This document shows, in pieces, positions 1 through 64,000 of a stretch of DNA of 64,000 nt. The first letter of the stretch is position 1. Each line of letters starts with the position of its first letter. Origin of the DNA: an uncultured cyanobacterium. GTDB lineage: Bacteria > Cyanobacteriota > Cyanobacteriia > PCC-6307 > Cyanobiaceae. The position numbers were made by a program, and so were the translations under genes. The stretch spans positions 1 to 64,000 of the forward strand of contig CAIZQU010000096.1 of NCBI GenBank assembly GCA_903935205.1. The letters run 5' to 3'. Under the pieces are notes generated by a model. The model had not been told where the DNA came from. It did no database searches and saw only the letters and a list, made by a program, of their open reading frames with translations.

Positions 1-233
1 ACCTGGAGCCGCTGCGGGGCCTCCACAACCTTCAGACCCTCTACTGCAGCGCCACCCAGGTGAGCGACCTGGAGCCGCTGCGGGGCCTCAACAGCCTTCA
101 GACCCTCGACTGCAGCTTCACCCCGGTGAGCAACCTGGAGCCGCTGCTGGGCCACAACAACCTTCAGACCCTGAACTGCCACGGCTACCCCACCCCACGG
201 GGCCATTGGTCGTCGCATGACGATCTCGCCTGA
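1..233 (+). CDS. Leucine-rich repeat protein, C-terminal end (cut by window edge)
   Basis: Reading from base 3 gives three consecutive 22-residue leucine-rich repeats of the type LEPLRGLHNLQTLYCS...VSD, then a short non-repeat tail ending at TGA 231-233. Only the 3' end of the gene is in the window. Repeats of this type form a curved solenoid that usually binds other proteins; no catalytic domain is visible. The gene converges on a second LRR gene on the opposite strand, whose stop codon lies 10 bases away, and their repeats are nearly identical, so the two form an inverted repeat in the DNA. The function of the whole protein cannot be told from this fragment. Confidence 0.7.
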   Translation, partial: LEPLRGLHNLQTLYCSATQVSDLEPLRGLNSLQTLDCSFTPVSNLEPLLGHNNLQTLNCHGYPTPRGHWSSHDDLA

Positions 234-243
234 GATGTGTCCG

Positions 244-807
244 TCAGTCAGCCGGGGTGGAGCTGCAGTAGAGGGTCTGAAGGTTGTGGAGGTCCCGCAG
301 CGGCTCCAGGTCGCTCACCGGGGTGGAGCTGCAGTCGAGGGTCTGAAGGTTGTGGAGGCCCCGCAGCGGCTCCAGGTCGCTCACCGGGGTGGAGCTGCAG
401 ATCAGGGTCTGAAGGTTGTGGAGGCCCCGCAGCGGCTCCAGGTCACTCACCGGGGTGGAGCTGCAGTAGAGGGTCTGAAGGCTGTTGAGGCCCCGCAGCG
501 GCTCCAGGTCGCTCACCTGGGTGGAGCTGCAGTAGAGGGTCTGAAGGTTGTGGAGTCCCCGCAGCGGCTCCAGGTCACTCACCCGGGTGAAGCTGCAGTT
601 CAGGGTCTGAAGGTTGTGGAGTCCCCGCAGCGGCTCCAGGTCACTCACCCGGGTGAAGCTGCAGTAGAGGGTCTGAAGGCTGGTGAGCTCCTGCAGCTCG
701 GGGGGGAGTTCGGTGAGCTGGAGGCCGGAGAGATCAAGCTGGCCGGTTGGAGCGACGAGCTCGGCTTCAATTCGCTGCCTGGCCAGCACCAGATCCGGCG
801 CAAACAT
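244..807 (-). CDS. Leucine-rich repeat protein
   Basis: About 187 residues if it starts at the ATG at 807. The N-terminal part carries the cap LDLSGLQLTELPPELQ, typical of cyanobacterial LRR proteins. It is followed by seven near-identical 22-residue repeats (consensus LEPLRGLHNLQTL.CSSTPVSD), encoded by 66-bp tandem DNA repeats. A longer in-frame start at 1029 would add 74 residues with no recognisable domain. No clear ribosome binding site supports either start, so the start is uncertain. The protein has no signal peptide from 807 and no catalytic domain; a protein-binding role is the usual inference. The repeats are so alike that copy number probably varies between strains. Confidence 0.65.
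   Translation of the reverse strand: MFAPDLVLARQRIEAELVAPTGQLDLSGLQLTELPPELQELTSLQTLYCSFTRVSDLEPLRGLHNLQTLNCSFTRVSDLEPLRGLHNLQTLYCSSTQVSDLEPLRGLNSLQTLYCSSTPVSDLEPLRGLHNLQTLICSSTPVSDLEPLRGLHNLQTLDCSSTPVSDLEPLRDLHNLQTLYCSSTPAD
250..690. repeat. 66-bp tandem repeats encoding LRRs
   Basis: About six and a half copies of a 66-bp unit, each encoding one 22-residue leucine-rich repeat on the minus strand. Copies differ at only a few positions (for example Tyr, Asn, Ile or Asp before the conserved Cys). Three further copies lie at 1-170 in the opposite orientation. The low divergence points to recent expansion or gene conversion. Confidence 0.85.
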
Positions 808-1369
808 CGACAGAATCAGGCAATCTAGCCAGCCGATTCTAGCCAGGCTCCGCTCCAGTCGCCTTGCCGTGGTCCTATCGTCTAAAAGCAGCCTATCCGT
901 CGCTGATGCGTCTGACGGCGGCCAGCATTGTTGATCCAGGGTTGACCCGCGCCAGTCAGCAACCGGAGACCTCAATCCCGGCTGGTTTGACATCGACCAA
1001 CCGTCGATCCCGGGCTCCCCATACAGCACGATCCGCCCGTTTCAACACCACCTGGAATCGAAGCCAACGACCTCGTTGCCGCCGATGCGCAGCCTGGCCA
1101 TTTCGGGGCGGCGACAATGAAAAGGACCGCTGCTGAAGCCGGAACGACGACGGAAGCCATCGGCCATCGCAGCGCTGCGGGGCCCCAGCGCCACCCCGAG
1201 GGCCGCGCAGGGGAGATCCCGCAGGCTGGCGATGGCGTCCACGGCCATCCACAGCAGGCCTGACGACCTGCCACCAGCCGATCCGCCGGCGATGCCCACC
1301 CTCCCGCGGACACCGACCAGGGCTGGGGGCGCGCGAGGCGCAGGCCCGGCAGAGCGCCCTGATCGTGCT
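808..1369. other. Stretch without a recognisable gene
   Basis: Several open frames cross this stretch on the minus strand, but none matches a family I recognise, and they overlap one another in different frames. The minus strand around 1040-1110 reads plausibly as the end of a protein (…GGNEVVGFDSRW) before a stop, so a decayed gene is possible. I see no RNA gene or repeat here. Confidence 0.4.
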
Positions 1370-1383
1370 AGTACAGATGTACG
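1370..1383 (+). promoter_or_regulatory. LexA (SOS) box
   Basis: The 14 bases AGTACAGATGTACG fit every position of the published cyanobacterial LexA consensus RGTACNNNDGTWCB. The box ends 15 bases before the ATG of the next gene, where bound repressor would block transcription or its start. All following genes up to the RecD2-type helicase are on the same strand, so DNA-damage control of the cluster is a reasonable inference. Confidence 0.6.
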
Positions 1384-1398
1384 CACGTTCTGGTCGCC

Positions 1399-1677
1399 AT
1401 GGTGCCGGTCCCGCTGTCCCGTCTTGAGCCCTCCCGCCATGAGGAGATCGAGGACTGGCCCTGGCTCGATCAGGCGGTGCTCCGCACCAGCCGCAGCCGC
1501 CAGGTCTGCATGACCTGCCATTTCTTTCGCCATCACCCGGGGCCCGAGTGCATCCCGCTGCTCACCTGCCATCTGCACCAGGGCCTGATCGCCCACGGTG
1601 AGCACCTCACCCATCGCTGCAGCGGCTGGTCCGAGGACCTGCACCGCCAGCGGGGCTGGGCGCCGGAGGTGGCGTGA
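1399..1677 (+). CDS. Small Cys/His-rich conserved protein
   Basis: A 92-residue soluble protein. Its C-terminal half carries a Cys/His set that looks metal-binding: CMTCHFFRHHPGPEC, then LTCHLHQGLIAHGEH and HRC. I recall similar small proteins in marine and freshwater Synechococcus but know no assigned function. The ATG at 1399 follows the LexA box by 15 bases; a second in-frame ATG at 1510 would leave only the Cys-rich half. The stop overlaps GTG 1674, but the frame opened there is not coding until the helicase begins. Position behind an SOS box and ahead of a helicase suggests a DNA-damage role, which is inference only. Confidence 0.65.
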   Translation: MVPVPLSRLEPSRHEEIEDWPWLDQAVLRTSRSRQVCMTCHFFRHHPGPECIPLLTCHLHQGLIAHGEHLTHRCSGWSEDLHRQRGWAPEVA

Positions 1678-1785
1678 GCGGTGGTCCAGGCCAGCGGCCG
1701 GCGCCTTCCGGCTGCGTCGCCGCTGCAGCGGCAGGCCCCGCTCTCAGGGTTCGGCCGCCAGAGTGCAGGCCGCCAACATCCGACC

Positions 1786-2082
1786 ATGACGCCAACCCGA
1801 GAGCAGATCCTCGCCGCCTCCGCCGGTTGGGTGGCGGTGCTGTTGAACGTGATCCCCGGCCTGGGGACCGGCTATCTGTACCAACGGCGCTGGAAGGCCT
1901 ACTGGATCACCTCCGCCTTGGCCACCGCCTGGTTCGTGGCCGGCGCGGTGCTGGGCCAGAACGCCGATGCGCTCACCGAGTCGCAGAACCAGCTGGTGGG
2001 CCTGATCGGCCTGCTGCTTCTGGCGGCCGTCACCGCCACCGAGGCCGGTCTGGCCGTGAAACGGGTGCGACAGGGCAGCTGA
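1786..2082 (+). CDS. Small integral membrane protein
   Basis: A 98-residue protein starting at ATG 1786. It has two or three hydrophobic segments: about residues 9-30 (VAVLLNVIPGLGTGYLYQRR), 33-52 and 65-85. The NVIPGLGTGYLYQRRWKAYW segment resembles the Pro-Gly-hairpin proteins of the TM2/DUF5683 type, where a Pro-Gly turn precedes a Tyr and a basic pair. No catalytic motif is seen. It lies 108 bases behind the Cys-rich gene and may be cotranscribed with it and with the downstream helicase. A longer upstream start in the same frame (1681) adds only low-complexity sequence. Confidence 0.7.
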   Translation: MTPTREQILAASAGWVAVLLNVIPGLGTGYLYQRRWKAYWITSALATAWFVAGAVLGQNADALTESQNQLVGLIGLLLLAAVTATEAGLAVKRVRQGS

Positions 2083-2136
2083 TCGATCCGGCCAGCAGCC
2101 CTAAACTCATCCTCAAACCGTTTCGCGGCTGGCCCG

Positions 2137-2376
2137 ATGCTGATCGGCGTGCGGGTGAATCCGCAGCTGGCGCGGCCACGCGATCGGCTCCCCCAGCAGC
2201 GGGGCCAAACCCTCAGAGCCTGCATGGGAACGGCTTTTCCAGAGGCCATCGAAACGGCCATCGCCAAGCTGTTCGCCGTGCTGCACGCAGCGCAGGGGGC
2301 GGTGGTGGGCCAGCAGCTGCCCCTGGCCCTGATCGGAGCGGATCAGGGTCTGGGGGAAGCCCTGCATCGGCCGTGA
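2137..2376 (+). CDS. Possible small protein overlapping the helicase start
   Basis: An open frame of 79 codons from ATG 2137. Its stop (TGA 2374-2376) overlaps the helicase GTG start by four bases, an arrangement typical of translational coupling. The sequence contains a plausible helix (FPEAIETAIAKLFAVLHAAQ) but matches nothing I know. The reverse strand is also open here, so a chance frame in GC-rich DNA is quite possible. Confidence 0.3.
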   Translation: MLIGVRVNPQLARPRDRLPQQRGQTLRACMGTAFPEAIETAIAKLFAVLHAAQGAVVGQQLPLALIGADQGLGEALHRP

Positions 2377-4808
2377 ACCCAGCCGACCCAGCCGCTGGTC
2401 GCACCACCGGCTCCACGCCCGCCAATGCCGCCGCCCTACCCAGCGAAGTGCTGGCCGGCTCGGTCGAGCGGGTCACCTTCCACAACGCCGCCAACGGCTT
2501 CTGCGTGCTGCGGATCAAGGCCCGCGGTCACCGCGATCTGGTCACGGTGGTGGGCCACGCCGCCGAGATCAGCGCCGGCGAATGGGTCACCGTGACGGGC
2601 AGCTGGGTCAACAGCAGGGAGCACGGCCAGCAGTTCAAGGCCTCCTTCCTGCGCTCCTCGCCGCCCACCACCGCCGAAGGCATGGAGAAATACCTGGGCT
2701 CCGGGATGATCCGCGGCATCGGCCCGATCTACGCCGGCAAGCTGGTGGCCGCCTTCGGGGCGGAGGTGTTCGAGGTGATCGAACAGGCCCCCGAACGCCT
2801 GCGCGAGGTGCCCGGCATCGGCAAGGTGCGGGCCGGTCGCATCGCCCAGGCCTGGGCCGACCAGAAGGTGGTGCGCGACATCATGATCTTCCTGCACAGC
2901 CATGGCGTCGGTACCGCCCGGGCTGTGCGGATCATCAAGACCTACGGCAACGACGCCGTGCAGGTGATGGCGGAAAATCCCTACCGCTTGGCGCGCGACA
3001 TCCGCGGCATCGGCTTCCGCACCGCCGATGCGATCGCCGCCCGCTTGGGCATCGCCCCCGAAGCGATGATCCGCCTGCGGGCCGGCATCAACTACGCCCT
3101 CCTGGAGGCCAGCGGCGAGGGGCACTGCGGCCTGCCTACCGCCGTGCTGCTCAGGTTGGCGGGCGAGCTGCTGGCGGTGGAGCGGCCCTCCGGCTCCGCC
3201 CAGGCCACCGGCGCCGCCCAGGCCACCGGCGCCGCCCTCGCCCAGCCGCCCGACCCGATTGAGCAGGCCCCGGCAGCGGCACCGATCCCGCCTGCAGCGG
3301 ACCGGCTCGCCAGCCAACCCGTCTCCAGCCCCATCACGCCACCGCAGCGCGTTCCCCTCGAACCCGCCCTGATTCAGACCGCCCTCGATCTGGAGCTGAG
3401 CGAAGGTTCCGTGGTGGCCGATGCCCTGGCGGGCGAGGCGGCGATCTTCCTGGCCCATCTGCATCGCGACGAGCGGCGTATCGCTGAGGCGCTGCAGGAG
3501 CTGGCCCGTGGAGCTCCGCCCTGGGCCGCGATCGACGCCACCAAGGCCATCGCCTGGGTGGAGCAGCGCCTCGGCCTGGAACTCGCCACCAGCCAGAGGG
3601 ACGCCGTGGCCCTGGCCCTGGCCAGCAAGCTGCTGGTGATCACCGGCGGCCCCGGCGTGGGCAAGACCACCCTGATCAACGCCATCCTGCGCATCCTGGC
3701 CGCCAAGAGGCTGCGCATTCAGCTCTGCGCCCCCACCGGCCGGGCGGCCAGACGCATGGCCGAGGCCACCGGCCTGGAGGCCAAGACCATCCACCGGCTG
3801 CTGGAGTTCGATCCGCAGGCCCATGGCTTCCGCCGCAATGGCGAGCTGCCGCTGGAGTGCGATCTGCTGGTGGTCGATGAAACCTCGATGGTCGATGTGC
3901 CGCTGATGGCCTCGCTGCTGGCGGCCGTCCCGCCCCAGGCAGGCCTGTTGCTGGTGGGCGATGTCGACCAGCTGCCCTCGGTGGGGCCCGGCCAGGTGCT
4001 GGCCGATGCGATCGCCAGTGGCGCCCTGCCCGTGGCGCGCCTCACCGAGGTGTTCCGCCAGGCGGCGACCAGCCGCATCATCACCACCGCCCATGCCATC
4101 AATGCCGGCACCATCCCCGATCTGCGCTCCCCTGCCGAGGGCGAGCGCAGCGATTTCTATTTCCTGCCAGCAGAAACGCCCGAGCAGGCGCTGGCTCTGA
4201 TCCTCAAGGTGGTGGGCGAACGCATCCCGGCTCGCTTTGGCTTCGATCCGGTGGGAGAGGTGCAGGTGCTCTGCCCGATGGCCCGCGGTGGCTGCGGTTC
4301 CCGCTCGCTCAACCTCGAATTGCAGAAGCTGCTCAACCCCGACCCGGCCGAACAGGTGGAGCGCTTCGGCTGGCGGTTTGCGCCGGGCGACAAGGTGATG
4401 CAGATCGCCAACGACTACGAGAAGGAGGTGTTCAACGGTGATGTCGGAACAATTGAGGCGATCGACTCCGACAACAGCGAACTGAGCGTGCTCTTCCCCA
4501 ACAGCGAGGCTGGCGTGGCGGGCAGCCGGGTGGTGGTTTACGGCTGGGGGGAGCTCGATCATCTGGTGCCCGCCTATGCCTGCACGATCCACAAAAGCCA
4601 GGGCAGCGAATATCCCGCCGTGGTGATCCCGCTGCTCACCCAGCACTACGCGATGCTGCAGCGCAATCTGGTCTATACCGGCCTCAGTCGCGGCAAGCAG
4701 CTGGTGGTGTTGGTGGGTCAGAAAAAGGCCCTGGCCATGGCTGTGAAGAATCACCTGGGCCGCAGGCGCTACACCAAGCTGGCGGAATGGTTGGGGCCTG
4801 CCGACTGA
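2373..4808 (+). CDS. recD2: RecD2-type ATP-dependent 5'-3' DNA helicase
   Basis: About 811 residues from the GTG at 2373. The N-terminus has the RecD2 OB-like domain (SVERVTFHNAANGFCVLRIK) and helix-hairpin-helix elements (VPGIGKVRAGRI, DIRGIGFRTADAIA). The helicase core has Walker A GGPGVGKTT, Walker B DETSMVD, VGDVDQLPSVGPGQV, and a UvrD-type C-terminal motif YACTIHKSQGSEYP. RecD2 proteins unwind DNA 5' to 3' independently of RecBC and act in repair and fork restart. About 70 residues between the HhH part and the motor (near 3180-3390) are a low-complexity Ala/Pro/Gln linker with a repeated AQATGA. The frame stays open back to 1674, but that extension overlaps the membrane-protein gene and is not conserved-looking. 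A LexA box lies upstream of the cluster. Confidence 0.9.
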   Translation: MNPADPAAGRTTGSTPANAAALPSEVLAGSVERVTFHNAANGFCVLRIKARGHRDLVTVVGHAAEISAGEWVTVTGSWVNSREHGQQFKASFLRSSPPTTAEGMEKYLGSGMIRGIGPIYAGKLVAAFGAEVFEVIEQAPERLREVPGIGKVRAGRIAQAWADQKVVRDIMIFLHSHGVGTARAVRIIKTYGNDAVQVMAENPYRLARDIRGIGFRTADAIAARLGIAPEAMIRLRAGINYALLEASGEGHCGLPTAVLLRLAGELLAVERPSGSAQATGAAQATGAALAQPPDPIEQAPAAAPIPPAADRLASQPVSSPITPPQRVPLEPALIQTALDLELSEGSVVADALAGEAAIFLAHLHRDERRIAEALQELARGAPPWAAIDATKAIAWVEQRLGLELATSQRDAVALALASKLLVITGGPGVGKTTLINAILRILAAKRLRIQLCAPTGRAARRMAEATGLEAKTIHRLLEFDPQAHGFRRNGELPLECDLLVVDETSMVDVPLMASLLAAVPPQAGLLLVGDVDQLPSVGPGQVLADAIASGALPVARLTEVFRQAATSRIITTAHAINAGTIPDLRSPAEGERSDFYFLPAETPEQALALILKVVGERIPARFGFDPVGEVQVLCPMARGGCGSRSLNLELQKLLNPDPAEQVERFGWRFAPGDKVMQIANDYEKEVFNGDVGTIEAIDSDNSELSVLFPNSEAGVAGSRVVVYGWGELDHLVPAYACTIHKSQGSEYPAVVIPLLTQHYAMLQRNLVYTGLSRGKQLVVLVGQKKALAMAVKNHLGRRRYTKLAEWLGPAD

Positions 4809-5368
4809 CTGGTCGCTCAACGGCCTGCCCATCACCGCTCCAACGGCCTGCCCCTGTTTCGGCTCGCTGGGCAGCAGCATCGCCGCGATGCTGTTCGGCC
4901 TGTTCTGCGAGTGGCGGTTCGGCCGCAGGCCGGATCCAGCATTCGGTCGGCGGCCCTGCCGGGCCGTGGCTCTGTCCGCGGGCTCCGCTCTGGGGGGCGA
5001 CCGGTGCCGCTGCTGCGGGAACCGCATCCGGCGACGGTTATCCGGAGACGTTGCCGTTGCGGTCACCGAACGTCTTCTCAGGGCCTTCTCAGGCGGTCGC
5101 TTGTCCCCATGGCGGCCAGCTCTGGCTCGTTCCCCTGCTGCAGCCAGGATCAGTCCAGCTCAGCGATCGGCAGCACAGCGTTGCGTCCATCGAGGAGGGG
5201 GACCAGGGCGATGGCGGCGCGGTGCATGGGCATCGCCCATGACGGCCTGCTGCGCCCCCTGGCCCACCCCGACTGGCCTGGGTGGGTGCACCGGAAGCGT
5301 TGCCTTCGCGCCGGCCCAGGTGGCAACAGGTGCACGTCTGACCTGTCAGAAAATCAGCAACCAGAGAA
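4809..5368. other. Gap with no recognisable gene
   Basis: About 560 bases. Open frames on both strands look like composition artefacts. One minus-strand frame ending at 5150 finishes with a protein-like tail (VPLLDGRNAVLPIAELD), which may be the remnant of a lost gene. No repeat, RNA or hairpin stood out. Confidence 0.4.
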
Positions 5369-6010
5369 TCAGCACCAGGAGCCGCTTTCGTGGCTCAGCC
5401 GATCGGCCTTTGCGTTCGCGGCCACAAGCCGCTGACGAAGCCGACGGGACCATGCAAAGGCCATCGAGAAGCCGAGGACTGGCAGCGGACCTGGCACAGT
5501 TGCATTGGAGGCAGGACTGAAAATAGTCCCCGGGCCGAAATAGGTGTCAGACCCCCCTGGGTTTGCCGGATTGAACAGGAAGGAGGCGGAGGAGTTCAAT
5601 GTGGCTGAAAAGGTGGCTGTGGTTGGAGTGGTGGAGGGCAGAGGTCCCGAGAGGAAGAGGGTGAAGTTGTAGTCGGAGACCGCGCCTCCACTGACCGTAA
5701 TGAATCCCCCTGAACCGGAAATGACGCCGGCATCATAAAAACCCGTGGGAGCATTCTGCGCTTGATTGAGATCAACGCTGATCCCATACGCCGGCGAGCC
5801 TGGATTGAGTGGGTCGAGGGAATTGAAATTGTTCGTGCCTTCGCTCAAGCCATTGATCGTGCCGGCAATCGATCCTCCTGTGGCCGGTCCGCCATCGGCA
5901 TTGATAAAAGACCAGTTGAACGACGCGGCATCAGCGGCTCTGCCCGCCAGGAGCGACAGGGCCATGGAGAAGGGGATCAGGCTTTTCTTGATCGTCAAGG
6001 TGCTAAGCAA
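5369..6010 (-). CDS. Secreted PEP-CTERM-like protein
   Basis: A 213-residue exported protein. The N-terminus is a signal peptide (basic KKS, then IPFSMALSLLAGRAADA). The mature part is rich in Gly, Ser, Thr and Asn, as in surface proteins. Near the C-terminus is the cyanobacterial form of a PEP-CTERM sorting signal: VPGPLPVLG, a hydrophobic stretch, then SRRLRQRL. Such tails are recognised by exosortase and fix proteins to the outer surface or exopolysaccharide. About 17 extra residues follow the basic cluster, which is unusual because the basic cluster normally ends the protein. The start (TTG 6010 or TTG 5998) is uncertain. No exosortase gene is in this window. Confidence 0.75.
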   Translation of the reverse strand: MLSTLTIKKSLIPFSMALSLLAGRAADAASFNWSFINADGGPATGGSIAGTINGLSEGTNNFNSLDPLNPGSPAYGISVDLNQAQNAPTGFYDAGVISGSGGFITVSGGAVSDYNFTLFLSGPLPSTTPTTATFSATLNSSASFLFNPANPGGSDTYFGPGTIFSPASNATVPGPLPVLGFSMAFAWSRRLRQRLVAANAKADRLSHESGSWC

Positions 6011-6360
6011 TGAAGGCGATCAAGGGAAGCACATACCATTCATTTCTACGGTTCAATGGTTGCATGATGCCGAATGCTGATGGGATTTCTCGCAACTGAT
6101 AGCCGTTTGGTATATCATGGCTCGAGGCTGGTGAACGTCGCCAGCGATGGGCCGTCGAAACGCCTGAATGCCACAGCCCGGCTGCGTTGGTGGTAGCTCC
6201 GGCGGGCTGTGGCCGCTGGCGGAGCCGCTGCTGACCCGTGAGCTCCAGGCTTTGGCAGAAGGCGGCACCCTGCGGCGTCCTTGGTCTGCCCATCCGACTG
6301 CCGCCGCAGCTGCCGAGGCTCCGGCGAGCGTCCTCCCCGCCTGGCCGCGACGCCGCTGCC

Positions 6361-6516
6361 CGATCCAGAAGCCTGATCCAGAAGCCCGATCGACCAGCCC
6401 GATCCAGCATCCTGATCGAGCATCCCGATGGAGCATCCCGATGGAGCATCCCGATGGAGCAGTCCGATGGAGCAGTCCGATGGAGAGGACCGATGAAGAG
6501 GACCGATGAAGAGGTG
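6361..6516. repeat. 13-bp tandem array A (12 units)
   Basis: Twelve consecutive 13-bp units grading from CGATCCAGAAGCC through CGATGGAGCATCC to CGATGAAGAGGAC. Every unit starts with (C/T)GAT, and neighbouring units resemble each other more than distant ones, as expected from stepwise tandem duplication. The period is not a multiple of three, so the array is non-coding. Confidence 0.85.
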
Positions 6517-6953
6517 ATCATCATCACCACCACTATCGTCATTGCAGCCTGGTCATTGCAGGCGATGGCTTTCCCTCGTCTGTGTCGCTTGCCCGCCGCC
6601 GCCGTTGCCGTTGTTGTTCTGCTGGAGGTCGTGCTTGCCCTGGCCGCCACGGAGTCGAGCAGCGGGACTCTCTGCTGCTGGCACTGGAGTCCGGGTTGGC
6701 CAGGGCGCTGGGCCAGCAGCGCAACGGCAGCGGTCCGCACCCTCGAAGGGACCCTCGAGCCCCCGGCGCTGATGCCCCTGACCATCCAACGGCTGAGGGG
6801 CCTGGGGAGGGGATGGACCGTTTTCTCCCCTCCAAGGGGACAGTCCGGGGATTCAGCCTCGAATCTTGCGCTTGCCTCTCCTGCCCTGCCCTGTCCTGTC
6901 CCGCCACCGCTGCCAGGGCGCCCCCCAGGGCACCATCCGCTTGGCATGAAATC

Positions 6954-7094
6954 AGATCTGCCACCTCGATCTGCCACCTCGATCTGCCACCAGGTCTGCT
7001 ACTCGATCTACCACTAGATCTGCCAATCAGATCCAACAACAAGATCCAACAACAAGATCCAACAACAAGATCTGCCAACCAGATCTGCCGATCA
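6954..7094. repeat. 13-bp tandem array B (11 units, GATC in most)
   Basis: About eleven units of 13 bp (CGATCTGCCACCT, GATCCAACAACAA, GATCTGCCAACCA); one unit near 6993 is 11 bp long. Nearly every unit carries GATC, often inside AGATCT. The array ends six bases before the ATG of the acetyltransferase gene, so it occupies that gene's leader and promoter region. Confidence 0.85.
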
Positions 7095-7100
7095 GGATTG

Positions 7101-7652
7101 ATGATAAGAGCAGCCGTTTGCCTCCCTCTGCCTTCATCCCGCCCCCCCCTGCGGATCCGCCCCTGTGAGGCGGCCGACTGGCCGGCGTTGTGGGCTCTGC
7201 TGGAGCCGGTGTTCCGCGCCGGCGAAACCTTCCCCCACGACCCGGCGATCAGCGAGGCCGAGGCCCAGGTGGCCTGGCTGGAGCAGAGCCAGGCGGTGAT
7301 GGTGGCCGTGGATGCCGCAGGAGCGTTGGTGGGCACTTACTACCTCAGGCCCAATTCCCTGGCCCTCGGTGCCCATGTGGCCAACGCGGGCTATGTGGTG
7401 GCTGAGCACTGCCGGCGCCAGGGTGTCGGCAGCCGGCTCTGTCAGCACTCCCTGCAGCTGGCGCGCCGACTTGGCTTTCGGATGATGCAGTTCAACCTGG
7501 TCGTGAGCAGCAACACCGCCGGCATCCGCTGCTGGCAGCGCAACGGCTTCCAGGTCGTCGGCACCCTGCCGGGGGCGTTCCGCCACAGACGCCTGGGATA
7601 CGTCGATGCGCTGGTGATGATTCAGACCCTGGTGGAGGGGCCAACGCCGTGA
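7101..7652 (+). CDS. GNAT-family N-acetyltransferase
   Basis: A 183-residue protein from ATG 7101. It has the GNAT fold: an N-terminal RIRPCEAADWPALWALLEPV strand-helix, a central substrate segment, then the acetyl-CoA motif in VVAEHCRRQGVGSRLCQHSL (pattern R-x-x-G-x-G/S) and a C-terminal NTAGIRCWQRNGFQVVGTLP. It most resembles enzymes that acetylate small molecules or amino-acid analogues, but the substrate cannot be told from sequence. The start codon directly follows a 13-bp repeat array, so changes in repeat number could alter its expression. Confidence 0.85.
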   Translation: MIRAAVCLPLPSSRPPLRIRPCEAADWPALWALLEPVFRAGETFPHDPAISEAEAQVAWLEQSQAVMVAVDAAGALVGTYYLRPNSLALGAHVANAGYVVAEHCRRQGVGSRLCQHSLQLARRLGFRMMQFNLVVSSNTAGIRCWQRNGFQVVGTLPGAFRHRRLGYVDALVMIQTLVEGPTP

Positions 7653-7685
7653 ATCTGGTGCCGCCTGCGGCTGCCGAGCTGCGGA

Positions 7686-7883
7686 TCACTCCTCGCTCTC
7701 CGGGTTGATGGACGGTAGGCGACGCTCCACCTGCAGGAACAGCAACCAGGCCAGCGCGGCACTGAGCCATCCCTTCCAGTCGTTGCGCAGCAGCTCGACC
7801 ACCGCCACCGTGCTGGCGCCGATGCGCAGCCCGCGCAGCAGGAAGCGGCCCAGCTTGTCGATCGCTTCCCGGTTCACCGTCAT
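7686..7883 (-). CDS. Small conserved membrane-associated protein
   Basis: A 65-residue protein with one hydrophobic segment (about residues 37-52, KGWLSAALAWLLFLQV) after a basic amphipathic N-terminus. It reads as a genuine coding sequence, and I recall similar short proteins in Synechococcus, but I know no function. It converges on the acetyltransferase gene with 33 bases between the stops. Confidence 0.6.
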   Translation of the reverse strand: MTVNREAIDKLGRFLLRGLRIGASTVAVVELLRNDWKGWLSAALAWLLFLQVERRLPSINPESEE

Positions 7884-8380
7884 CGGCTGAGGTCAGTGCA
7901 GAGCGGACACAAGTTGGCAGACGGGCAGCACCGGGGGATGGATCCGCTGCTCGTGCTTCGTCGTCGTGCCGAGGATGGCAGGCCATGCCCTGATTGCTGC
8001 CTGTGTGGGCGCGATGGGCACGGCAACTCCTCCCTTGCAGGCTGACCATCCCAGGGATTCTTCCCGCCCGCGCTGCCCTCGCTGGAGACTGACACCGTTG
8101 TGGTGGTGATGGTGGTATTGCACCAGGTTGTGGTGGTGGCCGAGATTCTTTCGCAACCCTGCAGCCTTGTGATGCCGCAGAATGTTGTGATGCCGCAGAA
8201 TGTTGTGTTGCCCCAGATGCGTGTCGGCACCTCGAAAAATGGCCTTTTCCGTGGATTCGGGATCAAGTCCGCCCTGTCGAGGTCATGAGGAGGTAATGAG
8301 TCTTAATGGTTGGATGACCCTGTAATCCCGTATTTTTTGAGATGCCCTTGTGGTGCCCCAGTTTCTTGTGATGCCACAGC
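7884..8380. other. Gap with TTGTGATGCC-type repeats
   Basis: About 500 bases without a recognisable gene. Around 8095-8145 lies a GTGGTGGTGATGGTGG-type simple sequence, followed by the 18-bp repeats listed separately. No RNA gene recognised. Confidence 0.5.
8167..8220. repeat. 18-bp tandem array (3 units)
   Basis: Two perfect copies of TTGTGATGCCGCAGAATG followed by a diverged third copy (TTGTGTTGCCCCAGATGC). Two more copies of the same family lie 130 bases further on. Confidence 0.8.
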
Positions 8381-8383
8381 TCA
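8348..8383. repeat. Second block of the TTGTGATGCC 18-bp family (2 units)
   Basis: TTGTGGTGCCCCAGTTTC followed by TTGTGATGCCACAGCTCA. Both match the 18-bp family at 8167-8220 at most positions, which shows the family is dispersed as well as tandem. Confidence 0.7.
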
Positions 8384-8587
8384 GGGGCCGATCATCCGCT
8401 GCCACGCCACTCTGCGGTTCGCGTTGGCCTGCTTGCTGTTCTGCAGGCGTTCCAGAGCGGTGCGGAGGGCCTGGACCGATTCCGTGCTGATTGGTGCGAA
8501 TGGCCGCGGACGTTGATTCAGAACAGCCCACTGATTCAGAACAGCCAACAGATTCAGATCAGCCAACAGATTCAGAATAGCCAACAC
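8381..8587 (-). CDS. Possible small protein with hexapeptide repeats
   Basis: A frame of 68 codons from GTG 8587. The first part is four hexapeptide repeats of the type LAVLNQ, encoded by an 18-bp array. The rest reads like a real protein end: FAPISTESVQALRTALERLQ, then a basic tail. I do not recognise it. It is divergent from the GST gene. Because the repeats themselves keep any frame open, the evidence is weak. Confidence 0.3.
   Translation of the reverse strand: MLAILNLLADLNLLAVLNQWAVLNQRPRPFAPISTESVQALRTALERLQNSKQANANRRVAWQRMIGP
8515..8586. repeat. 18-bp tandem array (4 units, GATTCAGAACAGCCAACA)
   Basis: Four head-to-tail 18-bp units that differ at one to four positions each. The period is a multiple of three, and on the minus strand the array reads as a Leu/Asn hexapeptide repeat. 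Confidence 0.85.
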
Positions 8588-8726
8588 GGAACCTGCCGAC
8601 GTTTCTCCACTGCGGTGCCAAGGTCGACGTCGGCTGCTGGCCCATCGGATTCCAGTCCGCCGCCACGCTGCCTTGTCGCACCATCCGGGCCGTGGCGATG
8701 ATGGAATCGTCTCCCCATCGCCTCCC

Positions 8727-9353
8727 ATGACCCTCACCCTCTACGGCGCCGCCCGCAGCCGGGCCTCGATCGTGCGCTGGTATCTGGAGGAGAAGGGCAT
8801 CCCCTACGCCACGGTGCTGCTCGATCTGCGCAATGGCGAGCAACGCCACGAGCCGTTCACCACCATCAACCCCTTCGGCAAGGTTCCCGCCTTGATCGAC
8901 GACGCCCTCAGCGGACCGGATGGGGAGGCCCTGAAGCTGTTCGAAAGCGGCGCGATCCTGCTCTACCTGGCCGAGCACTACGGCGGAGAGTTCCAGAGCG
9001 ATGGCCCCGCTGACGACGAAGCCGCCGCCGCCCGCCGCGCCCTCACCGGCCAGTGGATCCTGTTCGCCAATGCCAGCTTCGGGCCGGCCATGCTCCAGTT
9101 CGCGTCGCGACCGGAGGAGCTGCAGCGGCTGCTGACCAATCTCGATGGGGTTCTGGCCAGGGGCGAGCATCTGCTGGCCGGCAGCTGGGGGGATCCCGGC
9201 TGGGGGGCCGCCGACTGCGCCGTGCAGGCCTACCTGGCCTATCTGCCCATGTTCTGCGCCGACCTGGATCTCAGCCCCTACCCACGGGTGCAGGCCCTGA
9301 TTGCGGCCACAACCGCCCGGCCCTCCTACGCCAGGGTGATGGGGGCCGCTTGA
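8727..9353 (+). CDS. Glutathione S-transferase family protein
   Basis: A 208-residue protein from ATG 8727. The thioredoxin-like N-terminal domain has TLYGAARSRASIVRWYLEE, then the cis-proline loop NPFGKVPALID and the glutathione-binding ESGAILLYLAEHY. An all-helical C-terminal domain follows, including WGAADCAVQAYLAYL. The family joins glutathione to electrophiles or reduces peroxides; the exact substrate is unknown. The active-site position carries Ser (SRAS) rather than Cys. Its stop overlaps the TTG start of the next gene (TTGA), so the two are probably translated together. Confidence 0.88.
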   Translation: MTLTLYGAARSRASIVRWYLEEKGIPYATVLLDLRNGEQRHEPFTTINPFGKVPALIDDALSGPDGEALKLFESGAILLYLAEHYGGEFQSDGPADDEAAAARRALTGQWILFANASFGPAMLQFASRPEELQRLLTNLDGVLARGEHLLAGSWGDPGWGAADCAVQAYLAYLPMFCADLDLSPYPRVQALIAATTARPSYARVMGAA

Positions 9354-10003
9354 GCACCGCCGCAGCCAGCCAGACCTTTCTCTGGCGTGGCCACCGGTTG
9401 GACTTGCTGGCGGAACGGGCGGTGTGGGATCCAGGCCAGGGGGTGCTGCTGCTGGCGGATCTGCATCTCGGCAAAGCCGAATGCTTCCAGGCCCAGGGGA
9501 TCGCCCTCCCCAGTGATGGGGACCGGGACACCCTCAATGCCTTGCTCGACCTGGCCCACCGCTTCCAGCCGCGCCAGGTGCTGGTGCTCGGCGATCTGAT
9601 CCATGGCCGGGCCGGCCTGACGGCCGAGCTGCGGGCCAAGCTCAGGGCCCTCCCCGACCTGCTGGGCTGTCCCCTGCGGTTGATCGAGGGAAACCACGAG
9701 CGCGGCAGCTGGTTGGAGGGATTGCCGCGGGAGTCCTCCACCGCCCTGGGCCCCCTCTGGCTCAGCCATGCCCCGGAACCTTCGCCGGGCCGGCTCAACC
9801 TCTGCGGCCATCTCCATCCGGTGGCGGTGGTGGGTCGGGGTGCGGACCGGCTGCGGCTGCCCTGCTTCGCCTACCTGCGTCGCGCGGAACAGTTGCAGCT
9901 GCCGGCCTTCGGTGCCCTGACGGGCGGCCATCCCTGCGGCCATGCCGATGGTCTCTGGCTGCTGGCGGAGGGCCGTGTGCTGGCCTGGCACCAGGCCCGC
10001 TGA
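9350..10003 (+). CDS. PdeM-like metallophosphoesterase
   Basis: A 217-residue calcineurin-type phosphoesterase. The metal-binding motifs are in order: LLLADLHLGKAE (D-x-H), VLGDLIHGR (GD), EGNHERG (GNHE) and a final CGHLHP (GH-x-H). The compact form with DLHLGK matches the group named PdeM (ligase-associated DNA damage response endonuclease) or YbaK-like single-domain phosphoesterases. In other bacteria PdeM sits beside an ATP-dependent ligase and exonuclease, but no ligase is nearby here. The start is a TTG that overlaps the GST stop by four bases; the frame is open further upstream but runs through the GST gene. Confidence 0.8.
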   Translation: MSTAAASQTFLWRGHRLDLLAERAVWDPGQGVLLLADLHLGKAECFQAQGIALPSDGDRDTLNALLDLAHRFQPRQVLVLGDLIHGRAGLTAELRAKLRALPDLLGCPLRLIEGNHERGSWLEGLPRESSTALGPLWLSHAPEPSPGRLNLCGHLHPVAVVGRGADRLRLPCFAYLRRAEQLQLPAFGALTGGHPCGHADGLWLLAEGRVLAWHQAR

Positions 10004-10059
10004 TCCCAGGGGTCGATGGAACGCGGAGCACGGCGTCGCCGCAGGGGCTGCACAGCCCG

Positions 10060-10527
10060 CTAACCGGCCGCCGCCAGGGCGCGCACCACATCCCCCCGGG
10101 TCAACACCCCCACCGGACGGCGATCGCCGTCCAGCACGAACAGCCGCTGGGTGGAGCGGTCGTGAAGCTGGCGGGCCGCCTCGGGCAGGGCGGTGCCGGC
10201 GGAGCAGGAATGGGCGGTCCGGCTCATCACATCGGCCACGCTGCTGCCGAGCACCTGATGGACCTGCCGGTCCCACTGCAGGGGATTGCGCAGGTAGATC
10301 ACGGCATCGAGAAGCATCACGTAGGGACCGGCATCGAAGCCGCTTTCGCGCACCATCAGGTCGGTTTCGCTGAGTTCACCGATGAGATCACCCGCCTCGC
10401 CCACCACCGCCAGTCCGCTGATGTGGTGGTCGCTCATCAGCTGGACCGCCTGCTGCAACGGCGCCTCGGGTCGCACGCTGAGCACCGGGCTCGTCATCAC
10501 CTCTGCCACCGTCCGTTCGACGACCAT
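10060..10527 (-). CDS. Two-CBS-domain protein
   Basis: A 155-residue protein made of two CBS domains and nothing else. CBS1 is about residues 1-62 (TVAEVMTSPVLSVRPEAPLQQAV), CBS2 about 95-155 (SVADVMSRTAHSCSAGTALPEAA … PVGVLTRGDVVRAL). CBS pairs bind adenosine nucleotides; stand-alone pairs in cyanobacteria and chloroplasts can modulate partner enzymes such as thioredoxins. The segment between the domains matches proteins of the CBSX type. The start is ATG 10527; the open frame continues upstream without domain content. Confidence 0.85.
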   Translation of the reverse strand: MVVERTVAEVMTSPVLSVRPEAPLQQAVQLMSDHHISGLAVVGEAGDLIGELSETDLMVRESGFDAGPYVMLLDAVIYLRNPLQWDRQVHQVLGSSVADVMSRTAHSCSAGTALPEAARQLHDRSTQRLFVLDGDRRPVGVLTRGDVVRALAAAG

Positions 10528-10622
10528 CGCTCTCCAGCTCCAGGCTCTGGCGTCATTGTGGCCATGGCGGGGGCCTGCCAGGCGGCGAAGGGCAGGATGG
10601 TCACACGCCTGAATGCACCACC

Positions 10623-11186
10623 ATGCAGAGGTCGTCCACCGTGCTGCGCCGCCTTGCCGATCTGCTGACCCTCGGCCGTGCCGTGCTCGGCCTGCCCCTG
10701 CTGCTCGCCCTCGCCGATGGCCGCGAAGCACTGGCCTGGTTCTTGCTGGTGTTTGGGGGCCTGAGCGACGCCGCCGATGGGGCCCTGGCCCGCCGGGCCG
10801 GTGGCGGCTCGGTCTGGGGGGCCCGTCTCGACCCGCTCACCGACAAGATCCTGATCCTGGCGCCCCTGCTCTGGCTGTCGGCCCGGGGGATGCTGCCCCT
10901 CTGGGCGGTGTGGCTGCTGCTGGCGCGGGAGCTGCTGATCTCCGGCTGGCGGGCGGGCCAGGGCAGCGGCGGGCCGGCGAGCGCCGGTGGCAAGGCCAAG
11001 ACGATCCTGCAGTTCAGCTCCCTGCTGCTGCTGCTCTGGCCCGGTGCCTGGACCCTGGGATTGGACACCACCGCCAGCGTCGGATTGCCCCTGCCGATCC
11101 TGTTGCGGTTGATCGGCTGGTGGTTGTTCTGGCCCTCGCTGCTGCTGGCCTTGAGTTCGGCCTGGGGCTATCTGCGGCGGCGCTGA
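10623..11186 (+). CDS. CDP-alcohol phosphatidyltransferase (PgsA-type)
   Basis: A 187-residue integral membrane enzyme with several hydrophobic segments. The family signature D-x2-D-G-x2-A-R-x8-G-x3-D-x3-D is complete in SDAADGALARRAGGGSVWGARLDPLTDK. It probably makes phosphatidylglycerol phosphate from CDP-diacylglycerol and glycerol 3-phosphate. Phosphatidylglycerol is essential for photosystem assembly in thylakoids. The gene is divergent from the CBS gene (95 bases apart) and converges on the epimerase gene. Cyanobacteria often have more than one member, so it may not be the main pgsA. Confidence 0.8.
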   Translation: MQRSSTVLRRLADLLTLGRAVLGLPLLLALADGREALAWFLLVFGGLSDAADGALARRAGGGSVWGARLDPLTDKILILAPLLWLSARGMLPLWAVWLLLARELLISGWRAGQGSGGPASAGGKAKTILQFSSLLLLLWPGAWTLGLDTTASVGLPLPILLRLIGWWLFWPSLLLALSSAWGYLRRR

Positions 11187-11194
11187 ACCGCCGC

Positions 11195-12112
11195 TCAGCC
11201 GATCAAGGCCTGATCGCCGCTGAAATCCGGAGTGGTCGGCAGCCGCAGGGCGTAGTCGTTGGCGTAGCTGTCAGCCAGGGTCGCCTCCAGGTCGAAGCTC
11301 GGCTCCCACGCCAGTTCCCGCCGCACCCGGGCGGTATCGGTGAGGAAGTGGGCCATGCGCAGGGGGAAGGCCTTGCGGGCCTTCTTATCGAGGCCGGCCG
11401 GATCAAAGCTGCGGATCTCCACAGCCTGCGGATCCTGCCCGGCGGCGCGGGCGGCGGCATGGACCAAACCGCGGAAGCTGATGCCCTGCCGGCCGCTGCA
11501 GTTGTAGATGCGGTTGCAGGCCGTCTCCACCTCGATGCAACGGGCCATGGCGGCGGCCAGATCGTTGACATGGCCCAGCTGGGTGATCGTGCTGCCATCC
11601 CCGGGCAGGGGCACGGGCCGGCCATGGACGATGCGATCGAAAAACCAGCTTTCGACCGGGTTGTAATTGCCAGGCCCCACGATGTAGGTGGGGCGGAAGC
11701 TGGTGAACGGGATGGCCTGGGCCCGCAACCAGGCTTCGGTTTCGGCCTTGCCGGCATGGCGGCTGGCCGGATCGATCGGGCTGTCCTCATCAAGGGGCCA
11801 GAGCTCGCTGTCGGCGTAGACCCCGGCTGAACTCACATACACGAAGCGGTGGCTGGGGGCCCCGGTGCGGGCGATCACGGCGCTGCTGTCGGCTTCGCTG
11901 CGCCCGGAGCTGTCGACGATCACATCGAAGCGGCGACCCTGCAAGGGCTCCAGACCCTCGGGGGTGCTGCGGTCTCCGACCAGATGCTCCACCCCGGCCG
12001 GCACCGGGTTGCGGCCGCGGGTGAACAGGGTCAGCCGGTGGCCGGCCTCCTGCAGCAGTGCCACCAGGGGTTTGCCGACGAAGCGGGTTCCCCCCATCAC
12101 CAGGATGTCCAT
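11195..12112 (-). CDS. NAD-dependent epimerase/dehydratase family protein
   Basis: A 305-residue short-chain dehydrogenase-like protein from ATG 12112. The nucleotide-binding motif is at the N-terminus (MDILVMGGTRFVGKPLV). The sequence FVYVSSAGVYADSE and the Tyr within it correspond to the active-site region, although the usual YxxxK is not obvious. The closest group I recognise is the chloroplast CSP41-like, RNA-binding epimerases conserved in cyanobacteria (FRPTYIVGPGNYNPVESWFFDRI). Those stabilise plastid transcripts, so a role in RNA metabolism is possible, while a sugar epimerase role cannot be excluded. Confidence 0.8.
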   Translation of the reverse strand: MDILVMGGTRFVGKPLVALLQEAGHRLTLFTRGRNPVPAGVEHLVGDRSTPEGLEPLQGRRFDVIVDSSGRSEADSSAVIARTGAPSHRFVYVSSAGVYADSELWPLDEDSPIDPASRHAGKAETEAWLRAQAIPFTSFRPTYIVGPGNYNPVESWFFDRIVHGRPVPLPGDGSTITQLGHVNDLAAAMARCIEVETACNRIYNCSGRQGISFRGLVHAAARAAGQDPQAVEIRSFDPAGLDKKARKAFPLRMAHFLTDTARVRRELAWEPSFDLEATLADSYANDYALRLPTTPDFSGDQALIG

Positions 12113-12430
12113 GCCGTTACCCGCTGGCGGGCCTGAAACCGGCCGCCATTCAAGCCTCCGGCAGGGGGCGGTCGGGGAGAGTCGGCAGTTCCGTTCCCGA
12201 CGATCCTGTCCGCGATGCCCACCGGAAGCGCCTGGACCGCCCAGGCGGCAGCTCTGGCCATGACCGCCGGCTACCGCCACTTCGCCCTGATCGGCGAACG
12301 GGACCGGGGTGCAGAGCGCAAGGCGGAGCTGGCGGCGGTGCTGGATCGCTCCTTCCGTCTCCTGGTGCCGCTGCGGCAGCTGCGGGATCGGCGGCTCTGG
12401 CAGCCTGGCTGGCAGTCTCTGCGCCGTGCC
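12113..12430 (+). other. Leader before hisA, open in frame with it
   Basis: No independent gene recognised. From about 12215 the frame of hisA is open and reads like protein ([20 protein letters not shown]) right up to the hisA ATG. HisA proteins begin at the I-PAIDLLDG strand, so this is either a leader, the remnant of another gene, or an N-terminal extension. Confidence 0.35.
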
Positions 12431-13192
12431 ATGCAGGTGATCCCCGCCATCGACCTGCTCGACGGCCAGTGCGTGCGCTTGCACCAGGGCGACTACGACC
12501 AGGTGACGCGCTTCTCGTCGGACCCGGTGGCCCAGGCCCTGGCCTGGCAGGAGCAGGGTGCCGAGCGCCTCCATCTGGTGGACCTCGATGGCGCCCGCAG
12601 CGGCCAGCCGGTCAACGACGCGGTGGTGAGGGCGATCGTGGCGGCGCTTCACATCCCGGTGCAGCTGGGTGGGGGCGTGCGCAGCGCTGAGCGGGCGGAG
12701 GCGCTGCTGGATTGCGGGCTTGATCGGGTGATCCTCGGCACCGTGGCGCTCGAACAGCCCCAGCTGGTGAGGGAGCTGGCGAGCCGCCATCCGGGCAGGA
12801 TCGTGGTGGGGATCGATGCCCGCGATGGCCTGGTGGCCACCCGGGGCTGGCTGGAGGCGAGCACGGTGGAGGCGCCAACCCTGGCGGCCAGCTTCGAAGG
12901 CAGCGGCGTTGCCGCCCTGATCTGCACCGACATCGCCACCGACGGCACCCTGGCCGGCCCCAACCTGGCGTTCCTGCGCGGGATGGCCCAGGCCTCCTCC
13001 CTGCCGGTGATCGCTTCGGGTGGCATCGGCGACCTGAGCGATCTGCTCAGCCTGCTGGCCCTCGCCCCCCTCGGCGTGGAGGGCGTGATCGTTGGTCGGG
13101 CTCTTTATGACGGCCGGATTGATCTTGCCGAGGCCCTGCAGGCGATCGGCCCGGGCCGGCTGCAGGACCCCGACGGCCTGCCGATCGCCTGA
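12431..13192 (+). CDS. hisA: Phosphoribosylformimino-5-aminoimidazole carboxamide ribotide isomerase
   Basis: A 253-residue TIM-barrel enzyme of histidine biosynthesis. It opens the ribose ring of ProFAR to give PRFAR, the substrate of HisF/HisH. The N-terminal [22 protein letters not shown] carries the catalytic Asp after PAI. The second catalytic Asp is in [15 protein letters not shown], and phosphate-binding loops are at LGGGVRS and [11 protein letters not shown]. The ATG at 12431 matches the usual N-terminus. No other his genes are nearby, as is normal in cyanobacteria, where the pathway is dispersed. Confidence 0.95.
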
Positions 13193-13305
13193 GCTGCCGC
13201 GAACCAGGAGGGCAGCAGCAGCGGATGGGGCGATGGCCTGGGGACCGGGGTCTCGGCGGAGTCGGTCCGACTGTTCTATAACTGCAATATCACAGCGTGA
13301 TCATC

Positions 13306-13353
13306 CACAGGAACGCCCACTCGAACATCCACTGGAACATCCACCGGCAACCT
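13306..13353. repeat. 12-bp tandem repeats upstream of the Fur-family gene
   Basis: Four diverged 12-bp units (CACAGGAACGCC, CACTCGAACATC, CACTGGAACATC, CACCGGCAACCT) between hisA and the regulator gene. They may lie in the 5' leader. Confidence 0.6.
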
Positions 13354-13437
13354 GGAGCGGGCCAGCGCCCGTTCAGCCCCCAGCGCCATCCCTGGTCTCG
13401 TCCACCGCTCTTCATCGCAGCCCCTCTGCCTCTCCCC

Positions 13438-13974
13438 GTGTCGTCGTCTTCCGTGACGCCCCTTCCCTCCGGCGCCCCAGTCAGTCCCCCCCTGGCCGGG
13501 CCGATCGATGCTGAAGAAGGCCTGAGCGCCGACGCTGAATCCGAGGCTCTGACCCATGGGGCGGCAGTGATGAGCAGCCTCGATGACGTCTACAGGCTTT
13601 GTCGCGATCTCGGCATGCGGCTGAGCCGGCAGCGGCGCATGATTCTTGATCTGCTGTGGGCGGAGAAAAGCCATCTCAGTGCCCGTGATATTTTCGAAAA
13701 GCTCAATAATCTTGGTCGCAACATCGGCCATACCTCTGTCTATCAAAATCTGGAGGCTCTCCAGTCGGCTGGGGTGATTGAATGTCTCGATCGCGCCAGC
13801 GGACGGCTCTACGGCTATCGGGCCGACCCCCACAGCCACCTCACGTGTCTGGACACCGGCGCCATCCACGATCTCGATGTGGTGCTGCCTGCTGAGCTGC
13901 TGAGCACCATCGAACGTCAGACCGGTTTTCGTATCGCCAGTTACACGCTCAACCTCAGCGGCCGCCGCTCCTGA
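13438..13974 (+). CDS. Fur-family transcriptional regulator
   Basis: About 178 residues from GTG 13438. A 44-residue low-complexity N-terminus precedes the winged-helix DNA-binding domain (MSSLDDVYRLCRDLGMRLS, then QRRMILDLLWAEKSHLSARD and GHTSVYQNLEALQSAGVIE). The C-terminal dimerisation domain has HSHLTCLDTGAIHDLDV. The second CxxC zinc motif of classical Fur is missing, and the HHH cluster is reduced to H-S-H. This matches a cyanobacterial subgroup distinct from iron-sensing FurA; peroxide or zinc sensing is possible. Other starts are ATG 13570 (domain only) or 13297, inside the 12-bp repeats. Confidence 0.85.
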   Translation: MSSSSVTPLPSGAPVSPPLAGPIDAEEGLSADAESEALTHGAAVMSSLDDVYRLCRDLGMRLSRQRRMILDLLWAEKSHLSARDIFEKLNNLGRNIGHTSVYQNLEALQSAGVIECLDRASGRLYGYRADPHSHLTCLDTGAIHDLDVVLPAELLSTIERQTGFRIASYTLNLSGRRS

Positions 13975-14046
13975 GCTGCGTCCCCTGACCGGGCCTGGTT
14001 CGCTGCTGTCGGTCTCGTTAAGGTTGAGCAGAATGATTGTTTTCCC

Positions 14047-15891
14047 GTGAGCCGCCGCAGAGCAGAGCCCGGCCCCTCGCTGCTGGTGTTCGCGGAACCG
14101 CTCCAGCGCGAAGGTCTGCGGCGCTGGCTGGAGGCAGCCCCCGTTCCCTACCGCTGGCTGGAGGAGGCCGAGGCAGCGCAGGCCGCTCCGGCTCTTCTGA
14201 TCTGGAGCCTGAGCACCACCCCACCGGCCGATCGCCTGGAGCTGGAGGTCGTCCAACTGCTGGACCGTTGGCAGCCCGCCCCCCTGTTGCTGCTCCTCCC
14301 CCGCGGCCATCGCTATCCGCAGCGCTTTCTGCTCAGCCTGCCCCTGCAGGGCCTGATCGAAGACCCCGACGCCTCGACCCTGGTGGAGGGCGTCGCCACC
14401 CTGCTGAACGGCGGTCGGGTGGTGGAGATCGGCCCCCTCAGCGCCGAGGAGCCGGCCAGCGCCGACCGTCCGCCCCTGGGGCTGGGCCAGTGGCTGCTGA
14501 TCAGCGGTCTGCAGCAGATCGATGCGGAGCTTCGGGTCTGCGAAGCCTTGTTCCCATCCAGCGCCGCCAATCCCCTGGCCCAGCTGCTGCTGGAAGGCCG
14601 GCGCCGGGAGCTGCGGGCGGCCCGGGGGCTGCTGCTCTGGCTCTGGGGTCCCCTGGCCCTGGCCTGGAGCGAGGCCTATGGAATCGAGGCCCCGCCGGTT
14701 TCGGCCGCCACCACAGGCTGGCGACCTTCCGCCACAACCGCCGCAGACCCATCATCCCGGTCCGGTCGCTGGTCCCGCTGGCCGTCCCTGCCCCTTGCCC
14801 CCGGTGCAGCGGCAAGGGCCGTCGCTGCAGCTGCAGCTGCCCTCCCATCGGCCGGCCTCAGCGGCGAGGGCCCGCTCACACCAGCCGCCATGGCGGCCGC
14901 GGATGCTTCCCAACCCCGCGGCGCTGTGCGGCTCACCCTGCGGCAACGGAGCGCCGATGGCATCTGGGAGGCGTTGCGCGAGCGGCTGAACCATGCGGCT
15001 GCCGAGGGCCCCGAGAATGGCAGCGGCCAACTGCTCGCCCTTGATGGCCTGCAGAGCGACCGCCGCCGCGATCTGTTGCTGGCGTTGCTCGAACAATTCG
15101 ATCTGCTGCGCCGCCGCCTGCAGGAGCAGGAGGTTCCTGGCGCCACCGTGCTCGCCACCTGGCAGGAGCTGCAGCCGGAGCTGCGTCGCCAGGCCCTGCG
15201 CCGGATGGCCGGATCCTATGTGCAGATCCCGGCGGAGGGTGTGCTGCGACCGGTGGCCGAAACCCTGCTCCAGGTCGGCACGTTTGATCTGGCAGACCCG
15301 GACCTCCCCGATCCCACCGCCATGCTCACCACCCTGGTGGAAGCCAGGCCGCTGCTGGTCGAGGGCCGCCTGCTGGCCCCGGATGAGCCCCAGGCGGTGC
15401 TTTATCTGGAGCTGCTTCTGGCCAACTGGCTGGTGCGCTCCGCCGAACTGATCAGCGCCGAGGTGCTGGAGGTGGCAGCCGACTGGCCGGAACTGCGCCG
15501 CTATCTGCTCCGCCCCGATCTGTTGGCCACCCGCAATCTGGAACGGCTGCGCAATCAGCTCAACGCCCAACAGCGCTGGAGCAGCTGGATCGCCAGGCCG
15601 GTGCGGCTCTACGAAAGCCGTCGCCCCCTCTATCGGCTCCAGGCCGGTGTCATCGACACGGTCGACATCACCGAACCCCGCGACCAGGAGCTGCGCCGCC
15701 TCGGTTGGCTCCAGCAGCTGGTGACCCTGGCCCTCGAGGCCCGCGATGCCCTGGCGCCCCAGGTGCAGAACCTGGTGCGCGGCCTCGGCGATCTGCTGGT
15801 GGTGCTGCTCACCCAGGTGGTGGGCCGGGCCATCGGACTGGTGGGGCGGGGCATCGCCCAGGGGATGGGTCGCAGCCTCGGCCGCAGCTGA
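14047..15891 (+). CDS. DUF3685 (Ycf55-like) cyanobacterial protein
   Basis: A 614-residue protein from GTG 14047. The N-terminal ~130 residues look like a degenerate receiver-type fold (LLVFAEPLQREGLRRWLE … PAPLLLLLPRG). After an Ala/Pro-rich linker at about residues 215-300, a long Leu-rich helical part leads to a C-terminus with a hydrophobic, Gly-rich region (LGDLLVVLLTQVVGRAIGLV). The overall form matches DUF3685, found in cyanobacteria and red-algal plastids (Ycf55); the function is unknown. My family assignment is from memory and moderately sure. The gene is followed by a thylakoid protein gene and fumC on the same strand. Confidence 0.65.
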   Translation: MSRRRAEPGPSLLVFAEPLQREGLRRWLEAAPVPYRWLEEAEAAQAAPALLIWSLSTTPPADRLELEVVQLLDRWQPAPLLLLLPRGHRYPQRFLLSLPLQGLIEDPDASTLVEGVATLLNGGRVVEIGPLSAEEPASADRPPLGLGQWLLISGLQQIDAELRVCEALFPSSAANPLAQLLLEGRRRELRAARGLLLWLWGPLALAWSEAYGIEAPPVSAATTGWRPSATTAADPSSRSGRWSRWPSLPLAPGAAARAVAAAAAALPSAGLSGEGPLTPAAMAAADASQPRGAVRLTLRQRSADGIWEALRERLNHAAAEGPENGSGQLLALDGLQSDRRRDLLLALLEQFDLLRRRLQEQEVPGATVLATWQELQPELRRQALRRMAGSYVQIPAEGVLRPVAETLLQVGTFDLADPDLPDPTAMLTTLVEARPLLVEGRLLAPDEPQAVLYLELLLANWLVRSAELISAEVLEVAADWPELRRYLLRPDLLATRNLERLRNQLNAQQRWSSWIARPVRLYESRRPLYRLQAGVIDTVDITEPRDQELRRLGWLQQLVTLALEARDALAPQVQNLVRGLGDLLVVLLTQVVGRAIGLVGRGIAQGMGRSLGRS

Positions 15892-16085
15892 AGGGTGGGC
15901 GGCACAATGGCCACAACAACCGCCGCCGGGCCTTGCCCTCCTCCCTGCCGCCGCTCCCCCTCCCAGCCGATGGTCTCGCCCTGCGGCAGCCAGTCACCGG
16001 CCTGCTGCAGATCCTGGCCTCGCGCCTGAGTCGTGGCGCCTCTGGCCTGTTCGCCAGGCTCATCGCTGCACTGAAGGCTCAGGCT

Positions 16086-16715
16086 GTGGCTCAGGCTCAG
16101 GCTCGGTTCCGCCCCTGCCAGGCACGGTTTGCCCTGAGCCATGGCGCAGGACTGGTCCTGGCGGCCCTGATGCTGGTCAGCGGCCTGGTGATGCCCGTGG
16201 CACCCGCGGCGGCCAGCCTGGAGAACGACCGGTTCGATGGCAATATCTTCGCCCTTTACGCCGGCAATGGCTCCCTGGTGCCCCCCCGCAGCAGCCTGGC
16301 CCAGGCCCTGGAAGCCGGACGGGTGGCGGTGGTGATCTACTACCTCGATGACAGCAGCGTCAGCAAGCGCTTTGCGGCGGTGGTCTCGGAACTGCAGCGG
16401 GTGTGGGGCAACACGATCGAGCTGATCCCGCTGGTCACCGATCCGCTGCTGCCGCCGGAGCAGGCCGGCCAGGGGGATCGTTCCAAGCTGCCGCTGGGCG
16501 ATCCCTCCCGCTATTGGCGTGGGTTGATCCCTCAGGTTGTGGTGTTCGATCAGCAGGGCAAGGTGGTCTTCGATGCCAGCGGTCAGGTGTCGGTGGATGG
16601 CATCAATGCCGCCCTCAGCCAGGCCACCGGCCTGCCGTTGCCACCGCTGGCGGCGGCGGGTGGCCTGCAGAGCTTTAATGAACTCAACAGCGAAGTGGTG
16701 AGCGTGCCGCGATGA
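16086..16715 (+). CDS. Lumenal thioredoxin-like protein (PSI accumulation factor-type)
   Basis: About 209 residues from GTG 16086. It has a signal peptide with a hydrophobic core ([21 protein letters not shown]) and an AAA-S cleavage site. The exported domain begins [24 protein letters not shown] and has a thioredoxin-like layout ([20 protein letters not shown], then [16 protein letters not shown] with the cis-proline) but no CxxC, so it is not a redox enzyme in the usual sense. Database entries of this kind are named thylakoid membrane photosystem I accumulation factor. A longer start at TTG 15933 is possible. The stop overlaps the fumC start (ATGA). Confidence 0.75.
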
Positions 16716-18118
16716 AGGCAGCCTCAGATTCCAGCACTGCCCTGCGGCGCGAAAGCGACAGTCTCGGCGTCGTCGAGGTGCCATCCCAGCACTATTGGGG
16801 TGCCCAGACCCAGCGCTCGATCCAGTTCTTTCCCTTCGGGCAGCCCATGCCCCTGGAGGTGGTCCATGCCTTTGGATCTCTCAAGGCGGCCTGCGCGGAG
16901 GTGAACCGCGATCTGGGTCGCCTCGATCCGGAGCTCTGCGCGGCGATCGTGGCGGCGGCGGAGCAGGTGGCCAGAGGTGAGCTGGATCAGGAATTTCCCC
17001 TGAAGATCTGGCAGACGGGTTCCGGCACCCAGACCAACATGAATGCCAACGAGGTGATCGCCAACCGGGCGATCGAGGCCCTCGGCGGGGAGCTGGGCAG
17101 CAAGCGCCCCGTTCATCCCAACGACCATGTGAATCTCAGCCAGTCGAGCAACGACACCTTTCCGGCGGCGATGCATGTGGCGGTGGCGATCGAGCTGGAG
17201 CGGCGCCTGATTCCCGCCGTCGAGGCCCTGCGGACGGCGCTGGCGGCCCGGGCCGAGGCCTGGCATGGGGTGATCAAGATCGGTCGCACCCACCTGCAGG
17301 ATGCGGTGCCGTTGCGGCTGGGGCAGGAGTTCGGTGGTTATGCCGCCCAGTTGGGGCTGGGGCTCGACCAGCTGCGGGCCTGCCTGCCGGCGGTGCTGGA
17401 GCTGGCGATCGGCGGCACGGCGGTGGGCACGGGCCTGAACGCGCCGGCTGGTTTCGGCGAGGCGGTGGCGGCTCGGTTGGCGGAGCGGCTGGGTCTGCCG
17501 TTCCGCAGTGCCGCCAACAAATTCCAGGCCCTGGCGGGCCACGAACCGCTGGCGGCGGCCCATGGTGCCCTGACGGTGCTGGCGGGCAGTTTGATCAAGA
17601 TCGCCAATGACATCCGCTGGCTGGGCAGCGGCCCGCGCTGCGGATTGGGGGAGCTGGTGTTGCCGGAGAACGAACCGGGTTCGTCGATCATGCCCGGCAA
17701 GGTCAATCCCACCCAGTGCGAGAGCCTGACGATGGTGGCGGTGCAGGTGATGGGCAACAACACGGCTGTTCAGCTGGCGGCCAGCCAGGGCAACTTCGAG
17801 CTGAATGTGTTCAAGCCCCTGATCGCCCACAACCTGCTGGAGAGCATCGCCCTGCTCAGCGGCGGCTGCGACGGCTTCCGCAGCTTCTGCATCGAGGGTC
17901 TGGAGCTCAACCGCGCCCGCATCGATGACCTGCTCGCCAGCAGCCTGATGCTGGTCACCGCCCTGACGCCGGCGATCGGCTACGACAAGGCCGCCGCCAT
18001 CGCCGAATACGCCCACCACCACGGCCTGTCCCTGCGGGAGGCGACCCTGACCCTGGGCCACCTGAGCGGCGAAGAGTTTGATCGCTGGGTGCAGCCGGAG
18101 CGGATGGTGAATGGATGA
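16712..18118 (+). CDS. fumC: Class II fumarate hydratase
   Basis: A 468-residue iron-independent fumarase that interconverts fumarate and malate. Signature motifs are all present: [17 protein letters not shown], the [20 protein letters not shown] substrate site, [10 protein letters not shown] with the catalytic His, and the flexible signature loop [15 protein letters not shown]. It belongs to the same superfamily as aspartase and argininosuccinate lyase; TxxxNxN and SSNDxxPT-type motifs fit fumarase. The ATG overlaps the upstream stop by four bases, so it may be cotranslated with the thylakoid protein gene. Confidence 0.97.
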
Positions 18119-18323
18119 GAGAGGGTGGGGGCCAGGAGCGGTAAGCCAGGGGTGAGGGCCCAAGGCCGGGCCGGAATGCAGCAGCCTGGGTGGCCTGACT
18201 CTGGGATCCTCAGGGGTGGGAGTTAGGCCCAAAACTCCGGCCAGGACCAAGGGATTCGATGGCCTCCAACACCATCCTGACAAAGGCGTCCGCGCGCAGC
18301 GCGCAGGTCTTGGCGGGCACGCT
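18119..18323. other. Intergenic stretch
   Basis: About 200 bases between convergent transcription units. GC-rich, with no recognisable gene or strong terminator. Confidence 0.4.
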
Positions 18324-18511
18324 TCAAAGGCCCTGGAGCGAGGTGGCGGCCTGAGCCAGGGTCTGGCGAGAAGTCATGATCAGCCAATGGGCCTTTGCAG
18401 CTCCAATGGCAAAGAATATGATTATCATCCAAAGAAAGATCGGACCTTGACGAAGAGCAGCTAAGCGCAGGGCAAAACAGTATCCTGCAAAAGCATAGAC
18501 GATGATAGGCA

Positions 18512-18519
18512 CAAGGAGA
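18512..18519. repeat. Target-site duplication, copy 1
   Basis: CAAGGAGA, identical to 18643-18650, directly flanking the 123-bp element. Confidence 0.8.
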
Positions 18520-18642
18520 CCTGATCAGGCAGCAAGCTCCGCAGGGTGCCATTGCGCCTCGATTGGGTCGCCGCAAAAGCCTTTGCCAGCCTTGGGACTG
18601 GGTGGTCCCGAGATCCGCTGCGGAGCTTTCTGCCTAATCAAG
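18520..18642. mobile_element. MITE-like non-autonomous insertion, 123 bp
   Basis: The ends form 25-bp imperfect terminal inverted repeats (18520-18544 and 18618-18642; 22 of 25 match), with the shared core AAGCTCCGCAG. Both sides carry the same 8 bp, CAAGGAGA, at 18512-18519 and 18643-18650: a target-site duplication. The element holds no gene and is more GC-rich than its surroundings. It breaks a membrane-protein gene, and removal restores the frame. An 8-bp duplication occurs in several transposase families, so the parent is unidentified. I saw no second copy in this window. Confidence 0.85.
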
Positions 18643-18650
18643 CAAGGAGA
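18643..18650. repeat. Target-site duplication, copy 2
   Basis: CAAGGAGA, identical to 18512-18519, on the other side of the 123-bp element. Confidence 0.8.
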
Positions 18651-18996
18651 AGTGTTGCGGCAATGGCAACAGCAGGCCGTCTTAATTGAGAGTGAAATCG
18701 TTTTATGTCGATTGCCACAAATGGAAGCGCATAGGAAAATAAAGCTACTTGCGGTGCAGGGTCGTTTGGGTGTTGCCATGCTAAGGATACACAAATAACA
18801 CCAAAAACAAAATAAGCATACGAGAATTTCTCAATCCAATGCCGCCTGAAGTTCCGGCCACTGACAAACGCCGTGAATGGCGTCGTCCATAGCAACCACT
18901 GAACCCACGGCCTCAACGCTGCAATCATCTCACATCCTGGTATAGCTCCCACCGGCGTAGGCACGGCTTTCACCCTGGCCGCCTGAGGCGTTGCGA

Positions 18997-19662
18997 TCAG
19001 CCGTCTGGGGTGCGGGAGGGGAGAAGAACCTGGTCAATATCGTCGGCAATCTTGGCGAACAGATCATGGCGGCCTCGCAGCCGCTTGAGCAACAGCTGGG
19101 CATCGAGCGCTGTGGCCGGATCCCTGAGGCTGCTCTTCAGCTCGATCACGATTCGGCTCTGGGTATCAAGATCGAGAAACGAGGCGAGATCGATTTGATG
19201 GCTGAGGCTGGCCAGATAGGAAATTGGTGGCTCCGGAGCCGTTGGCAACGGCTCGGGAAGCTCCTGGCCGAGCGGTAAGGCCTGCAGCGCACGCGCTAAC
19301 GCCTTGATGCTGTTGATGTCGCGATGCTGATAATTGACGAATTGAACTTGTTGCAGCCCTGCAGGAAGCAGCGACACCGGCACATCCTCCGCGACCAGCA
19401 CCGGCAGGATCGATTTCTGTAAATCGTCTGCATACTGGTATTCACGCTTGCATGCCAATGAATCCACCACGGATGCCTTGCTCATCACCAGCACAAAGAT
19501 GTCGCAACCACGGATCTCCTTCAGGATCTGGTCCCACCAGAGCTGACCTCCGGCCAGTTCGGCATCGAGCCAGACGGAGTGGTTCAGATCTTCCAGATCA
19601 CCGGCAAGCAACCTGGCCTGGGTTTGATCGCTTCGGCTGTAGCTGATGAACAATCTTGCCAT
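18997..19662 (-). CDS. TIR-domain protein
   Basis: A 221-residue protein from ATG 19662. Residues 1 to about 125 are a TIR domain: LFISYSRSDQTQARLLAGDL at the start, SVWLDAELAGGQLWWDQI, then CDIFVLVMSKASVVDSLACKREY. The Glu at position 74 in CKREYQYA is where TIR enzymes have the catalytic Glu that cleaves NAD+. The rest (about 150-221) is helical and unrecognised (QIDLASFLDLDTQSRIVIEL). Bacterial TIR proteins are often effectors or signal makers in phage defence. A near-consensus promoter lies just upstream. The next gene on this strand, 23 bases on, is the disrupted membrane protein, so the two looked like an operon. Enzyme activity is inferred. Confidence 0.85.
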   Translation of the reverse strand: MARLFISYSRSDQTQARLLAGDLEDLNHSVWLDAELAGGQLWWDQILKEIRGCDIFVLVMSKASVVDSLACKREYQYADDLQKSILPVLVAEDVPVSLLPAGLQQVQFVNYQHRDINSIKALARALQALPLGQELPEPLPTAPEPPISYLASLSHQIDLASFLDLDTQSRIVIELKSSLRDPATALDAQLLLKRLRGRHDLFAKIADDIDQVLLPSRTPDG

Positions 19663-19686
19663 TGCTTACTGCTATTTATTTCTTTG

Positions 19687-19715
19687 ATCTTATCAATAAG
19701 AGCGTCATCTGTCAA
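19687..19715 (-). promoter_or_regulatory. Sigma-70-type promoter of the TIR gene
   Basis: On the minus strand, TTGACA (19715-19710) and TAAGAT (19692-19687) are separated by exactly 17 bases. The predicted start of transcription is about 18 bases before the TIR ATG. It is the closest match to a consensus promoter that I noticed in the window and lies in AT-rich DNA. Confidence 0.65.
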
Positions 19716-19801
19716 TCGCGGTCTGGGCCCATCCGCACCAGGTCGAACGACCAGAGCTTCGCGATCAGCGACTCAATCGCGTCTTTCCAGTTGTCTCAAC
19801 C

Positions 19802-21010
19802 TCACTCCTCCCCATACAGCCCCGAGCCCACGATCAACACCTCGCCGCCCGGCGCCAGCACCTTGCGCAGGTAGGTGATCTTGGCCTCCGGCAGCGGCGA
19901 GGCGGAGGGGCGGGGCCAGCGGTAGGTGGTCCAGGTCGATCCCTCCTCAAGCACCGCCTTCAGCGAGGCCGCCGCCCGGGCCCGTTCGGCCGGGTCGGGC
20001 CAGCTCAGCAGGTTGCGGCCCTCCAGGGCCGGGAAGCCGGGGTTGAGCAACAGGTTGCCTTGGCGGTCGAGCACAAACACATAGGTGTCCTGATAAAAGA
20101 AGGGGCCGCGCCGATCGCGCAGGGCCTCGAACCCGGCCCGGCCCTGCCGCTGCAGCAGCGCCGCGGCTCCCTCCACCGCATCCAGCACGAACGCCCTGGC
20201 CATCGGTGGTTCATACAGACCAAACAGCACCACATAGGTGCGGCCCGAAGGTGCCGTGACCCGCTCCCCATAGGTGGCCTTCCAGACGGGCCGCCTTTCG
20301 CCCGGTTTGGGCCGACGCCACTGGTAATGAACCCAGCCCTTGCCGCTCGGAGCGCTGGCGATCGCCAGCAGCTGGCGGCCGAAGGGCTTGCCGCCCAGAT
20401 CCTGGAAGTTGGCGTAGTTCAGACCCTCGCCGCGTGGATCGGGCGGATAGACCACGCTGCGGCCCTCGCTGCCGAGCACCACGACGTAATCATCGCCCTG
20501 ATACCAGGGACCGCCCCGCTCTCGGAAGGCCGGAAACACCGCCTCGCCGCGGCTGCGCACCGCCGCCGCCGCCGCCTTGACCCGCTCCACCAACGCCTGG
20601 ATCGGGGCATCGGCGTTGCCGGCCGCTGCTGGGGGCCCCTGGCCGGGGGCCTGGGCCTGGGCCTCGATGCTGCCGGCAAGCACGGCGGGTCCACGGGCGT
20701 AACCCGACGATGCCGCTGGTCCTGAGAACCGGGCGGCCGCTGCCAGGAGCACTGCAGCGTGAGGGCCATCCGCCGCTCCCGCGGCGACAGAGGTCGGGCC
20801 GACAGGGCTCCGTCCCCGGGCCATCGCGGGTTGCCACGATCCTCCGGCCGCCACCAGCACAGCCGTCACCACGCCCCAGCTGCAGAAAGCCAGGCCCTTC
20901 CACCCCCCAGGAGCCAGCCCGCAACGGATCCATCGGCTCCAGGTCGCCCTGCTCGTCAGGGTCCCCAGCCTCCGCCCGCCAGAGCCAGCCCTGCCCATTG
21001 CCTCAGCCAT
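19802..21010 (-). CDS. Secreted tandem cache-domain protein
   Basis: About 402 residues from ATG 21010. A basic N-terminus and a hydrophobic segment (GLAFCSWGVVTAVLVAAGG) act as signal peptide or anchor. Two copies of a single-cache domain follow: the first about residues 155-280 (GEAVFPAFRERGGPWYQGDDYVVVL), the second about 285-400 (GRAGFEALRDRRGPFFYQDTYVFVLD … PEAKITYLRKVLAPGGEVLI). Cache domains bind small molecules outside the cell and usually sit on chemoreceptors or kinases. Here no signalling domain follows, so it may be a periplasmic binding subunit. The start is uncertain; a longer frame reaches 21169. Confidence 0.75.
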   Translation of the reverse strand: MAEAMGRAGSGGRRLGTLTSRATWSRWIRCGLAPGGWKGLAFCSWGVVTAVLVAAGGSWQPAMARGRSPVGPTSVAAGAADGPHAAVLLAAAARFSGPAASSGYARGPAVLAGSIEAQAQAPGQGPPAAAGNADAPIQALVERVKAAAAAVRSRGEAVFPAFRERGGPWYQGDDYVVVLGSEGRSVVYPPDPRGEGLNYANFQDLGGKPFGRQLLAIASAPSGKGWVHYQWRRPKPGERRPVWKATYGERVTAPSGRTYVVLFGLYEPPMARAFVLDAVEGAAALLQRQGRAGFEALRDRRGPFFYQDTYVFVLDRQGNLLLNPGFPALEGRNLLSWPDPAERARAAASLKAVLEEGSTWTTYRWPRPSASPLPEAKITYLRKVLAPGGEVLIVGSGLYGEE

Positions 21011-21125
21011 CCGCTCCGTTCCCGGCCTTCGTTCCGCAGGATGCCATGGTCTGCCGACACCGCCATCGGCCAGCCGCGCCCGCGGCCCGAGGCTTCGGTC
21101 CCATGGCCCTGGGCGATTCAGGGCC

Positions 21126-22517
21126 TCAGAGCAGGTTCGCCGCCAGTTCGGCCAGCTCGGAGCGTTCACCCCGCAGCAGGCTCACATGGCCCGCCAGCGG
21201 TTGGCCCTTGAAACGCTCCACCAACCAGGTCAGGCCATTGCTCTCGGCATCCACGTAGGGGTTGTCGATCTGGAAGGGATCGCCGGTGAACACGATCTTG
21301 GTGCCCTCGCCTACCCGCGTCACGATCGTCTTGACCTCATGGGGGGTGAGGTTCTGGGATTCATCGACCACCATGAACTGGCGGGGAATCGAGCGACCGC
21401 GGATATAGCTGATCGCTTCCACCTCCAGCATGCCCATCCCCTTCAGATCGGCCCAGCTGTTGCGCGGTCCCCGCTGGCCGCCGCGACCGCCATGGTGCGC
21501 TCCGCCCTCCTCGCCGCCGAGCAGAAAATCCAGGTTGTCGACGATCGGTTGCATCCAGGGGGCCATCTTTTCCTCCAGATCCCCCGGCAGGAAGCCCATC
21601 TCCTTGCCCAGAGAAATCACCGGCCTGGTAACCAGCAACCGCTCGTAGATCCGTTCATCGGCCACCTGATGCAGCCCCGCCGCCAGGGCCAGCAGGGTCT
21701 TGCCCGTGCCGGCCTTGCCCACCAGGGTCACCAGCGGCACCGCCGGATCGAGCAGCAGATCCAGGGCGAAGGTCTGCTCCCGGTTGCGGGCCTGGATCCG
21801 CCCCAACCGCACCTTCGGTGCCCGCTGCAGCGGCAGCAATGCCCCCTGGGCCGCGCTGTAGCGGGCCAGCAGGGTGTGGTTGGGCTGGGCATGGTCGATC
21901 AGGGTCACCCCCTCATTGGCCACCAGGGCCGGCGGTCCACCGTCCGGGCCGCCGCCGAGGTCCGCCACGGGCAGGCCGCCGGCGGCCCGCAGACCATCCA
22001 TCTGTTCGGCGCTCACCCAGAGTTCGCACACCCCCGGGTAGAGATCGGCGATGTCGACCTTGTCGGTGGTGTAGTCCTGGGCGATCAATCCCACCGCATC
22101 GGCCTTGATCCGCAGGTTGGTGTCCTTGGTCACCAGCACCACCGGCGGCCGGGAGCCCATCACCTGCTCCAGCCGCTGCTCGAGCGCCACCGCCAGGATG
22201 TTGTTATCGCCGTTGCCAGCCCGCAGCTCCGGCGGTAACTGGGCCAGGGTTTCACTGCGGCAGAAGACCACCTTCAGGGTGCCGCCGCTGGTGCCGACGA
22301 TCGGTACCCCATCGGCCAGGTTGCCCTGTTCACGCAGCTCATCCAACAGCCGCGACACCTGGCGGGCATTGCGGCCCTTCTCGGAGGGATCGCGCTTGAA
22401 GCGGTCGATCTCCTCGACCACCTCGATCGGCACCACCACCTGGTTGTCCTCGAACCGTGTCAGGGCCTGGGGGTCATGGAGCAGGACATTGGTGTCCAGA
22501 ACAAAGGTCTTGCTCAT
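21126..22517 (-). CDS. PhoH2-type PIN-PhoH fusion protein
   Basis: A 463-residue protein with two domains. The N-terminal PIN nuclease domain (FVLDTNVLLHDPQALTRFED, with further acidic residues in GNGDNNILAVA and VTKDTNLRIKA) is followed by a PhoH ATPase domain. That domain has Walker [35 protein letters not shown], Walker B FMVVDESQNLTPHEVKTIVTR and KIVFTGDPFQIDNPY. PhoH2 proteins unwind and cut RNA, and in some bacteria form part of toxin-antitoxin or phosphate-starvation responses. A Gly/His-rich insertion (GGEEGGAHHGGRGGQRG) lies inside the ATPase domain. Translation starts at ATG 22517. Confidence 0.92.
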   Translation of the reverse strand: MSKTFVLDTNVLLHDPQALTRFEDNQVVVPIEVVEEIDRFKRDPSEKGRNARQVSRLLDELREQGNLADGVPIVGTSGGTLKVVFCRSETLAQLPPELRAGNGDNNILAVALEQRLEQVMGSRPPVVLVTKDTNLRIKADAVGLIAQDYTTDKVDIADLYPGVCELWVSAEQMDGLRAAGGLPVADLGGGPDGGPPALVANEGVTLIDHAQPNHTLLARYSAAQGALLPLQRAPKVRLGRIQARNREQTFALDLLLDPAVPLVTLVGKAGTGKTLLALAAGLHQVADERIYERLLVTRPVISLGKEMGFLPGDLEEKMAPWMQPIVDNLDFLLGGEEGGAHHGGRGGQRGPRNSWADLKGMGMLEVEAISYIRGRSIPRQFMVVDESQNLTPHEVKTIVTRVGEGTKIVFTGDPFQIDNPYVDAESNGLTWLVERFKGQPLAGHVSLLRGERSELAELAANLL

Positions 22518-22597
22518 GCCAGTGGCCGGGCCGGATCGCCTTCCCTGAACCTAGGGCCATCCCTCCATCTACGCTCCGGCCGTTGCACTTCGCTTCG

Positions 22598-23782
22598 GTG
22601 ATCGGCTTGCCGCTGCTCTGCTTCCTTCTGGTTCTGCTCCTGCTCTTCGGCCTCACCCTGCTGGTGCTGGAGCTGCGCCACCGCCTGCGGCCCGCCTCTC
22701 CTCTGCTGCTGCGTCCCGGTTCCTTCGAGGTGCGGCGCCGCGCCGATGGGGTGGAGGTGAGCGGCGATATCACCATCGCCAACCCCCATGGCCGGATGGA
22801 GGTGTTCGTGCCCGAGCTGCGGGTTGAGCCGGTGCTCCTCGGCAAGGGCAGTCTGGCGGGGGTGCGCCGCAGCGTTTCGATCACCCCCCTCCACCCGGAT
22901 GAAGAGGCCCGCCCCGATGGCTATTGGTTCGCCTACATCGTCAAGGGTCACAAGCGCACCTCAGCCCGCATCGACCTGCGTTTCACCGCCCCCCCCGGCG
23001 TGGATGTGGCCTCCCTGCTCGATACCCTCTGGCTCGACGTGCGCTGGGTCAACTACGGCCCCTTCGGTCGCCTCGAGCGCCGTGACGGCATTCTGGTACC
23101 GCTCCAGCGCCCTGAGCCGATCGATCCGGCTCAGGCCCACTGGCGCCGCGGCGAGTCCTGCGAGGTGTTGCCGCTGCGCACCCATCTGCTCGGGGTTCTC
23201 GATGATCCCCGTCAGGTGCTGGAGCGATACGCCGGCGCCCTGCTCCGTCCCGGCGATGTGCTCACGATCGGCGAAACGCCGCTGGCGGTGATTCAGGGCC
23301 GCTACCACCACCCCAGCACGGTCCAGCCCTCCCTGCTCGCCCGCCAGCTCTGTCGCGTCTTCCACCCCACCAGCAGCCTGGCGACCGCCTGCGGGTTGCA
23401 ATCGTTGATCGATCTGGTCGGTCCGGCCCGGGTGCTCTGCGCCTGGCTGGCGGGCACGGCCCTCAAGCTGGTGGGCAGCAAGGGTTGGTTCTATCGCCTG
23501 GCCGGCGATCAGGCCCGGCTGATCGACGATGTGACCGGCACCACCCCTCCCTACGACCAGACGATCGTGCTGGGGCCTCACCAGCCGGAGCTCTTCTGCG
23601 ACGAGATGGCCCAGGCCCTCGGCGTGGCGGTCGCCGTGGTCGATGTCAATGACCTCGGTCGCGTCAAGGTTCTGGCCGCCAGTCGCGGCTGCGACCAGGA
23701 GCTGCTGCAGCGTGCCCTGCGCCCCAATCCGGCCGGCAACGCCAATGAGCGCACCCCGCTGGTGCTGGTCCGTCCCGCCTGA
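22598..23782 (+). CDS. F420-0:gamma-glutamyl ligase-like (CofE-like) membrane protein
   Basis: About 394 residues. The N-terminus is a strong membrane anchor (LPLLCFLLVLLLLFGLTLLVLELRH before clipping), followed by a cytosolic beta domain (DITIANPHGRMEVFVPELRV). The C-terminal half resembles CofE-type ligases (LRPGDVLTIGETPLAVIQGR, then LFCDEMAQALGVAVAVVDVND). Cyanobacteria carry this family although they are not known to use the full F420 pathway, so the real substrate is unknown. GTG 22598 is chosen; TTG 22583 is equally possible because no clear ribosome binding site is seen. Confidence 0.7.
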   Translation: MIGLPLLCFLLVLLLLFGLTLLVLELRHRLRPASPLLLRPGSFEVRRRADGVEVSGDITIANPHGRMEVFVPELRVEPVLLGKGSLAGVRRSVSITPLHPDEEARPDGYWFAYIVKGHKRTSARIDLRFTAPPGVDVASLLDTLWLDVRWVNYGPFGRLERRDGILVPLQRPEPIDPAQAHWRRGESCEVLPLRTHLLGVLDDPRQVLERYAGALLRPGDVLTIGETPLAVIQGRYHHPSTVQPSLLARQLCRVFHPTSSLATACGLQSLIDLVGPARVLCAWLAGTALKLVGSKGWFYRLAGDQARLIDDVTGTTPPYDQTIVLGPHQPELFCDEMAQALGVAVAVVDVNDLGRVKVLAASRGCDQELLQRALRPNPAGNANERTPLVLVRPA

Positions 23783-23849
23783 AGGCCATCCTGATTAGGC
23801 TGGGGGTCGGCTCTTTTTCGGCATCCCCAGAGTTTCCCCCCCTGCCGCC

Positions 23850-25025
23850 GTGCCGACCTCCCCACCATCCATTCAGCCAGCTCCGGATCTGCGCGATGCC
23901 TGGCGCAGCGAGGCGCAGCCAGCCAGCGTCGATGGGGCCAGCTCCGGCGGGCTGCTGACCATCCCCGCCTCCGGCGGCACCCCTGCGGCGGCACCGATCC
24001 GGGTCACCCCCCTGCAGGGTTGGCACCTTCCCCTGCTCGACGATCCCGCCTTCCTGCCGCTTCAGCCCCTGCTGCAGCGCTCCCTGCTGCTTTCAGTCCC
24101 CCGTCACCTGCTCTCGGCCCTGGTGCAGAGCGCGCGCCAGGCGCCTCTGGTGCTCGTGGCCAGCCAGCTCGATGCCCGCGGCCGCAGTCGCCCCGTGGGT
24201 CTGCTGCTCGCCCGGGCCCACAACCGCAGCGGCAGCTGCTGGGAGGTGCAGCACCTCGCCCTGGCCTCCTGGGTTGCGGAGCATTCGGCCGGCTCCTGCC
24301 GCACCATCGCCGCAGCCCTGCTGCGCGAAGCGATCAACCGCACCCGTGGCGCCGCCAGCTGGATCGCCACGGCGTCCAGCCTCGATACTTCAAGGCTCGC
24401 CACCCTCCGCGAGCTGGGGTTCCAGCCCCAACGCACCCAGCGGCTCTGGCATTGGCAGGCTCCCCCGGCTCCGGCCCCATCGCCGGCTCCCCTGCCCGGA
24501 GCCCTGCAGCTGCGACCCCTCCAGCGCCGCAATGCCGCCCTGCTCTGGCATCTGGAGCAGGCCACCTGTCCGGCACCCCTGCGGCAGCTGCTCGATCGCC
24601 GCGTCGAGGATCTGCTCGACCGCAGTGAGGGACGCGGCTGGCTGTTGATCGATGCCGACCGCAACGAAGCCGTCGCCGCCGTCCGCTGGCTGGCCGACCA
24701 TCCGGCCGGTGGCCCCCTGGTGGAGCTGAGCGTCCACCAGGCCTGGTCTCACCTGCTCGGTGCCCCCTGCGAACAGCTGCTCTCCAGCCTGGCCGAACCC
24801 GGCCAACCCCTCTGGCTCCTCAGCGATGCCGACGATGGCGCCCGCCAGGATTGGCTCTGCCGGCTGGGGGCCCAGGAGCGGGGCGACGAGGTGCTGATGG
24901 CACGCACTGTCTGGAGGCGTCAGGAGGGCTCGGTCAGCCTGCGGGCCGCCCATCGCCTCGGCGCCGTGCTCGAACAGCTCCAGCCCGGCCGCCGCCCCGT
25001 TCCCACCCCCGTGGGCCAGCGCTGA
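23850..25025 (+). CDS. Conserved cyanobacterial protein with GNAT-like regions
   Basis: A 391-residue protein from GTG 23850. The first ~50 residues are Ala/Pro/Ser-rich. The middle (about 90-205) looks like an acetyltransferase fold (PVGLLLARAHNRSGSCWEVQ, EHSAGSCRTIAAALLREAI, TLRELGFQPQRTQRLWHW), and the second half may repeat it weakly (LRPLQRRNAALLWHLEQATC). The acetyl-CoA loop is not clearly conserved, so activity is uncertain. It ends exactly where ruvX begins (TGA followed at once by GTG), so it is part of the ruvX operon. I know no function. Confidence 0.6.
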   Translation: MPTSPPSIQPAPDLRDAWRSEAQPASVDGASSGGLLTIPASGGTPAAAPIRVTPLQGWHLPLLDDPAFLPLQPLLQRSLLLSVPRHLLSALVQSARQAPLVLVASQLDARGRSRPVGLLLARAHNRSGSCWEVQHLALASWVAEHSAGSCRTIAAALLREAINRTRGAASWIATASSLDTSRLATLRELGFQPQRTQRLWHWQAPPAPAPSPAPLPGALQLRPLQRRNAALLWHLEQATCPAPLRQLLDRRVEDLLDRSEGRGWLLIDADRNEAVAAVRWLADHPAGGPLVELSVHQAWSHLLGAPCEQLLSSLAEPGQPLWLLSDADDGARQDWLCRLGAQERGDEVLMARTVWRRQEGSVSLRAAHRLGAVLEQLQPGRRPVPTPVGQR

Positions 25026-25478
25026 GTGCCCCGGCCCCGGCCCCGTTCGGCCCTCGCGCTCGATGTGGGTCGGCGCCGCATCGGTCTGGCCGGTTGTGAT
25101 CCCCTCGGTCTCACCATCACCCCCCTGCCTGCCCTGGCACGGTCGGTGTTGGCCGAGGATCTCGGCCGCCTGCTGCCCCTGGTCGACGGCCGCCGGGTCG
25201 AACTGCTGGTGGTGGGTCTGCCCCTCGATGTCGACCGTCGCCCCACCCGTCAGGCCGCTCATTGTCGCCGCTACGGCCTGCGCCTGCAGGCGGCCCTGGC
25301 CACCGCCGGCCGCGACCTCGGCCTTGTCTGGGTGGACGAGCACGCCTCCAGCTGGGATGCCGGCGAGCGTTTCGGGCTGCATGGCGATCGCAGTGGCCGG
25401 CTCGACAGCCTGGCCGCTGCGCTCTTGCTGGAACAATGGCTGCAGGATGGCCCCGAACCCGGCGAGGGGGCATCCTGA
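25026..25478 (+). CDS. ruvX: Putative pre-16S rRNA nuclease / Holliday junction resolvase (YqgF)
   Basis: A 150-residue RNase H-fold protein of the YqgF family. The catalytic region starts with SALALDVGRRRIGLAGCDP, followed by LLVVGLPLDVDRRPTRQA and the acidic VWVDEHASSWDAGERFG. In Escherichia coli this enzyme matures the 5' end of 16S rRNA; the resolvase name is older. The typical C-terminal D-x-x-AA is in RLDSLAAALLLEQWLQ. It begins directly after the upstream stop and is followed after 23 bases by the DUF3727 gene. Confidence 0.88.
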   Translation: MPRPRPRSALALDVGRRRIGLAGCDPLGLTITPLPALARSVLAEDLGRLLPLVDGRRVELLVVGLPLDVDRRPTRQAAHCRRYGLRLQAALATAGRDLGLVWVDEHASSWDAGERFGLHGDRSGRLDSLAAALLLEQWLQDGPEPGEGAS

Positions 25479-25501
25479 GTTCCACGCCCCCCCCGCCTGC
25501 C

Positions 25502-26110
25502 ATGCCCCCCGAATCCCCCGCCATGCCGGGGTCCGGTGATGTCCCCACGCTGCTCGTCCACGATTCCCAGGGTCGGCAGATTCTCTGCTTTCTCGAGCAG
25601 CTGATCCCCCTGGATGGCCACGACTACGGCCTGCTGACCCCGGTCGACACCCCGGTCAGCCTGGTGCGCCTGCCCCGCACCGAAGACGAGGAACCGGAGG
25701 AAATCCTCGACTGGAACGAGCGCAGCCCGATCCTGGAGGTGGCTGAAGCGGTCCTTGAGGAGCACAACCTCACCCTGGTCCGCTCCGCCGCCACCCTCAC
25801 CGTGACCGGCGACTTCGAGGAGCCCGGCTTCGATGACGAGGAGGACGAGGACGACGAGGAGGCTGATGAGGAGGCCATCGACGAGGACGAGATCAACGAA
25901 GACGACGAGGGGGGCGACCTGTTCGAATCCCTGCTCGATCGGCCCTTTTTTGTGGGAGAAGAGCAGTACGACCTGTTCGTTCCCCTCGATCCCTTCTTTG
26001 TGGTCGCCAGGGTCAAGGGCAGCCAGGCCACCCTGGTCGAAGGCGAGGAATTCGAGCGGATCCAGCCCCGGATCGAGGCTGAGCTGGATGAACGGGACCC
26101 GGAATCCTGA
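25502..26110 (+). CDS. DUF3727 family protein
   Basis: A 202-residue cytosolic protein from ATG 25502. The N-terminal domain (VPTLLVHDSQGRQILCFLEQ, YGLLTPVDTPVSLVRL) and C-terminal domain (YDLFVPLDPFFVVARVKGSQ) flank a highly acidic segment near residues 100-135 rich in Asp and Glu (DDEEDEDDEEADEE). This layout matches DUF3727, conserved in cyanobacteria and plant plastids next to ruvX and yqeG. The function is not established. Its TGA overlaps the next ATG by one base. Confidence 0.8.
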   Translation: MPPESPAMPGSGDVPTLLVHDSQGRQILCFLEQLIPLDGHDYGLLTPVDTPVSLVRLPRTEDEEPEEILDWNERSPILEVAEAVLEEHNLTLVRSAATLTVTGDFEEPGFDDEEDEDDEEADEEAIDEDEINEDDEGGDLFESLLDRPFFVGEEQYDLFVPLDPFFVVARVKGSQATLVEGEEFERIQPRIEAELDERDPES

Positions 26111-26631
26111 TGCTTTCGGCCCTGCTCACCCCGGACTGGGCGCCCGGCACCACCGTCGCCCACCTGCCTCTGCAACGGTTGCTCGACCGTCCCGAGGGCC
26201 CGATCCGGGCCCTCGTGCTCGATGTGGATCGCACCCTGCTGCCGCGCCGCGGTGTGGACCTGCCCGCCAGCGCTGAGCAGTGGCTGCGCCATGCCGCCAG
26301 CCTGATGCCCCTCCACCTGCTCAGCAACAATCCCTCCCGTCAGCGCATTGGCCGGGTGGCCCAGCACCTGGGTGTCCCCTTCACCGCCGCCGCCGCCAAA
26401 CCCAGAGCCGGCGCCCTGCGCCGGGTGCTGGCTGACCTGGACCTGCCTCCCCATCAGGTCGCCCTGGTGGGGGACCGGGTCTTCACCGACATCCTGGCCG
26501 GCAATCGGCTGGGCCTGTTCACGGTGCTGGTGCGGCCGATCGCCGCCGATGGTGAACCCTGCCCCCACGACCACATCCAGACCTTCGAGGTGCGGATGTC
26601 GCGTTGGCTCGGGGCCCAGGTGGAGGCATGA
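26110..26631 (+). CDS. YqeG family HAD phosphatase
   Basis: A 173-residue HAD-superfamily protein. Motif I is LVLDVDRTLLP (D-x-D-x-T; Arg replaces the common Asn), motif II LHLLSNNPSRQ, the Lys of motif III is in AAAKPRAGALRR, and motif IV is ALVGDRVFTDILAGNRLG. YqeG phosphatases are widespread; plant and yeast homologues dephosphorylate phosphatidylglycerol phosphate (PTPMT/GEP4-type), which would complement the phosphatidyltransferase gene near 10.6 kb. That link is inference. The gene overlaps its neighbours by one base upstream and four downstream, so it lies in a tight operon with proB. Confidence 0.85.
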   Translation: MLSALLTPDWAPGTTVAHLPLQRLLDRPEGPIRALVLDVDRTLLPRRGVDLPASAEQWLRHAASLMPLHLLSNNPSRQRIGRVAQHLGVPFTAAAAKPRAGALRRVLADLDLPPHQVALVGDRVFTDILAGNRLGLFTVLVRPIAADGEPCPHDHIQTFEVRMSRWLGAQVEA

Positions 26632-27872
26632 GCGCCATGGAGGCTGGCGAGGTGATCAAGGCGGCAGCGGCCGGCCAGAGCCCGGAGGGTCCGCCGCCGA
26701 GCTCACGCCGCCGGGTGGTCAAGGTGGGCACCAGCCTGCTGCGGGGCTCCGCTGAGCGTTCCACGGCGGCCGTGATCACCGATCTGGCCGCCAGTCTGGC
26801 CCGTTGCCGCCAGCGCGGTGAATCGATCCTGCTGGTCACCAGCGGCGCCGTGGGGCTCGGCTGCTCCGCCCTCGCCCTCGAACGCCGCCCCAGCGAGCTG
26901 GTGGCCCTCCAGGCCGCCGCCGCCGTCGGCCAGGGGCAGTTGATGGCCCTCTACCGCGATGCCTTCGCCCTGCGGGGCCTCGCCGTGGCCCAGGTGCTCC
27001 TGACCCGCGCCGACCTCGCCTCCCGCCGCCGTTATCGCAACGCCTGCCGCACCCTCGAACAGCTGCTCGCCTGGGGCGTGGTGCCGATCGTCAACGAAAA
27101 CGACACCCTCGCCACCGAGGAGCTGCGCTTCGGGGACAACGACACCCTCTCGGCGCTGGTGGCGGTGGCCGTCGGCGCCGACGAGCTGGTGCTGCTCACC
27201 GACATCGACAGCCTCTACAGCAGCGATCCCCGCCACGACCCCGAAGCGCGGCCGATCGAGGATGTCTGGGATCTGGCGGACCTGGAGCGCCACGGGCAGG
27301 GGGCTGGTGACGGTGGGCGCTGGGGCACCGGCGGCATGGGCACCAAGATCACCGCAGCCCGCATCGCCACCACCAGCGGCGTCCGCGTGCGCCTGGCCGA
27401 TGGCCGCGACCCGGCGGTGCTGGAGGCCCTGCTCAACGGCCAGCGGGTCGGCACCGAGTTTCACCCCAGCACCACCCCCCTGCCCGATCGCAAGGGCTGG
27501 CTGGCCCACGCCGTGCTGCCCAGCGGCAGCCTGTGCATCGATGCCGGTGCCGAGCAGGCCCTGCTGCACCGCGGCGCCTCCCTGTTGGCGGTGGGCATCC
27601 GGGCGGTGGAGGGCAGCTTCGACCGCCATGAGCCCGTGCGTGTCATCACCTGCGATGGTCGCGAGCTGGCCCGCGGCCTGGTGCGGCTCAGCAGCGCCGA
27701 GATCCGAGCGATCCTGGGCCTCTCCAGCGAGGCGATGCGCGAACGGCTCGGACCGGTGGGCGATGCGGTGATCCACCGCGACCAGCTGGTGCTCACCCCC
27801 CAGCCGGCCGGCGGCGATCCCGATTCCACCGCCGCTGGCGAATCCACCAGCGGACCTACCATCGGGCGCTGA
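26628..27872 (+). CDS. proB: Glutamate 5-kinase
   Basis: A 414-residue enzyme that phosphorylates glutamate in the first step of proline synthesis. The kinase domain has [47 protein letters not shown] and [17 protein letters not shown]-terminal PUA domain (about 300-390) contains [19 protein letters not shown] 27-residue N-terminal extension is longer than usual. Feedback inhibition by proline is typical for the family. The ATG overlaps the yqeG-type gene by four bases. Confidence 0.95.
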
Positions 27873-27885
27873 TGTTCCCGGGCGC

Positions 27886-28926
27886 ATGCGCTTCAGCAGC
27901 CTGCTCAGCCAGCTCAGCGCCGTCACCCCTGACACCCCCCGCGACCTGGCCGGCGATCCCGACCTCCGGGGCGCTGAAGCCCTCAACCGGGCCGCCGACG
28001 GCCAGCTGAGCTTCCTGGAGCCCGGCAACAGTCTGGCTGCTGCCCTGGAGGCCTGTGCAGCCTCCGCCGTTCTCCTCCCCCCTGATCCGGAGTTGCAACG
28101 CCAGGCCAGCGCCCGTGGCATCGCCTGGGCCGCCCTCGCCGATCCGCGCCTGGCCTTCGCCGAAGCTCTCGATCAGCTCCATCCACGCCGACTGCCGCAG
28201 CCGGGCATCCATCCCACCGCCGTCGTCGATCCCAGCGCCCGCCTTGGCGATGCCGTGCATCTGGGTCCCTTCGTCGTGGTCGGAGCCGATGCGGTGGTCG
28301 GCGATCGCTGCGTGCTCCACGCGGCCGCCATCCTTTACGACAACGTGGAGCTGGCTGAAGGCTGTGAGATCCACAGCCATGCCGTGCTCCACCCCGGCAG
28401 CCGCCTGGGGGCCGGCTGCGTCGTCCATTCCGGGGCGGTCGTCGGCTCCGAGGGCTTCGGGTTCGTTCCCACCGCCTCCGGCTGGCGCAAGATGCCCCAG
28501 ACCGGCCAGGTCGTCCTGGAGGACGGCGTCGAGGTGGGCTGTGGTTCCACCATCGATCGCCCGTCGGTGGGTGAGACCCGGATCGGTGCCGGCACCAAGA
28601 TCGACAACCTGGTCCACATCGGCCATGGCGTCAGCACCGGTCGCGGCTGTGCCCTCGCCGCCCAGGTGGGCATCGCCGGCGGCGCCAGGCTCGGCAACGG
28701 CGTGATCCTGGCGGGCCAGGTGGGCCTGGCCAACAAGGCCGTGATGGGCGACCGCTCGATCGCATCCTCCAAATCGGGCGTTCACGGGGAGGTCGGCGCC
28801 GGCGAGGTGGTGAGCGGCTACCCCGCCATTCCCAACCGCCTCTGGCTGCGCTGTTCCGCCGCTTTCAACAAGCTTCCCGATCTGGCCAGGGCCGTGCGGC
28901 AGCTCGAGCGCTCCCGGGACGCCTGA
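27886..28926 (+). CDS. lpxD: UDP-3-O-acylglucosamine N-acyltransferase
   Basis: A 346-residue acyltransferase of lipid A synthesis. A short N-terminal uridine-binding domain ([15 protein letters not shown]) is followed by a left-handed beta helix of hexapeptide repeats ([40 protein letters not shown]). The catalytic His lies in NLVHIGHGV, and the end ([14 protein letters not shown]) matches the family. It transfers a hydroxyacyl chain to UDP-3-acyl-glucosamine, an outer-membrane step. It follows proB by 13 bases. Confidence 0.95.
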
Positions 28927-29108
28927 GGGCGCCCCCAGACCCGCGATCGTCGGCTGAGCCGAGGGGCCTCAGGCAGAGACCACCCAGGCGCCTGGCGCCA
29001 GGCACCAGGGGCCAGCCAGCGGCCTGCCGCGTAGCCTCGCGCCGGATGGCCTGCAGCCCCGGCGGCGGCCATCCGGCCCCCCACGCTCCCCCGTCCTCCC
29101 CGTTCACC

Positions 29109-30203
29109 ATGGCCCGCAGCTACCGGATCGCCCTGCTCAGCGGTGACGGCATCGGCCCGGAGATCACCGCGGTGGCCCGCCAGCTGCTGGAGGCGGTGAG
29201 CCTCCGCCATGGGTTCGCCCTGAGCTTCGACGCCCAGCCCATGGGTGGTGCCGCGATCGAGGTCTGCGGTGAACCCCTCCCCGCCTCCACCCTCGCCGCA
29301 TGCCGCGCCTCCGATGCGGTGCTGCTGGCTGCGATCGGGTCGCCCCAATACGACACCCTGCCCCGTGAGAAGCGGCCGGAAAGCGGCCTGCTGGCCCTGC
29401 GCGCCGGCCTGGGGCTGTTCGCCAATCTGCGGCCGGTCACGATCATCCCGGCCTTGATCGATGCCTCCAGCCTGAAGCGCGAGGTGATCGAGGGGGTCGA
29501 CCTGATCGTCGTTCGCGAGCTCACCGGCGGCGTCTATTTCGGCACCCCGAAGGGCCGGGTCGACGTGGAGGGTCGGGTGCGCGCCTTCAACACCATGGCC
29601 TACTTCGACGATGAAATCGACCGCATCGCCCGGGTGGGGTTCGAGCTGGCACGGCAGCGGCGCGGCCGCCTCTGCTCGGTCGACAAGGCCAACGTGCTCG
29701 ATGTCAGCCAGCTCTGGCGCGAGCGGGTCGAGGCCCTGCATGCCAGCAGCTATGCCGATGTGGAACTCAGCCACCAGTACGTCGACAACGCCGCCATGCA
29801 GCTGGTCCGCAACCCGCGCCAGTTCGATGTGCTGCTCACCAGCAATCTCTTCGGTGACATCCTCAGCGATGAGGCCGCCATGTTGAGCGGATCGATCGGG
29901 ATGCTGCCCTCCGCCTCCCTCGGCGAGGGAGGACCGGGCCTGTTCGAGCCGATCCACGGCTCCGCGCCCGATATCGCCAACCAGGACAAGGCCAATCCGA
30001 TGGCCATGGTGCTCAGCGCCGCCATGCTGCTGCGCCTGGGCCTTGGGGAAGAGGCCGCCGCCGCCGATCTGGAGGCCGCCGTGGCGCGGGTGCTTGCCGC
30101 CGGCTATCGCACCGGCGATCTGATGGCAGCTGGCTGCACCCTGCTCGGCTGCCAGGCGATCGGAGCGAAGCTGCTGGAGGCTCTGGAGGCCGTGGAGGCC
30201 TGA
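29109..30203 (+). CDS. leuB: 3-isopropylmalate dehydrogenase
   Basis: A 364-residue NAD-dependent decarboxylating dehydrogenase of leucine synthesis. It has IALLSGDGIGPEITAVAR, the substrate Arg and Tyr region in DLIVVRELTGGVYFGTPKG, the catalytic Lys in SVDKANVLDVSQLWR and metal-binding acids in SNLFGDILSDEAAMLSGSIG. HGSAPDIANQDKANPMAM binds NAD. The ATG at 29109 is preceded by a short intergenic region of 182 bases after lpxD. Confidence 0.96.
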   Translation: MARSYRIALLSGDGIGPEITAVARQLLEAVSLRHGFALSFDAQPMGGAAIEVCGEPLPASTLAACRASDAVLLAAIGSPQYDTLPREKRPESGLLALRAGLGLFANLRPVTIIPALIDASSLKREVIEGVDLIVVRELTGGVYFGTPKGRVDVEGRVRAFNTMAYFDDEIDRIARVGFELARQRRGRLCSVDKANVLDVSQLWRERVEALHASSYADVELSHQYVDNAAMQLVRNPRQFDVLLTSNLFGDILSDEAAMLSGSIGMLPSASLGEGGPGLFEPIHGSAPDIANQDKANPMAMVLSAAMLLRLGLGEEAAAADLEAAVARVLAAGYRTGDLMAAGCTLLGCQAIGAKLLEALEAVEA

Positions 30204-30572
30204 TGGCCTCGCCGGGAAGCTCCAGCGGCGGGGAATGGCCGCCATCGAGCGGTCTCGAGCCGGATGGGATGGCACTGGAGCCGGATGGGATGGCACTGGA
30301 GATGGCTGCAGATGGTGCGGGCCTGGGGGCTCGCTCCTGGATCAACGGGCTGGGGGAGATGGGACGTCGGCTGCTGGCTGCTGGCCCCTGATCGGCTGAT
30401 CGGTGCGGCCCTGCTGCGGGCTGGAAGGCAGGGCATCCGAGCGCTGGGAGCTGGGGCTGCGACCCCGTGGAGTGGGCGGTGAGCCAGTGGCAGGGCTGCC
30501 GATGGGCGGCGACCCCCGGGGGCCGACCGGTGATCTGCGAAACTCTCCGATGGTCTCCCGCTCCCTGCGCCG
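30204..30572. other. Leader region of prk
   Basis: About 370 bases without a recognisable gene. It holds two perfect 21-bp direct repeats, listed separately, and GC-rich sequence up to the prk ATG. No clear promoter or terminator seen. Confidence 0.45.
30257..30298. repeat. Two perfect 21-bp direct repeats
   Basis: The sequence starting GAGCCGGATGGGATGGCAC occurs twice head to tail (30257-30277 and 30278-30298), with a partial third start at 30299 (GAGATGGCTGC). It lies between leuB and prk. Confidence 0.8.
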
Positions 30573-31475
30573 ATGTCGAAGCGTCACCCGGTCGTTGCTG
30601 TCACCGGTTCCTCCGGCGCAGGAACCAGCACCGTCAAGCGCGCCTTCGAGCACATCTTCAAGCGTGAGGGCATCACCCCCGCTGTGGTCGAGGGCGACAG
30701 CTACCACCGCTACGAGCGGGGCCCGATGAAGCAGGCCATGGCCGACGCCCTGGCCAAGGGAGAGAACTTCTCCCACTTCGGTCCCGAGGCCAACCTCTTC
30801 GACAAGCTTGAGGAGCTGTTCCGCTCCTACGGCGAGACCGGGGGTGGCCAGAAGCGCTACTACCTCCATTCCGTCGAGGAGGCCGCCGAGCACAACGCCC
30901 GTCTCGGCACCAACCTCGAGCCCGGTCAGTTCACTCCCTGGGAGGACATCCCCGGCGGCACCGACCTTCTCTTCTACGAAGGTCTGCACGGTGGCGTGAA
31001 GGGCGAGGGCTACGACGTGGCCGGCCTGGCCGACCTGCTGGTCGGGGTTGTGCCGATCGTCAACCTGGAGTGGATCCAGAAAATCGCCCGCGACAACCAT
31101 GAGCGCGGCTACTCGGCGGAGGCCACGGTCGACACGATCCTGCGGCGGATGCCCGACTACATCAATCACATCTGCCCCCAGTTCAGCCAGACGGACATCA
31201 ACTTTCAGCGGGTGCCGACCGTCGACACCTCCAACCCGTTCATGATCCGTAACATCCCCACCCCGGATGAGTCGTTCGTGATCATCCACTTCCGCAAGGG
31301 AGCCCGTGAGAAGTGGGGCATCGATTTCCGCCATCTCCTCGACATGATCCACGGCTCCTTCATGTCCTCCCCCACCTCGATCGTGGTCAACGGCGGCAAG
31401 ATGGGCTTTGCCATGGAGCTGATCCTCACCCCGATCATCCACCGCATGATCGAGGAGAAAAAGAAGCTCGGCTGA
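30573..31475 (+). CDS. prk: Phosphoribulokinase, class I (proteobacterial type)
   Basis: A 300-residue Calvin-cycle kinase that makes ribulose 1,5-bisphosphate for RuBisCO. The P-loop is VAVTGSSGAGTSTVKRAF, followed by VVEGDSYHRYERGPMKQAM, HFGPEANLFDKLEEL, FYEGLHGGVKGEGYDVA and RRMPDYINHICPQFSQTDIN. Length and motifs are those of the octameric class I enzyme of proteobacteria, not the plant/beta-cyanobacterial class II. The only Cys is in HICPQ, so the N-terminal Cys pair used for thioredoxin and CP12 control is absent. Control by effectors such as NADH or AMP would be expected instead. Confidence 0.93.
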   Translation: MSKRHPVVAVTGSSGAGTSTVKRAFEHIFKREGITPAVVEGDSYHRYERGPMKQAMADALAKGENFSHFGPEANLFDKLEELFRSYGETGGGQKRYYLHSVEEAAEHNARLGTNLEPGQFTPWEDIPGGTDLLFYEGLHGGVKGEGYDVAGLADLLVGVVPIVNLEWIQKIARDNHERGYSAEATVDTILRRMPDYINHICPQFSQTDINFQRVPTVDTSNPFMIRNIPTPDESFVIIHFRKGAREKWGIDFRHLLDMIHGSFMSSPTSIVVNGGKMGFAMELILTPIIHRMIEEKKKLG

Positions 31476-31683
31476 GCCCAGCCGACCCTTCACCGTCTCC
31501 CTGAACGGCATCAGATCCCTTCTCCAACCCCGGCAGATCGGCCTGGCGGGACTACACTCCCGCCAACCGCGTCGATGTGAAACTCAACCGTCACATCGCC
31601 ACTGGACGTTCCGCTGCTTCGGAACCATCAGCACCGATCCCGCCACTGCCGTTCCCTGTTTCAACGGGCGCCCCCTCGGGCCC

Positions 31684-32139
31684 GTGGCCGGATTTTCCGC
31701 CGCTGCAGCTGAACCCTGCCCCGAGCAGCGCCCGCCGGAGCCGCCTCCCCCACCGGCTCCGGCCGGAGCTGTCCCCCGGGGACCGTCGTTTCTGATCAGG
31801 GGATCCCAGGCCAGCCAGCCAGGGCCTACCGCCCAGGCCGCCTGGTGTGCCGCCCAGCCCCGCCTCGATCGGGTCAACAGCGCCGAGCTGCTGCGCCAGG
31901 CGCGTGAGATCTATTTCGCTTTCCTCAGCGGCGGCTCAGCGGTGGCTGACCCCCTCGGCATCGTGGTCAGCAGCGGTGGTGCCGGCCGGGTGGTCTTCGA
32001 ATTGCCGGTCCTTCTGCCTGAGGAGTTGTTCGTGCCGATCGATTGGCTCCGCAGCCGCGGTCCCGGTCCGGGTGCGGCCCCCGGTCCGGGCCGCGGTCGC
32101 ACCGGCCGATCCGGCGCCACGCCACGGGCCGGCTTCTGA
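31684..32139 (+). CDS. Hypothetical cyanobacterial protein
   Basis: A 151-residue frame from GTG 31684. The first 50 and last 25 residues are Pro/Gly/Arg-rich. The middle reads like a folded domain: SAELLRQAREIYFAFLSGGS, ADPLGIVVSSGGAGRVVFEL and LLPEELFVPIDWLRSR. I do not recognise the family. The start could be later. It precedes the prepilin peptidase gene by 70 bases on the same strand. Confidence 0.5.
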   Translation: MAGFSAAAAEPCPEQRPPEPPPPPAPAGAVPRGPSFLIRGSQASQPGPTAQAAWCAAQPRLDRVNSAELLRQAREIYFAFLSGGSAVADPLGIVVSSGGAGRVVFELPVLLPEELFVPIDWLRSRGPGPGAAPGPGRGRTGRSGATPRAGF

Positions 32140-32209
32140 AACCTCCGTCCGTGCCCTGCCCAGGGAGCAGGCTCCCTCCTCGCTCTCCTGTTTCCCGCTC
32201 CAACCGACG

Positions 32210-33076
32210 ATGCCCGCGGCATCCCTGCCCCTTCCCCTGCCCCTCCCCCTGCTGGGCCCCCTGGCGGTTCTGCTTGGGGCCTGCATCGGCAGTTTTCTGA
32301 ACGTGGTGGCCTGGCGCCTGCCGCGCCAGGAATCGCTGCTCTGGCCCGCCAGCCACTGTCCCCGCTGCGGCACACCCCTGGCCTGGTACGACAACCTGCC
32401 GCTCTTGGGCTGGTTGCTGCTGCGGGGCCGCTGCCGCCACTGCCAACAGCCCATCGCCAGGCGTTACCCCCTGGTGGAACTGCTCACGGCCGGCCTCTGG
32501 TTGGCGATGGTGCTGGCCCGCCCCGAGGCGATGGGTCCGGCACCCCAGGCCCTGCTCCTGCTTCTGGCTGGCTGGCTGCTGGCCAGTTGGTTGGTGCCCC
32601 TGGTGCTGATCGACGTCGACCAGCTCTGGCTCCCCGAACCGCTCTGCCGCTGGGGTCTGATCCTCGGCCTCGTCGCCACGGCTCTGCTCGGTTTTGCTCA
32701 GGGTGCCGACATCGGCCGCGCCCTGCTGCTGGAGCATCTGCTCGCCGCAGCCCTGGGGCTGCTCGGTTTTGAGGCCGTCAGCGCCCTGGCGGAGAAGGCC
32801 CTGGGCAAGCCGGCCCTGGGCCTGGGGGACGCCAAGCTGGCGGCCCTGATCGGTGCCTGGCTGGGATTGGCGGGCCTGGCTGCGGCCGTGGCCCTGGCGG
32901 TGTTGCTCGGGGCCCTGGTCGGTCTGGTGGCGCGGCTGCTGGGGCGTCTGAAACCGGGCAGGCCCTTCCCCTTCGGTCCCTTTCTGGCCACCGGGGCGCT
33001 GCTGGTCTGGCAAGCGGGATCCGGTCCGTGGCTGCGGCTGTTGCTGCCCTCCCTCACCCCGACCGCTGGGGTCTGA
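32210..33076 (+). CDS. pilD: Prepilin peptidase / N-methyltransferase
   Basis: A 288-residue membrane protease. The N-terminal GACIGSFLNVVAWRLPRQES is the methyltransferase domain signature, followed by a four-Cys zinc motif (CPRCG … CRHCQ). Two catalytic Asp residues are in VLIDVDQLWLPEPL and in LGLGDAKLAALIGAW (GxGD). There are about seven further hydrophobic segments. The enzyme cuts and methylates type IV prepilins and pseudopilins at the inner membrane, needed for twitching and DNA uptake. The next gene is accD, with no functional link. Confidence 0.92.
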   Translation: MPAASLPLPLPLPLLGPLAVLLGACIGSFLNVVAWRLPRQESLLWPASHCPRCGTPLAWYDNLPLLGWLLLRGRCRHCQQPIARRYPLVELLTAGLWLAMVLARPEAMGPAPQALLLLLAGWLLASWLVPLVLIDVDQLWLPEPLCRWGLILGLVATALLGFAQGADIGRALLLEHLLAAALGLLGFEAVSALAEKALGKPALGLGDAKLAALIGAWLGLAGLAAAVALAVLLGALVGLVARLLGRLKPGRPFPFGPFLATGALLVWQAGSGPWLRLLLPSLTPTAGV

Positions 33077-33133
33077 CCCGGCCGGCCTTAAATGGGCCCG
33101 GAGAGTTGCCGCCGGCCCCCGGGTCCCCCCTCG

Positions 33134-34024
33134 ATGTCCCTGTTCGACTGGTTCGCCGATCGCCGCAAGAACGCCCCGGCCGTGCGCCCGGCCCAGGGGC
33201 CCGAAGGCGATGAGGGGGATGGCCTCTGGAGCAAATGCTCCCAATGCGGCCTGGTGGTCTATCGCAAGGATCTGGCGGCCAACGCCCATGTCTGCAAGGG
33301 CTGCGGGCACCACAACCGCATCGACAGCGATGAGCGGATACGCCTCCTGGCCGATGAGGGCAGCTTTGAGATCCTTGACGCCGACCTGGCTCCCACCGAT
33401 CCCCTCGCCTTCAAGGACCGCCGCGCCTACGCCGATCGGCTGCGCGACAGCCAACAGGCCACCGGCCTTCGCGATGCCGTCGTCACCGGACTCTGCCGGC
33501 TGGAGGGCATGCCCCTGGCCCTCGGGGTGATGGATTTTCGCTTCATGGGCGGGTCGATGGGCTCGGTGGTGGGCGAAAAGCTCACCCGCCTGATCGAGGA
33601 GGCCACCGCGCGCCGCATTCCCCTGCTGATCGTCTGCGCCTCCGGCGGCGCCCGCATGCAGGAGGGGATGCTCAGCCTGATGCAGATGGCCAAGATCTCC
33701 GGCGCCCTGGAGCGACACCGCCGGGCGGAGCTGCTTTACATCCCCCTGCTCACCCACCCCACCACCGGCGGGGTGACGGCCAGCTTCGCCATGCTCGGCG
33801 ATCTGATCCTGGCCGAACCCAAGGCCCTGATCGGCTTCGCCGGGCGCCGGGTGATCGAACAAACGCTGCGCGAGAAGTTGCCCGATGGCTTCCAGACCGC
33901 TGAATACCTGCGCGATCACGGCTTCGTGGACGCCATCGTCAATCGCACCGACCTGCGCGCCACCCTGGCCAGCCTGATGCGGCTCCATGGCAGCGTGCGT
34001 CGGCCCGAGACGGTGACCCCATGA
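33134..34024 (+). CDS. accD: Acetyl-CoA carboxylase carboxyltransferase subunit beta
   Basis: A 296-residue subunit that, with AccA, transfers CO2 from biotin to acetyl-CoA in fatty-acid synthesis. The four-Cys zinc ribbon is near the start ([28 protein letters not shown]). The carboxyltransferase core includes [39 protein letters not shown] and [18 protein letters not shown], which hold the acyl-CoA oxyanion sites. The stop overlaps the next ATG by four bases. Confidence 0.97.
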
Positions 34025-34644
34025 CCCTGCGCCGCTTCTGGGGAACCGCCCTCGGCCTGGTGGTGATGCTCCTCAGCCTGATGCCTCTGGGCCCCGCAAC
34101 CCCGACCCCGAGGGCCTGGGTTGCGCCGTCCGCAGCGCCGCCCGCCAGCCCCATGGCCGACGGACGACCAACCCTGCTGCAGCCAGCCCATGCCGGCCCG
34201 GTCGACTGGAGGGAGGTGGAGGCCAGCCCCGACGGGCGCCAGTGGTGGGATGCGGGCAGCCTGCGCCGGGACCGGCGCGGCCAGCTCTCGGTGTTGAGCC
34301 GTTTCCAGCCAGCCGCCCAGCCAGCCGCTGAGGTCGAAGGCAGCGATCGGCAGGCTGGGGACGCTGCACCAGCCGCGGTGGAGCCAGCCCTCGGTGCAAC
34401 CGCCGCGGCGGGCGGCGCCAGTCCAGCCACACCCGGCTCCAGCCCGGCACGCCGGGTGGAGTCTCGGCCCCAGCCGGGCACCCTCTATGTGATGGAGCTC
34501 GACTGCGACCAGGAGCTCTACCGCGACATCTCCGTCAACGGCATTCCCCGCTGGGGTGCACCATGGCAAACCGCTGCGGGCGACAGCCTCACCATGGCCA
34601 CCCTCCGCGCTGCCTGTGCCGCCGCTCCCCCACCCCATGGCTGA
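34021..34644 (+). CDS. Exported hypothetical protein
   Basis: A 207-residue protein with an N-terminal signal peptide ([20 protein letters not shown]). A first domain ([31 protein letters not shown]) is linked by an Ala/Pro-rich stretch (about 100-150) to a C-terminal part containing [20 protein letters not shown]. The WWD-x-x-S … Y-x-x-x-LDC pattern resembles small cyanobacterial periplasmic proteins, but I know no function. It overlaps accD (ATGA) and the following oxidoreductase gene. Confidence 0.65.
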
Positions 34645-35788
34645 AGCCGCACCCACCCCTCCACCCCTGAGGGTCGCCCTGGCCGGCCTGGGCTTCGGCG
34701 AGAAGGTTCTGCTGCCGGCCCTGAGGGATTGTCCAGCCACCGAGCCGGTCGCCCTCTGGCATCCACGCCAGGAGCGACTGGATGCTGCATGTCAGGCGGC
34801 AGACCTGCCGGGCCACAGGGATTTCGATGACCTGCTGGCCGATCCCGCCATCGAGGCCGTGGTGATCGCCACCCCGCCGGCTCCCCGTTTTGACCTTGCC
34901 CGTCGGGCTCTGGAGGCTGGCAAGCCTCTGCTGCTGGAGAAACCGGTTGCCCTCGATGCCCACCAGGTGGAGGATCTGCAGCGGCTGGCCCTGGCGCGCC
35001 GTCTGACGGTGGCTGTGGATTTCGAATACCGGGCCGTGCCCGTCTTCCAGCAGCTGGCGGCCCTGCTGGAGCAGGGCGTTCTCGGGGAGCCCTGGCTGGT
35101 CAAGCTCGACTGGCTGATGAGCAGCCGCGCCGATCCGGCACGGCCCTGGACCTGGTATTCCCAGGCCGCCAGCGGTGGTGGCGTGCTGGGGGCCCTGGGC
35201 ACCCATGCCTTCGATCTGCTGCATTGGCTGGTGGGTCCAGGCACCCTCCAGGCTGCCCGGCTCAGCACGGCCATCCGCGAGCGACCCCTACCAGCGGCGG
35301 CCCCCGGCGAACGGTCCCGGATGGCTGGGGTCGATGCTGAGGACATCGCCCTGCTCCAGCTGGATCTGGAGGACCGGCGGGGCCGCGTCGTCCCGGCCCA
35401 GATCAACCTGGCGGCGGTGACCCGCCAGGGTCGGGGGTGCTGGCTGGAGCTGTACGGCAGCGAGGCCACCCTGGTGCTGGGCTCCAGCAATCAGGCCGAC
35501 TACGTGCACGGCTTCCAGCTCTGGATGGCCCGCCCCGGCGAAGCGCTACGGCTGCTGGAGCCCGATCCGGCCCTGGCCTGGCCTCGTACCTGGGAGGACG
35601 GCCGGATCGCCCCGGTGAGTCGGCTGCTCGGGTGGTGGGCGGCGGCGGTGCAGCAGGACAGGCCGATGGTGCCGGGTCTGGCCGAAGCCGCTCTCAGCCA
35701 GCGGCTCTGCGACCAGGCGCGCCGGTTTGCCACAGCCTGCCCCCCCGCCGGCGGCGGGGGTTGGGGAGGGGCGGGGGGCATCCCCTAG
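34637..35788 (+). CDS. Gfo/Idh/MocA family oxidoreductase
   Basis: A 383-residue NAD(P)-dependent oxidoreductase. The Rossmann motif is [18 protein letters not shown], and the family signature EKP-x-A lies in [18 protein letters not shown]. The catalytic His position is in [17 protein letters not shown]. Substrates of this family are mostly sugars, inositols or bilins (biliverdin reductase is a member), so the substrate is open. A Gly-rich tail ([10 protein letters not shown]) ends the protein. It overlaps the exported protein gene by eight bases. Confidence 0.85.
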
Positions 35789-35856
35789 ACTCCGCCGCAG
35801 ACACGGCGGGGGATCCCGCCAGCCGTCGCCTTCCCCCCCATTCCTCGAGGGTCCCC

Positions 35857-36930
35857 ATGGCGCTCGTCCCGCTTCGGCTGCTGCTCGACCATGCCGCCGA
35901 AAACGGCTACGGCATTCCTGCGTTCAACGTGAACAACCTGGAGCAGGTTCAGTCGATCATGGAGGCGGCCCACGAGACCGACTCTCCGGTCATTCTGCAG
36001 GCCTCCCGTGGCGCCCGCCAGTACGCCGGTGAAAGTTTTCTGCGCCACCTGATCCTGGCCGCCGTCGAGACCTATCCCGACATTCCGGTGGTGATGCACC
36101 AGGACCATGGCAACAGCCCTGCCACCTGCTACGGCGCCGCTGCCAACGGCTTCACCTCGGTGATGATGGATGGCTCGCTGATGGCCGACGCCAAGACCCC
36201 CGCCACCTACGAGTACAACGTGGCGGTCACCAAAGAGGTGGTGGATGTGGCCCATGCCATCGGCGTCAGCGTCGAGGGTGAGCTCGGCTGCCTGGGCTCC
36301 CTGGAGACCGGCATGGGTGAGGCCGAGGACGGCCACGGCTTCGAGGGCAAGCTCGACCACAGCCAGCTGCTGACCGATCCCGCCGAGGCCGCCGACTTCG
36401 TCTCCAAGACCAAGGTCGACGCCCTGGCGATCGCCATCGGCACCAGCCACGGCGCCTACAAGTTCACCCGCAAGCCCACCGGCGAAGTTCTGGCGATCAG
36501 CCGCATCGCTGAGATCCACAAGGCCATCCCCAACACCCACCTGGTGATGCACGGCTCCTCCTCGGTGCCCCAGGAGTGGCTGGACATGATCAACCAGTAC
36601 GGCGGTGCCATCCCCGAAACCTACGGTGTGCCGGTGGAGGAGATTCAGGAAGGCATCCGCAATGGCGTGCGCAAGGTGAACATCGACACCGACAACCGCC
36701 TGGCCTTCACCGCTGCCATCCGCGAGGCGGCCGCCAAGGATCCTGCCAACTTCGACCCCCGCCACTTCAACAAGCCCGCACGGGCTTACATGAAGCAGGT
36801 CTGTCTCGATCGCTATCAGCAGTTCTGGTGCGCCGGCAACGCCAGCAAGATCAAGCAGCGCGACATCAACTACTACGCCGCCCTTTATGCCAAGGGTGCC
36901 CTCGATCCCAAGAGCGCCGTTGCCGTCTGA
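35857..36930 (+). CDS. fbaA: Class II fructose-1,6-bisphosphate aldolase
   Basis: A 357-residue metal-dependent aldolase acting in the Calvin cycle and glycolysis. The zinc ligands are in [20 protein letters not shown] and [16 protein letters not shown], with a further His in [13 protein letters not shown]. The phosphate-binding region and the catalytic Asp are in [13 protein letters not shown] and [17 protein letters not shown]. It is the form typical of cyanobacteria. Translation begins at ATG 35857, and a strong terminator follows the gene. Confidence 0.96.
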
Positions 36931-36957
36931 TCGACGGGGCTGTTTGCCTTTCCTCCT

Positions 36958-36983
36958 GGGGCCCATCGGGCCCCTTTTCTTTT
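36958..36983 (+). terminator. Rho-independent terminator after fbaA
   Basis: A perfect 7-bp GC stem, GGGGCCC-ATC-GGGCCCC (36958-36974), is followed by TTTTCTTTT. It is the clearest intrinsic terminator in the window and lies 28 bases after the fbaA stop. Confidence 0.88.
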
Positions 36984-37019
36984 GGAGGTTGTCAAGCTTC
37001 TGGTAGGGGAGCGATGGGT

Positions 37020-39950
37020 TCAGCCTCCAGGAGCTGCCGCCGGCCTTACAGGGGCCGCCGGTGAACCAGCGCTCACCACAGAGGCCTTGCCCTTGCGGCT
37101 GACCAATTCAGCCAGGGCCTGCTTCAGGCTGCGCTCCATCACGATCGTGCGGCCATCGGTCACCACCACGCGCACCAGGGTGGGAAGGTCGCTGTTGGAG
37201 GATTGCAGATAGATCGGCTCCACATAGAGCAGCCCCCTGCCCACCGGGAGAACCAGCAGATTGCCGTGGATCACCCTGGAGCCAGCCCTGTTCCAGAGCC
37301 CGAACTGATAACTGATCGCCGGGTCCTGTTCGATCAGGGCCGACACCTGCTGGGGCCCCAGCAGCAGCCTCTGTTGCGGGAAGCGCACCAGCAGCAGCTC
37401 GCCGTAGTTCGGCGGATCGTTGCGGGCCGCCAACCAGGCCACCAGGTTGGGGCGGCGCAGGGGCGAGAAAGGCAGCAGGAGCACAAATTCTGAGCGCTTC
37501 TGGCCTGGCAGCTGCAGAGTGAGGTGATAGGGCTCCACCGGGGTATTGCTGGAGCCATAGATCTCGAGAGGCACCGCCCAGACATCATCACCGTTGTAAA
37601 AAGTGCGCACGTCGGTGACGTGGTACCGCAGCAGCCTTTCCGCCTGAATCGCAAACTGGCTACGCGGCACCTGGATATGGGCCTGGAGAGCCTCAGGCAT
37701 CGCCGCGAGCGGGCGGAACAGTTCCGGGAAGGCGCGGCGCCAGGTGGCCAGGACAGGATCGCTGGGATCGCTCACATAGAGCCAGACCTTGCCGTTGTAG
37801 GCATCGACCACGGCCTTGACGGGGTTGCGGAAATAGCGGATACCACTGGGATTGGCCTCGGAATAGGGATAGCTATCACTGGTCGTGAACCCATCCAACA
37901 ACCAGTACTGATGTTGATCGCTGGAATAATCCGGGCTGCCCGTCACCCTGGCCGAAACAAGATAGGGCTGACTTTCGAAGCGTAGAAATGGCGCCAGGGC
38001 CCGCAGCCTTTCGCTGACCTGGCGGCGTAGATGCAGGCGCGAGCCCTCGGTGAGCGAGCCTGAGAAGAGCAGCCGTGGCTCACGCAGATAGGCGGCTGCC
38101 ATCAGCCTCTGGTGCGGGCCGTTGACCGGTAATCCGCCCGTGCCGCTGTAGTGGGAGTAGATGTTGAGCTCGCCTTCCGGGTAGTCGAACTCCCGGACCT
38201 GCGAGGGGGCGATGATGTAAGCGGCGGGCGCCGAGCCGTAATATAGGCGCGGCCGACCAACCGGCAGGGCCGATCGCGCCCCGGCGTCGCTGATCCCGAG
38301 GGAGGAGATACCCTGCACCCGCCCACTGCGGCCGAGGTCCTTGACGAAGAACAGCGGCAGGCCATCGGGCCCGAAGGCATTCACCGGAGACACGGTGAAG
38401 CCATAGCCGTGGGTGAACACCATGTGACGGTTCAGCCAGGTGCGTGAATCGAGGGCGAGACTCCCCGTATCGAGTTCGCGGGCCGTGATCAGCACCTGTT
38501 GCGACCCTTGGTCGGCCCTGTCCCCGGCGAGGGGATAGCGATCGACGGCGGCCGAGAAGAATCGGTAATAGAGGCGCAGCTGCTGCAGCTGACGGTTGGT
38601 GGCCAGCAGCGGCTTGCTGTCCCAGAGGCGGACGTTGGCCAGGGTCCCCGGGGCGCTGCGCAGGTCCTCGGGCCGCAGCTCCTGGCGGGGCTCCTGGGCT
38701 AGCTGGCGCACAGCCGACAGTCCAAAGGCCCGGCGGGTTCCCTCGATCGAGCGTTGCAGGTAGGGGGCCTCAATCGCCAGCTCCCGTGGCTGAACCACCA
38801 GCCGCTGCACCAGCGGCGCCACGATCCATTCGACGAAGGGAACCAACAGGGCTGTGGTCGCCAGCGGAATCAGGGCTCCGCGGCGCAGCCACCCCCTGGG
38901 GAGTGGCACCATCAGTCCCACGGCGGTCAGCAGCAGCAGGGCCGCCAGGATCAGGCGCAGGGGAAGCCTGACATGCAGGTCGACGAAACCGGCCCCGGCC
39001 GCCACGCCACTGCCCCGCACCATCAGATCAAAGGGGGCGAAGGCATTGCTCAACGAGGCCATCACCGCCAACACCGCCAGCTGGGGCTGAAGCACCCGTT
39101 GCTGGGCCTTGCTGAGGCCCGGGTAGCGCAGATCGCTGAGGCTCGTGCCCTCGGTGAGGGTGAGCCAGAGGCAGCCCGCCAACCCCATGGCGGCCTGGGC
39201 GATGACCACGCTGACCAGCAGATGCAGGGCCGGCAGCTGCAGCACCGTGAAGGACAGGTCGAATCCGGCCACCGGATCGTGTTGACCGAAAGGAGAGGCG
39301 AGCAGGGCGGGCACCCAGAGGCTCCAGCCGCGGGCCAGGGCGGTGGCCGACGCGATCAGGGCCGCTCCGAGGGTGATCCGCAGGGTGCTGTAGGGCCAGA
39401 GCAGCAGGGGCAGCACCAATCCCATGGCCAGACCGAGAAACAGCCAGGGAGGCAAGTCGGCCAGCATCGGGATTCCGGTGATCACCCGGCCGCTGAAGGG
39501 GGAAGCGATCAGGTCGCGGGCCTGCACCAGCAGGTAGGTGAGACCGCCGGCGAACAACAGCAGCAGGCTGCCGAGCAGGAGAAGCAGCGGCAGGGACGAC
39601 AGGGTCAGCAGAGGCAGGTCTGGAATCGGCTTGGGGGCGGCGGTCTGCCGCAGGCGCCAACAGCGCTGCAGCTGCTGCAGCTGGAGGGGAATCCCCAGAC
39701 CCAGGACCAGGGTGAAGGCGATCAGCTGCAGCAGCCAGCGGCGCAACAGCACCACTTCCGCATCAAATTGGGCAAACCACTGCCACTCGATGCCAAGCCG
39801 GGGCAACAGCACCGCCAGGCCAAGGACCAGGGCCAGCAGTGCCAGCAGGGAGACCAGCGGGAACTGGGACCGGGGGGACTGAGGTGGTGCCGAGGGGAAC
39901 CGGGACGGGGTTGCCGGCCGCAGACCGCCGGCGGAGGCTGGGGGTTTCAC
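37020..39950 (-). CDS. UPF0182 family large membrane protein
   Basis: A 976-residue protein. The N-terminal third has seven or more membrane helices (for example FPLVSLLALLALVLGLAVLL and LPLLLLLGSLLLLFAGGLTY), with the family feature LGIEWQWFAQFDAEVVLLRR. The remainder is a large exported domain (RLWDSKPLLATNRQLQQLRL, GFTVSPVNAFGPDGLPLFFV, YIIAPSQVREFDYPEGELNI). UPF0182 proteins occur in cyanobacteria, actinobacteria and clostridia; the function is unknown. The GTG start at 39950 fits the usual N-terminus. The gene is divergent from thrC and converges on fbaA beyond its terminator. Confidence 0.9.
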   Translation of the reverse strand: MKPPASAGGLRPATPSRFPSAPPQSPRSQFPLVSLLALLALVLGLAVLLPRLGIEWQWFAQFDAEVVLLRRWLLQLIAFTLVLGLGIPLQLQQLQRCWRLRQTAAPKPIPDLPLLTLSSLPLLLLLGSLLLLFAGGLTYLLVQARDLIASPFSGRVITGIPMLADLPPWLFLGLAMGLVLPLLLWPYSTLRITLGAALIASATALARGWSLWVPALLASPFGQHDPVAGFDLSFTVLQLPALHLLVSVVIAQAAMGLAGCLWLTLTEGTSLSDLRYPGLSKAQQRVLQPQLAVLAVMASLSNAFAPFDLMVRGSGVAAGAGFVDLHVRLPLRLILAALLLLTAVGLMVPLPRGWLRRGALIPLATTALLVPFVEWIVAPLVQRLVVQPRELAIEAPYLQRSIEGTRRAFGLSAVRQLAQEPRQELRPEDLRSAPGTLANVRLWDSKPLLATNRQLQQLRLYYRFFSAAVDRYPLAGDRADQGSQQVLITARELDTGSLALDSRTWLNRHMVFTHGYGFTVSPVNAFGPDGLPLFFVKDLGRSGRVQGISSLGISDAGARSALPVGRPRLYYGSAPAAYIIAPSQVREFDYPEGELNIYSHYSGTGGLPVNGPHQRLMAAAYLREPRLLFSGSLTEGSRLHLRRQVSERLRALAPFLRFESQPYLVSARVTGSPDYSSDQHQYWLLDGFTTSDSYPYSEANPSGIRYFRNPVKAVVDAYNGKVWLYVSDPSDPVLATWRRAFPELFRPLAAMPEALQAHIQVPRSQFAIQAERLLRYHVTDVRTFYNGDDVWAVPLEIYGSSNTPVEPYHLTLQLPGQKRSEFVLLLPFSPLRRPNLVAWLAARNDPPNYGELLLVRFPQQRLLLGPQQVSALIEQDPAISYQFGLWNRAGSRVIHGNLLVLPVGRGLLYVEPIYLQSSNSDLPTLVRVVVTDGRTIVMERSLKQALAELVSRKGKASVVSAGSPAAPVRPAAAPGG

Positions 39951-40004
39951 CGTTTGAGGCTAGGAACAGGGGAGGAGGGGTCAAGCCCACGCCATCAGGA
40001 CCTG

Positions 40005-40029
40005 ATACCCGAGTTCTGATATCGGGTAT
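40005..40029. promoter_or_regulatory. Inverted repeat between UPF0182 gene and thrC
   Basis: ATACCCGA (40005-40012) and TCGGGTAT (40022-40029) form a perfect 8-bp inverted repeat around a 9-base centre. It lies between two divergent genes, 54 bases before thrC and 55 beyond the UPF0182 start. The location suits a regulator binding site; no T-run follows, so it is not a normal terminator. Confidence 0.5.
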
Positions 40030-40082
40030 TACTGGGCCCATCGGAAGCCGCTGCTAATTTCCTCCCATCGCTGGCCTGAGCC

Positions 40083-41366
40083 GTGACCGCCACCCTCTCC
40101 CGCTCTACCTTCTCCGGTCTGCGCTGCAAGGAATGCGGCCACCCCTATCCGGCCGGCGCCCGCCATGTCTGTGAAGACGTCTGCTTCGGCCCCCTGGAGG
40201 TCGTCTACGACTACGAGGCCATCCGCAGTCGCGTCAGCCGGGCCACGATCGAAGCCGGGCCCGTGTCGATCTGGCGCTATCGGGAGTTCCTGCCGATCGA
40301 AGCCGATCCGATCGATGTCGGCACCGGCTTCACCCCCCTGCTGCGGGCCAACCGTCTGGCCCGTCGCCTGGGCCTGAACAATCTCTACATCAAGAACGAC
40401 GGCGTCAACATGCCGACGCTCTCCTTCAAGGACCGCGTCGTTTCCGTGGCCCTCAGCCGCGCCCGCGAGCTGGGTTTCAGCACTGTGAGCTGCGCCAGCA
40501 CCGGCAACCTCGCCAACTCGACCGCCGCGATCGCCGCCCACGCCGGGCTCGAGTGCTGTGTGTTCATTCCCAGCGATCTCGAGCTGGGCAAGGTGCTGGG
40601 CACCCTGATCTACAACCCCACCGTGATGGCGGTGAAGGGCAATTACGACCAGGTCAATCGCCTCTGTTCCGAGGTGGCCAACACCCACGGATGGGGCTTC
40701 GTGAACATCAATCTCCGCCCCTACTACTCGGAAGGATCCAAGACCCTCGGCTATGAGGTGATCGAACAGCTTGGCTGGCAGCTTCCCGACCACGTGGTCG
40801 CTCCCCTGGCCTCCGGCTCCCTGTTCACCAAGATCCACAAGGGCTTCCAGGAGTTTGTCAAGGTGGGCCTGGTCGATGAAAAGCCGGTCCGTTTCAGCGG
40901 TGCCCAGGCCGAGGGCTGCAGTCCGATCGCCCAGGCCTTTGCCGAAGGCCGCGACTTCATCACCCCGGTCAAGCCCAACACGATTGCCAAGTCGATCGCC
41001 ATCGGCAATCCCGCCGATGGCCCCTATGCCATCGACATCGCCAACCGCACGGGTGGATCCATCGCCGCCGTCAGCGATGCCGAGATCATCGCCGGCATCC
41101 AGCTGCTCGCCGAAACCGAGGGCATCTTCACCGAAACCGCCGGCGGCACCACGATCGCGGTGCTCAAGAAGCTGGTCGAACAGGGCAAGATCGATCCCTC
41201 TGAAACCACCGTCGCCTACATCACCGGTAACGGGCTCAAGACCACCGAAGCCGTCGCCAGCGCCATCGGTGAACCCTTCCTGATCGAGGCCCAGCTCGAC
41301 AGCTTCAACAGCGCCTGGGACAGGGCCCAGTCCCTGCATCGCGCCACCTGGGAAACGGTGGGCTGA
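40083..41366 (+). CDS. thrC: Threonine synthase
   Basis: A 427-residue PLP enzyme that turns O-phosphohomoserine into threonine. The PLP lysine is in PTLSFKDRVVSVALSRA. The phosphate-binding loop is SCASTGNLANSTAAIAAHAG, and the C-terminal part has TETAGGTTIAVLKKL. The N-terminus has a four-Cys pattern (LRCKECGHPY … HVCEDVC) that looks zinc-binding, as in the plant-like class. The start is GTG 40083. The next gene, for a ThiS/MoaD-type protein, may be cotranscribed (111 bases). Confidence 0.95.
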   Translation: MTATLSRSTFSGLRCKECGHPYPAGARHVCEDVCFGPLEVVYDYEAIRSRVSRATIEAGPVSIWRYREFLPIEADPIDVGTGFTPLLRANRLARRLGLNNLYIKNDGVNMPTLSFKDRVVSVALSRARELGFSTVSCASTGNLANSTAAIAAHAGLECCVFIPSDLELGKVLGTLIYNPTVMAVKGNYDQVNRLCSEVANTHGWGFVNINLRPYYSEGSKTLGYEVIEQLGWQLPDHVVAPLASGSLFTKIHKGFQEFVKVGLVDEKPVRFSGAQAEGCSPIAQAFAEGRDFITPVKPNTIAKSIAIGNPADGPYAIDIANRTGGSIAAVSDAEIIAGIQLLAETEGIFTETAGGTTIAVLKKLVEQGKIDPSETTVAYITGNGLKTTEAVASAIGEPFLIEAQLDSFNSAWDRAQSLHRATWETVG

Positions 41367-41477
41367 ATCCCGCCCTCCAACGCCCAGCGCGGCTGGCCAC
41401 CCCAAGCGCGATTCCAGAGCCCGGAACCTCCCACGCGTCCGGTCTCACACCCTCATCCCCCCTTCATCCCCGATCCC

Positions 41478-41753
41478 ATGGCCGTCCAGGTCCTGATTCC
41501 CCCCGCCCTGCAAACCCTCACCAGCGGTGAGGCCAGCGTCAGCCTTGAGGCCAACAGCATCGATGGCCTGCTGGCGGCCCTGGAGGAGCGTTTCCCCGGG
41601 TTTGGCGGGCGCATCTGTGACGAAAGCGGCAAGTTGCGCCGCTTCCTCAACCTTTACGTGAACAGCGAAGACATCCGTTTTCTCGACAACCAGGCAACCG
41701 CCCTCGCCGATGGGGATGAGGTCAGCATCGTCCCGGCGGTGGCTGGTGGCTGA
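41478..41753 (+). CDS. ThiS/MoaD-family sulfur-carrier protein
   Basis: A 91-residue ubiquitin-like protein ending in the Gly-Gly needed for thiocarboxylate formation (PAVAGG). The beta-grasp region is VQVLIPPALQTLTSGEASVS and LNLYVNSEDIRFLDNQATAL, then DGDEVSIVPAVAGG. Such proteins carry sulfur to molybdopterin, thiamine or cysteine (CysO). The position next to thrC is typical of cyanobacteria and of CysO-like carriers, which points to amino-acid sulfur metabolism; that is inference. Confidence 0.88.
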   Translation: MAVQVLIPPALQTLTSGEASVSLEANSIDGLLAALEERFPGFGGRICDESGKLRRFLNLYVNSEDIRFLDNQATALADGDEVSIVPAVAGG

Positions 41754-41856
41754 CCGGCTGGCCCTGCGGCCTAACCCTCGGGTCCTTCCCAGCCCCATGC
41801 CGTCAGCTGACGGACCGACTCCATAGGGTGGAAGGCCTGCGGTTGCTCGGCTGGTG

Positions 41857-42972
41857 ATGCAGATCCCTTCGTCCTCCCTCGACCCCCTGGCCTCCGGCGC
41901 CACAACGGCGACCACCCTGTCCCCAGTCCTGGCTCAAGACACGACCGGCCCCGCTGCGGCTCCTGCCGAGCAGCAGCGGCCTGCCGCCGGTCCGCCACCC
42001 CTGCAGGGCATCCCAGGACAGAGCCTCCCCGAGGCTGACCTCGAGGCCGTCGCTCTGATCTACGACTACCCCCAGGCGGCCAATCCGGTGAGGCCCGGTC
42101 TCACCGAGCCTCTCCCCCTGCAGCGTTGGGATGCCGCAAGCCACGGCACTGGCCCCACCGCCATCCATCCCCTCGATCTGGCTTCCGCACTCCGCTGCGA
42201 GGGCCCGCTCACCAGTCCGGCCCTGGCGGCCCACATCCTCCGCATCCAGGCCGGTGACGCCCTCGAGCTGCCCGCCGTCGCCAGCAGCTCCCTGCTGGTC
42301 GTGCTCCGCGGACGTGGGGCTCTCCAGCGTCCCGCCGGGATGGGATCGGAGTCGCTGGCCATCGCCTGGGGTCCAGGCGATGTGGTGGTGCTGCCGGCAG
42401 GACCGACGCCGCGCCTGCAGGCTGGCGAGGAGAGCAGCCTGTTCTGGGTCCATGACGGGCCGTTGCTGCACTATCTGGGGGTCACACCGACGGCGCCCCG
42501 CTTTCGGCCTGCCCTGTACCGGGCCGAGCGGCTGGAGGCGGAACTGGCGCGGCTGGAGGCCGACCACTCCAGCAGCCGGGCCAATCGTCTCAGCCTGTTG
42601 CTCGGTCACGTGGATCTGCCCGCCAGTCGCACCGTGAGCCATACCCTCTGGGCGATGCTCGGCCTGGTACCGCCGGGGGCCGTCCAGCCTCCCCATCGCC
42701 ATCAGTCGGTGGCGATCGACCTGATCCTCGACTGCGACCCCGGTTGTTACACCCTGGTGGGTACAGAGCTCGATCCGCAGGGCCAGATCCGCAATCCTCA
42801 GCGCATCGACTGGGAGCCCGGTGGTGTCTTCCTCACGCCCCCGGGGCTCTGGCATGCCCACGTCAACACCAGTGGCCGCACAGCCCGGCTGATGCCGATT
42901 CAGGACGCGGGATTACACACCTACCTGCGCAGCCTCGACATCCGCTTTGCCGGCGGCGGGCTCGGCGCCTAG
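41857..42972 (+). CDS. Bicupin protein
   Basis: About 371 residues from ATG 41857 (a GTG lies one codon upstream). Two cupin domains: the first about 110-200 (AHILRIQAGDALELPAVASS, GDVVVLPAGPTPRLQAGEES), the second about 260-345. The second has a metal-binding set in VQPPHRHQSVAIDLILDC and PGLWHAHVN; the first lacks the His residues and is probably structural. The layout resembles gentisate dioxygenase-like proteins, but the substrate is unknown. The end overlaps the convergent ftsH-like gene by 60 bases. Confidence 0.75.
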   Translation: MQIPSSSLDPLASGATTATTLSPVLAQDTTGPAAAPAEQQRPAAGPPPLQGIPGQSLPEADLEAVALIYDYPQAANPVRPGLTEPLPLQRWDAASHGTGPTAIHPLDLASALRCEGPLTSPALAAHILRIQAGDALELPAVASSSLLVVLRGRGALQRPAGMGSESLAIAWGPGDVVVLPAGPTPRLQAGEESSLFWVHDGPLLHYLGVTPTAPRFRPALYRAERLEAELARLEADHSSSRANRLSLLLGHVDLPASRTVSHTLWAMLGLVPPGAVQPPHRHQSVAIDLILDCDPGCYTLVGTELDPQGQIRNPQRIDWEPGGVFLTPPGLWHAHVNTSGRTARLMPIQDAGLHTYLRSLDIRFAGGGLGA

Positions 42973-45171
42973 GGGGTCGAAGAGATCCAGAGAGATCCTG
43001 GGCAGCTGGGGATGGGCTTCCTCCCAGGCCTGGACCTCAGCGCGGAAGCTCTCACCAGCGATCGTTTCCTCCTGGATCAGCCGCTCGACCAACCGATCGA
43101 TCAGATCCCGGCGCGGCTTCAGCGTCGCCACGGCCAGATCGAGGGCATGCATGGCCAGGGAACGCACCTGAGCATCGATCAGCCGACCGGTGCGGCTGGA
43201 GTAGTTGGCTTCGGAGCGGATCCAGTCCCGGCCCAGGAAGACCTGGCCCCCGTCCGACTCGAGGGCCACAGGGCCCAGGCTGGAGAAGCCGTAGCGGGTG
43301 ACCATTTCGCGGCAGATCTGGCTGACGGTCTGGAGATCACCGGCGGCCCCCTGGGTCACCTCGCTGGGGCCGAACACCACGATCTCGGCGGCCCGTCCCC
43401 CGAGAACCACCACCAGGCGGGCCTGCAGGTAGGCCCTGCTGATCAGACCCGAATCGAGGATGTCCTCATCGGGCATGGTGCGGGCAAAGCCTCCGATGCC
43501 GCCGGCGCGGGGCAACAGGGTCACCTTGTCGAGACGGTCAGCCCTGGGGATCAACGTGGTGAGGAGGGCGTGGCCCACCTCGTGGTAGGCGATCAACCGC
43601 TTCTTGGCGCTGTCCTGCAATGGCGCAGCGGTCAGGCCCATGGTGATCCGTTCCAGGGCATCACTGATGGCGCCGTCGTCGATCCGGTCCTGGTGGCGAC
43701 GGGCGGTGAGGATCGCCGCCTCATTGAGCAGGTTGGAGAGGTCGGCTCCCGAAAAGCCGGGGGTGCGAGCGGCCCAGTCGGCCAGGGAGACGGCATCGGC
43801 CAGGGGGCGGCTGCGGGCATGGACCGAGAGGATCTCCTCCCGTCCCCGGCGGTCGGGGAGATCCACGGTGATGCGTCGGTCGAAGCGACCCGGCCGCATC
43901 AAGGCCGTATCGAGCACATCGGGCCTGTTGGTGGCGGCCAGCAGAATCACCCCAGAGTTGTCCTCAAAGCCATCCATCTCGGTGAGGAGTTGGTTGAGGG
44001 TCTGTTCGCGTTCATCGTTGCCGCCCCCGATTCCCGCCCCACGCTGGCGGCCGACGGCATCGATCTCATCGATGAAGATGATGCATGGAGCCTTGGCCTT
44101 GGCCTGGCGGAACAGATCCCGCACCCGGCTGGCGCCAACGCCGACGAACATCTCCACGAACTCGGAGGCTGCCATCGAGAAAAAGGGCACCCCGGCCTCG
44201 CCGGCGATGGCACGGGCCAGCAGGGTCTTGCCGGTGCCAGGTGGGCCGATCAACAGCACACCCTTGGGAATCTTGGCCCCGATCGCCGTGAACCGCTCCG
44301 GGGCCCGCAGAAAGGTGACCACCTCCTGCAGCTCCTCCTTGGCTTCACCGATGCCCGCCACATCCTCAAAGCGCACGGGCACGCTCCCCTCAGACTGCAG
44401 CCGCGGCTGGCTGCGGCCAAAGCCGAGGGCGCGGTTGGCCACCTGGGCAGAGCGGCGGATCAGGAGCGTCAGACCGGCGAGGAGCAGCAGGACCAGCAGC
44501 AGATTGCCGAGCAGGCCCGCCACCGCCTCATCCCGCTGTTCATCGCGCACGCTCAGCGCCACCCTGGCTCGCTCGGCGCTGCGCAACAGGACCTGGTTGT
44601 CGTTGAACAGGGCCACATCGGCGCGCCGTCCATCGCGGTAGGTCACCGTCACCAGCCGCTGACGGGGCGCCAGCAGCAGATCCTGCACACGTCCGGCGTT
44701 GATGTCCTGCAATAACTGGCTGTAGGAGGGCTGTTCACCCCCCAGGCTGCGCAGGGAGAAGGACCCATCCCGGGTCGGCGGGGTCCCGCCAGGTCGTACC
44801 GCTGCGGGCCGTGCCTCTGGCCTGGCGCCCCGATCGCCCGCACTGGCCGGCGGCGCTGCCGTTGGCGTGGCCGGCGCCGGGACGGCTTGGGGCTTCGCGG
44901 TCCCCGTGGGGGCCGGTGTGGTGCCCTCGGTGGCGGAGACATTGGCCAGCAGGATGGATCCATCCCGGAGGGATGGGGAGCCGCCCAGCGCTTCCGGGTC
45001 AGCAAAAACGGGTCGGATCGGCGGGTTGGATGCGGTGGCGGCTGCCACGGCTGGTGGGGCGGCGGATGGCGCGCTCGCCGCGTTGCCCTGGCTTGCGGAA
45101 GAAGTGGGCAGGGCCAGGGGCTGCCAAGGCTGCAGCACCGGACTCTGGGACGAGGAAAACGACGATGCCAC
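42913..45171 (-). CDS. ftsH: FtsH-family AAA+ zinc metalloprotease (unusual N-terminus)
   Basis: A 752-residue protein from GTG 45171. The AAA core has Walker [21 protein letters not shown], Walker [19 protein letters not shown] and the arginine-finger region [11 protein letters not shown]. The protease domain has [20 protein letters not shown] (HExxH) with the third zinc ligand in [19 protein letters not shown]. The FtsH extracytoplasmic domain is present ([20 protein letters not shown]), followed by one membrane helix ([20 protein letters not shown]). The first membrane helix is missing: about 150 Ala/Pro/Ser-rich residues replace it. FtsH proteases degrade damaged membrane proteins such as photosystem II D1. 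A 13-residue C-terminal tail after a Pro/Ala stretch overlaps the bicupin gene. Confidence 0.88.
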
Positions 45172-45258
45172 GGCGCTGCCTAGCAGACCGAAACCATAGC
45201 GATTGACGAAAGGCGAGGCCGCAGCGGATGATCGTCGTTTGCATTTAGTGGTCCAGGG

Positions 45259-45438
45259 ATGGCTGTTCCCAAGAAGAAAACGTCAAAAGGCAAGCGCAAC
45301 CAGCGCCATGCCCATTGGAAGGCCAAGGCAGGGGTTGCCGCCGCCAAGGCCCTCTCGATCGGCAAGGCCGTGCTGAGTGGCCGGGCCCAGGGCTTCGTCT
45401 ACCCGATCGCCACCGAAGCTGAGGAGAGCGACAGCTGA
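45259..45438 (+). CDS. rpmF: 50S ribosomal protein L32
   Basis: A 59-residue basic protein starting [20 protein letters not shown], the standard L32 N-terminus. It is part of the large ribosomal subunit. The Cys residues of zinc-binding L32 forms are absent, as is usual in cyanobacteria. The gene is divergent from the ftsH-type gene (87 bases) and its last 40 bases overlap the 3' end of the glycerate kinase gene. Confidence 0.96.
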
Positions 45439-46349
45439 GCTGATCCAGGCAGGGGGCGCCGGCGTCCGTCCAGCACGGTCACCCCCAGCAGGGGCACTAC
45501 CGACGAAGGGCTGGACGCTGAATCCTCCCGGGGGACGGCCCCTCTCTGGCTGATCACCAGGGGATCCTGGTAGAGCGGTGGAGGCAGGGAATGGAGGCTG
45601 GCCCGCACCAGCTGATCGAGCGCTCCGGGTTCGAGGCTCCCCCGGCCTGACCTGCGCTGTCTCGCCTCCGCCTGGAACCGCCAGCGGCGGGGCAGGCTCC
45701 ATCGCTGGGGGCGCAACACCCAGAGGCCGTCACAGGCGTGCCAGAGCTCTTCATAGGCAGCCAGTTCCCGATCCCAGCGGGGCAGCCAGGCCCACTCCTG
45801 TGCGGTCAGTGACCAGTCCCGCAGTTGATCCCCTCGGCAGGCGGCCAATCTCTCCTCCCCCAGGCTGCGGCAACCCATCAGCCAGCCCTCGATCAGCAAG
45901 GCCTCGGCTTCCAGCACCTGGTCATCCGCACGATCTCCCTCGCCGCCGGCCAGCCCCTTATCGAACCGCGCCAGTCGCAGCGGACCACCGGCGCGCCAGT
46001 CAGCCAGCCGTTCCAGCAACAGAGGCAGGTCGTGACTTCCCGGAGGCACGCGGCTCACTCCGAAAGGGTTGCCCTGGAGGCGCCTCAGCCGCTCAGGCCA
46101 GGGGTAGTAAAAGTCATCGATGGAAGCCACCGCCAACCGCAGCCCCCGGCTCTCCGCCAGGGCGATGAGTTGGCGGGACAACGTGCTCTTGCCCGCTCCA
46201 ACGGGGCCATTGAGGGCGAGCAACGCTGGCCTGGTTCCGCAGCGCTGCCGCAGGCTGAGCAGGCTGTTCAGCAGGGTGCAGGCCAGATCCGGCGGCTCCG
46301 CGAGGTGAGGCGGACCGATCTCCGTCGATGGGCCGTCCTCAGGTTCCAA
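45399..46349 (-). CDS. glyK: P-loop D-glycerate 3-kinase
   Basis: About 316 residues from TTG 46349 (TTG 46388 is possible). A P-loop kinase with [20 protein letters not shown], then [16 protein letters not shown], the conserved [19 protein letters not shown] and [19 protein letters not shown]. This matches the plant and cyanobacterial GLYK family, which returns glycerate from photorespiration to the Calvin cycle as 3-phosphoglycerate. It overlaps the ycf20-like gene at its start by 11 bases and rpmF at its end by 40 bases on the opposite strand. Confidence 0.85.
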
Positions 46350-46689
46350 GTTTGAAGGCCTCCAGCACCACCGCGTAGGTGGAGCCAATCCGCAGGTTGT
46401 CCAGCATCACCCACCCCAGGGGCCTTTCACCCTCGGCGAGCAGGCGGGTGCGCAGCCGGATCACCAGCTCCGTGACCACCACCAGCGCCAGCACCAGCAG
46501 CGGCCGTCCCCCCGGGATCCGCACCACCAGCAGGGTGAGCACATTCTGACCGGCGTAGTAACCCAGCAGCAGGGCCAACAGGGCCAGGCTGGCGCTTCGC
46601 CAGCTGCGTCGCAGCTGGCCGAGCAGGGAGCTGGCAAGGCGCCGCTCCAAGGTCGCGTAGCGGGTCTGCTGCAGGGGCGGTGGGCTCAC
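46339..46689 (-). CDS. DUF565 / Ycf20-like protein
   Basis: A 116-residue membrane protein from GTG 46689. The hydrophobic part (SLALLALLLGYYAGQNVLTL, LLVLALVVVTELVIRL) and the C-terminus [20 protein letters not shown] match the DUF565/Ycf20 family of cyanobacteria and plastids. Ycf20-like proteins have been linked to photoprotection (non-photochemical quenching) in green algae and plants. Its GTG overlaps the stop of the upstream phosphatase gene by three bases (GTGA arrangement), which supports this start. Confidence 0.8.
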   Translation of the reverse strand: MSPPPLQQTRYATLERRLASSLLGQLRRSWRSASLALLALLLGYYAGQNVLTLLVVRIPGGRPLLVLALVVVTELVIRLRTRLLAEGERPLGWVMLDNLRIGSTYAVVLEAFKLGT

Positions 46690-47456
46690 GATGAAGGCAG
46701 CAGCTGCTCCAGCCAGGAGAGCGTGGCAACCCCTCCGGGGCAAGCGGGGCCGCGCAGGACCGTCAGGGGCTGCTGCTCCGTTCCCAGGCCATCGACCACG
46801 GCCACCGCGGCGGCGAAGGCCTCCAGGGGTTCCGATCGGCTCACCTCCGACAGGGTGATCAGGGTGGGAACACCCGCGGCCGTGGCCGCCGCCAGACCCT
46901 GGGGTGAATCTTCGACGGCCAACACCCCTGCCGCCAGGTCCATGCGGGCCAGCGCAAGCCGGTAGCCCTCGGGATCGGGTTTCTTGCGCTCCACGTCGTC
47001 ACCACAGATCCAGCCGCTGAAGGCGCCGGCCTGCTCCCCCAGGCTGTTTTGGGTCAGGGCCTGAACCGCTGAGCGGGAGCTGGTGGTCACGATCCACTGG
47101 GCCAGGCCGGCGCTCGCCGCAGCCGCGATCAGGCGGGCCACACCGGGCCGCAGGGGCAGCTGGCCCCGCTGCAGCAGGGCGCCGTAGTGCCGCTTCTTGC
47201 TGGCCACCAGCCGATCGAGCAGTGCTGACCCCTGGTCGCTGGGGCCGTTGCCGACGCGCTGTTGTTCCATCCAGGCCGCGATCCGTTCCCGACCGCCCCC
47301 CACCGCCAGCAGCCGTCGGTAGGTGTGCCGATCCCAGCGCCAGGGGAGGTCATGGTCGGCGAAGGCGGCATTGAAGGCCAGCCTGTGGCCCGCCAACTCC
47401 GTTTCGGCAAGGGTGCCATCCACATCCCAGAGGATTGCCCGCAGCGGCTCACCCAT
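46686..47456 (-). CDS. CbbY/beta-phosphoglucomutase-like HAD phosphatase
   Basis: A 256-residue HAD-superfamily phosphatase. Motif I is ILWDVDGTLAETELAGHRLA, with the helical cap after it; motif II is IVTTSSRSAVQALT; motif III has the Lys in DVERKKPDPEGYRLAL; motif IV is VLAVEDSPQGLAAATAAGVP. It is close to the CbbY family, whose members hydrolyse xylulose 1,5-bisphosphate, a RuBisCO inhibitor. That substrate fits a cyanobacterium but is inferred. The stop overlaps the next gene's GTG. Confidence 0.88.
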   Translation of the reverse strand: MGEPLRAILWDVDGTLAETELAGHRLAFNAAFADHDLPWRWDRHTYRRLLAVGGGRERIAAWMEQQRVGNGPSDQGSALLDRLVASKKRHYGALLQRGQLPLRPGVARLIAAAASAGLAQWIVTTSSRSAVQALTQNSLGEQAGAFSGWICGDDVERKKPDPEGYRLALARMDLAAGVLAVEDSPQGLAAATAAGVPTLITLSEVSRSEPLEAFAAAVAVVDGLGTEQQPLTVLRGPACPGGVATLSWLEQLLPSS

Positions 47457-47527
47457 TGGCAGAAACCAGCGCAGGCCGCCGCCAGGCTAGGGCTGGCAAC
47501 GGGCCGGGGCCGCCGCACAATGCAGAG

Positions 47528-49426
47528 ATGCTCGGATCTCCCCTTCCCTCCCCCGCCGATCAGCGGCCCTGGCGGCTGCCAGCTCCGTTGCAGGCTCCTG
47601 CTGCCGAAGCCGGGGCCGGCCCAGCCAACCTTCCCACGGAGCTGTTGGCGGTGTTGAGTCGGCGCGGCCTGGTCGGGGAAGCGGCGGTGCAGGCCCTGCT
47701 CGATCCGCCGCCGGCCCCAGCCGCTCTTGAGCATTTCCCCGATCTGGCCAGGGCCGTGGAGCGGCTGGCCCTGGCCTGTGCCAGCGCTGAGCCCGTGGCG
47801 ATCTGCGGCGATTACGACGCCGATGGCATGACGAGCACGGCCCTGCTGGTGGGGGTGCTGGCCCGGCTCGGGGCGGCGCCGAAGCCGGCGATCCCCAGCC
47901 GCCAGGAGGACGGTTACGGGCTCAATGCCGGCATGGTCGAAATGCTGGCAGCCGAGGGCATCGGCCTGCTGATCACGGTCGACAACGGCGTCGCCGCCCG
48001 GGAGGCCCTCGACCGGGCCCAGGCCCTGGGGGTCGACGTGATTCTCACCGACCACCACAGCCTGCCGCCCGAGCTGCCTCCCCACCTGGCCCTGCTCCAC
48101 CCGGCGGTCACTCCGGAGGGTTCTCCCTATCGGGGCCTGGCGGGGGTGGGGCTGGCCTTCGTGCTGGCCCGTGCCCTCTGCCGCAGTCTCGGCCGGGCTG
48201 ACGGGGAGGCGATGGCCCGCGATCTCTTCTGCATCGGCACGATCGCCGACATGGCGCCCTTGCTTGGCGTGAACCGCCGTTGGCTGCTGGATGGGCTGCC
48301 TCGATTGGCTGAGAGTCGGCTGGAGGGCCTGAAGGCTCTGGTGCGGATCGCCGGGGTGGAGGAGAAGCGGATCGATGCCGGCACGGTCGGCTTCCAGCTC
48401 GCTCCGCGGATCAATGCTGTGGGACGACTGGGAGATCCGCTGCTGGTGGTTGAGTTGCTGACCACCGAGAACGCCGATCAGGCCCTGGAACTAGCTCGCC
48501 GCTGCGATGCCCTCAACCGTCAGCGGCGCGACCTCTGCGCTGCGATCGAAGCGGAAGCCCTGGCCCTGCTGGAGGCCGACGGCCCCCAGCGCCCCGACTT
48601 CCTGTTGCTCGCTCAGAGCCACTGGCACCACGGGGTGATCGGCATTGTGGCGGCCAGGTTGATGGAGCGTTTCGAGCGCCCGGTCGCCCTGCTGGCCAGC
48701 GAAGGGGGTGGCCGTCTGCGCGCCTCGGTGCGGGCTCCCCGGGGGTTTGCCGTCGATCAGGCCCTCAACCACTGCGCCGATCTGCTGGAGCGGCACGGTG
48801 GCCATCCGGCCGCCGGAGGCTTCACGGTGCGTGCCGAGCGGGTTGGCGAGCTGCACAGCCGGCTTGATGGCCTGGCTTCGGCCTGGCTGGAGAGCAACGG
48901 TGGGCTGTTTCCGGTCGAGCCCGAGGCCCAGCTGCGCCTGGAGCGCATCGACCGGCCGTTCTGGCAGCAGCTGCAACGACTCGAACCGTTTGGTATCGGC
49001 CATCCGGCACCGCTGTTCTGGAGCAGTGGCTGTCGGGTGCTGATGCAGCGGCGTCTGCGCGGCGGCCATCTGCAGCTGGAGCTGGAGCAGCAGGGTGTTC
49101 GGCGCCGAGCCATCGGCTGGCGTTGGAGCGACCAGGAGACCGTGCCGGATCTGGTGGATGTGGCCTACCACCTGAAGATGGACCGCTGGCAGGGTGAGGA
49201 ACGTCTACAGATGGAGCTGGTAGCCCTGCGCCCCGGTCGGGTGGATGGGGTGGTGCTCCGTCATCGGCAACGCCACTACCACTGTTGCCGCCATGGGGAA
49301 GGGGTGCTGATCCGCAATGATGCCGGCATGGAATACAAAGCCAGCCTCAACGACGACACCAGCCAGCATCCCTATCTGCGCCGACTCGTGCAGGGTGCGG
49401 CCCTCGCCCTTGGGCTGACCGCCTGA
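47528..49426 (+). CDS. recJ: Single-stranded-DNA-specific exonuclease RecJ
   Basis: A 632-residue DHH-family 5'-3' exonuclease. Motif I is AICGDYDADGMTSTALLVGV, motif II GIGLLITVDNGVAAREALD, motif III DVILTDHHSLPPELP, motif IV FCIGTIADMAPLLGVN. The DHHA1 domain follows, with the Gly-rich signature in RHGGHPAAGGFTVRAERV. RecJ acts in recombination and mismatch repair. The ATG at 47528 is chosen because the upstream frame overlaps the divergent phosphatase gene's promoter. A C-terminal part rich in His and Arg (VLRHRQRHYHCCRHGEG) is an extra segment common to cyanobacterial RecJ. Confidence 0.94.
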   Translation: MLGSPLPSPADQRPWRLPAPLQAPAAEAGAGPANLPTELLAVLSRRGLVGEAAVQALLDPPPAPAALEHFPDLARAVERLALACASAEPVAICGDYDADGMTSTALLVGVLARLGAAPKPAIPSRQEDGYGLNAGMVEMLAAEGIGLLITVDNGVAAREALDRAQALGVDVILTDHHSLPPELPPHLALLHPAVTPEGSPYRGLAGVGLAFVLARALCRSLGRADGEAMARDLFCIGTIADMAPLLGVNRRWLLDGLPRLAESRLEGLKALVRIAGVEEKRIDAGTVGFQLAPRINAVGRLGDPLLVVELLTTENADQALELARRCDALNRQRRDLCAAIEAEALALLEADGPQRPDFLLLAQSHWHHGVIGIVAARLMERFERPVALLASEGGGRLRASVRAPRGFAVDQALNHCADLLERHGGHPAAGGFTVRAERVGELHSRLDGLASAWLESNGGLFPVEPEAQLRLERIDRPFWQQLQRLEPFGIGHPAPLFWSSGCRVLMQRRLRGGHLQLELEQQGVRRRAIGWRWSDQETVPDLVDVAYHLKMDRWQGEERLQMELVALRPGRVDGVVLRHRQRHYHCCRHGEGVLIRNDAGMEYKASLNDDTSQHPYLRRLVQGAALALGLTA

Positions 49427-49789
49427 TCCACCGTTGTTCACCCTGCCAAAACGGCGGTGGAACCAGGCCGTGGCAGCGGACCCATGGTTCGATCAACACA
49501 GATCCAAAAGCACCGCTGCAGCGGTCCGAGCGGGTGAACCAGAGACTTCAAGGGACCTGAACTCGATGGGTTCGAATTCAGTGGATCTGGATTCAATGGG
49601 CCTAAGGATCGCCAGGGTGTTGAAAAACGGTCTAGACCCTGAATCCCAGATCAGGGGTCAATCCTGATGCAAGGATCAAAGAGCCAAGATCAGGCCAGGG
49701 ATGGCAGCCACAGGCCTGAGCCGAGCAACGATCGGACCCAGGCCCGGATCTGCGTCAGGTTTTGAGCGACCAGTGCCGGCGGGGCCAGC
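49427..49789. other. Gap between recJ and psb30
   Basis: About 360 bases without a recognisable gene. It is less GC-rich than its surroundings. At 49558-49610 there are loosely repeated segments of the type GATGGGTTCGAATTCAG, too diverged to call a repeat array. No RNA gene could be folded by eye. Confidence 0.4.
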
Positions 49790-49897
49790 TCAGAGGGCGC
49801 CGCGGCGATAGAAAAGAATGAAGATCACAGCAGGACCGGCGATGGTGATCAGGGCCAGGGCGGCGAAGTTGGAGATCAGATGGAAATCGATGCCCAT
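49790..49897 (-). CDS. psb30: Photosystem II protein Psb30 (Ycf12)
   Basis: A 35-residue single-helix protein, [19 protein letters not shown] followed by a hydrophobic run and the ending [10 protein letters not shown]. The FYRRGAL end and length match Psb30, a small subunit at the edge of the photosystem II reaction centre near cytochrome b559. It stabilises the complex under strong light. The gene stands alone and is divergent from the next plus-strand gene by about 100 bases. Confidence 0.9.
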
Positions 49898-49999
49898 GAC
49901 GGATCAGAGATTGGCGCTGCTCTTCGATTGTAGGGGTGCGCTTCAAGTCAGAGCCGGGGTCCGGGTGTCAGTGTGACGGCTTGTCATGGGGGAGAGGTG

Positions 50000-50377
50000 A
50001 TGGCCTGCGGCACCACGGCGGCGCCCTCGCAGCATTGGCAGTGCATCAGCGGCTGTGGCTGCTGCTGCCGCCTCGATCCGGCCCGTCGGCCAGAGGCCCT
50101 CGAGGCCCTGGATCCCGAGCAGCGACGCCAATACCTGGAGATGGTGGGGGCCGATGGCTGGTGCATCCATTTCGACACCGGCGGCCAGCGCTGCCGCATC
50201 TATGCCGACCGTCCCGACTTCTGCCGGGTCAGCTCCCTGATCCAGCTGTTCGGCCAGCGGGGGGAGGATGGCGATGCCCTGGCGATCGCCTGCTGCACCC
50301 AGCAGATTCGCAGCGAGCGCGGCGGCCGTGGCAAGGTGATGCGACGCTTCCTCCGAGCGATCCGGCGTTCACGATGA
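50000..50377 (+). CDS. YkgJ-family cysteine-cluster protein
   Basis: A 125-residue protein from ATG 50000, preceded by GGGGGAG and a GTG one codon earlier. The cysteine cluster is in QCISGCGCCCRLDP near the N-terminus, with further Cys in WCIHF, RCRIYADRPDFCR and ACCTQQI. The pattern is that of the YkgJ (CxxCxxxC-type) zinc or iron-sulfur cluster family, of unknown function. In cyanobacteria it lies next to GDT1-type transporters as here, with a four-base overlap (ATGA). Confidence 0.83.
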   Translation: MACGTTAAPSQHWQCISGCGCCCRLDPARRPEALEALDPEQRRQYLEMVGADGWCIHFDTGGQRCRIYADRPDFCRVSSLIQLFGQRGEDGDALAIACCTQQIRSERGGRGKVMRRFLRAIRRSR

Positions 50378-50826
50378 GCTCTCCTCTGCCGCATCCCTCC
50401 GGATCTGAGCGTCCAGATCCGACAGCGGCCGACGGCCAGCACGCCGCCTCGCCATCGCCGGACACCTCCGAGCCGGCAGCCGCTGCCGCCCCGGGAGCGA
50501 CCGTCTCCTGGCTGAGTGTGTTCCTGAGCACCGCCACCACGGTCTTCCTGGCGGAGCTGGGGGACAAGACCCAACTGGCGGCCCTGCTGCTCTCCGCCGA
50601 ATCCGGTCGCCCGGTGGTGGTCTTCCTCGGGGCCTCCCTGGCCCTGATCTGCTCCAGCCTGGTGGGGGTGGTGCTGGGCCGCTGGCTGTCGACGGTGATG
50701 GCTCCGGAGCAGCTGGAACTCGCCGCCGGCGTGCTGATGGTGGCCCTCGGCCTCTGGCTCGGTCGGCAGGCGGTGCTTCATCTGGCCCCCCTGCCAGCCG
50801 TGGCGGCCGCCGCCCTCGGCACTTAG
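50374..50826 (+). CDS. GDT1/TMEM165 (UPF0016) half-size transporter 1
   Basis: A 150-residue membrane protein. After a 45-residue Pro/Ala/Ser-rich N-terminus comes the signature helix FLAELGDKTQLAALLLSAES (E-x-GD-K/R-T/S). Two more helices follow: PVVVFLGASLALICSSLVGV and LAAGVLMVALGLWLGRQAVL. GDT1 proteins move Mn2+ or Ca2+; in Synechocystis the homologue Mnx exports Mn2+ from the cytosol to keep photosystem II supplied and the cell safe. This gene carries only one signature motif, half of the usual two. Confidence 0.87.
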   Translation: MSSPLPHPSGSERPDPTAADGQHAASPSPDTSEPAAAAAPGATVSWLSVFLSTATTVFLAELGDKTQLAALLLSAESGRPVVVFLGASLALICSSLVGVVLGRWLSTVMAPEQLELAAGVLMVALGLWLGRQAVLHLAPLPAVAAAALGT

Positions 50827-50845
50827 CACCGAAACCGCCATCGCC

Positions 50846-51172
50846 ATGCTGTCGCTGCTCCTTTCCAGCTTCGTCACCGTCTTCCTGGCCGAACTCGGCG
50901 ACAAGACCCAGCTGGCCATCGTCAGCATCAGCGGCACCAGCCAACGGCCCGTGGCGGTGTTCGCCGGCAGTGCCACGGCGCTGGTGCTGGCGAGTCTGGT
51001 CGGAGCTGCGGCCGGCGGCTCACTCTCCACCCTCATCCCCACCGATGCCCTGCAGCTGGCTGCTTCGCTCGGCTTTCTGATCCTCGGAGGACGATTGATT
51101 CTCCGCTCCCGTTCAGCGGCGAAGGCCAGCGCCGCAGGCGGCGCACCGGGAAGCCCTGAGGTCGATCCCTAA
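50846..51172 (+). CDS. GDT1/TMEM165 (UPF0016) half-size transporter 2
   Basis: A 108-residue protein with the same single motif: FVTVFLAELGDKTQLAIVSI, then RPVAVFAGSATALVLASLVG and LQLAASLGFLILGGRLILRS. It follows its partner after 19 bases. The two together correspond to the two halves of a full-length GDT1 protein, so a heterodimeric Mn2+ or Ca2+ transporter is likely. Confidence 0.87.
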   Translation: MLSLLLSSFVTVFLAELGDKTQLAIVSISGTSQRPVAVFAGSATALVLASLVGAAAGGSLSTLIPTDALQLAASLGFLILGGRLILRSRSAAKASAAGGAPGSPEVDP

Positions 51173-51656
51173 AGTCGGGTAGGAATGGTTGGATCCGGCG
51201 CCATCGGGGCACCCCATCAGGGTCCTGAACGCGGCTACGCCGACTGCCTTCACCGGCCCTTCCACCCCCGCAGGCCGGCATCCCGCCGAACCGACAACAC
51301 CTTCGTCAGCGCCTGCTCCCCTGGTCGTCTCGGGCCTGCCCAGGAGTCCGCTCCCGGCCATCCCCCATCCCACGACGGCACCGATGGGGCATCCCAGCCG
51401 TGGATCGCTCCATCGCTGCTCGGTTGACCAGTCCGCCGCGGGTTCCCCCCGATGGTCTGGATCGATCCCACCCATTTCGCTCCTTCGAACGCCGGACACC
51501 CGGGGAACGACCGCGCCAACGCCAACGCCGCTCCCCGAGCCGCTGCACAGCGGTCTAAACCGACCCCGACCGATTCAGCGCCAAGGGGACTGCCCCACCC
51601 ACTGCCGAGCCCTTCCATCCACCGCCGCCGCCGCGGCGCACCACCGCCGATCTCCG
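51173..51656 (+). other. Long leader upstream of the RNB-family gene
   Basis: About 480 bases without an independent gene. The frame of the next gene is open back to 51189 but encodes only Pro/Ser/Thr-rich sequence (e.g. PLPAIPHPTTAPMGHP), and the family N-terminus is at 51657. A long 5' untranslated region is the simplest reading. Confidence 0.45.
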
Positions 51657-53975
51657 ATGAAGTTCACGGTCGCCGACCTGCTCGACCAGCTCCCCAGCGA
51701 GGAGTTCCTGCCCCTGACCCGGCTGGAGAAAGCCCTCGGGCTGTCCGACGGCGATGAGCGCCGGCAACTGGGCATCAGCCTCGAACCCCTCGCCCGCCTC
51801 GGCCTGCTCGAAAGCCGCGAGGAAGGTCTGCGGCGCCTGGACAATCCGGATCTGATCACGGCCCGATTGCGCTGCTCCAGCAAGGGGTTCTGCTTTGCCC
51901 TGCGCGAGGATGGCGGCGAGGACATCTACATCCGGGACCACCAGCTCAACCACGCCTGGAATGGCGACCGCGTCCTGGTGCGCGTCACCCGTGAAGGGGG
52001 GCGTCGGCGCTCACCGGAGGGGGCGGTGCAGTGCATCCTTGCCCGCGAAACCAGCAGCCTGCTGGCCCAGGTGGAGCGCCGCGATGAGGGGGATCTGGTG
52101 GCCGTCCCCCTCGACGACCGGCTGCTGACCACGATCCAGCTCCCCCCTGAAGACAGTCCCCACGCCGAAGACCGGGACGATGCCGTTGTCGAGGTGGCGA
52201 TCGATCGCTTCCCCGTCGCCCAGTTCGCGGCCCTCGGCCACGTGGCCCGGCGTCTGCCGGTCCGCGGCGGCGAGGAAGCCGATCGGGACCTGCTGCTCAC
52301 CAAGCACCATCTGCACAGCCGGCCGGCTGCACCCCGCGTCAGCCTGCGCAGCCTGGAGGACAGCCAGCGCACCGATCTCACTGGCCTGACGGTCCTGCTT
52401 CCCGTGGGTTGGCAGGGCCCGGACGCCCCGGGGCTCCCCGGGCTCTCCCTGGAGACCCGGGAGGACGGCGGCTGGCGCCTCTGGGTCCACGCCCCGGCGG
52501 TGGGTGAACGGGTGAGTGGCGGCAGCAGCCTCGATGGCTGGCTGGCCCAGCAGGGAGAGGCGATCTGCACCGGCCGCAGCTGGATCCCCCTGCTGACCCC
52601 CTCCCTGGCCAAGGCGTCGGCCTTCAGCCCCAACAACCGCTGCGAGGCCCTGTCGGTGGCCCTTGATCTGGCAGCCGATGGCACCCTGGAGCACTTCCGC
52701 TTCTGCCTGAGCACGATCCAGCCCACCGCCTGGCTCGATCCCGCCGCCCTCACGGCCCTGGTGGAGCGCAAGCCCAAGGCCCGCACCGTGCCGGCGGCCC
52801 TCAAGCCGATCAAGGACCATCTCAGCCTGGTGGAAGACCTGCAGACCGTCGCCGACCTGCTGCAGGCGCGCCGCCTTGGCGCCGGCTCCCTCGACCTCGA
52901 CCTGGCCCTGCCTTCGATCGACAGCCTCGGCGATCTGCGCCTGCCCCCTCCCGATGCCCCCCGCCAGGGTTGGCTGGTGCGACTGGAGCCGCAACAGCCC
53001 CTGCGCCTGCTTCGGGAGGCGGTGCTCGTGGCCCAGCGTGCCCTGGGCCGCCATCTGGCGGCGCTGCAACTGCCGGGTCTGTTCGCCTCCCAGGCCGGGC
53101 CCGATCCAGAAGCCCTCAACGACGTGGCCAAGGCCGCGCTCAGCCTGGAAATTCCGCTGGAACTCAGCCCGGAGGGCAATGCCGATGCCGCCGAGCTGGC
53201 GGCCGCCTTCGCCGCCACCAACCGCAGCCGCCCCCTGCAGCAGCAGCTCTGCGACTGCCTGCGCCCGGTGGAACTCGGGGACGGGCCCCAACCCCACGCC
53301 CTGGCCGCGGAGGATCAGGCCTATGCGCCCTGGTGCTGTCCGACCCTCCACTACGCCGACCTCTGGAACCAGCGACTGCTGGTCTGCCTGCTGACGGAGG
53401 GCAAGGACCGCCCCAGCGTGCGGCATAAGAACGGCGTCGATCTCGCCTCCGATGCCTGCCACGGCAGCACGGACTGGCCCCTGCTGAGCGAATCCCAGCT
53501 GGGCCCCTTCCGCGACGGCCTCAGCCACGGCCTGAGCAAACGACTCAATGGGCGCAGCCGCTTCCAGGAGGAGTTCCAGGCCGATGTGCTGGCCATGGCC
53601 CAGGCCCGTTACGCAGAGCCCCTGGTCGGCCAGACCCTGCCGGGGGTGATCAGCGGCGTGCAGAGCTACGGCTTTTTTGTGGAGGTGCCCCCTTCCCAGG
53701 TGGAGGGACTGGTGCACGTCAGCTCTCTGAAGGACGATTGGTATGAATACCGCTCCCGCCAGAATCGTCTGGTCGGTCGCAAGAATCGCCGCACCTACAT
53801 GGTGGGCGACAGCGTGGCGGTGGAGATTCAGAAGGTCGACGCCCTGCGCCACCAGATCGATCTGGCCGTGATCCAACCGGAGGATGGGGAAGCTTCGGCC
53901 CAGGACGGTGACGAATCGCGTGCAGCCTCCAGCGAACCCGAGCGGGCCGAAGGATCCGTGGCCGAGGACCTCTGA
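51657..53975 (+). CDS. RNB-family (RNase II/R-like) protein with lost active site
   Basis: A 772-residue protein from ATG 51657. A winged-helix-like N-terminus (FTVADLLDQLPSEEFLPLTR), a cold-shock-type domain (GFCFALREDGGEDIYIRDHQ, then WNGDRVLVRVTREGGRR), the RNB body and a C-terminal S1 domain (LPGVISGVQSYGFFVEVPPS, then GLVHVSSLKDDWYEY) are in the usual order. Active RNase II/R enzymes have the acid cluster D-x5-D-x-D-D before the GWRLWVHIA strand. Here the same place (about residues 240-265) reads LTVLLPVGWQGPDAPGLPGL, with no such cluster. The SPIRRY motif is replaced by CPTLHY (about 561-566). So it is probably an RNA-binding protein, not a nuclease. Confidence 0.82.
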   Translation: MKFTVADLLDQLPSEEFLPLTRLEKALGLSDGDERRQLGISLEPLARLGLLESREEGLRRLDNPDLITARLRCSSKGFCFALREDGGEDIYIRDHQLNHAWNGDRVLVRVTREGGRRRSPEGAVQCILARETSSLLAQVERRDEGDLVAVPLDDRLLTTIQLPPEDSPHAEDRDDAVVEVAIDRFPVAQFAALGHVARRLPVRGGEEADRDLLLTKHHLHSRPAAPRVSLRSLEDSQRTDLTGLTVLLPVGWQGPDAPGLPGLSLETREDGGWRLWVHAPAVGERVSGGSSLDGWLAQQGEAICTGRSWIPLLTPSLAKASAFSPNNRCEALSVALDLAADGTLEHFRFCLSTIQPTAWLDPAALTALVERKPKARTVPAALKPIKDHLSLVEDLQTVADLLQARRLGAGSLDLDLALPSIDSLGDLRLPPPDAPRQGWLVRLEPQQPLRLLREAVLVAQRALGRHLAALQLPGLFASQAGPDPEALNDVAKAALSLEIPLELSPEGNADAAELAAAFAATNRSRPLQQQLCDCLRPVELGDGPQPHALAAEDQAYAPWCCPTLHYADLWNQRLLVCLLTEGKDRPSVRHKNGVDLASDACHGSTDWPLLSESQLGPFRDGLSHGLSKRLNGRSRFQEEFQADVLAMAQARYAEPLVGQTLPGVISGVQSYGFFVEVPPSQVEGLVHVSSLKDDWYEYRSRQNRLVGRKNRRTYMVGDSVAVEIQKVDALRHQIDLAVIQPEDGEASAQDGDESRAASSEPERAEGSVAEDL

Positions 53976-53992
53976 CGGTCCCGCCAACCCCC

Positions 53993-54640
53993 ATGCAGGT
54001 CTCCAACAGTCCCCAGCCCCCCGTGGTCCTTGGTGTTTCCGGCGCCTCGGCCCAGCCCCTGGCCCAGCGGGCCCTGCAACTGCTGCTGGCCGCCGATCTG
54101 GAGGTGGAGCTGATCACCAGCCGCGGCGCGATCGGGGTCTGGCAGGCGGAGATGGGCCTGCGGGTGCCCTCCGAGCCGGCGGCCCAGGAGGATTTTTGGC
54201 GGCAGCGCACCGGTTGCGCTGGTGGTCGCCTGCGCTGCCATCGCTGGAACGACCAGGCGGCGGCAATCGCCAGCGGCAGTTTTCGCACCCTTGGAATGGT
54301 GATCCTGCCGGCGAGCATGGGTACGGTGGGCAGGATTGCCAGCGGCGTTGCCCTCGACCTGATCGAACGGGCCGCCGATGTCCATCTCAAGGAAGCCCGT
54401 CCCCTGGTGATCGCCCCGCGTGAACTGCCCTGGAACCTGGTGCATCTGCGCAACCTCACCCGCTTGGCGGAGGCCGGAGCCCGCATCGCCCCGCCGGTAC
54501 CGGCCTGGTATCACCAACCGCAGAGCATCGACGAGATGGTCGACTTTCTGGTGATCCGCATCTTCGATGTGCTGGGTCTCGACCTGGCTCCCCTCAACCG
54601 CTGGCAGGGGCCTCCCCCCGACCGCCGCCTCGCCCCCTGA
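53993..54640 (+). CDS. ubiX: Flavin prenyltransferase UbiX
   Basis: A 215-residue enzyme that attaches a prenyl group to FMN to make the cofactor of UbiD decarboxylases, used in quinone synthesis. It has VVLGVSGASAQPLAQRALQL, TLGMVILPASMGTVGRIASG and DVHLKEARPLVIAPRELPWN, followed by the C-terminal ARIAPPVPAWYHQPQSIDEM. In cyanobacteria the likely product pathway is plastoquinone. It follows the RNB-family gene by 17 bases. Confidence 0.93.
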   Translation: MQVSNSPQPPVVLGVSGASAQPLAQRALQLLLAADLEVELITSRGAIGVWQAEMGLRVPSEPAAQEDFWRQRTGCAGGRLRCHRWNDQAAAIASGSFRTLGMVILPASMGTVGRIASGVALDLIERAADVHLKEARPLVIAPRELPWNLVHLRNLTRLAEAGARIAPPVPAWYHQPQSIDEMVDFLVIRIFDVLGLDLAPLNRWQGPPPDRRLAP

Positions 54641-54669
54641 TCGCCCTGGACCTGCTGCGCCGCCTGCTG

Positions 54670-55215
54670 TTGCTCCCACTCCTGGCGCCGCTGCTGGCGG
54701 TGCTGCTGATGGCTGCGCTCAATCCCCGCCCCAGCCTGGCCCTGCGGCTGCTCACCTGGACCAGCCCGGCCCTGCCGATCGGCGCCTGGATCGCCGCCAT
54801 GGCGGCCGGCGGTGCGGCGCTCAGCGCGGGAGCCACGGCCCTGGCCCTGCGGGAGGCCGGCACCTCCCCGGAGACCCTGCGCCGGCGCCTGCATCGCGAT
54901 GGCGAGCCGGAATGGAGCGAGGAGGAGCCGCTTCAGCGGCGTCAGCGCAGCCGGCAGCAGCCCGTTGAGCAGGTCCGGCCCGACTGGTCAGCCCCTTTCG
55001 CCGACGCTGCCTACAGCGCTGGGCCCAGTCGCCAGCCCGGCCAGCCGCCCCCCACCGTCGCCGTCCCCTTCCGGGTGATCCGCCCTCCTGCCCAGCAGCG
55101 ACCGAGCCCGGCATCCGAGGCCAACCGCGGCCGCTGGGGCAGCGGTGAGACGGTGCCCCAGGGTCAGCCCGCCTGGGAGGACGACTGGGGTGCGGACCCT
55201 CTCGAAACCTGGTGA
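54670..55215 (+). CDS. Hypothetical membrane protein
   Basis: About 181 residues from TTG 54670. The first 70 residues hold two membrane helices (LLAPLLAVLLMAALNPRPSL before clipping, and PIGAWIAAMAAGGAALSAGA). A long polar tail rich in Arg, Gln, Pro and Glu follows (GEPEWSEEEPLQRRQRSRQQ), ending WEDDWGADPLETW. I recall similar proteins beside ubiX in Synechococcus, but no function. The true start may be a rarer codon just upstream, close to the ubiX stop. Confidence 0.6.
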   Translation: MLPLLAPLLAVLLMAALNPRPSLALRLLTWTSPALPIGAWIAAMAAGGAALSAGATALALREAGTSPETLRRRLHRDGEPEWSEEEPLQRRQRSRQQPVEQVRPDWSAPFADAAYSAGPSRQPGQPPPTVAVPFRVIRPPAQQRPSPASEANRGRWGSGETVPQGQPAWEDDWGADPLETW

Positions 55216-55307
55216 AACCCTGGCGCTGGCGCAGGCGGCATGCTGCCTTCCGCCCTCCCCGGACCCAGCCTTCCTAAAGTCCGCCCCTACCGCCGCTTCG
55301 CGCCCCG

Positions 55308-55799
55308 GTGACCGAGAGCTCCGTTCCGTCCCCCAAGCCCGCTCCGGGTTCTGCCTCAGAATCCGCTGCCCCCGCCAAGGCGGACGCTGCCAGGCCAGCC
55401 AAGCCCGAAGCAGGGGCACCAGCCAAGGCAAAACCGCCGGCTCCAGAGGATCGCCCTTTTGCCAAGTTTGTGCCGGAGCTGTTGCTGCCCGCCCTCGTGG
55501 CCGAGTGCCGCAACTACGGCGGTCCTGCCCCCGAACTGAGTTTTGAGCAGGGACCGATGCCGGTGGTGGGGGCCCCCTGCTGGTTCATCAGGGGAAGCCT
55601 TCCGGGTCAACGCCGCTTCTGGCTCTGTTTCAGTGAGGCCAGCATCCAGTCGGCCAAAACCCTGGCCCTGGCAGAGGCTGGAGCGGAACCGAGCCTGCTG
55701 GAATCGTTCCTGATCGACGAGCGCAAGATGACGCTGGCGCTGCTGGTATCGCGGCTGGTTCAGCGGCTCAACGGTCAGAAATGGCTGGGTCCCAACTGA
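55308..55799 (+). CDS. DUF2996 family protein
   Basis: A 163-residue protein. The first ~48 residues are an Ala/Pro/Lys-rich tail. The DUF2996 domain follows: FAKFVPELLLPALVAECRNY, GAPCWFIRGSLPGQRRFWLC and FLIDERKMTLALLVSRLVQR, ending RLNGQKWLGPN. The family is restricted to cyanobacteria and plant plastids; a function in photosystem or membrane biogenesis is suspected but not shown here. It precedes acsF by 45 bases. Confidence 0.83.
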   Translation: MTESSVPSPKPAPGSASESAAPAKADAARPAKPEAGAPAKAKPPAPEDRPFAKFVPELLLPALVAECRNYGGPAPELSFEQGPMPVVGAPCWFIRGSLPGQRRFWLCFSEASIQSAKTLALAEAGAEPSLLESFLIDERKMTLALLVSRLVQRLNGQKWLGPN

Positions 55800-55844
55800 G
55801 GCCTGGCTTCACATCCAGGCGCCGGCGCCCGCAGGGCGCCTACC

Positions 55845-56987
55845 ATGACCCCACCGCCCCTGCCGCATCGCGCGATGGTGCCCCCTGCCGCTTCCGCCAC
55901 AGCCATCCCCAGCCTGGAGCCGACATCGGCGTCCGTGGGTAGCCCTGAGGCACCGCTGACCAAGGAGCCGGTGAAGGACACGATCCTGACGCCGCGCTTC
56001 TACACCACCGATTTCGAGGCCATGGCCGCCATGGACCTGCGGCCCAACGAAGCGGAGCTGGAAGCCATCTGCGAAGAGTTCCGCAAGGATTACAACCGCC
56101 ACCATTTCGTTCGGGACGAGGCTTTTGAAGGTGCGGCCGACAAGCTCGATCCGGAAACCCGGCGTGTGTTTGTGGAGTTCCTTGAGCAGAGCTGCACCTC
56201 CGAATTCTCCGGATTTCTGCTTTACAAGGAGCTGAGCCGCCGCATCAAGGAAAAAAATCCACTTCTGGCCGAGTGTTTCGCCCACATGGCCCGCGATGAA
56301 GCCCGCCACGCCGGCTTCCTGAACAAGGCGATGACCGATTTCGGCCTGCAGCTTGATCTCGGCTTCCTGACGGCTAACAAAGCCTACACCTACTTCAAGC
56401 CGAAATTCATCTTTTACGCCACCTATCTTTCTGAAAAAATCGGCTATTGGCGCTACATCGCTATTTACCGTCACCTGGAAAAGCATCCTGAGAGCAAAAT
56501 CTTTCCAATCTTCAATTTCTTTGAGAACTGGTGTCAGGACGAAAATCGTCATGGCGATTTCTTTGATGCCTTGATGAAGGCTCAACCCGACACCGTACGC
56601 GGTTTCACTGCTCGCCTCTGGTGTCGCTTCTTCCTGCTTGCCGTGTTTGCCACCATGTATGTGCGCGACGTCGCCCGCAAGGAGTTCTACGAAGCCCTTG
56701 GCCTTGATGCCCGCGAGTACGACAAATACGTGATCGCCAAGACCAACGAGACCTCGGCCCGGGTCTTTCCGGTCGTTCTCGATGTTGAGAACCCCCGCTT
56801 CTGGGAAGGGCTTGAGCAGCTCGTGCGCAACAACGCCGCCCTCAGCCAGGCCGATCAGAGCGGAGCCGCCACCCCGATCAAGGCCCTGCGCAAGCTTCCC
56901 TACTGGGCCGGGAACGCCCTGGAGATGGCCCGCCTGTTCCTGATGGCTCCGATCCGCAGCGAGCGTTTCCAGCCCGCCGTCCGCTGA
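55845..56987 (+). CDS. acsF: Mg-protoporphyrin IX monomethyl ester oxidative cyclase
   Basis: A 380-residue di-iron enzyme that forms ring E of chlorophyll from Mg-protoporphyrin monomethyl ester using O2. The iron ligands are in [20 protein letters not shown] and [20 protein letters not shown] (ExxH), with the second pair in [20 protein letters not shown]. The N-terminal ~40 residues are a variable Ala/Pro/Ser extension; ATG 55845 and 55875 are both possible. The enzyme requires a Ycf54-type partner, not seen in this window. Codon use is a little less GC-rich than in its neighbours, typical of a highly expressed gene. Confidence 0.96.
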
Positions 56988-56992
56988 CAGCC

Positions 56993-58426
56993 TTGACCTC
57001 CCCCACCTGCAACACCTCCGCCCCCTTCCACGATCCGACGTGGTCGGCCAGGCTCGAGCCCTTGCTTGCCAGCGGTCGCCGCTGCGGAGCCGATCTGGTG
57101 GAGTTCTTCCTCGAACGCACCGACCATCTTTCGCTGCTGGCTGAACAGGAGCTGATCACCAGCGTCTCCCCATCCTTCGGGATGGGGGCTGGCATTCGTG
57201 TCTTCCGCGGCCATCGCGATGGTTTCGTCAGCACCAACGACCTCACGCCCGCCGGCCTGATGCGGGCGCTTGAGCAGGCCCTGGCGATGCTCGGGCTGGA
57301 GTCCAGTGCCGCCGCCCCCATGGGCTCCTTTGACGGGCTCCCGCCCCTCAGGGACCACGGCACTGTCAAGGGCGACTGGCTGGATCGCTGCCCAAGCCTG
57401 GCGGATGCCTCGGGCCGATTGCTGCAGGGCACCGCCCTGCTCGATCGCCACGGCAGCCATCTGCAGGCCCGCCGGGCCAGTTATTCGCGCAGCTGGCAGG
57501 ACGTGCTGGTGGTGGCCAGTGACGGCACCCACTGCCGCGACATCCGCCTCCACCAGACCGTGGGGCTTTCGGTGATCGCCGCCGATGGGGATCATCGGGC
57601 CAGCCTCAGCCGCCGCTACGGCACCACCGACAACCCCGACGATCTGCGCGACTGGGATTGCGAGGCCGCCGCCCGCGACCTGGGCGACAGCACCGCCACC
57701 ATGCTGCGGGCTGATTTTGTTGAAGCCGGGCAGTATCCCGTCGTGCTCGCCAACCGTTTCGGCGGTGTGATCTTCCACGAAGCCTGCGGCCACCTTCTCG
57801 AAACCACCCAGGTCGAGCGGGGCACCACCCCCTTTGCCGACAAGGTGGGTGAACCGATTGCCCATGGGGCTGTCACCGCCATCGATGAGGGCATGACCGG
57901 CGGAGCTTTCGGCTCTTTGGCCATGGATGACGAGGGCATGGAACCCCAGCGCAGCGTATTGATCGAAAACGGCATCCTGCGGCGTTTTCTCAGCGACAGA
58001 GCCGGCGAACTGCGCACCGGCCATGCCCGCACCGGCAGCGGCCGCCGTCAAAGCCACGCCTTCGCAGCGGCCAGCAGGATGCGCAACACCTACATCGCTC
58101 CTGGTCCCCATCAACCGCAGGATCTGATCGCCTCGATCGATCGCGGCCTCTACTGCAAGACGATGGGCGGTGGCAGCGTTGGCCCCACGGGTCAGTTCAA
58201 TTTCGCCGTGGAGGAGGGCTACCAGATCGAGAACGGTCGTCTGACCAAGCCGGTCAAGGGAGCCACCCTGATCGGCGAGGCGAAGGAGGTGATGCCCAAA
58301 ATTTCGATGTGCGCCGATGATCTCGACCTGGCCGCAGGTTTCTGTGGCTCGGTCAGCGGCAGCATCTACGTCACCGTGGGCCAGCCCCATATCAAGGTCG
58401 ATGCGATCACGGTGGGGGGGCGTTGA
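56993..58426 (+). CDS. tldD: Metalloprotease TldD
   Basis: A 477-residue protein. The HExxxH motif is in VIFHEACGHLLETTQVERGT. The family Gly-rich segment is TAIDEGMTGGAFGSLAMDDE, and the C-terminus has RLTKPVKGATLIGEAKEVMP. TldD and TldE form a heterodimer that degrades unfolded peptides and, in some species, processes microcins or affects gyrase-poison sensitivity. Start at TTG 56993, six bases after the acsF stop. The adjacent tldE gene overlaps or follows directly. Confidence 0.93.
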   Translation: MTSPTCNTSAPFHDPTWSARLEPLLASGRRCGADLVEFFLERTDHLSLLAEQELITSVSPSFGMGAGIRVFRGHRDGFVSTNDLTPAGLMRALEQALAMLGLESSAAAPMGSFDGLPPLRDHGTVKGDWLDRCPSLADASGRLLQGTALLDRHGSHLQARRASYSRSWQDVLVVASDGTHCRDIRLHQTVGLSVIAADGDHRASLSRRYGTTDNPDDLRDWDCEAAARDLGDSTATMLRADFVEAGQYPVVLANRFGGVIFHEACGHLLETTQVERGTTPFADKVGEPIAHGAVTAIDEGMTGGAFGSLAMDDEGMEPQRSVLIENGILRRFLSDRAGELRTGHARTGSGRRQSHAFAAASRMRNTYIAPGPHQPQDLIASIDRGLYCKTMGGGSVGPTGQFNFAVEEGYQIENGRLTKPVKGATLIGEAKEVMPKISMCADDLDLAAGFCGSVSGSIYVTVGQPHIKVDAITVGGR

Positions 58427-58428
58427 CG

Positions 58429-59847
58429 ATGACAACCACCACACCAGCCACCACGGGCCTGGACGCCGCTGCCCTGCGGGACCGGTTGAACACGTTGGCC
58501 TCGGCCGCCGGCATCCAGCAATGGGATCTGGGGGCCGCCTGCAGCACCGACAGCTCGGTGCAGGTCGATCGCGGTGAGCCCAAGCAGCTCAAGGGCGCCC
58601 AGCGCAGTGCGATCACGGTGCGGGTCTGGAACAGCGATCAGCGCATCGGCATCACCAGCACCTCCGACCTCTCGGATGCCGGCCTGGCCCGGGCCCTGGA
58701 GGGTGCCAAGGCCGCCAGCGCCTTTGGCAACCCCGAGGAGACGCCAGCCTTCTCGCCCCTGGCCCAGGCTCCCCTTCCGGTCCTGGATCAGCCCCTGCGG
58801 GAACCGCTGGGCATCCTCTCCCTGCTCGCCACCCTCAAGGATGCCGAGGCCGATCTGCTCGCCCGCCATCCGGCGATCGGCACCGTGCCCTACAACGGCC
58901 TGGCTGAACGCAGCAGCGACCGCCTCTACCTGAACAGCGAGGGGGCCTGCCGCCAGCAGAGCCTCACCACCGCCAGCCTCTACCTCTACGCCCGCGCCGA
59001 GGAGGCCGGCCGCAAACCCCGCAGCAGTGGTGCCGTGCGCCTGGCTTACGGCGCCGCCGATCTCGATGTGGCCGGCTGCGTGGCCGAAGCGGCCGAACGC
59101 ACGATTGCCCACCTCGACTACGGGCCCATTCCCACGGGCCACTACACCTGCGTGTTCAGTCCGGAGGCCTTCCTCGACCTGATCGGTGCCTTCAGCAGCC
59201 TGTTCAACGCCCGGGCCGTGCTTGACGGCATCAGCCTGAGCACCAGAGAGTCCCTCGGAACGCCCCTGGCGGTCCCCTTCCTCTCGATCCACGACAACGG
59301 CCTCCATCCGGCCAACATCGGTGCCGCCGCCTTCGATGGCGAAGGGACCCCCACACGCCGTCTGGCCCTGGTGGAGGGTGGCATCCTCCAGAACTTCCTG
59401 CATTCGGAAGCCACAGCGCGCGCCTTCGGCGTCGCACCCACCGGCCACGCCGGCATGGGTGCCAAGGTGTCGGTCAGCCCCGATTGGTTCGAAATCAGCG
59501 CCACCCCTGGCCAAGGGGGCGCTGCTTCTGGACTCAACCGCTTCGCCCGCGGTGCCGCCGGTCGCGATCGGGCGGACGGGGGCAGCGGTGCCGGTCTGGT
59601 GGTGATCGACTCCCTCTCAGCCCTCCACGCCGGGGTCAAGGCCAGCCAGGGTTCCTTCTCCCTGCCCTTTGATGGCTGGTGGATCCAGGATGGTGAACAG
59701 CGCTCGATCGAGGCCGCCACCGTGGCCGGAGACATCCGCCAGCTGCTGCGCTCCCTGGTGGGATTTGAAGGTGCCGGCAAGGTCACCCCTGCGGGCCTGA
59801 GCCCCTGGGTGTGGGTGGAGGATCTGGCCGTCACCGGCGACGCCTGA
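58429..59847 (+). CDS. tldE: TldD partner TldE (PmbA)
   Basis: About 472 residues from ATG 58429 (TTG 58423 overlaps the tldD stop). It resembles TldD but lacks the HExxxH motif, as expected for the inactive partner. Typical parts are AAGIQQWDLGAACSTDSSVQ, VFSPEAFLDLIGAFSSLFNA, FLSIHDNGLHPANIGAAAFD and GFEGAGKVTPAGLSPWVWVE. The heterodimer holds the active site in TldD and forms the cavity with TldE. The gene directly follows tldD, so they share an operon. Confidence 0.92.
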   Translation: MTTTTPATTGLDAAALRDRLNTLASAAGIQQWDLGAACSTDSSVQVDRGEPKQLKGAQRSAITVRVWNSDQRIGITSTSDLSDAGLARALEGAKAASAFGNPEETPAFSPLAQAPLPVLDQPLREPLGILSLLATLKDAEADLLARHPAIGTVPYNGLAERSSDRLYLNSEGACRQQSLTTASLYLYARAEEAGRKPRSSGAVRLAYGAADLDVAGCVAEAAERTIAHLDYGPIPTGHYTCVFSPEAFLDLIGAFSSLFNARAVLDGISLSTRESLGTPLAVPFLSIHDNGLHPANIGAAAFDGEGTPTRRLALVEGGILQNFLHSEATARAFGVAPTGHAGMGAKVSVSPDWFEISATPGQGGAASGLNRFARGAAGRDRADGGSGAGLVVIDSLSALHAGVKASQGSFSLPFDGWWIQDGEQRSIEAATVAGDIRQLLRSLVGFEGAGKVTPAGLSPWVWVEDLAVTGDA

Positions 59848-59924
59848 GCCCGTCCCGGCACCAACGCGGCCCACTCCAACCCAGCCGGGTGGCCCATCCT
59901 CCAACCCGACCCGACACAGCTGCG

Positions 59925-60944
59925 ATGCGCATCCTCTTCTGGGGCACACCGGCCTATGCCCTGCCCAGCCTCGATGGCCTGCACGCTGCGGGACATGAGC
60001 TGGTAGGCGTTGTCACCCAGCCCGACCGGCGCCGGGGTCGGGGTTCCGGACTGCAACCATCGGCTGTGAAGGCGCGGGCCGTGGAGCTGGGAATCCCGGT
60101 GTTCACGCCGGAGCGCATCCGCCGCGATCAGGCCATGCAGCGGACCCTGGCAGAGCTGCGCCCCGACCTCTCGGTGGTCGTGGCCTTCGGTCAGATCCTT
60201 CCCCCCGCGGTGCTGCAGACCCCCCCCTTGGGCTGCTGGAACGCCCACGGCTCCCTGCTGCCCCGCTGGCGAGGGGCGGCGCCGATCCAGTGGTGCCTGC
60301 TGGAGGGGGACCGCCACACAGGGGTTGGCATCATGGCGATGGAGGAAGGCCTCGATACCGGCCCGGTGCTGCTGGAGGAATCGCTGGCGGTGGGCCTGAG
60401 CGAGAACGCCAGCGACCTGGCGACCCGCCTGGCCGGACTGAGTGCCCGGCTGCTCACGGAAGCCGTGGACCGCATCGCCGCCGTCGGCTCCGGCCGTGAG
60501 AGCGACCGGCATCAGCGCCTGGGCCTGCGACCCCAGAGCAGCGAAGGCATCACCCACGCCAGGCCCCTGGGCAAGGACGACTTCGTCATCGACTGGAACG
60601 GCAGCGCCCTGGCGATCCATCGGCGCATCATGGGACTCCATCCCGCTGCCTGGTGTGTGCATCAGGGACAGCGGCTCAGGCTGCTGGCCAGCGAACCGCT
60701 GGTGGAGCGGCTGTCGGATCAACTGTCGCCGGAGGCGGCGGCCCTGGTCGGGCGATGGGGGGGAGAGCAGAGCGCCGCAGCGGGAACGGTGCTGGCCCTG
60801 GAGGAGGGGGTGGGAGCGGTGCTGGCGACGGGAGGATGCCCGTTGCTGGTGCGGGAGGGGCAGCTGCCGGGTCGTCGGCCGACAGGGGGAACGGCGCTGC
60901 TGCAACAACTATCGCTAAAAGTGGGAGAAAATATAAACTCTTAA
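59925..60944 (+). CDS. fmt: Methionyl-tRNA formyltransferase
   Basis: A 339-residue enzyme that formylates initiator Met-tRNA using 10-formyltetrahydrofolate. It begins MRILFWGTPAYALPSLDGLH. The catalytic site is in LGCWNAHGSLLPRWRGAAPI (Asn, His and SLLPRWRGAAPIQ), with the Asp in IMAMEEGLDTGPVLLEES. A tRNA-binding OB-like domain follows. The last ~10 codons are AT-rich (LKVGENINS) compared with the rest. Confidence 0.95.
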   Translation: MRILFWGTPAYALPSLDGLHAAGHELVGVVTQPDRRRGRGSGLQPSAVKARAVELGIPVFTPERIRRDQAMQRTLAELRPDLSVVVAFGQILPPAVLQTPPLGCWNAHGSLLPRWRGAAPIQWCLLEGDRHTGVGIMAMEEGLDTGPVLLEESLAVGLSENASDLATRLAGLSARLLTEAVDRIAAVGSGRESDRHQRLGLRPQSSEGITHARPLGKDDFVIDWNGSALAIHRRIMGLHPAAWCVHQGQRLRLLASEPLVERLSDQLSPEAAALVGRWGGEQSAAAGTVLALEEGVGAVLATGGCPLLVREGQLPGRRPTGGTALLQQLSLKVGENINS

Positions 60945-61067
60945 GCAAAACAAAAGAGCATCAAGCCACTGGGGGCGGCGGAATTTAAGTTGTGTGATGT
61001 GAGCGGAAGTCAACAGTCAAGGTCGCTTCGCTGGGCTTAGACATGGAAAAGTTCGGGAATCAAAACG

Positions 61068-61271
61068 ATGCGCCGCGGTCTTTCCTTCGTCAACGCCACA
61101 GGTTCCGGTTGTGTGATCTACCGCGAGACATCCGGCCGCTACGTCGTCAGCCATGTTGAAGAACCCCTACACAGTCGCCCCGCTGCCACCTTGGCCGGTG
61201 CCTATGCCGTCTGCCAGGGCTGGGAGCGCAGCTTGATCGGGGAGGGCGCCGTGGCGACGCCCGTGGCCTGA
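61068..61271 (+). CDS. Small conserved hypothetical protein
   Basis: A 67-residue protein, starting RRGLSFVNATGSGCVIYRE and containing YVVSHVEEPLHSRPAATLAG. It reads as a compact globular protein. I recall similar short proteins in marine Synechococcus but no function. Stop at 61271. The 120 bases before it are more AT-rich and may hold its promoter. Confidence 0.55.
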   Translation: MRRGLSFVNATGSGCVIYRETSGRYVVSHVEEPLHSRPAATLAGAYAVCQGWERSLIGEGAVATPVA

Positions 61272-61305
61272 TGTCTGATGGTTGAGAGTCGCCGTCAGGG
61301 CGGCG

Positions 61306-61503
61306 TCATCTCAGCGAAACAGCACCCTGGGGCTGGCGGCGATGCAGTTCGTGCAGCCCCTCAAGCTGGTTGTGAACAGCCATGAGCTGGTCACGAATGT
61401 GACGGCTGTTATCGATCTTTTCGAGGGATAGCAGCATGGTCTCGATCTGAGCCTTGCAGGCAATCAGCACGCGACATTCGGGAGAACCTGGTTCGTAGAG
61501 CAT
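61306..61503 (-). CDS. Small hypothetical protein
   Basis: A 65-residue helical protein with two Cys near the N-terminus (PECRVLIACKAQIETMLLSL) and a helix-rich rest (HIRDQLMAVHNQLEGLHELH). It reads like a coding sequence but matches no family I recognise. It converges on the preceding small gene with 34 bases between the stops. Confidence 0.5.
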   Translation of the reverse strand: MLYEPGSPECRVLIACKAQIETMLLSLEKIDNSRHIRDQLMAVHNQLEGLHELHRRQPQGAVSLR

Positions 61504-61738
61504 GATCGGGATCTGGACTGGACCAGTTCAGACCATGACGTCCTGCAGGACTGTCAAAACCGATGCCATTCCAGGTTCAGGGGCCCACCGGCCTCCCAGC
61601 GGACCGGGCCATGGCGGGCCTTCAACGGGCTCCTGAACGGATCGGCAGCCGGTCCGGTTCCGATTCGATGCGCCGACGACAAGTCCTGCGCAGCCAGGAC
61701 AACCCTTGCCGCCGCGGTCGTCATCACCACGCCCCTGG

Positions 61739-63175
61739 TCAGGATCTGCGGCGCGGCCTGTCGCGGCGCTGCCCTGCCGTTCCAGCCGGGGAGCCGGAAC
61801 CACCGCGCCCACCGCCCTGGCCACGCCCTGGCCCCCTCTCCCCCTGGCCGCCCCGTCCACCCTGGCGACCGCGACCGCCACTGAGATCGAGGGGCGGGGC
61901 ACTCAGCACCGTCGGCTCAAAGCCTGGCACCTCCTGACGCGGCAGCGGCGAGCCAACCAACCGTTCGATCGCGCGCAGCAGCTCATGCTCCTCCGCCGCC
62001 ACCAGGGAGATGGCGTGGCCCTTCTCCCCAGCCCGGCCGGTGCGGCCGATGCGGTGCACATAGTCCTCCGCCACATTCGGCAAATCCAGATTGACCACAT
62101 GCGGCAGCTGCTGGATATCGATGCCGCGGGCAGCGATGTCCGTTGCCACCAGCACCCGCACCTCGCCGCTCTTGAAGCCGGCCAGGGCTCTGGTTCGGGC
62201 CCCCTGGCTCTTGTTGCCATGGATCGCGGCGGCGGAGAGCCCCTCATGGTCGAGGCGTTCGGCTACCTTATTGGCGCCATGTTTGGTGCGGGAAAAGACC
62301 AAGACCTGGCGCCAATCATTGCTGCGGATCAGATGGGAAAGCAACTCACCCTTGCGGGCCATATCGCAGGGGTGCAGAATCTGTTCGACCAGTGGTGCGG
62401 CCTGGTTTTCCGGTGTTGCCTGCAACTGCACCGGCTGATGCAGCAACCCAGTGGCCAGGCGGCGGATCTCCGGCGAGAAGGTGGCCGAGAACAGCAGGTT
62501 CTGGCGCCGCTCCGGCAGCAGGGCCAGGATGCGACGGATATCCCGGATGAAGCCCATGTCGAGCATGCGATCGGCTTCATCGAGGACGAGAATCTCGACC
62601 TTTCCCAACCGCACCGCTCCCTGCTGTTGCAGATCCATCAGCCGACCAGGGGTGGCCACCAGCACATCGACGCCCTGGCGCAAGCGGGCGATCTGAGGAT
62701 TGGGGCTGACCCCCCCGAAAATCACGGCTGAACGGAGGTCGAGATAGCGGCCATAGGCCACCACGCTGTCCTCCACCTGGGCGGCCAGCTCGCGGGTGGG
62801 GGTCAGCACCAGGGCCCGCACCTCAGCGGAGCGGGCGGGGGCTCCATGGCGCAGGCGTTCCAGCAGGGGCAGGGTGAAGCCGGCTGTCTTGCCCGTGCCG
62901 GTCTGGGCGGCCGCCATCACATCATGGCCATCGAGCACGGCGGGAATGCACTGGCGCTGGATCGGCGAAGGGGTGCGATACCCCTTGGCCGCGACCGCCT
63001 TGAGCAGGGGCTCCGAAAGGCCGAGGGCTGCGAATTCCACCGCCAGGGACGCCGCCGGGGCCGTCAGGCCTGGTGCCGCCTGCGGCGCGGCCGTGGAGCT
63101 CGGATCCTCAGACCGCTGGCGAAGGGGATCGCCGTTGGCCGCCCTCCTGGGATTGGGCCGGTCGCCGCCGGGCAT
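61739..63175 (-). CDS. DEAD-box RNA helicase
   Basis: A 478-residue RNA helicase from ATG 63175. The Q motif is [20 protein letters not shown], motif [16 protein letters not shown], Ia [53 protein letters not shown] and [18 protein letters not shown]. The C-terminus is a basic Gly/Arg tail ([18 protein letters not shown]), which usually binds RNA. It is the RhlE/CrhR type; the cyanobacterial homologue CrhR is induced by cold and light. The N-terminal 50 residues are low-complexity, and the frame is open further upstream to 63592. Confidence 0.92.
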
Positions 63176-63303
63176 CCCGACCGTGGCAGGGGACGCCGGT
63201 CCAGCCTGGGCTGAGCGGCGACGACGGGGCTGGGGAGCGGAGGCGGCGGAGGCGGGGGAAGCGATCGGGCTCAGGAGCGCGGACTCCCACCCTAGGCAGC
63301 GGC

Positions 63304-63681
63304 TCAGCGTCCCTCCTCCCCCAGCGGTCCCCCATCCCGAGGTCGGTAGGCGCTGCAACGGTCGCAGGGGCCCTCCGGAAGCACGGCACAGCGCAGCAGA
63401 GGGGACAGGGCATTGAAGCGACAGCCGGGATCGCCGATCACCCAGCCGTGGCGAAAGGGACGGGCATCGGCGGGCCGCTCCTGGCGTTTCACGTCCAGGG
63501 CAATGGCGCAGAGCTGATAGCGACCATCGCGGAGGCTGTAGCGGTGAGAGCGCTGCAGCACCAGATAGCTCAGGCCAGCGACCACGATCCAACGGCCCGG
63601 TTGGGGCAGGCTGCCGGGGTCCTCAAGCTCCAGGTTGGCGACCGTGGCGCGGCTGACGGGATCGCGCAGCTCCACACGCAT
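63304..63681 (-). CDS. DUF6464 family protein
   Basis: A 125-residue protein. It begins [20 protein letters not shown] and has the conserved [34 protein letters not shown] and the Cys-containing end [32 protein letters not shown]. The Cys residues in the last third suggest metal binding. This matches the cyanobacterial DUF6464 family, of unknown function. The start overlaps the stop of the upstream TerC-like gene by one base. Confidence 0.78.
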
Positions 63682-64000
63682 CAGCCGCCTCCACCTCCGG
63701 CTGCTTCCGGGCTGACCTCAGGGCTGCTGCTCCGCCGGCGGGAGAACCCCCAGGCGAACAGGGCCGCCACAGAGGCGAGCATCAGCCATTCGGGGATCTC
63801 CAGCTGGGGCAGGAGCAGCCGCACCAGCAGTCGCAGGCCGACCAGGCCGACCGCGAGGTAGCCGGCGGTCTCGAGGTGCGTGAACACATCAAGCCAGCGG
63901 ATGAACAGGCCGGCGGTCAACCGCAGGGCCAGTACCCCGATCACACCACCGGCCATGACAAGGGCCAGGCGATCGGTGACGGCAACCGCAGCGGCAACGC
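63681..64000 (-). CDS. TerC-family membrane protein, C-terminal part (cut by window edge)
   Basis: The 3' end of a gene whose start lies beyond the window. The visible part includes the conserved segment VTDRLALVMAGGVIGVLALR, then FIRWLDVFTHLETAGYLAVG and LVGLRLLVRLL, another helix (WLMLASVAALFAWGFSRRR) and a Gly-rich tail. In TerC proteins the FxxLERFP-type motif and Asp residues bind metal; the plant homologue is needed for thylakoid biogenesis. A tentative role in Mn or membrane-protein insertion follows from that family. Confidence 0.75.
   Translation of the reverse strand, partial: VAAAVAVTDRLALVMAGGVIGVLALRLTAGLFIRWLDVFTHLETAGYLAVGLVGLRLLVRLLLPQLEIPEWLMLASVAALFAWGFSRRRSSSPEVSPEAAGGGGG

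Follow-up and report, generated by a model that had tools for sequence, protein, structure and literature searches.

Insertion sequences of the IS1595 family have ISXO2-like transposases and terminal inverted repeats. They usually generate 8-bp target duplications and encode a zinc ribbon together with a DDE_Tnp_IS1595 domain (PMC8101967). In one member of the family, ISEc69, the outer positions of the duplication are reported to be AT-only (PMC7835479). The MITEs described from cyanobacteria (Nezha; Microcystis, Anabaena) are short non-coding elements, and a review describes how such elements inactivated a cyanobacterial gene cluster by insertion (PMC10969869); the term IS1595 does not occur in that review. 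We analyzed a 123-bp element in a 64,000-nucleotide stretch of DNA (the window) from an uncultured cyanobacterium. The element resembles IS1595-family elements in its 8-bp target duplications, in its terminal inverted repeats and in the A or T residues at the outer duplication positions, and a related complete element in a congener has both the Zn_ribbon_IS1595 and the DDE_Tnp_IS1595 domains. It differs from the family in carrying no transposase, and its ends are CTTGATTAGGCAG..AGCTCCGC. Like the cyanobacterial MITEs, it is short and non-coding.

The coordinates of the element and of the features around it are given in Table 1. The 25-bp terminal inverted repeats are imperfect and match at 22 of 25 positions (three mismatches); a repeat search recovered the inner 23 nt of both ends with a 91% match. 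When we scanned the window for the MITE end, allowing up to 3 mismatches, only these two places were found, while none was found in 100 shuffles. A transposase gene would not fit into 123 bp. Among other repeats in the window, 66-bp tandem repeats at 1-179 and 243-679 (2.7 and 6.6 copies, ~90% matches, on opposite strands) look like leucine-rich-repeat coding sequence. Arrays of a 13-bp unit, which is not a multiple of three, were found at 6358-6514 and 6954-7089, with 26- and 39-bp higher-order periods.

Table 1. Features at and around the insertion site (window coordinates)
Feature	Position	Strand	Remarks
MITE, 123 bp	18520..18642	+	Basis: six more copies elsewhere in the genome, 98-100% identical along all 123 bp
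Left terminal inverted repeat, CCTGATCAGGCAGCAAGCTCCGCAG	18520..18544	+	4-5 of 25 positions differ from IS ends of the same genome
Right terminal inverted repeat, read inward, CTTGATTAGGCAGAAAGCTCCGCAG	18618..18642	-	2-4 of 25 positions differ from IS ends of the same genome
Target duplication CAAGGAGA, first copy	18512..18519	.	Exact 8 bp
Target duplication CAAGGAGA, second copy	18643..18650	.	Exact 8 bp
N-terminal part of interrupted frame (possible membrane protein)	18638..18928	-	Coding status doubtful
C-terminal part of the same interrupted frame	18324..18511	-	Coding status doubtful
Low-GC, strain-specific segment with the interrupted frame and a TIR-domain gene	18119..19801	.	Absent in congener G022

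The genome to which the window belongs (3.82 Mb in 169 contigs) contained seven full-length copies of the MITE, five of them identical and two with one common two-base variant. A perfect 8-bp duplication surrounded each of the seven copies, and all seven 8-mers were distinct (CAAGGAGA, TTGCACGA, TCTCCCCA, TGTGATGT, AGCGTTTT, AGAAAGCA and ACGCGTCT). Since the 8-mers were perfect at each copy yet different between copies, they show insertion with target duplication. The near identity of the seven copies, with their duplications intact, indicates from the sequences that the MITE spread recently in this genome. The original prediction of a 123-bp MITE-like element with an exact 8-bp duplication was thus borne out: the repeats matched at the expected number of positions, and the six extra copies had the same ends and were likewise flanked, each by a different 8-mer. 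As judged by neighbouring frames, the other copies lay near the start or upstream of an AraC-type regulator, a CsbD-like gene, dnaX and a UbiD-family gene, which is a usual location for MITEs; of the remaining two, one was close to a frame that had no Pfam match and the other was in a repeat-rich stretch. The copy on locus L003 (contig C57) was situated in a stretch at ~39060-39790 that also contains imperfect direct repeats of greater length, in which words such as CCATGGGAGATCCTG recur. A search of 41 other genomes of the genus identified single ends only and no two-ended copy, and no copy was found in viral contigs. The joined flanks of all seven loci had no match across any junction in 42 genus genomes, where only adjoining coding sequence was matched and no empty site or excision was seen, and the flanks of the window site had no match at all in the genus relatives, all of which belong to other species.

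The end motif of the MITE also caps two IS1595-family elements of the same genome, copies of which break the assembly. We found 27 IS ends with this motif near contig breaks, differing from the MITE ends at 2-5 of 25 positions. Read inward, two of the four IS end types opened frames with a transposase start (...MNRIQFQPGMSLSQFLE... and ...MGRNAIQFQKGLSVPEFLK...), which we take to be N-termini of IS1595-like transposases, also from their similarity to the protein of a congener (G030, below). Another end type encoded a transposase C-terminus that scored 28.8 bits against DDE_Tnp_IS1595, for which the cut-off is 27. The right end of the MITE was similar to the transposase-C-terminal end of the type B IS (82% over 39 bp), and the MITE interior had no recognisable derivation from either IS. 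A search of this assembly for an intact IS1595 transposase found none, and only the C-terminal fragment passed the cut-off, probably because the repeats collapsed at contig breaks. If the IS ends derive from repeats that were collapsed in the assembly, the same duplication is expected, in complement, at both ends of any one copy. Complementary 8-bp flanks were found in six contig-end pairs among the 27 ends (0.005 expected), and each pair consisted of an N-terminal and a C-terminal end of the same IS type; these six pairs thus show the 8-bp target duplication of the IS. The pairing also suggests which contigs adjoin in this genome, namely C15/C99, C5/C169, C101/C73, C147/C77, C99/C2 and C74/C113. 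As a side observation, many of the assembly breaks are accounted for by the IS1595-family copies, whose 8-bp flanks distinguish at least 21 sites.

A complete relative was identified in congener G030. This 1,033-bp IS (L066:495-1527) had ends that match the MITE motif (CTTGATTAGG.AGC.AGCTCCG) and the target duplication AAAGGAAA, and its transposase scored 112 bits against DDE_Tnp_IS1595 (PF12762) and 50 bits against Zn_ribbon_IS1595 (PF12760). The G030 element directly adjoins frames of a restriction-endonuclease-like gene (RE_endonuc, PF19778), which it appears to split.

If one transposase mobilised the MITE in trans, the IS and the MITE would be expected to have a common target preference. 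At the 21 distinct IS sites the outer duplication bases were A or T at 42 of 42 positions, and at the seven MITE sites at 13 of 14 (W-N6-W in both cases). Relative to an AT content of 0.35, a value taken from the GC-rich surroundings, this preference had p-values of 7e-20 for the IS and 1e-5 for the MITE; relative to an AT content of 0.5, the p-values were 2e-13 and 9e-4, respectively. The common W-N6-W preference agrees with mobilisation of the MITE by the IS transposase but is not proof of it.

Taken together, we consider it highly probable that the 123-bp element is a non-autonomous MITE related to the IS1595 family, that it was most likely mobilised in trans by a transposase of that family, and that it has recently spread. 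The earlier proposal of a recent insertion that a parent IS mobilised through its transposase is therefore supported: IS elements with matching ends occur in the same genome and in G030, and the parent can be assigned to the IS1595 family. Most likely, a zinc-ribbon/DDE transposase of the IS1595 type would bind the MITE ends in trans and would join the element to its target with an 8-bp stagger, the outermost two bases of which would be A or T; repair of the staggered join would then yield the 8-bp duplication. This mechanism draws on what is known of the family, on the size of the duplication and on the common target preference. The copy in the window inserted into a strain-specific segment of low GC content, where it interrupts an open frame of doubtful coding status.

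That segment, ~1.68 kb in length, lies between genes for fumarase and a Cache-domain protein. The protein matches (tblastn) to these two genes were only ~40 bp apart in congener G022, so this genome lacks the segment. Nine other congeners had a PhoH-like gene within ~0.8 kb after fumarase and no TIR gene detectable by protein tblastn. The TIR-domain gene within the segment (18997-19662, minus strand; TIR_2, PF13676, 78.8 bits) had weak matches only in PADLOC, to the TIR parts of short Argonaute, SAVED-TIR and Thoeris-like proteins.

The original prediction had further held that the element splits a membrane-protein gene and that its excision restores the frame. With the element in place, the minus-strand frame stops a few codons into the MITE. 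When 131 bp were removed, the frame was joined as predicted into 157 codons starting from ATG, with two hydrophobic stretches, one of them across the junction. However, removal of the element and one duplication always gives the pre-insertion sequence, so the restored frame is not independent evidence, and what had been presented as a three-way agreement hard to get by chance is really a two-way one; the agreement of repeats and duplication itself is far beyond chance, given the six further copies with their own duplications. Because the frame is restored by definition, all that an uninterrupted frame at the junction can test is whether the element hit coding sequence. On this question, a genuine membrane-protein gene may have been knocked out by the insertion, possibly one that formed an operon with the TIR-domain gene just upstream on the same strand, and a clean excision would then restore it. 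The joined frame, with its ATG and its hydrophobic stretches, and the position of the TIR-domain gene argue for such a gene. On the other hand, a junction-spanning open frame of at least 157 codons occurred in 161 of 2000 dinucleotide shuffles (8%), and the GC content of the restored frame by codon position (0.53/0.47/0.48; GC3 0.475) had no position-specific bias, while GC3 was 0.86 for the neighbouring fumarase and PhoH-like genes and 0.69 for the TIR-domain gene. A Pfam search of the restored frame gave no match. The comparison with intact homologues likewise brought no support, since neither the 201 genomes drawn from the family nor the 386 drawn from the phylum (overlapping draws) contained a convincing homologue across the junction, and none that was convincing was found in phages, plasmids or viral contigs. 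The matches to the restored frame were weak (E 0.002-0.008 per genome), three coming from the family search and two from the phylum search; the three from the family search, which were the ones re-aligned, look spurious as homologues. On balance, we lean somewhat against the split of a membrane-protein gene. An orphan, recently acquired membrane-protein gene at the insertion site is possible.

Three other readings concern the element itself. In the first, the MITE owes its movement to an IS family other than IS1595 whose transposase likewise makes 8-bp duplications. The MITE interior, which has no clear sequence in common with IS1595 elements, and the lack of an intact IS1595 transposase gene in the assembly would fit such an origin, but the MITE and the IS1595 elements of its own genome have both the end motif and the W-N6-W preference in common, and we regard this origin as very unlikely. 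The second concerns older relatives of the MITE, which in the same genome comprise a copy on contig C80 with 77% identity over 123 bp and a partial copy on contig C54. The cyanobacterial MAG UBA5018 contains a 123-bp relative with the same ends and 68% identity (L112, 955-1077); as its flanks lack a perfect 8-bp duplication, we treated this copy as an old relative. The partly conserved interior and the common length of the C80 and UBA5018 copies could reflect an old lineage that was moved in trans by IS1595 elements and retained for a host role, such as that of a hairpin leader or an insulator in front of genes, a reading to which we likewise give very little weight. Least probable of all is an extragenic hairpin repeat (a REP/BIME- or attenuator-like RNA) that spread otherwise and has the 8-bp repeats as part of its unit: strong folding is obtained for both strands of the element (z -4.5 and -5.7) and several other copies are upstream of genes, but strong folding follows from the inverted ends, an Rfam scan of the window gave no family match, and seven different flanks, each perfect, are simply explained only by insertion with target duplication.

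The MITE is a clear but ordinary type of element, and the general phenomenon is well known. The case shows that restoration of a frame by excision is, on its own, no evidence for a split gene. In addition, it links a MITE family, complete with its target duplications, to IS1595-family elements of a cyanobacterium, and the W-N6-W preference common to the IS and the MITE makes it a small, testable case of trans-mobilisation.
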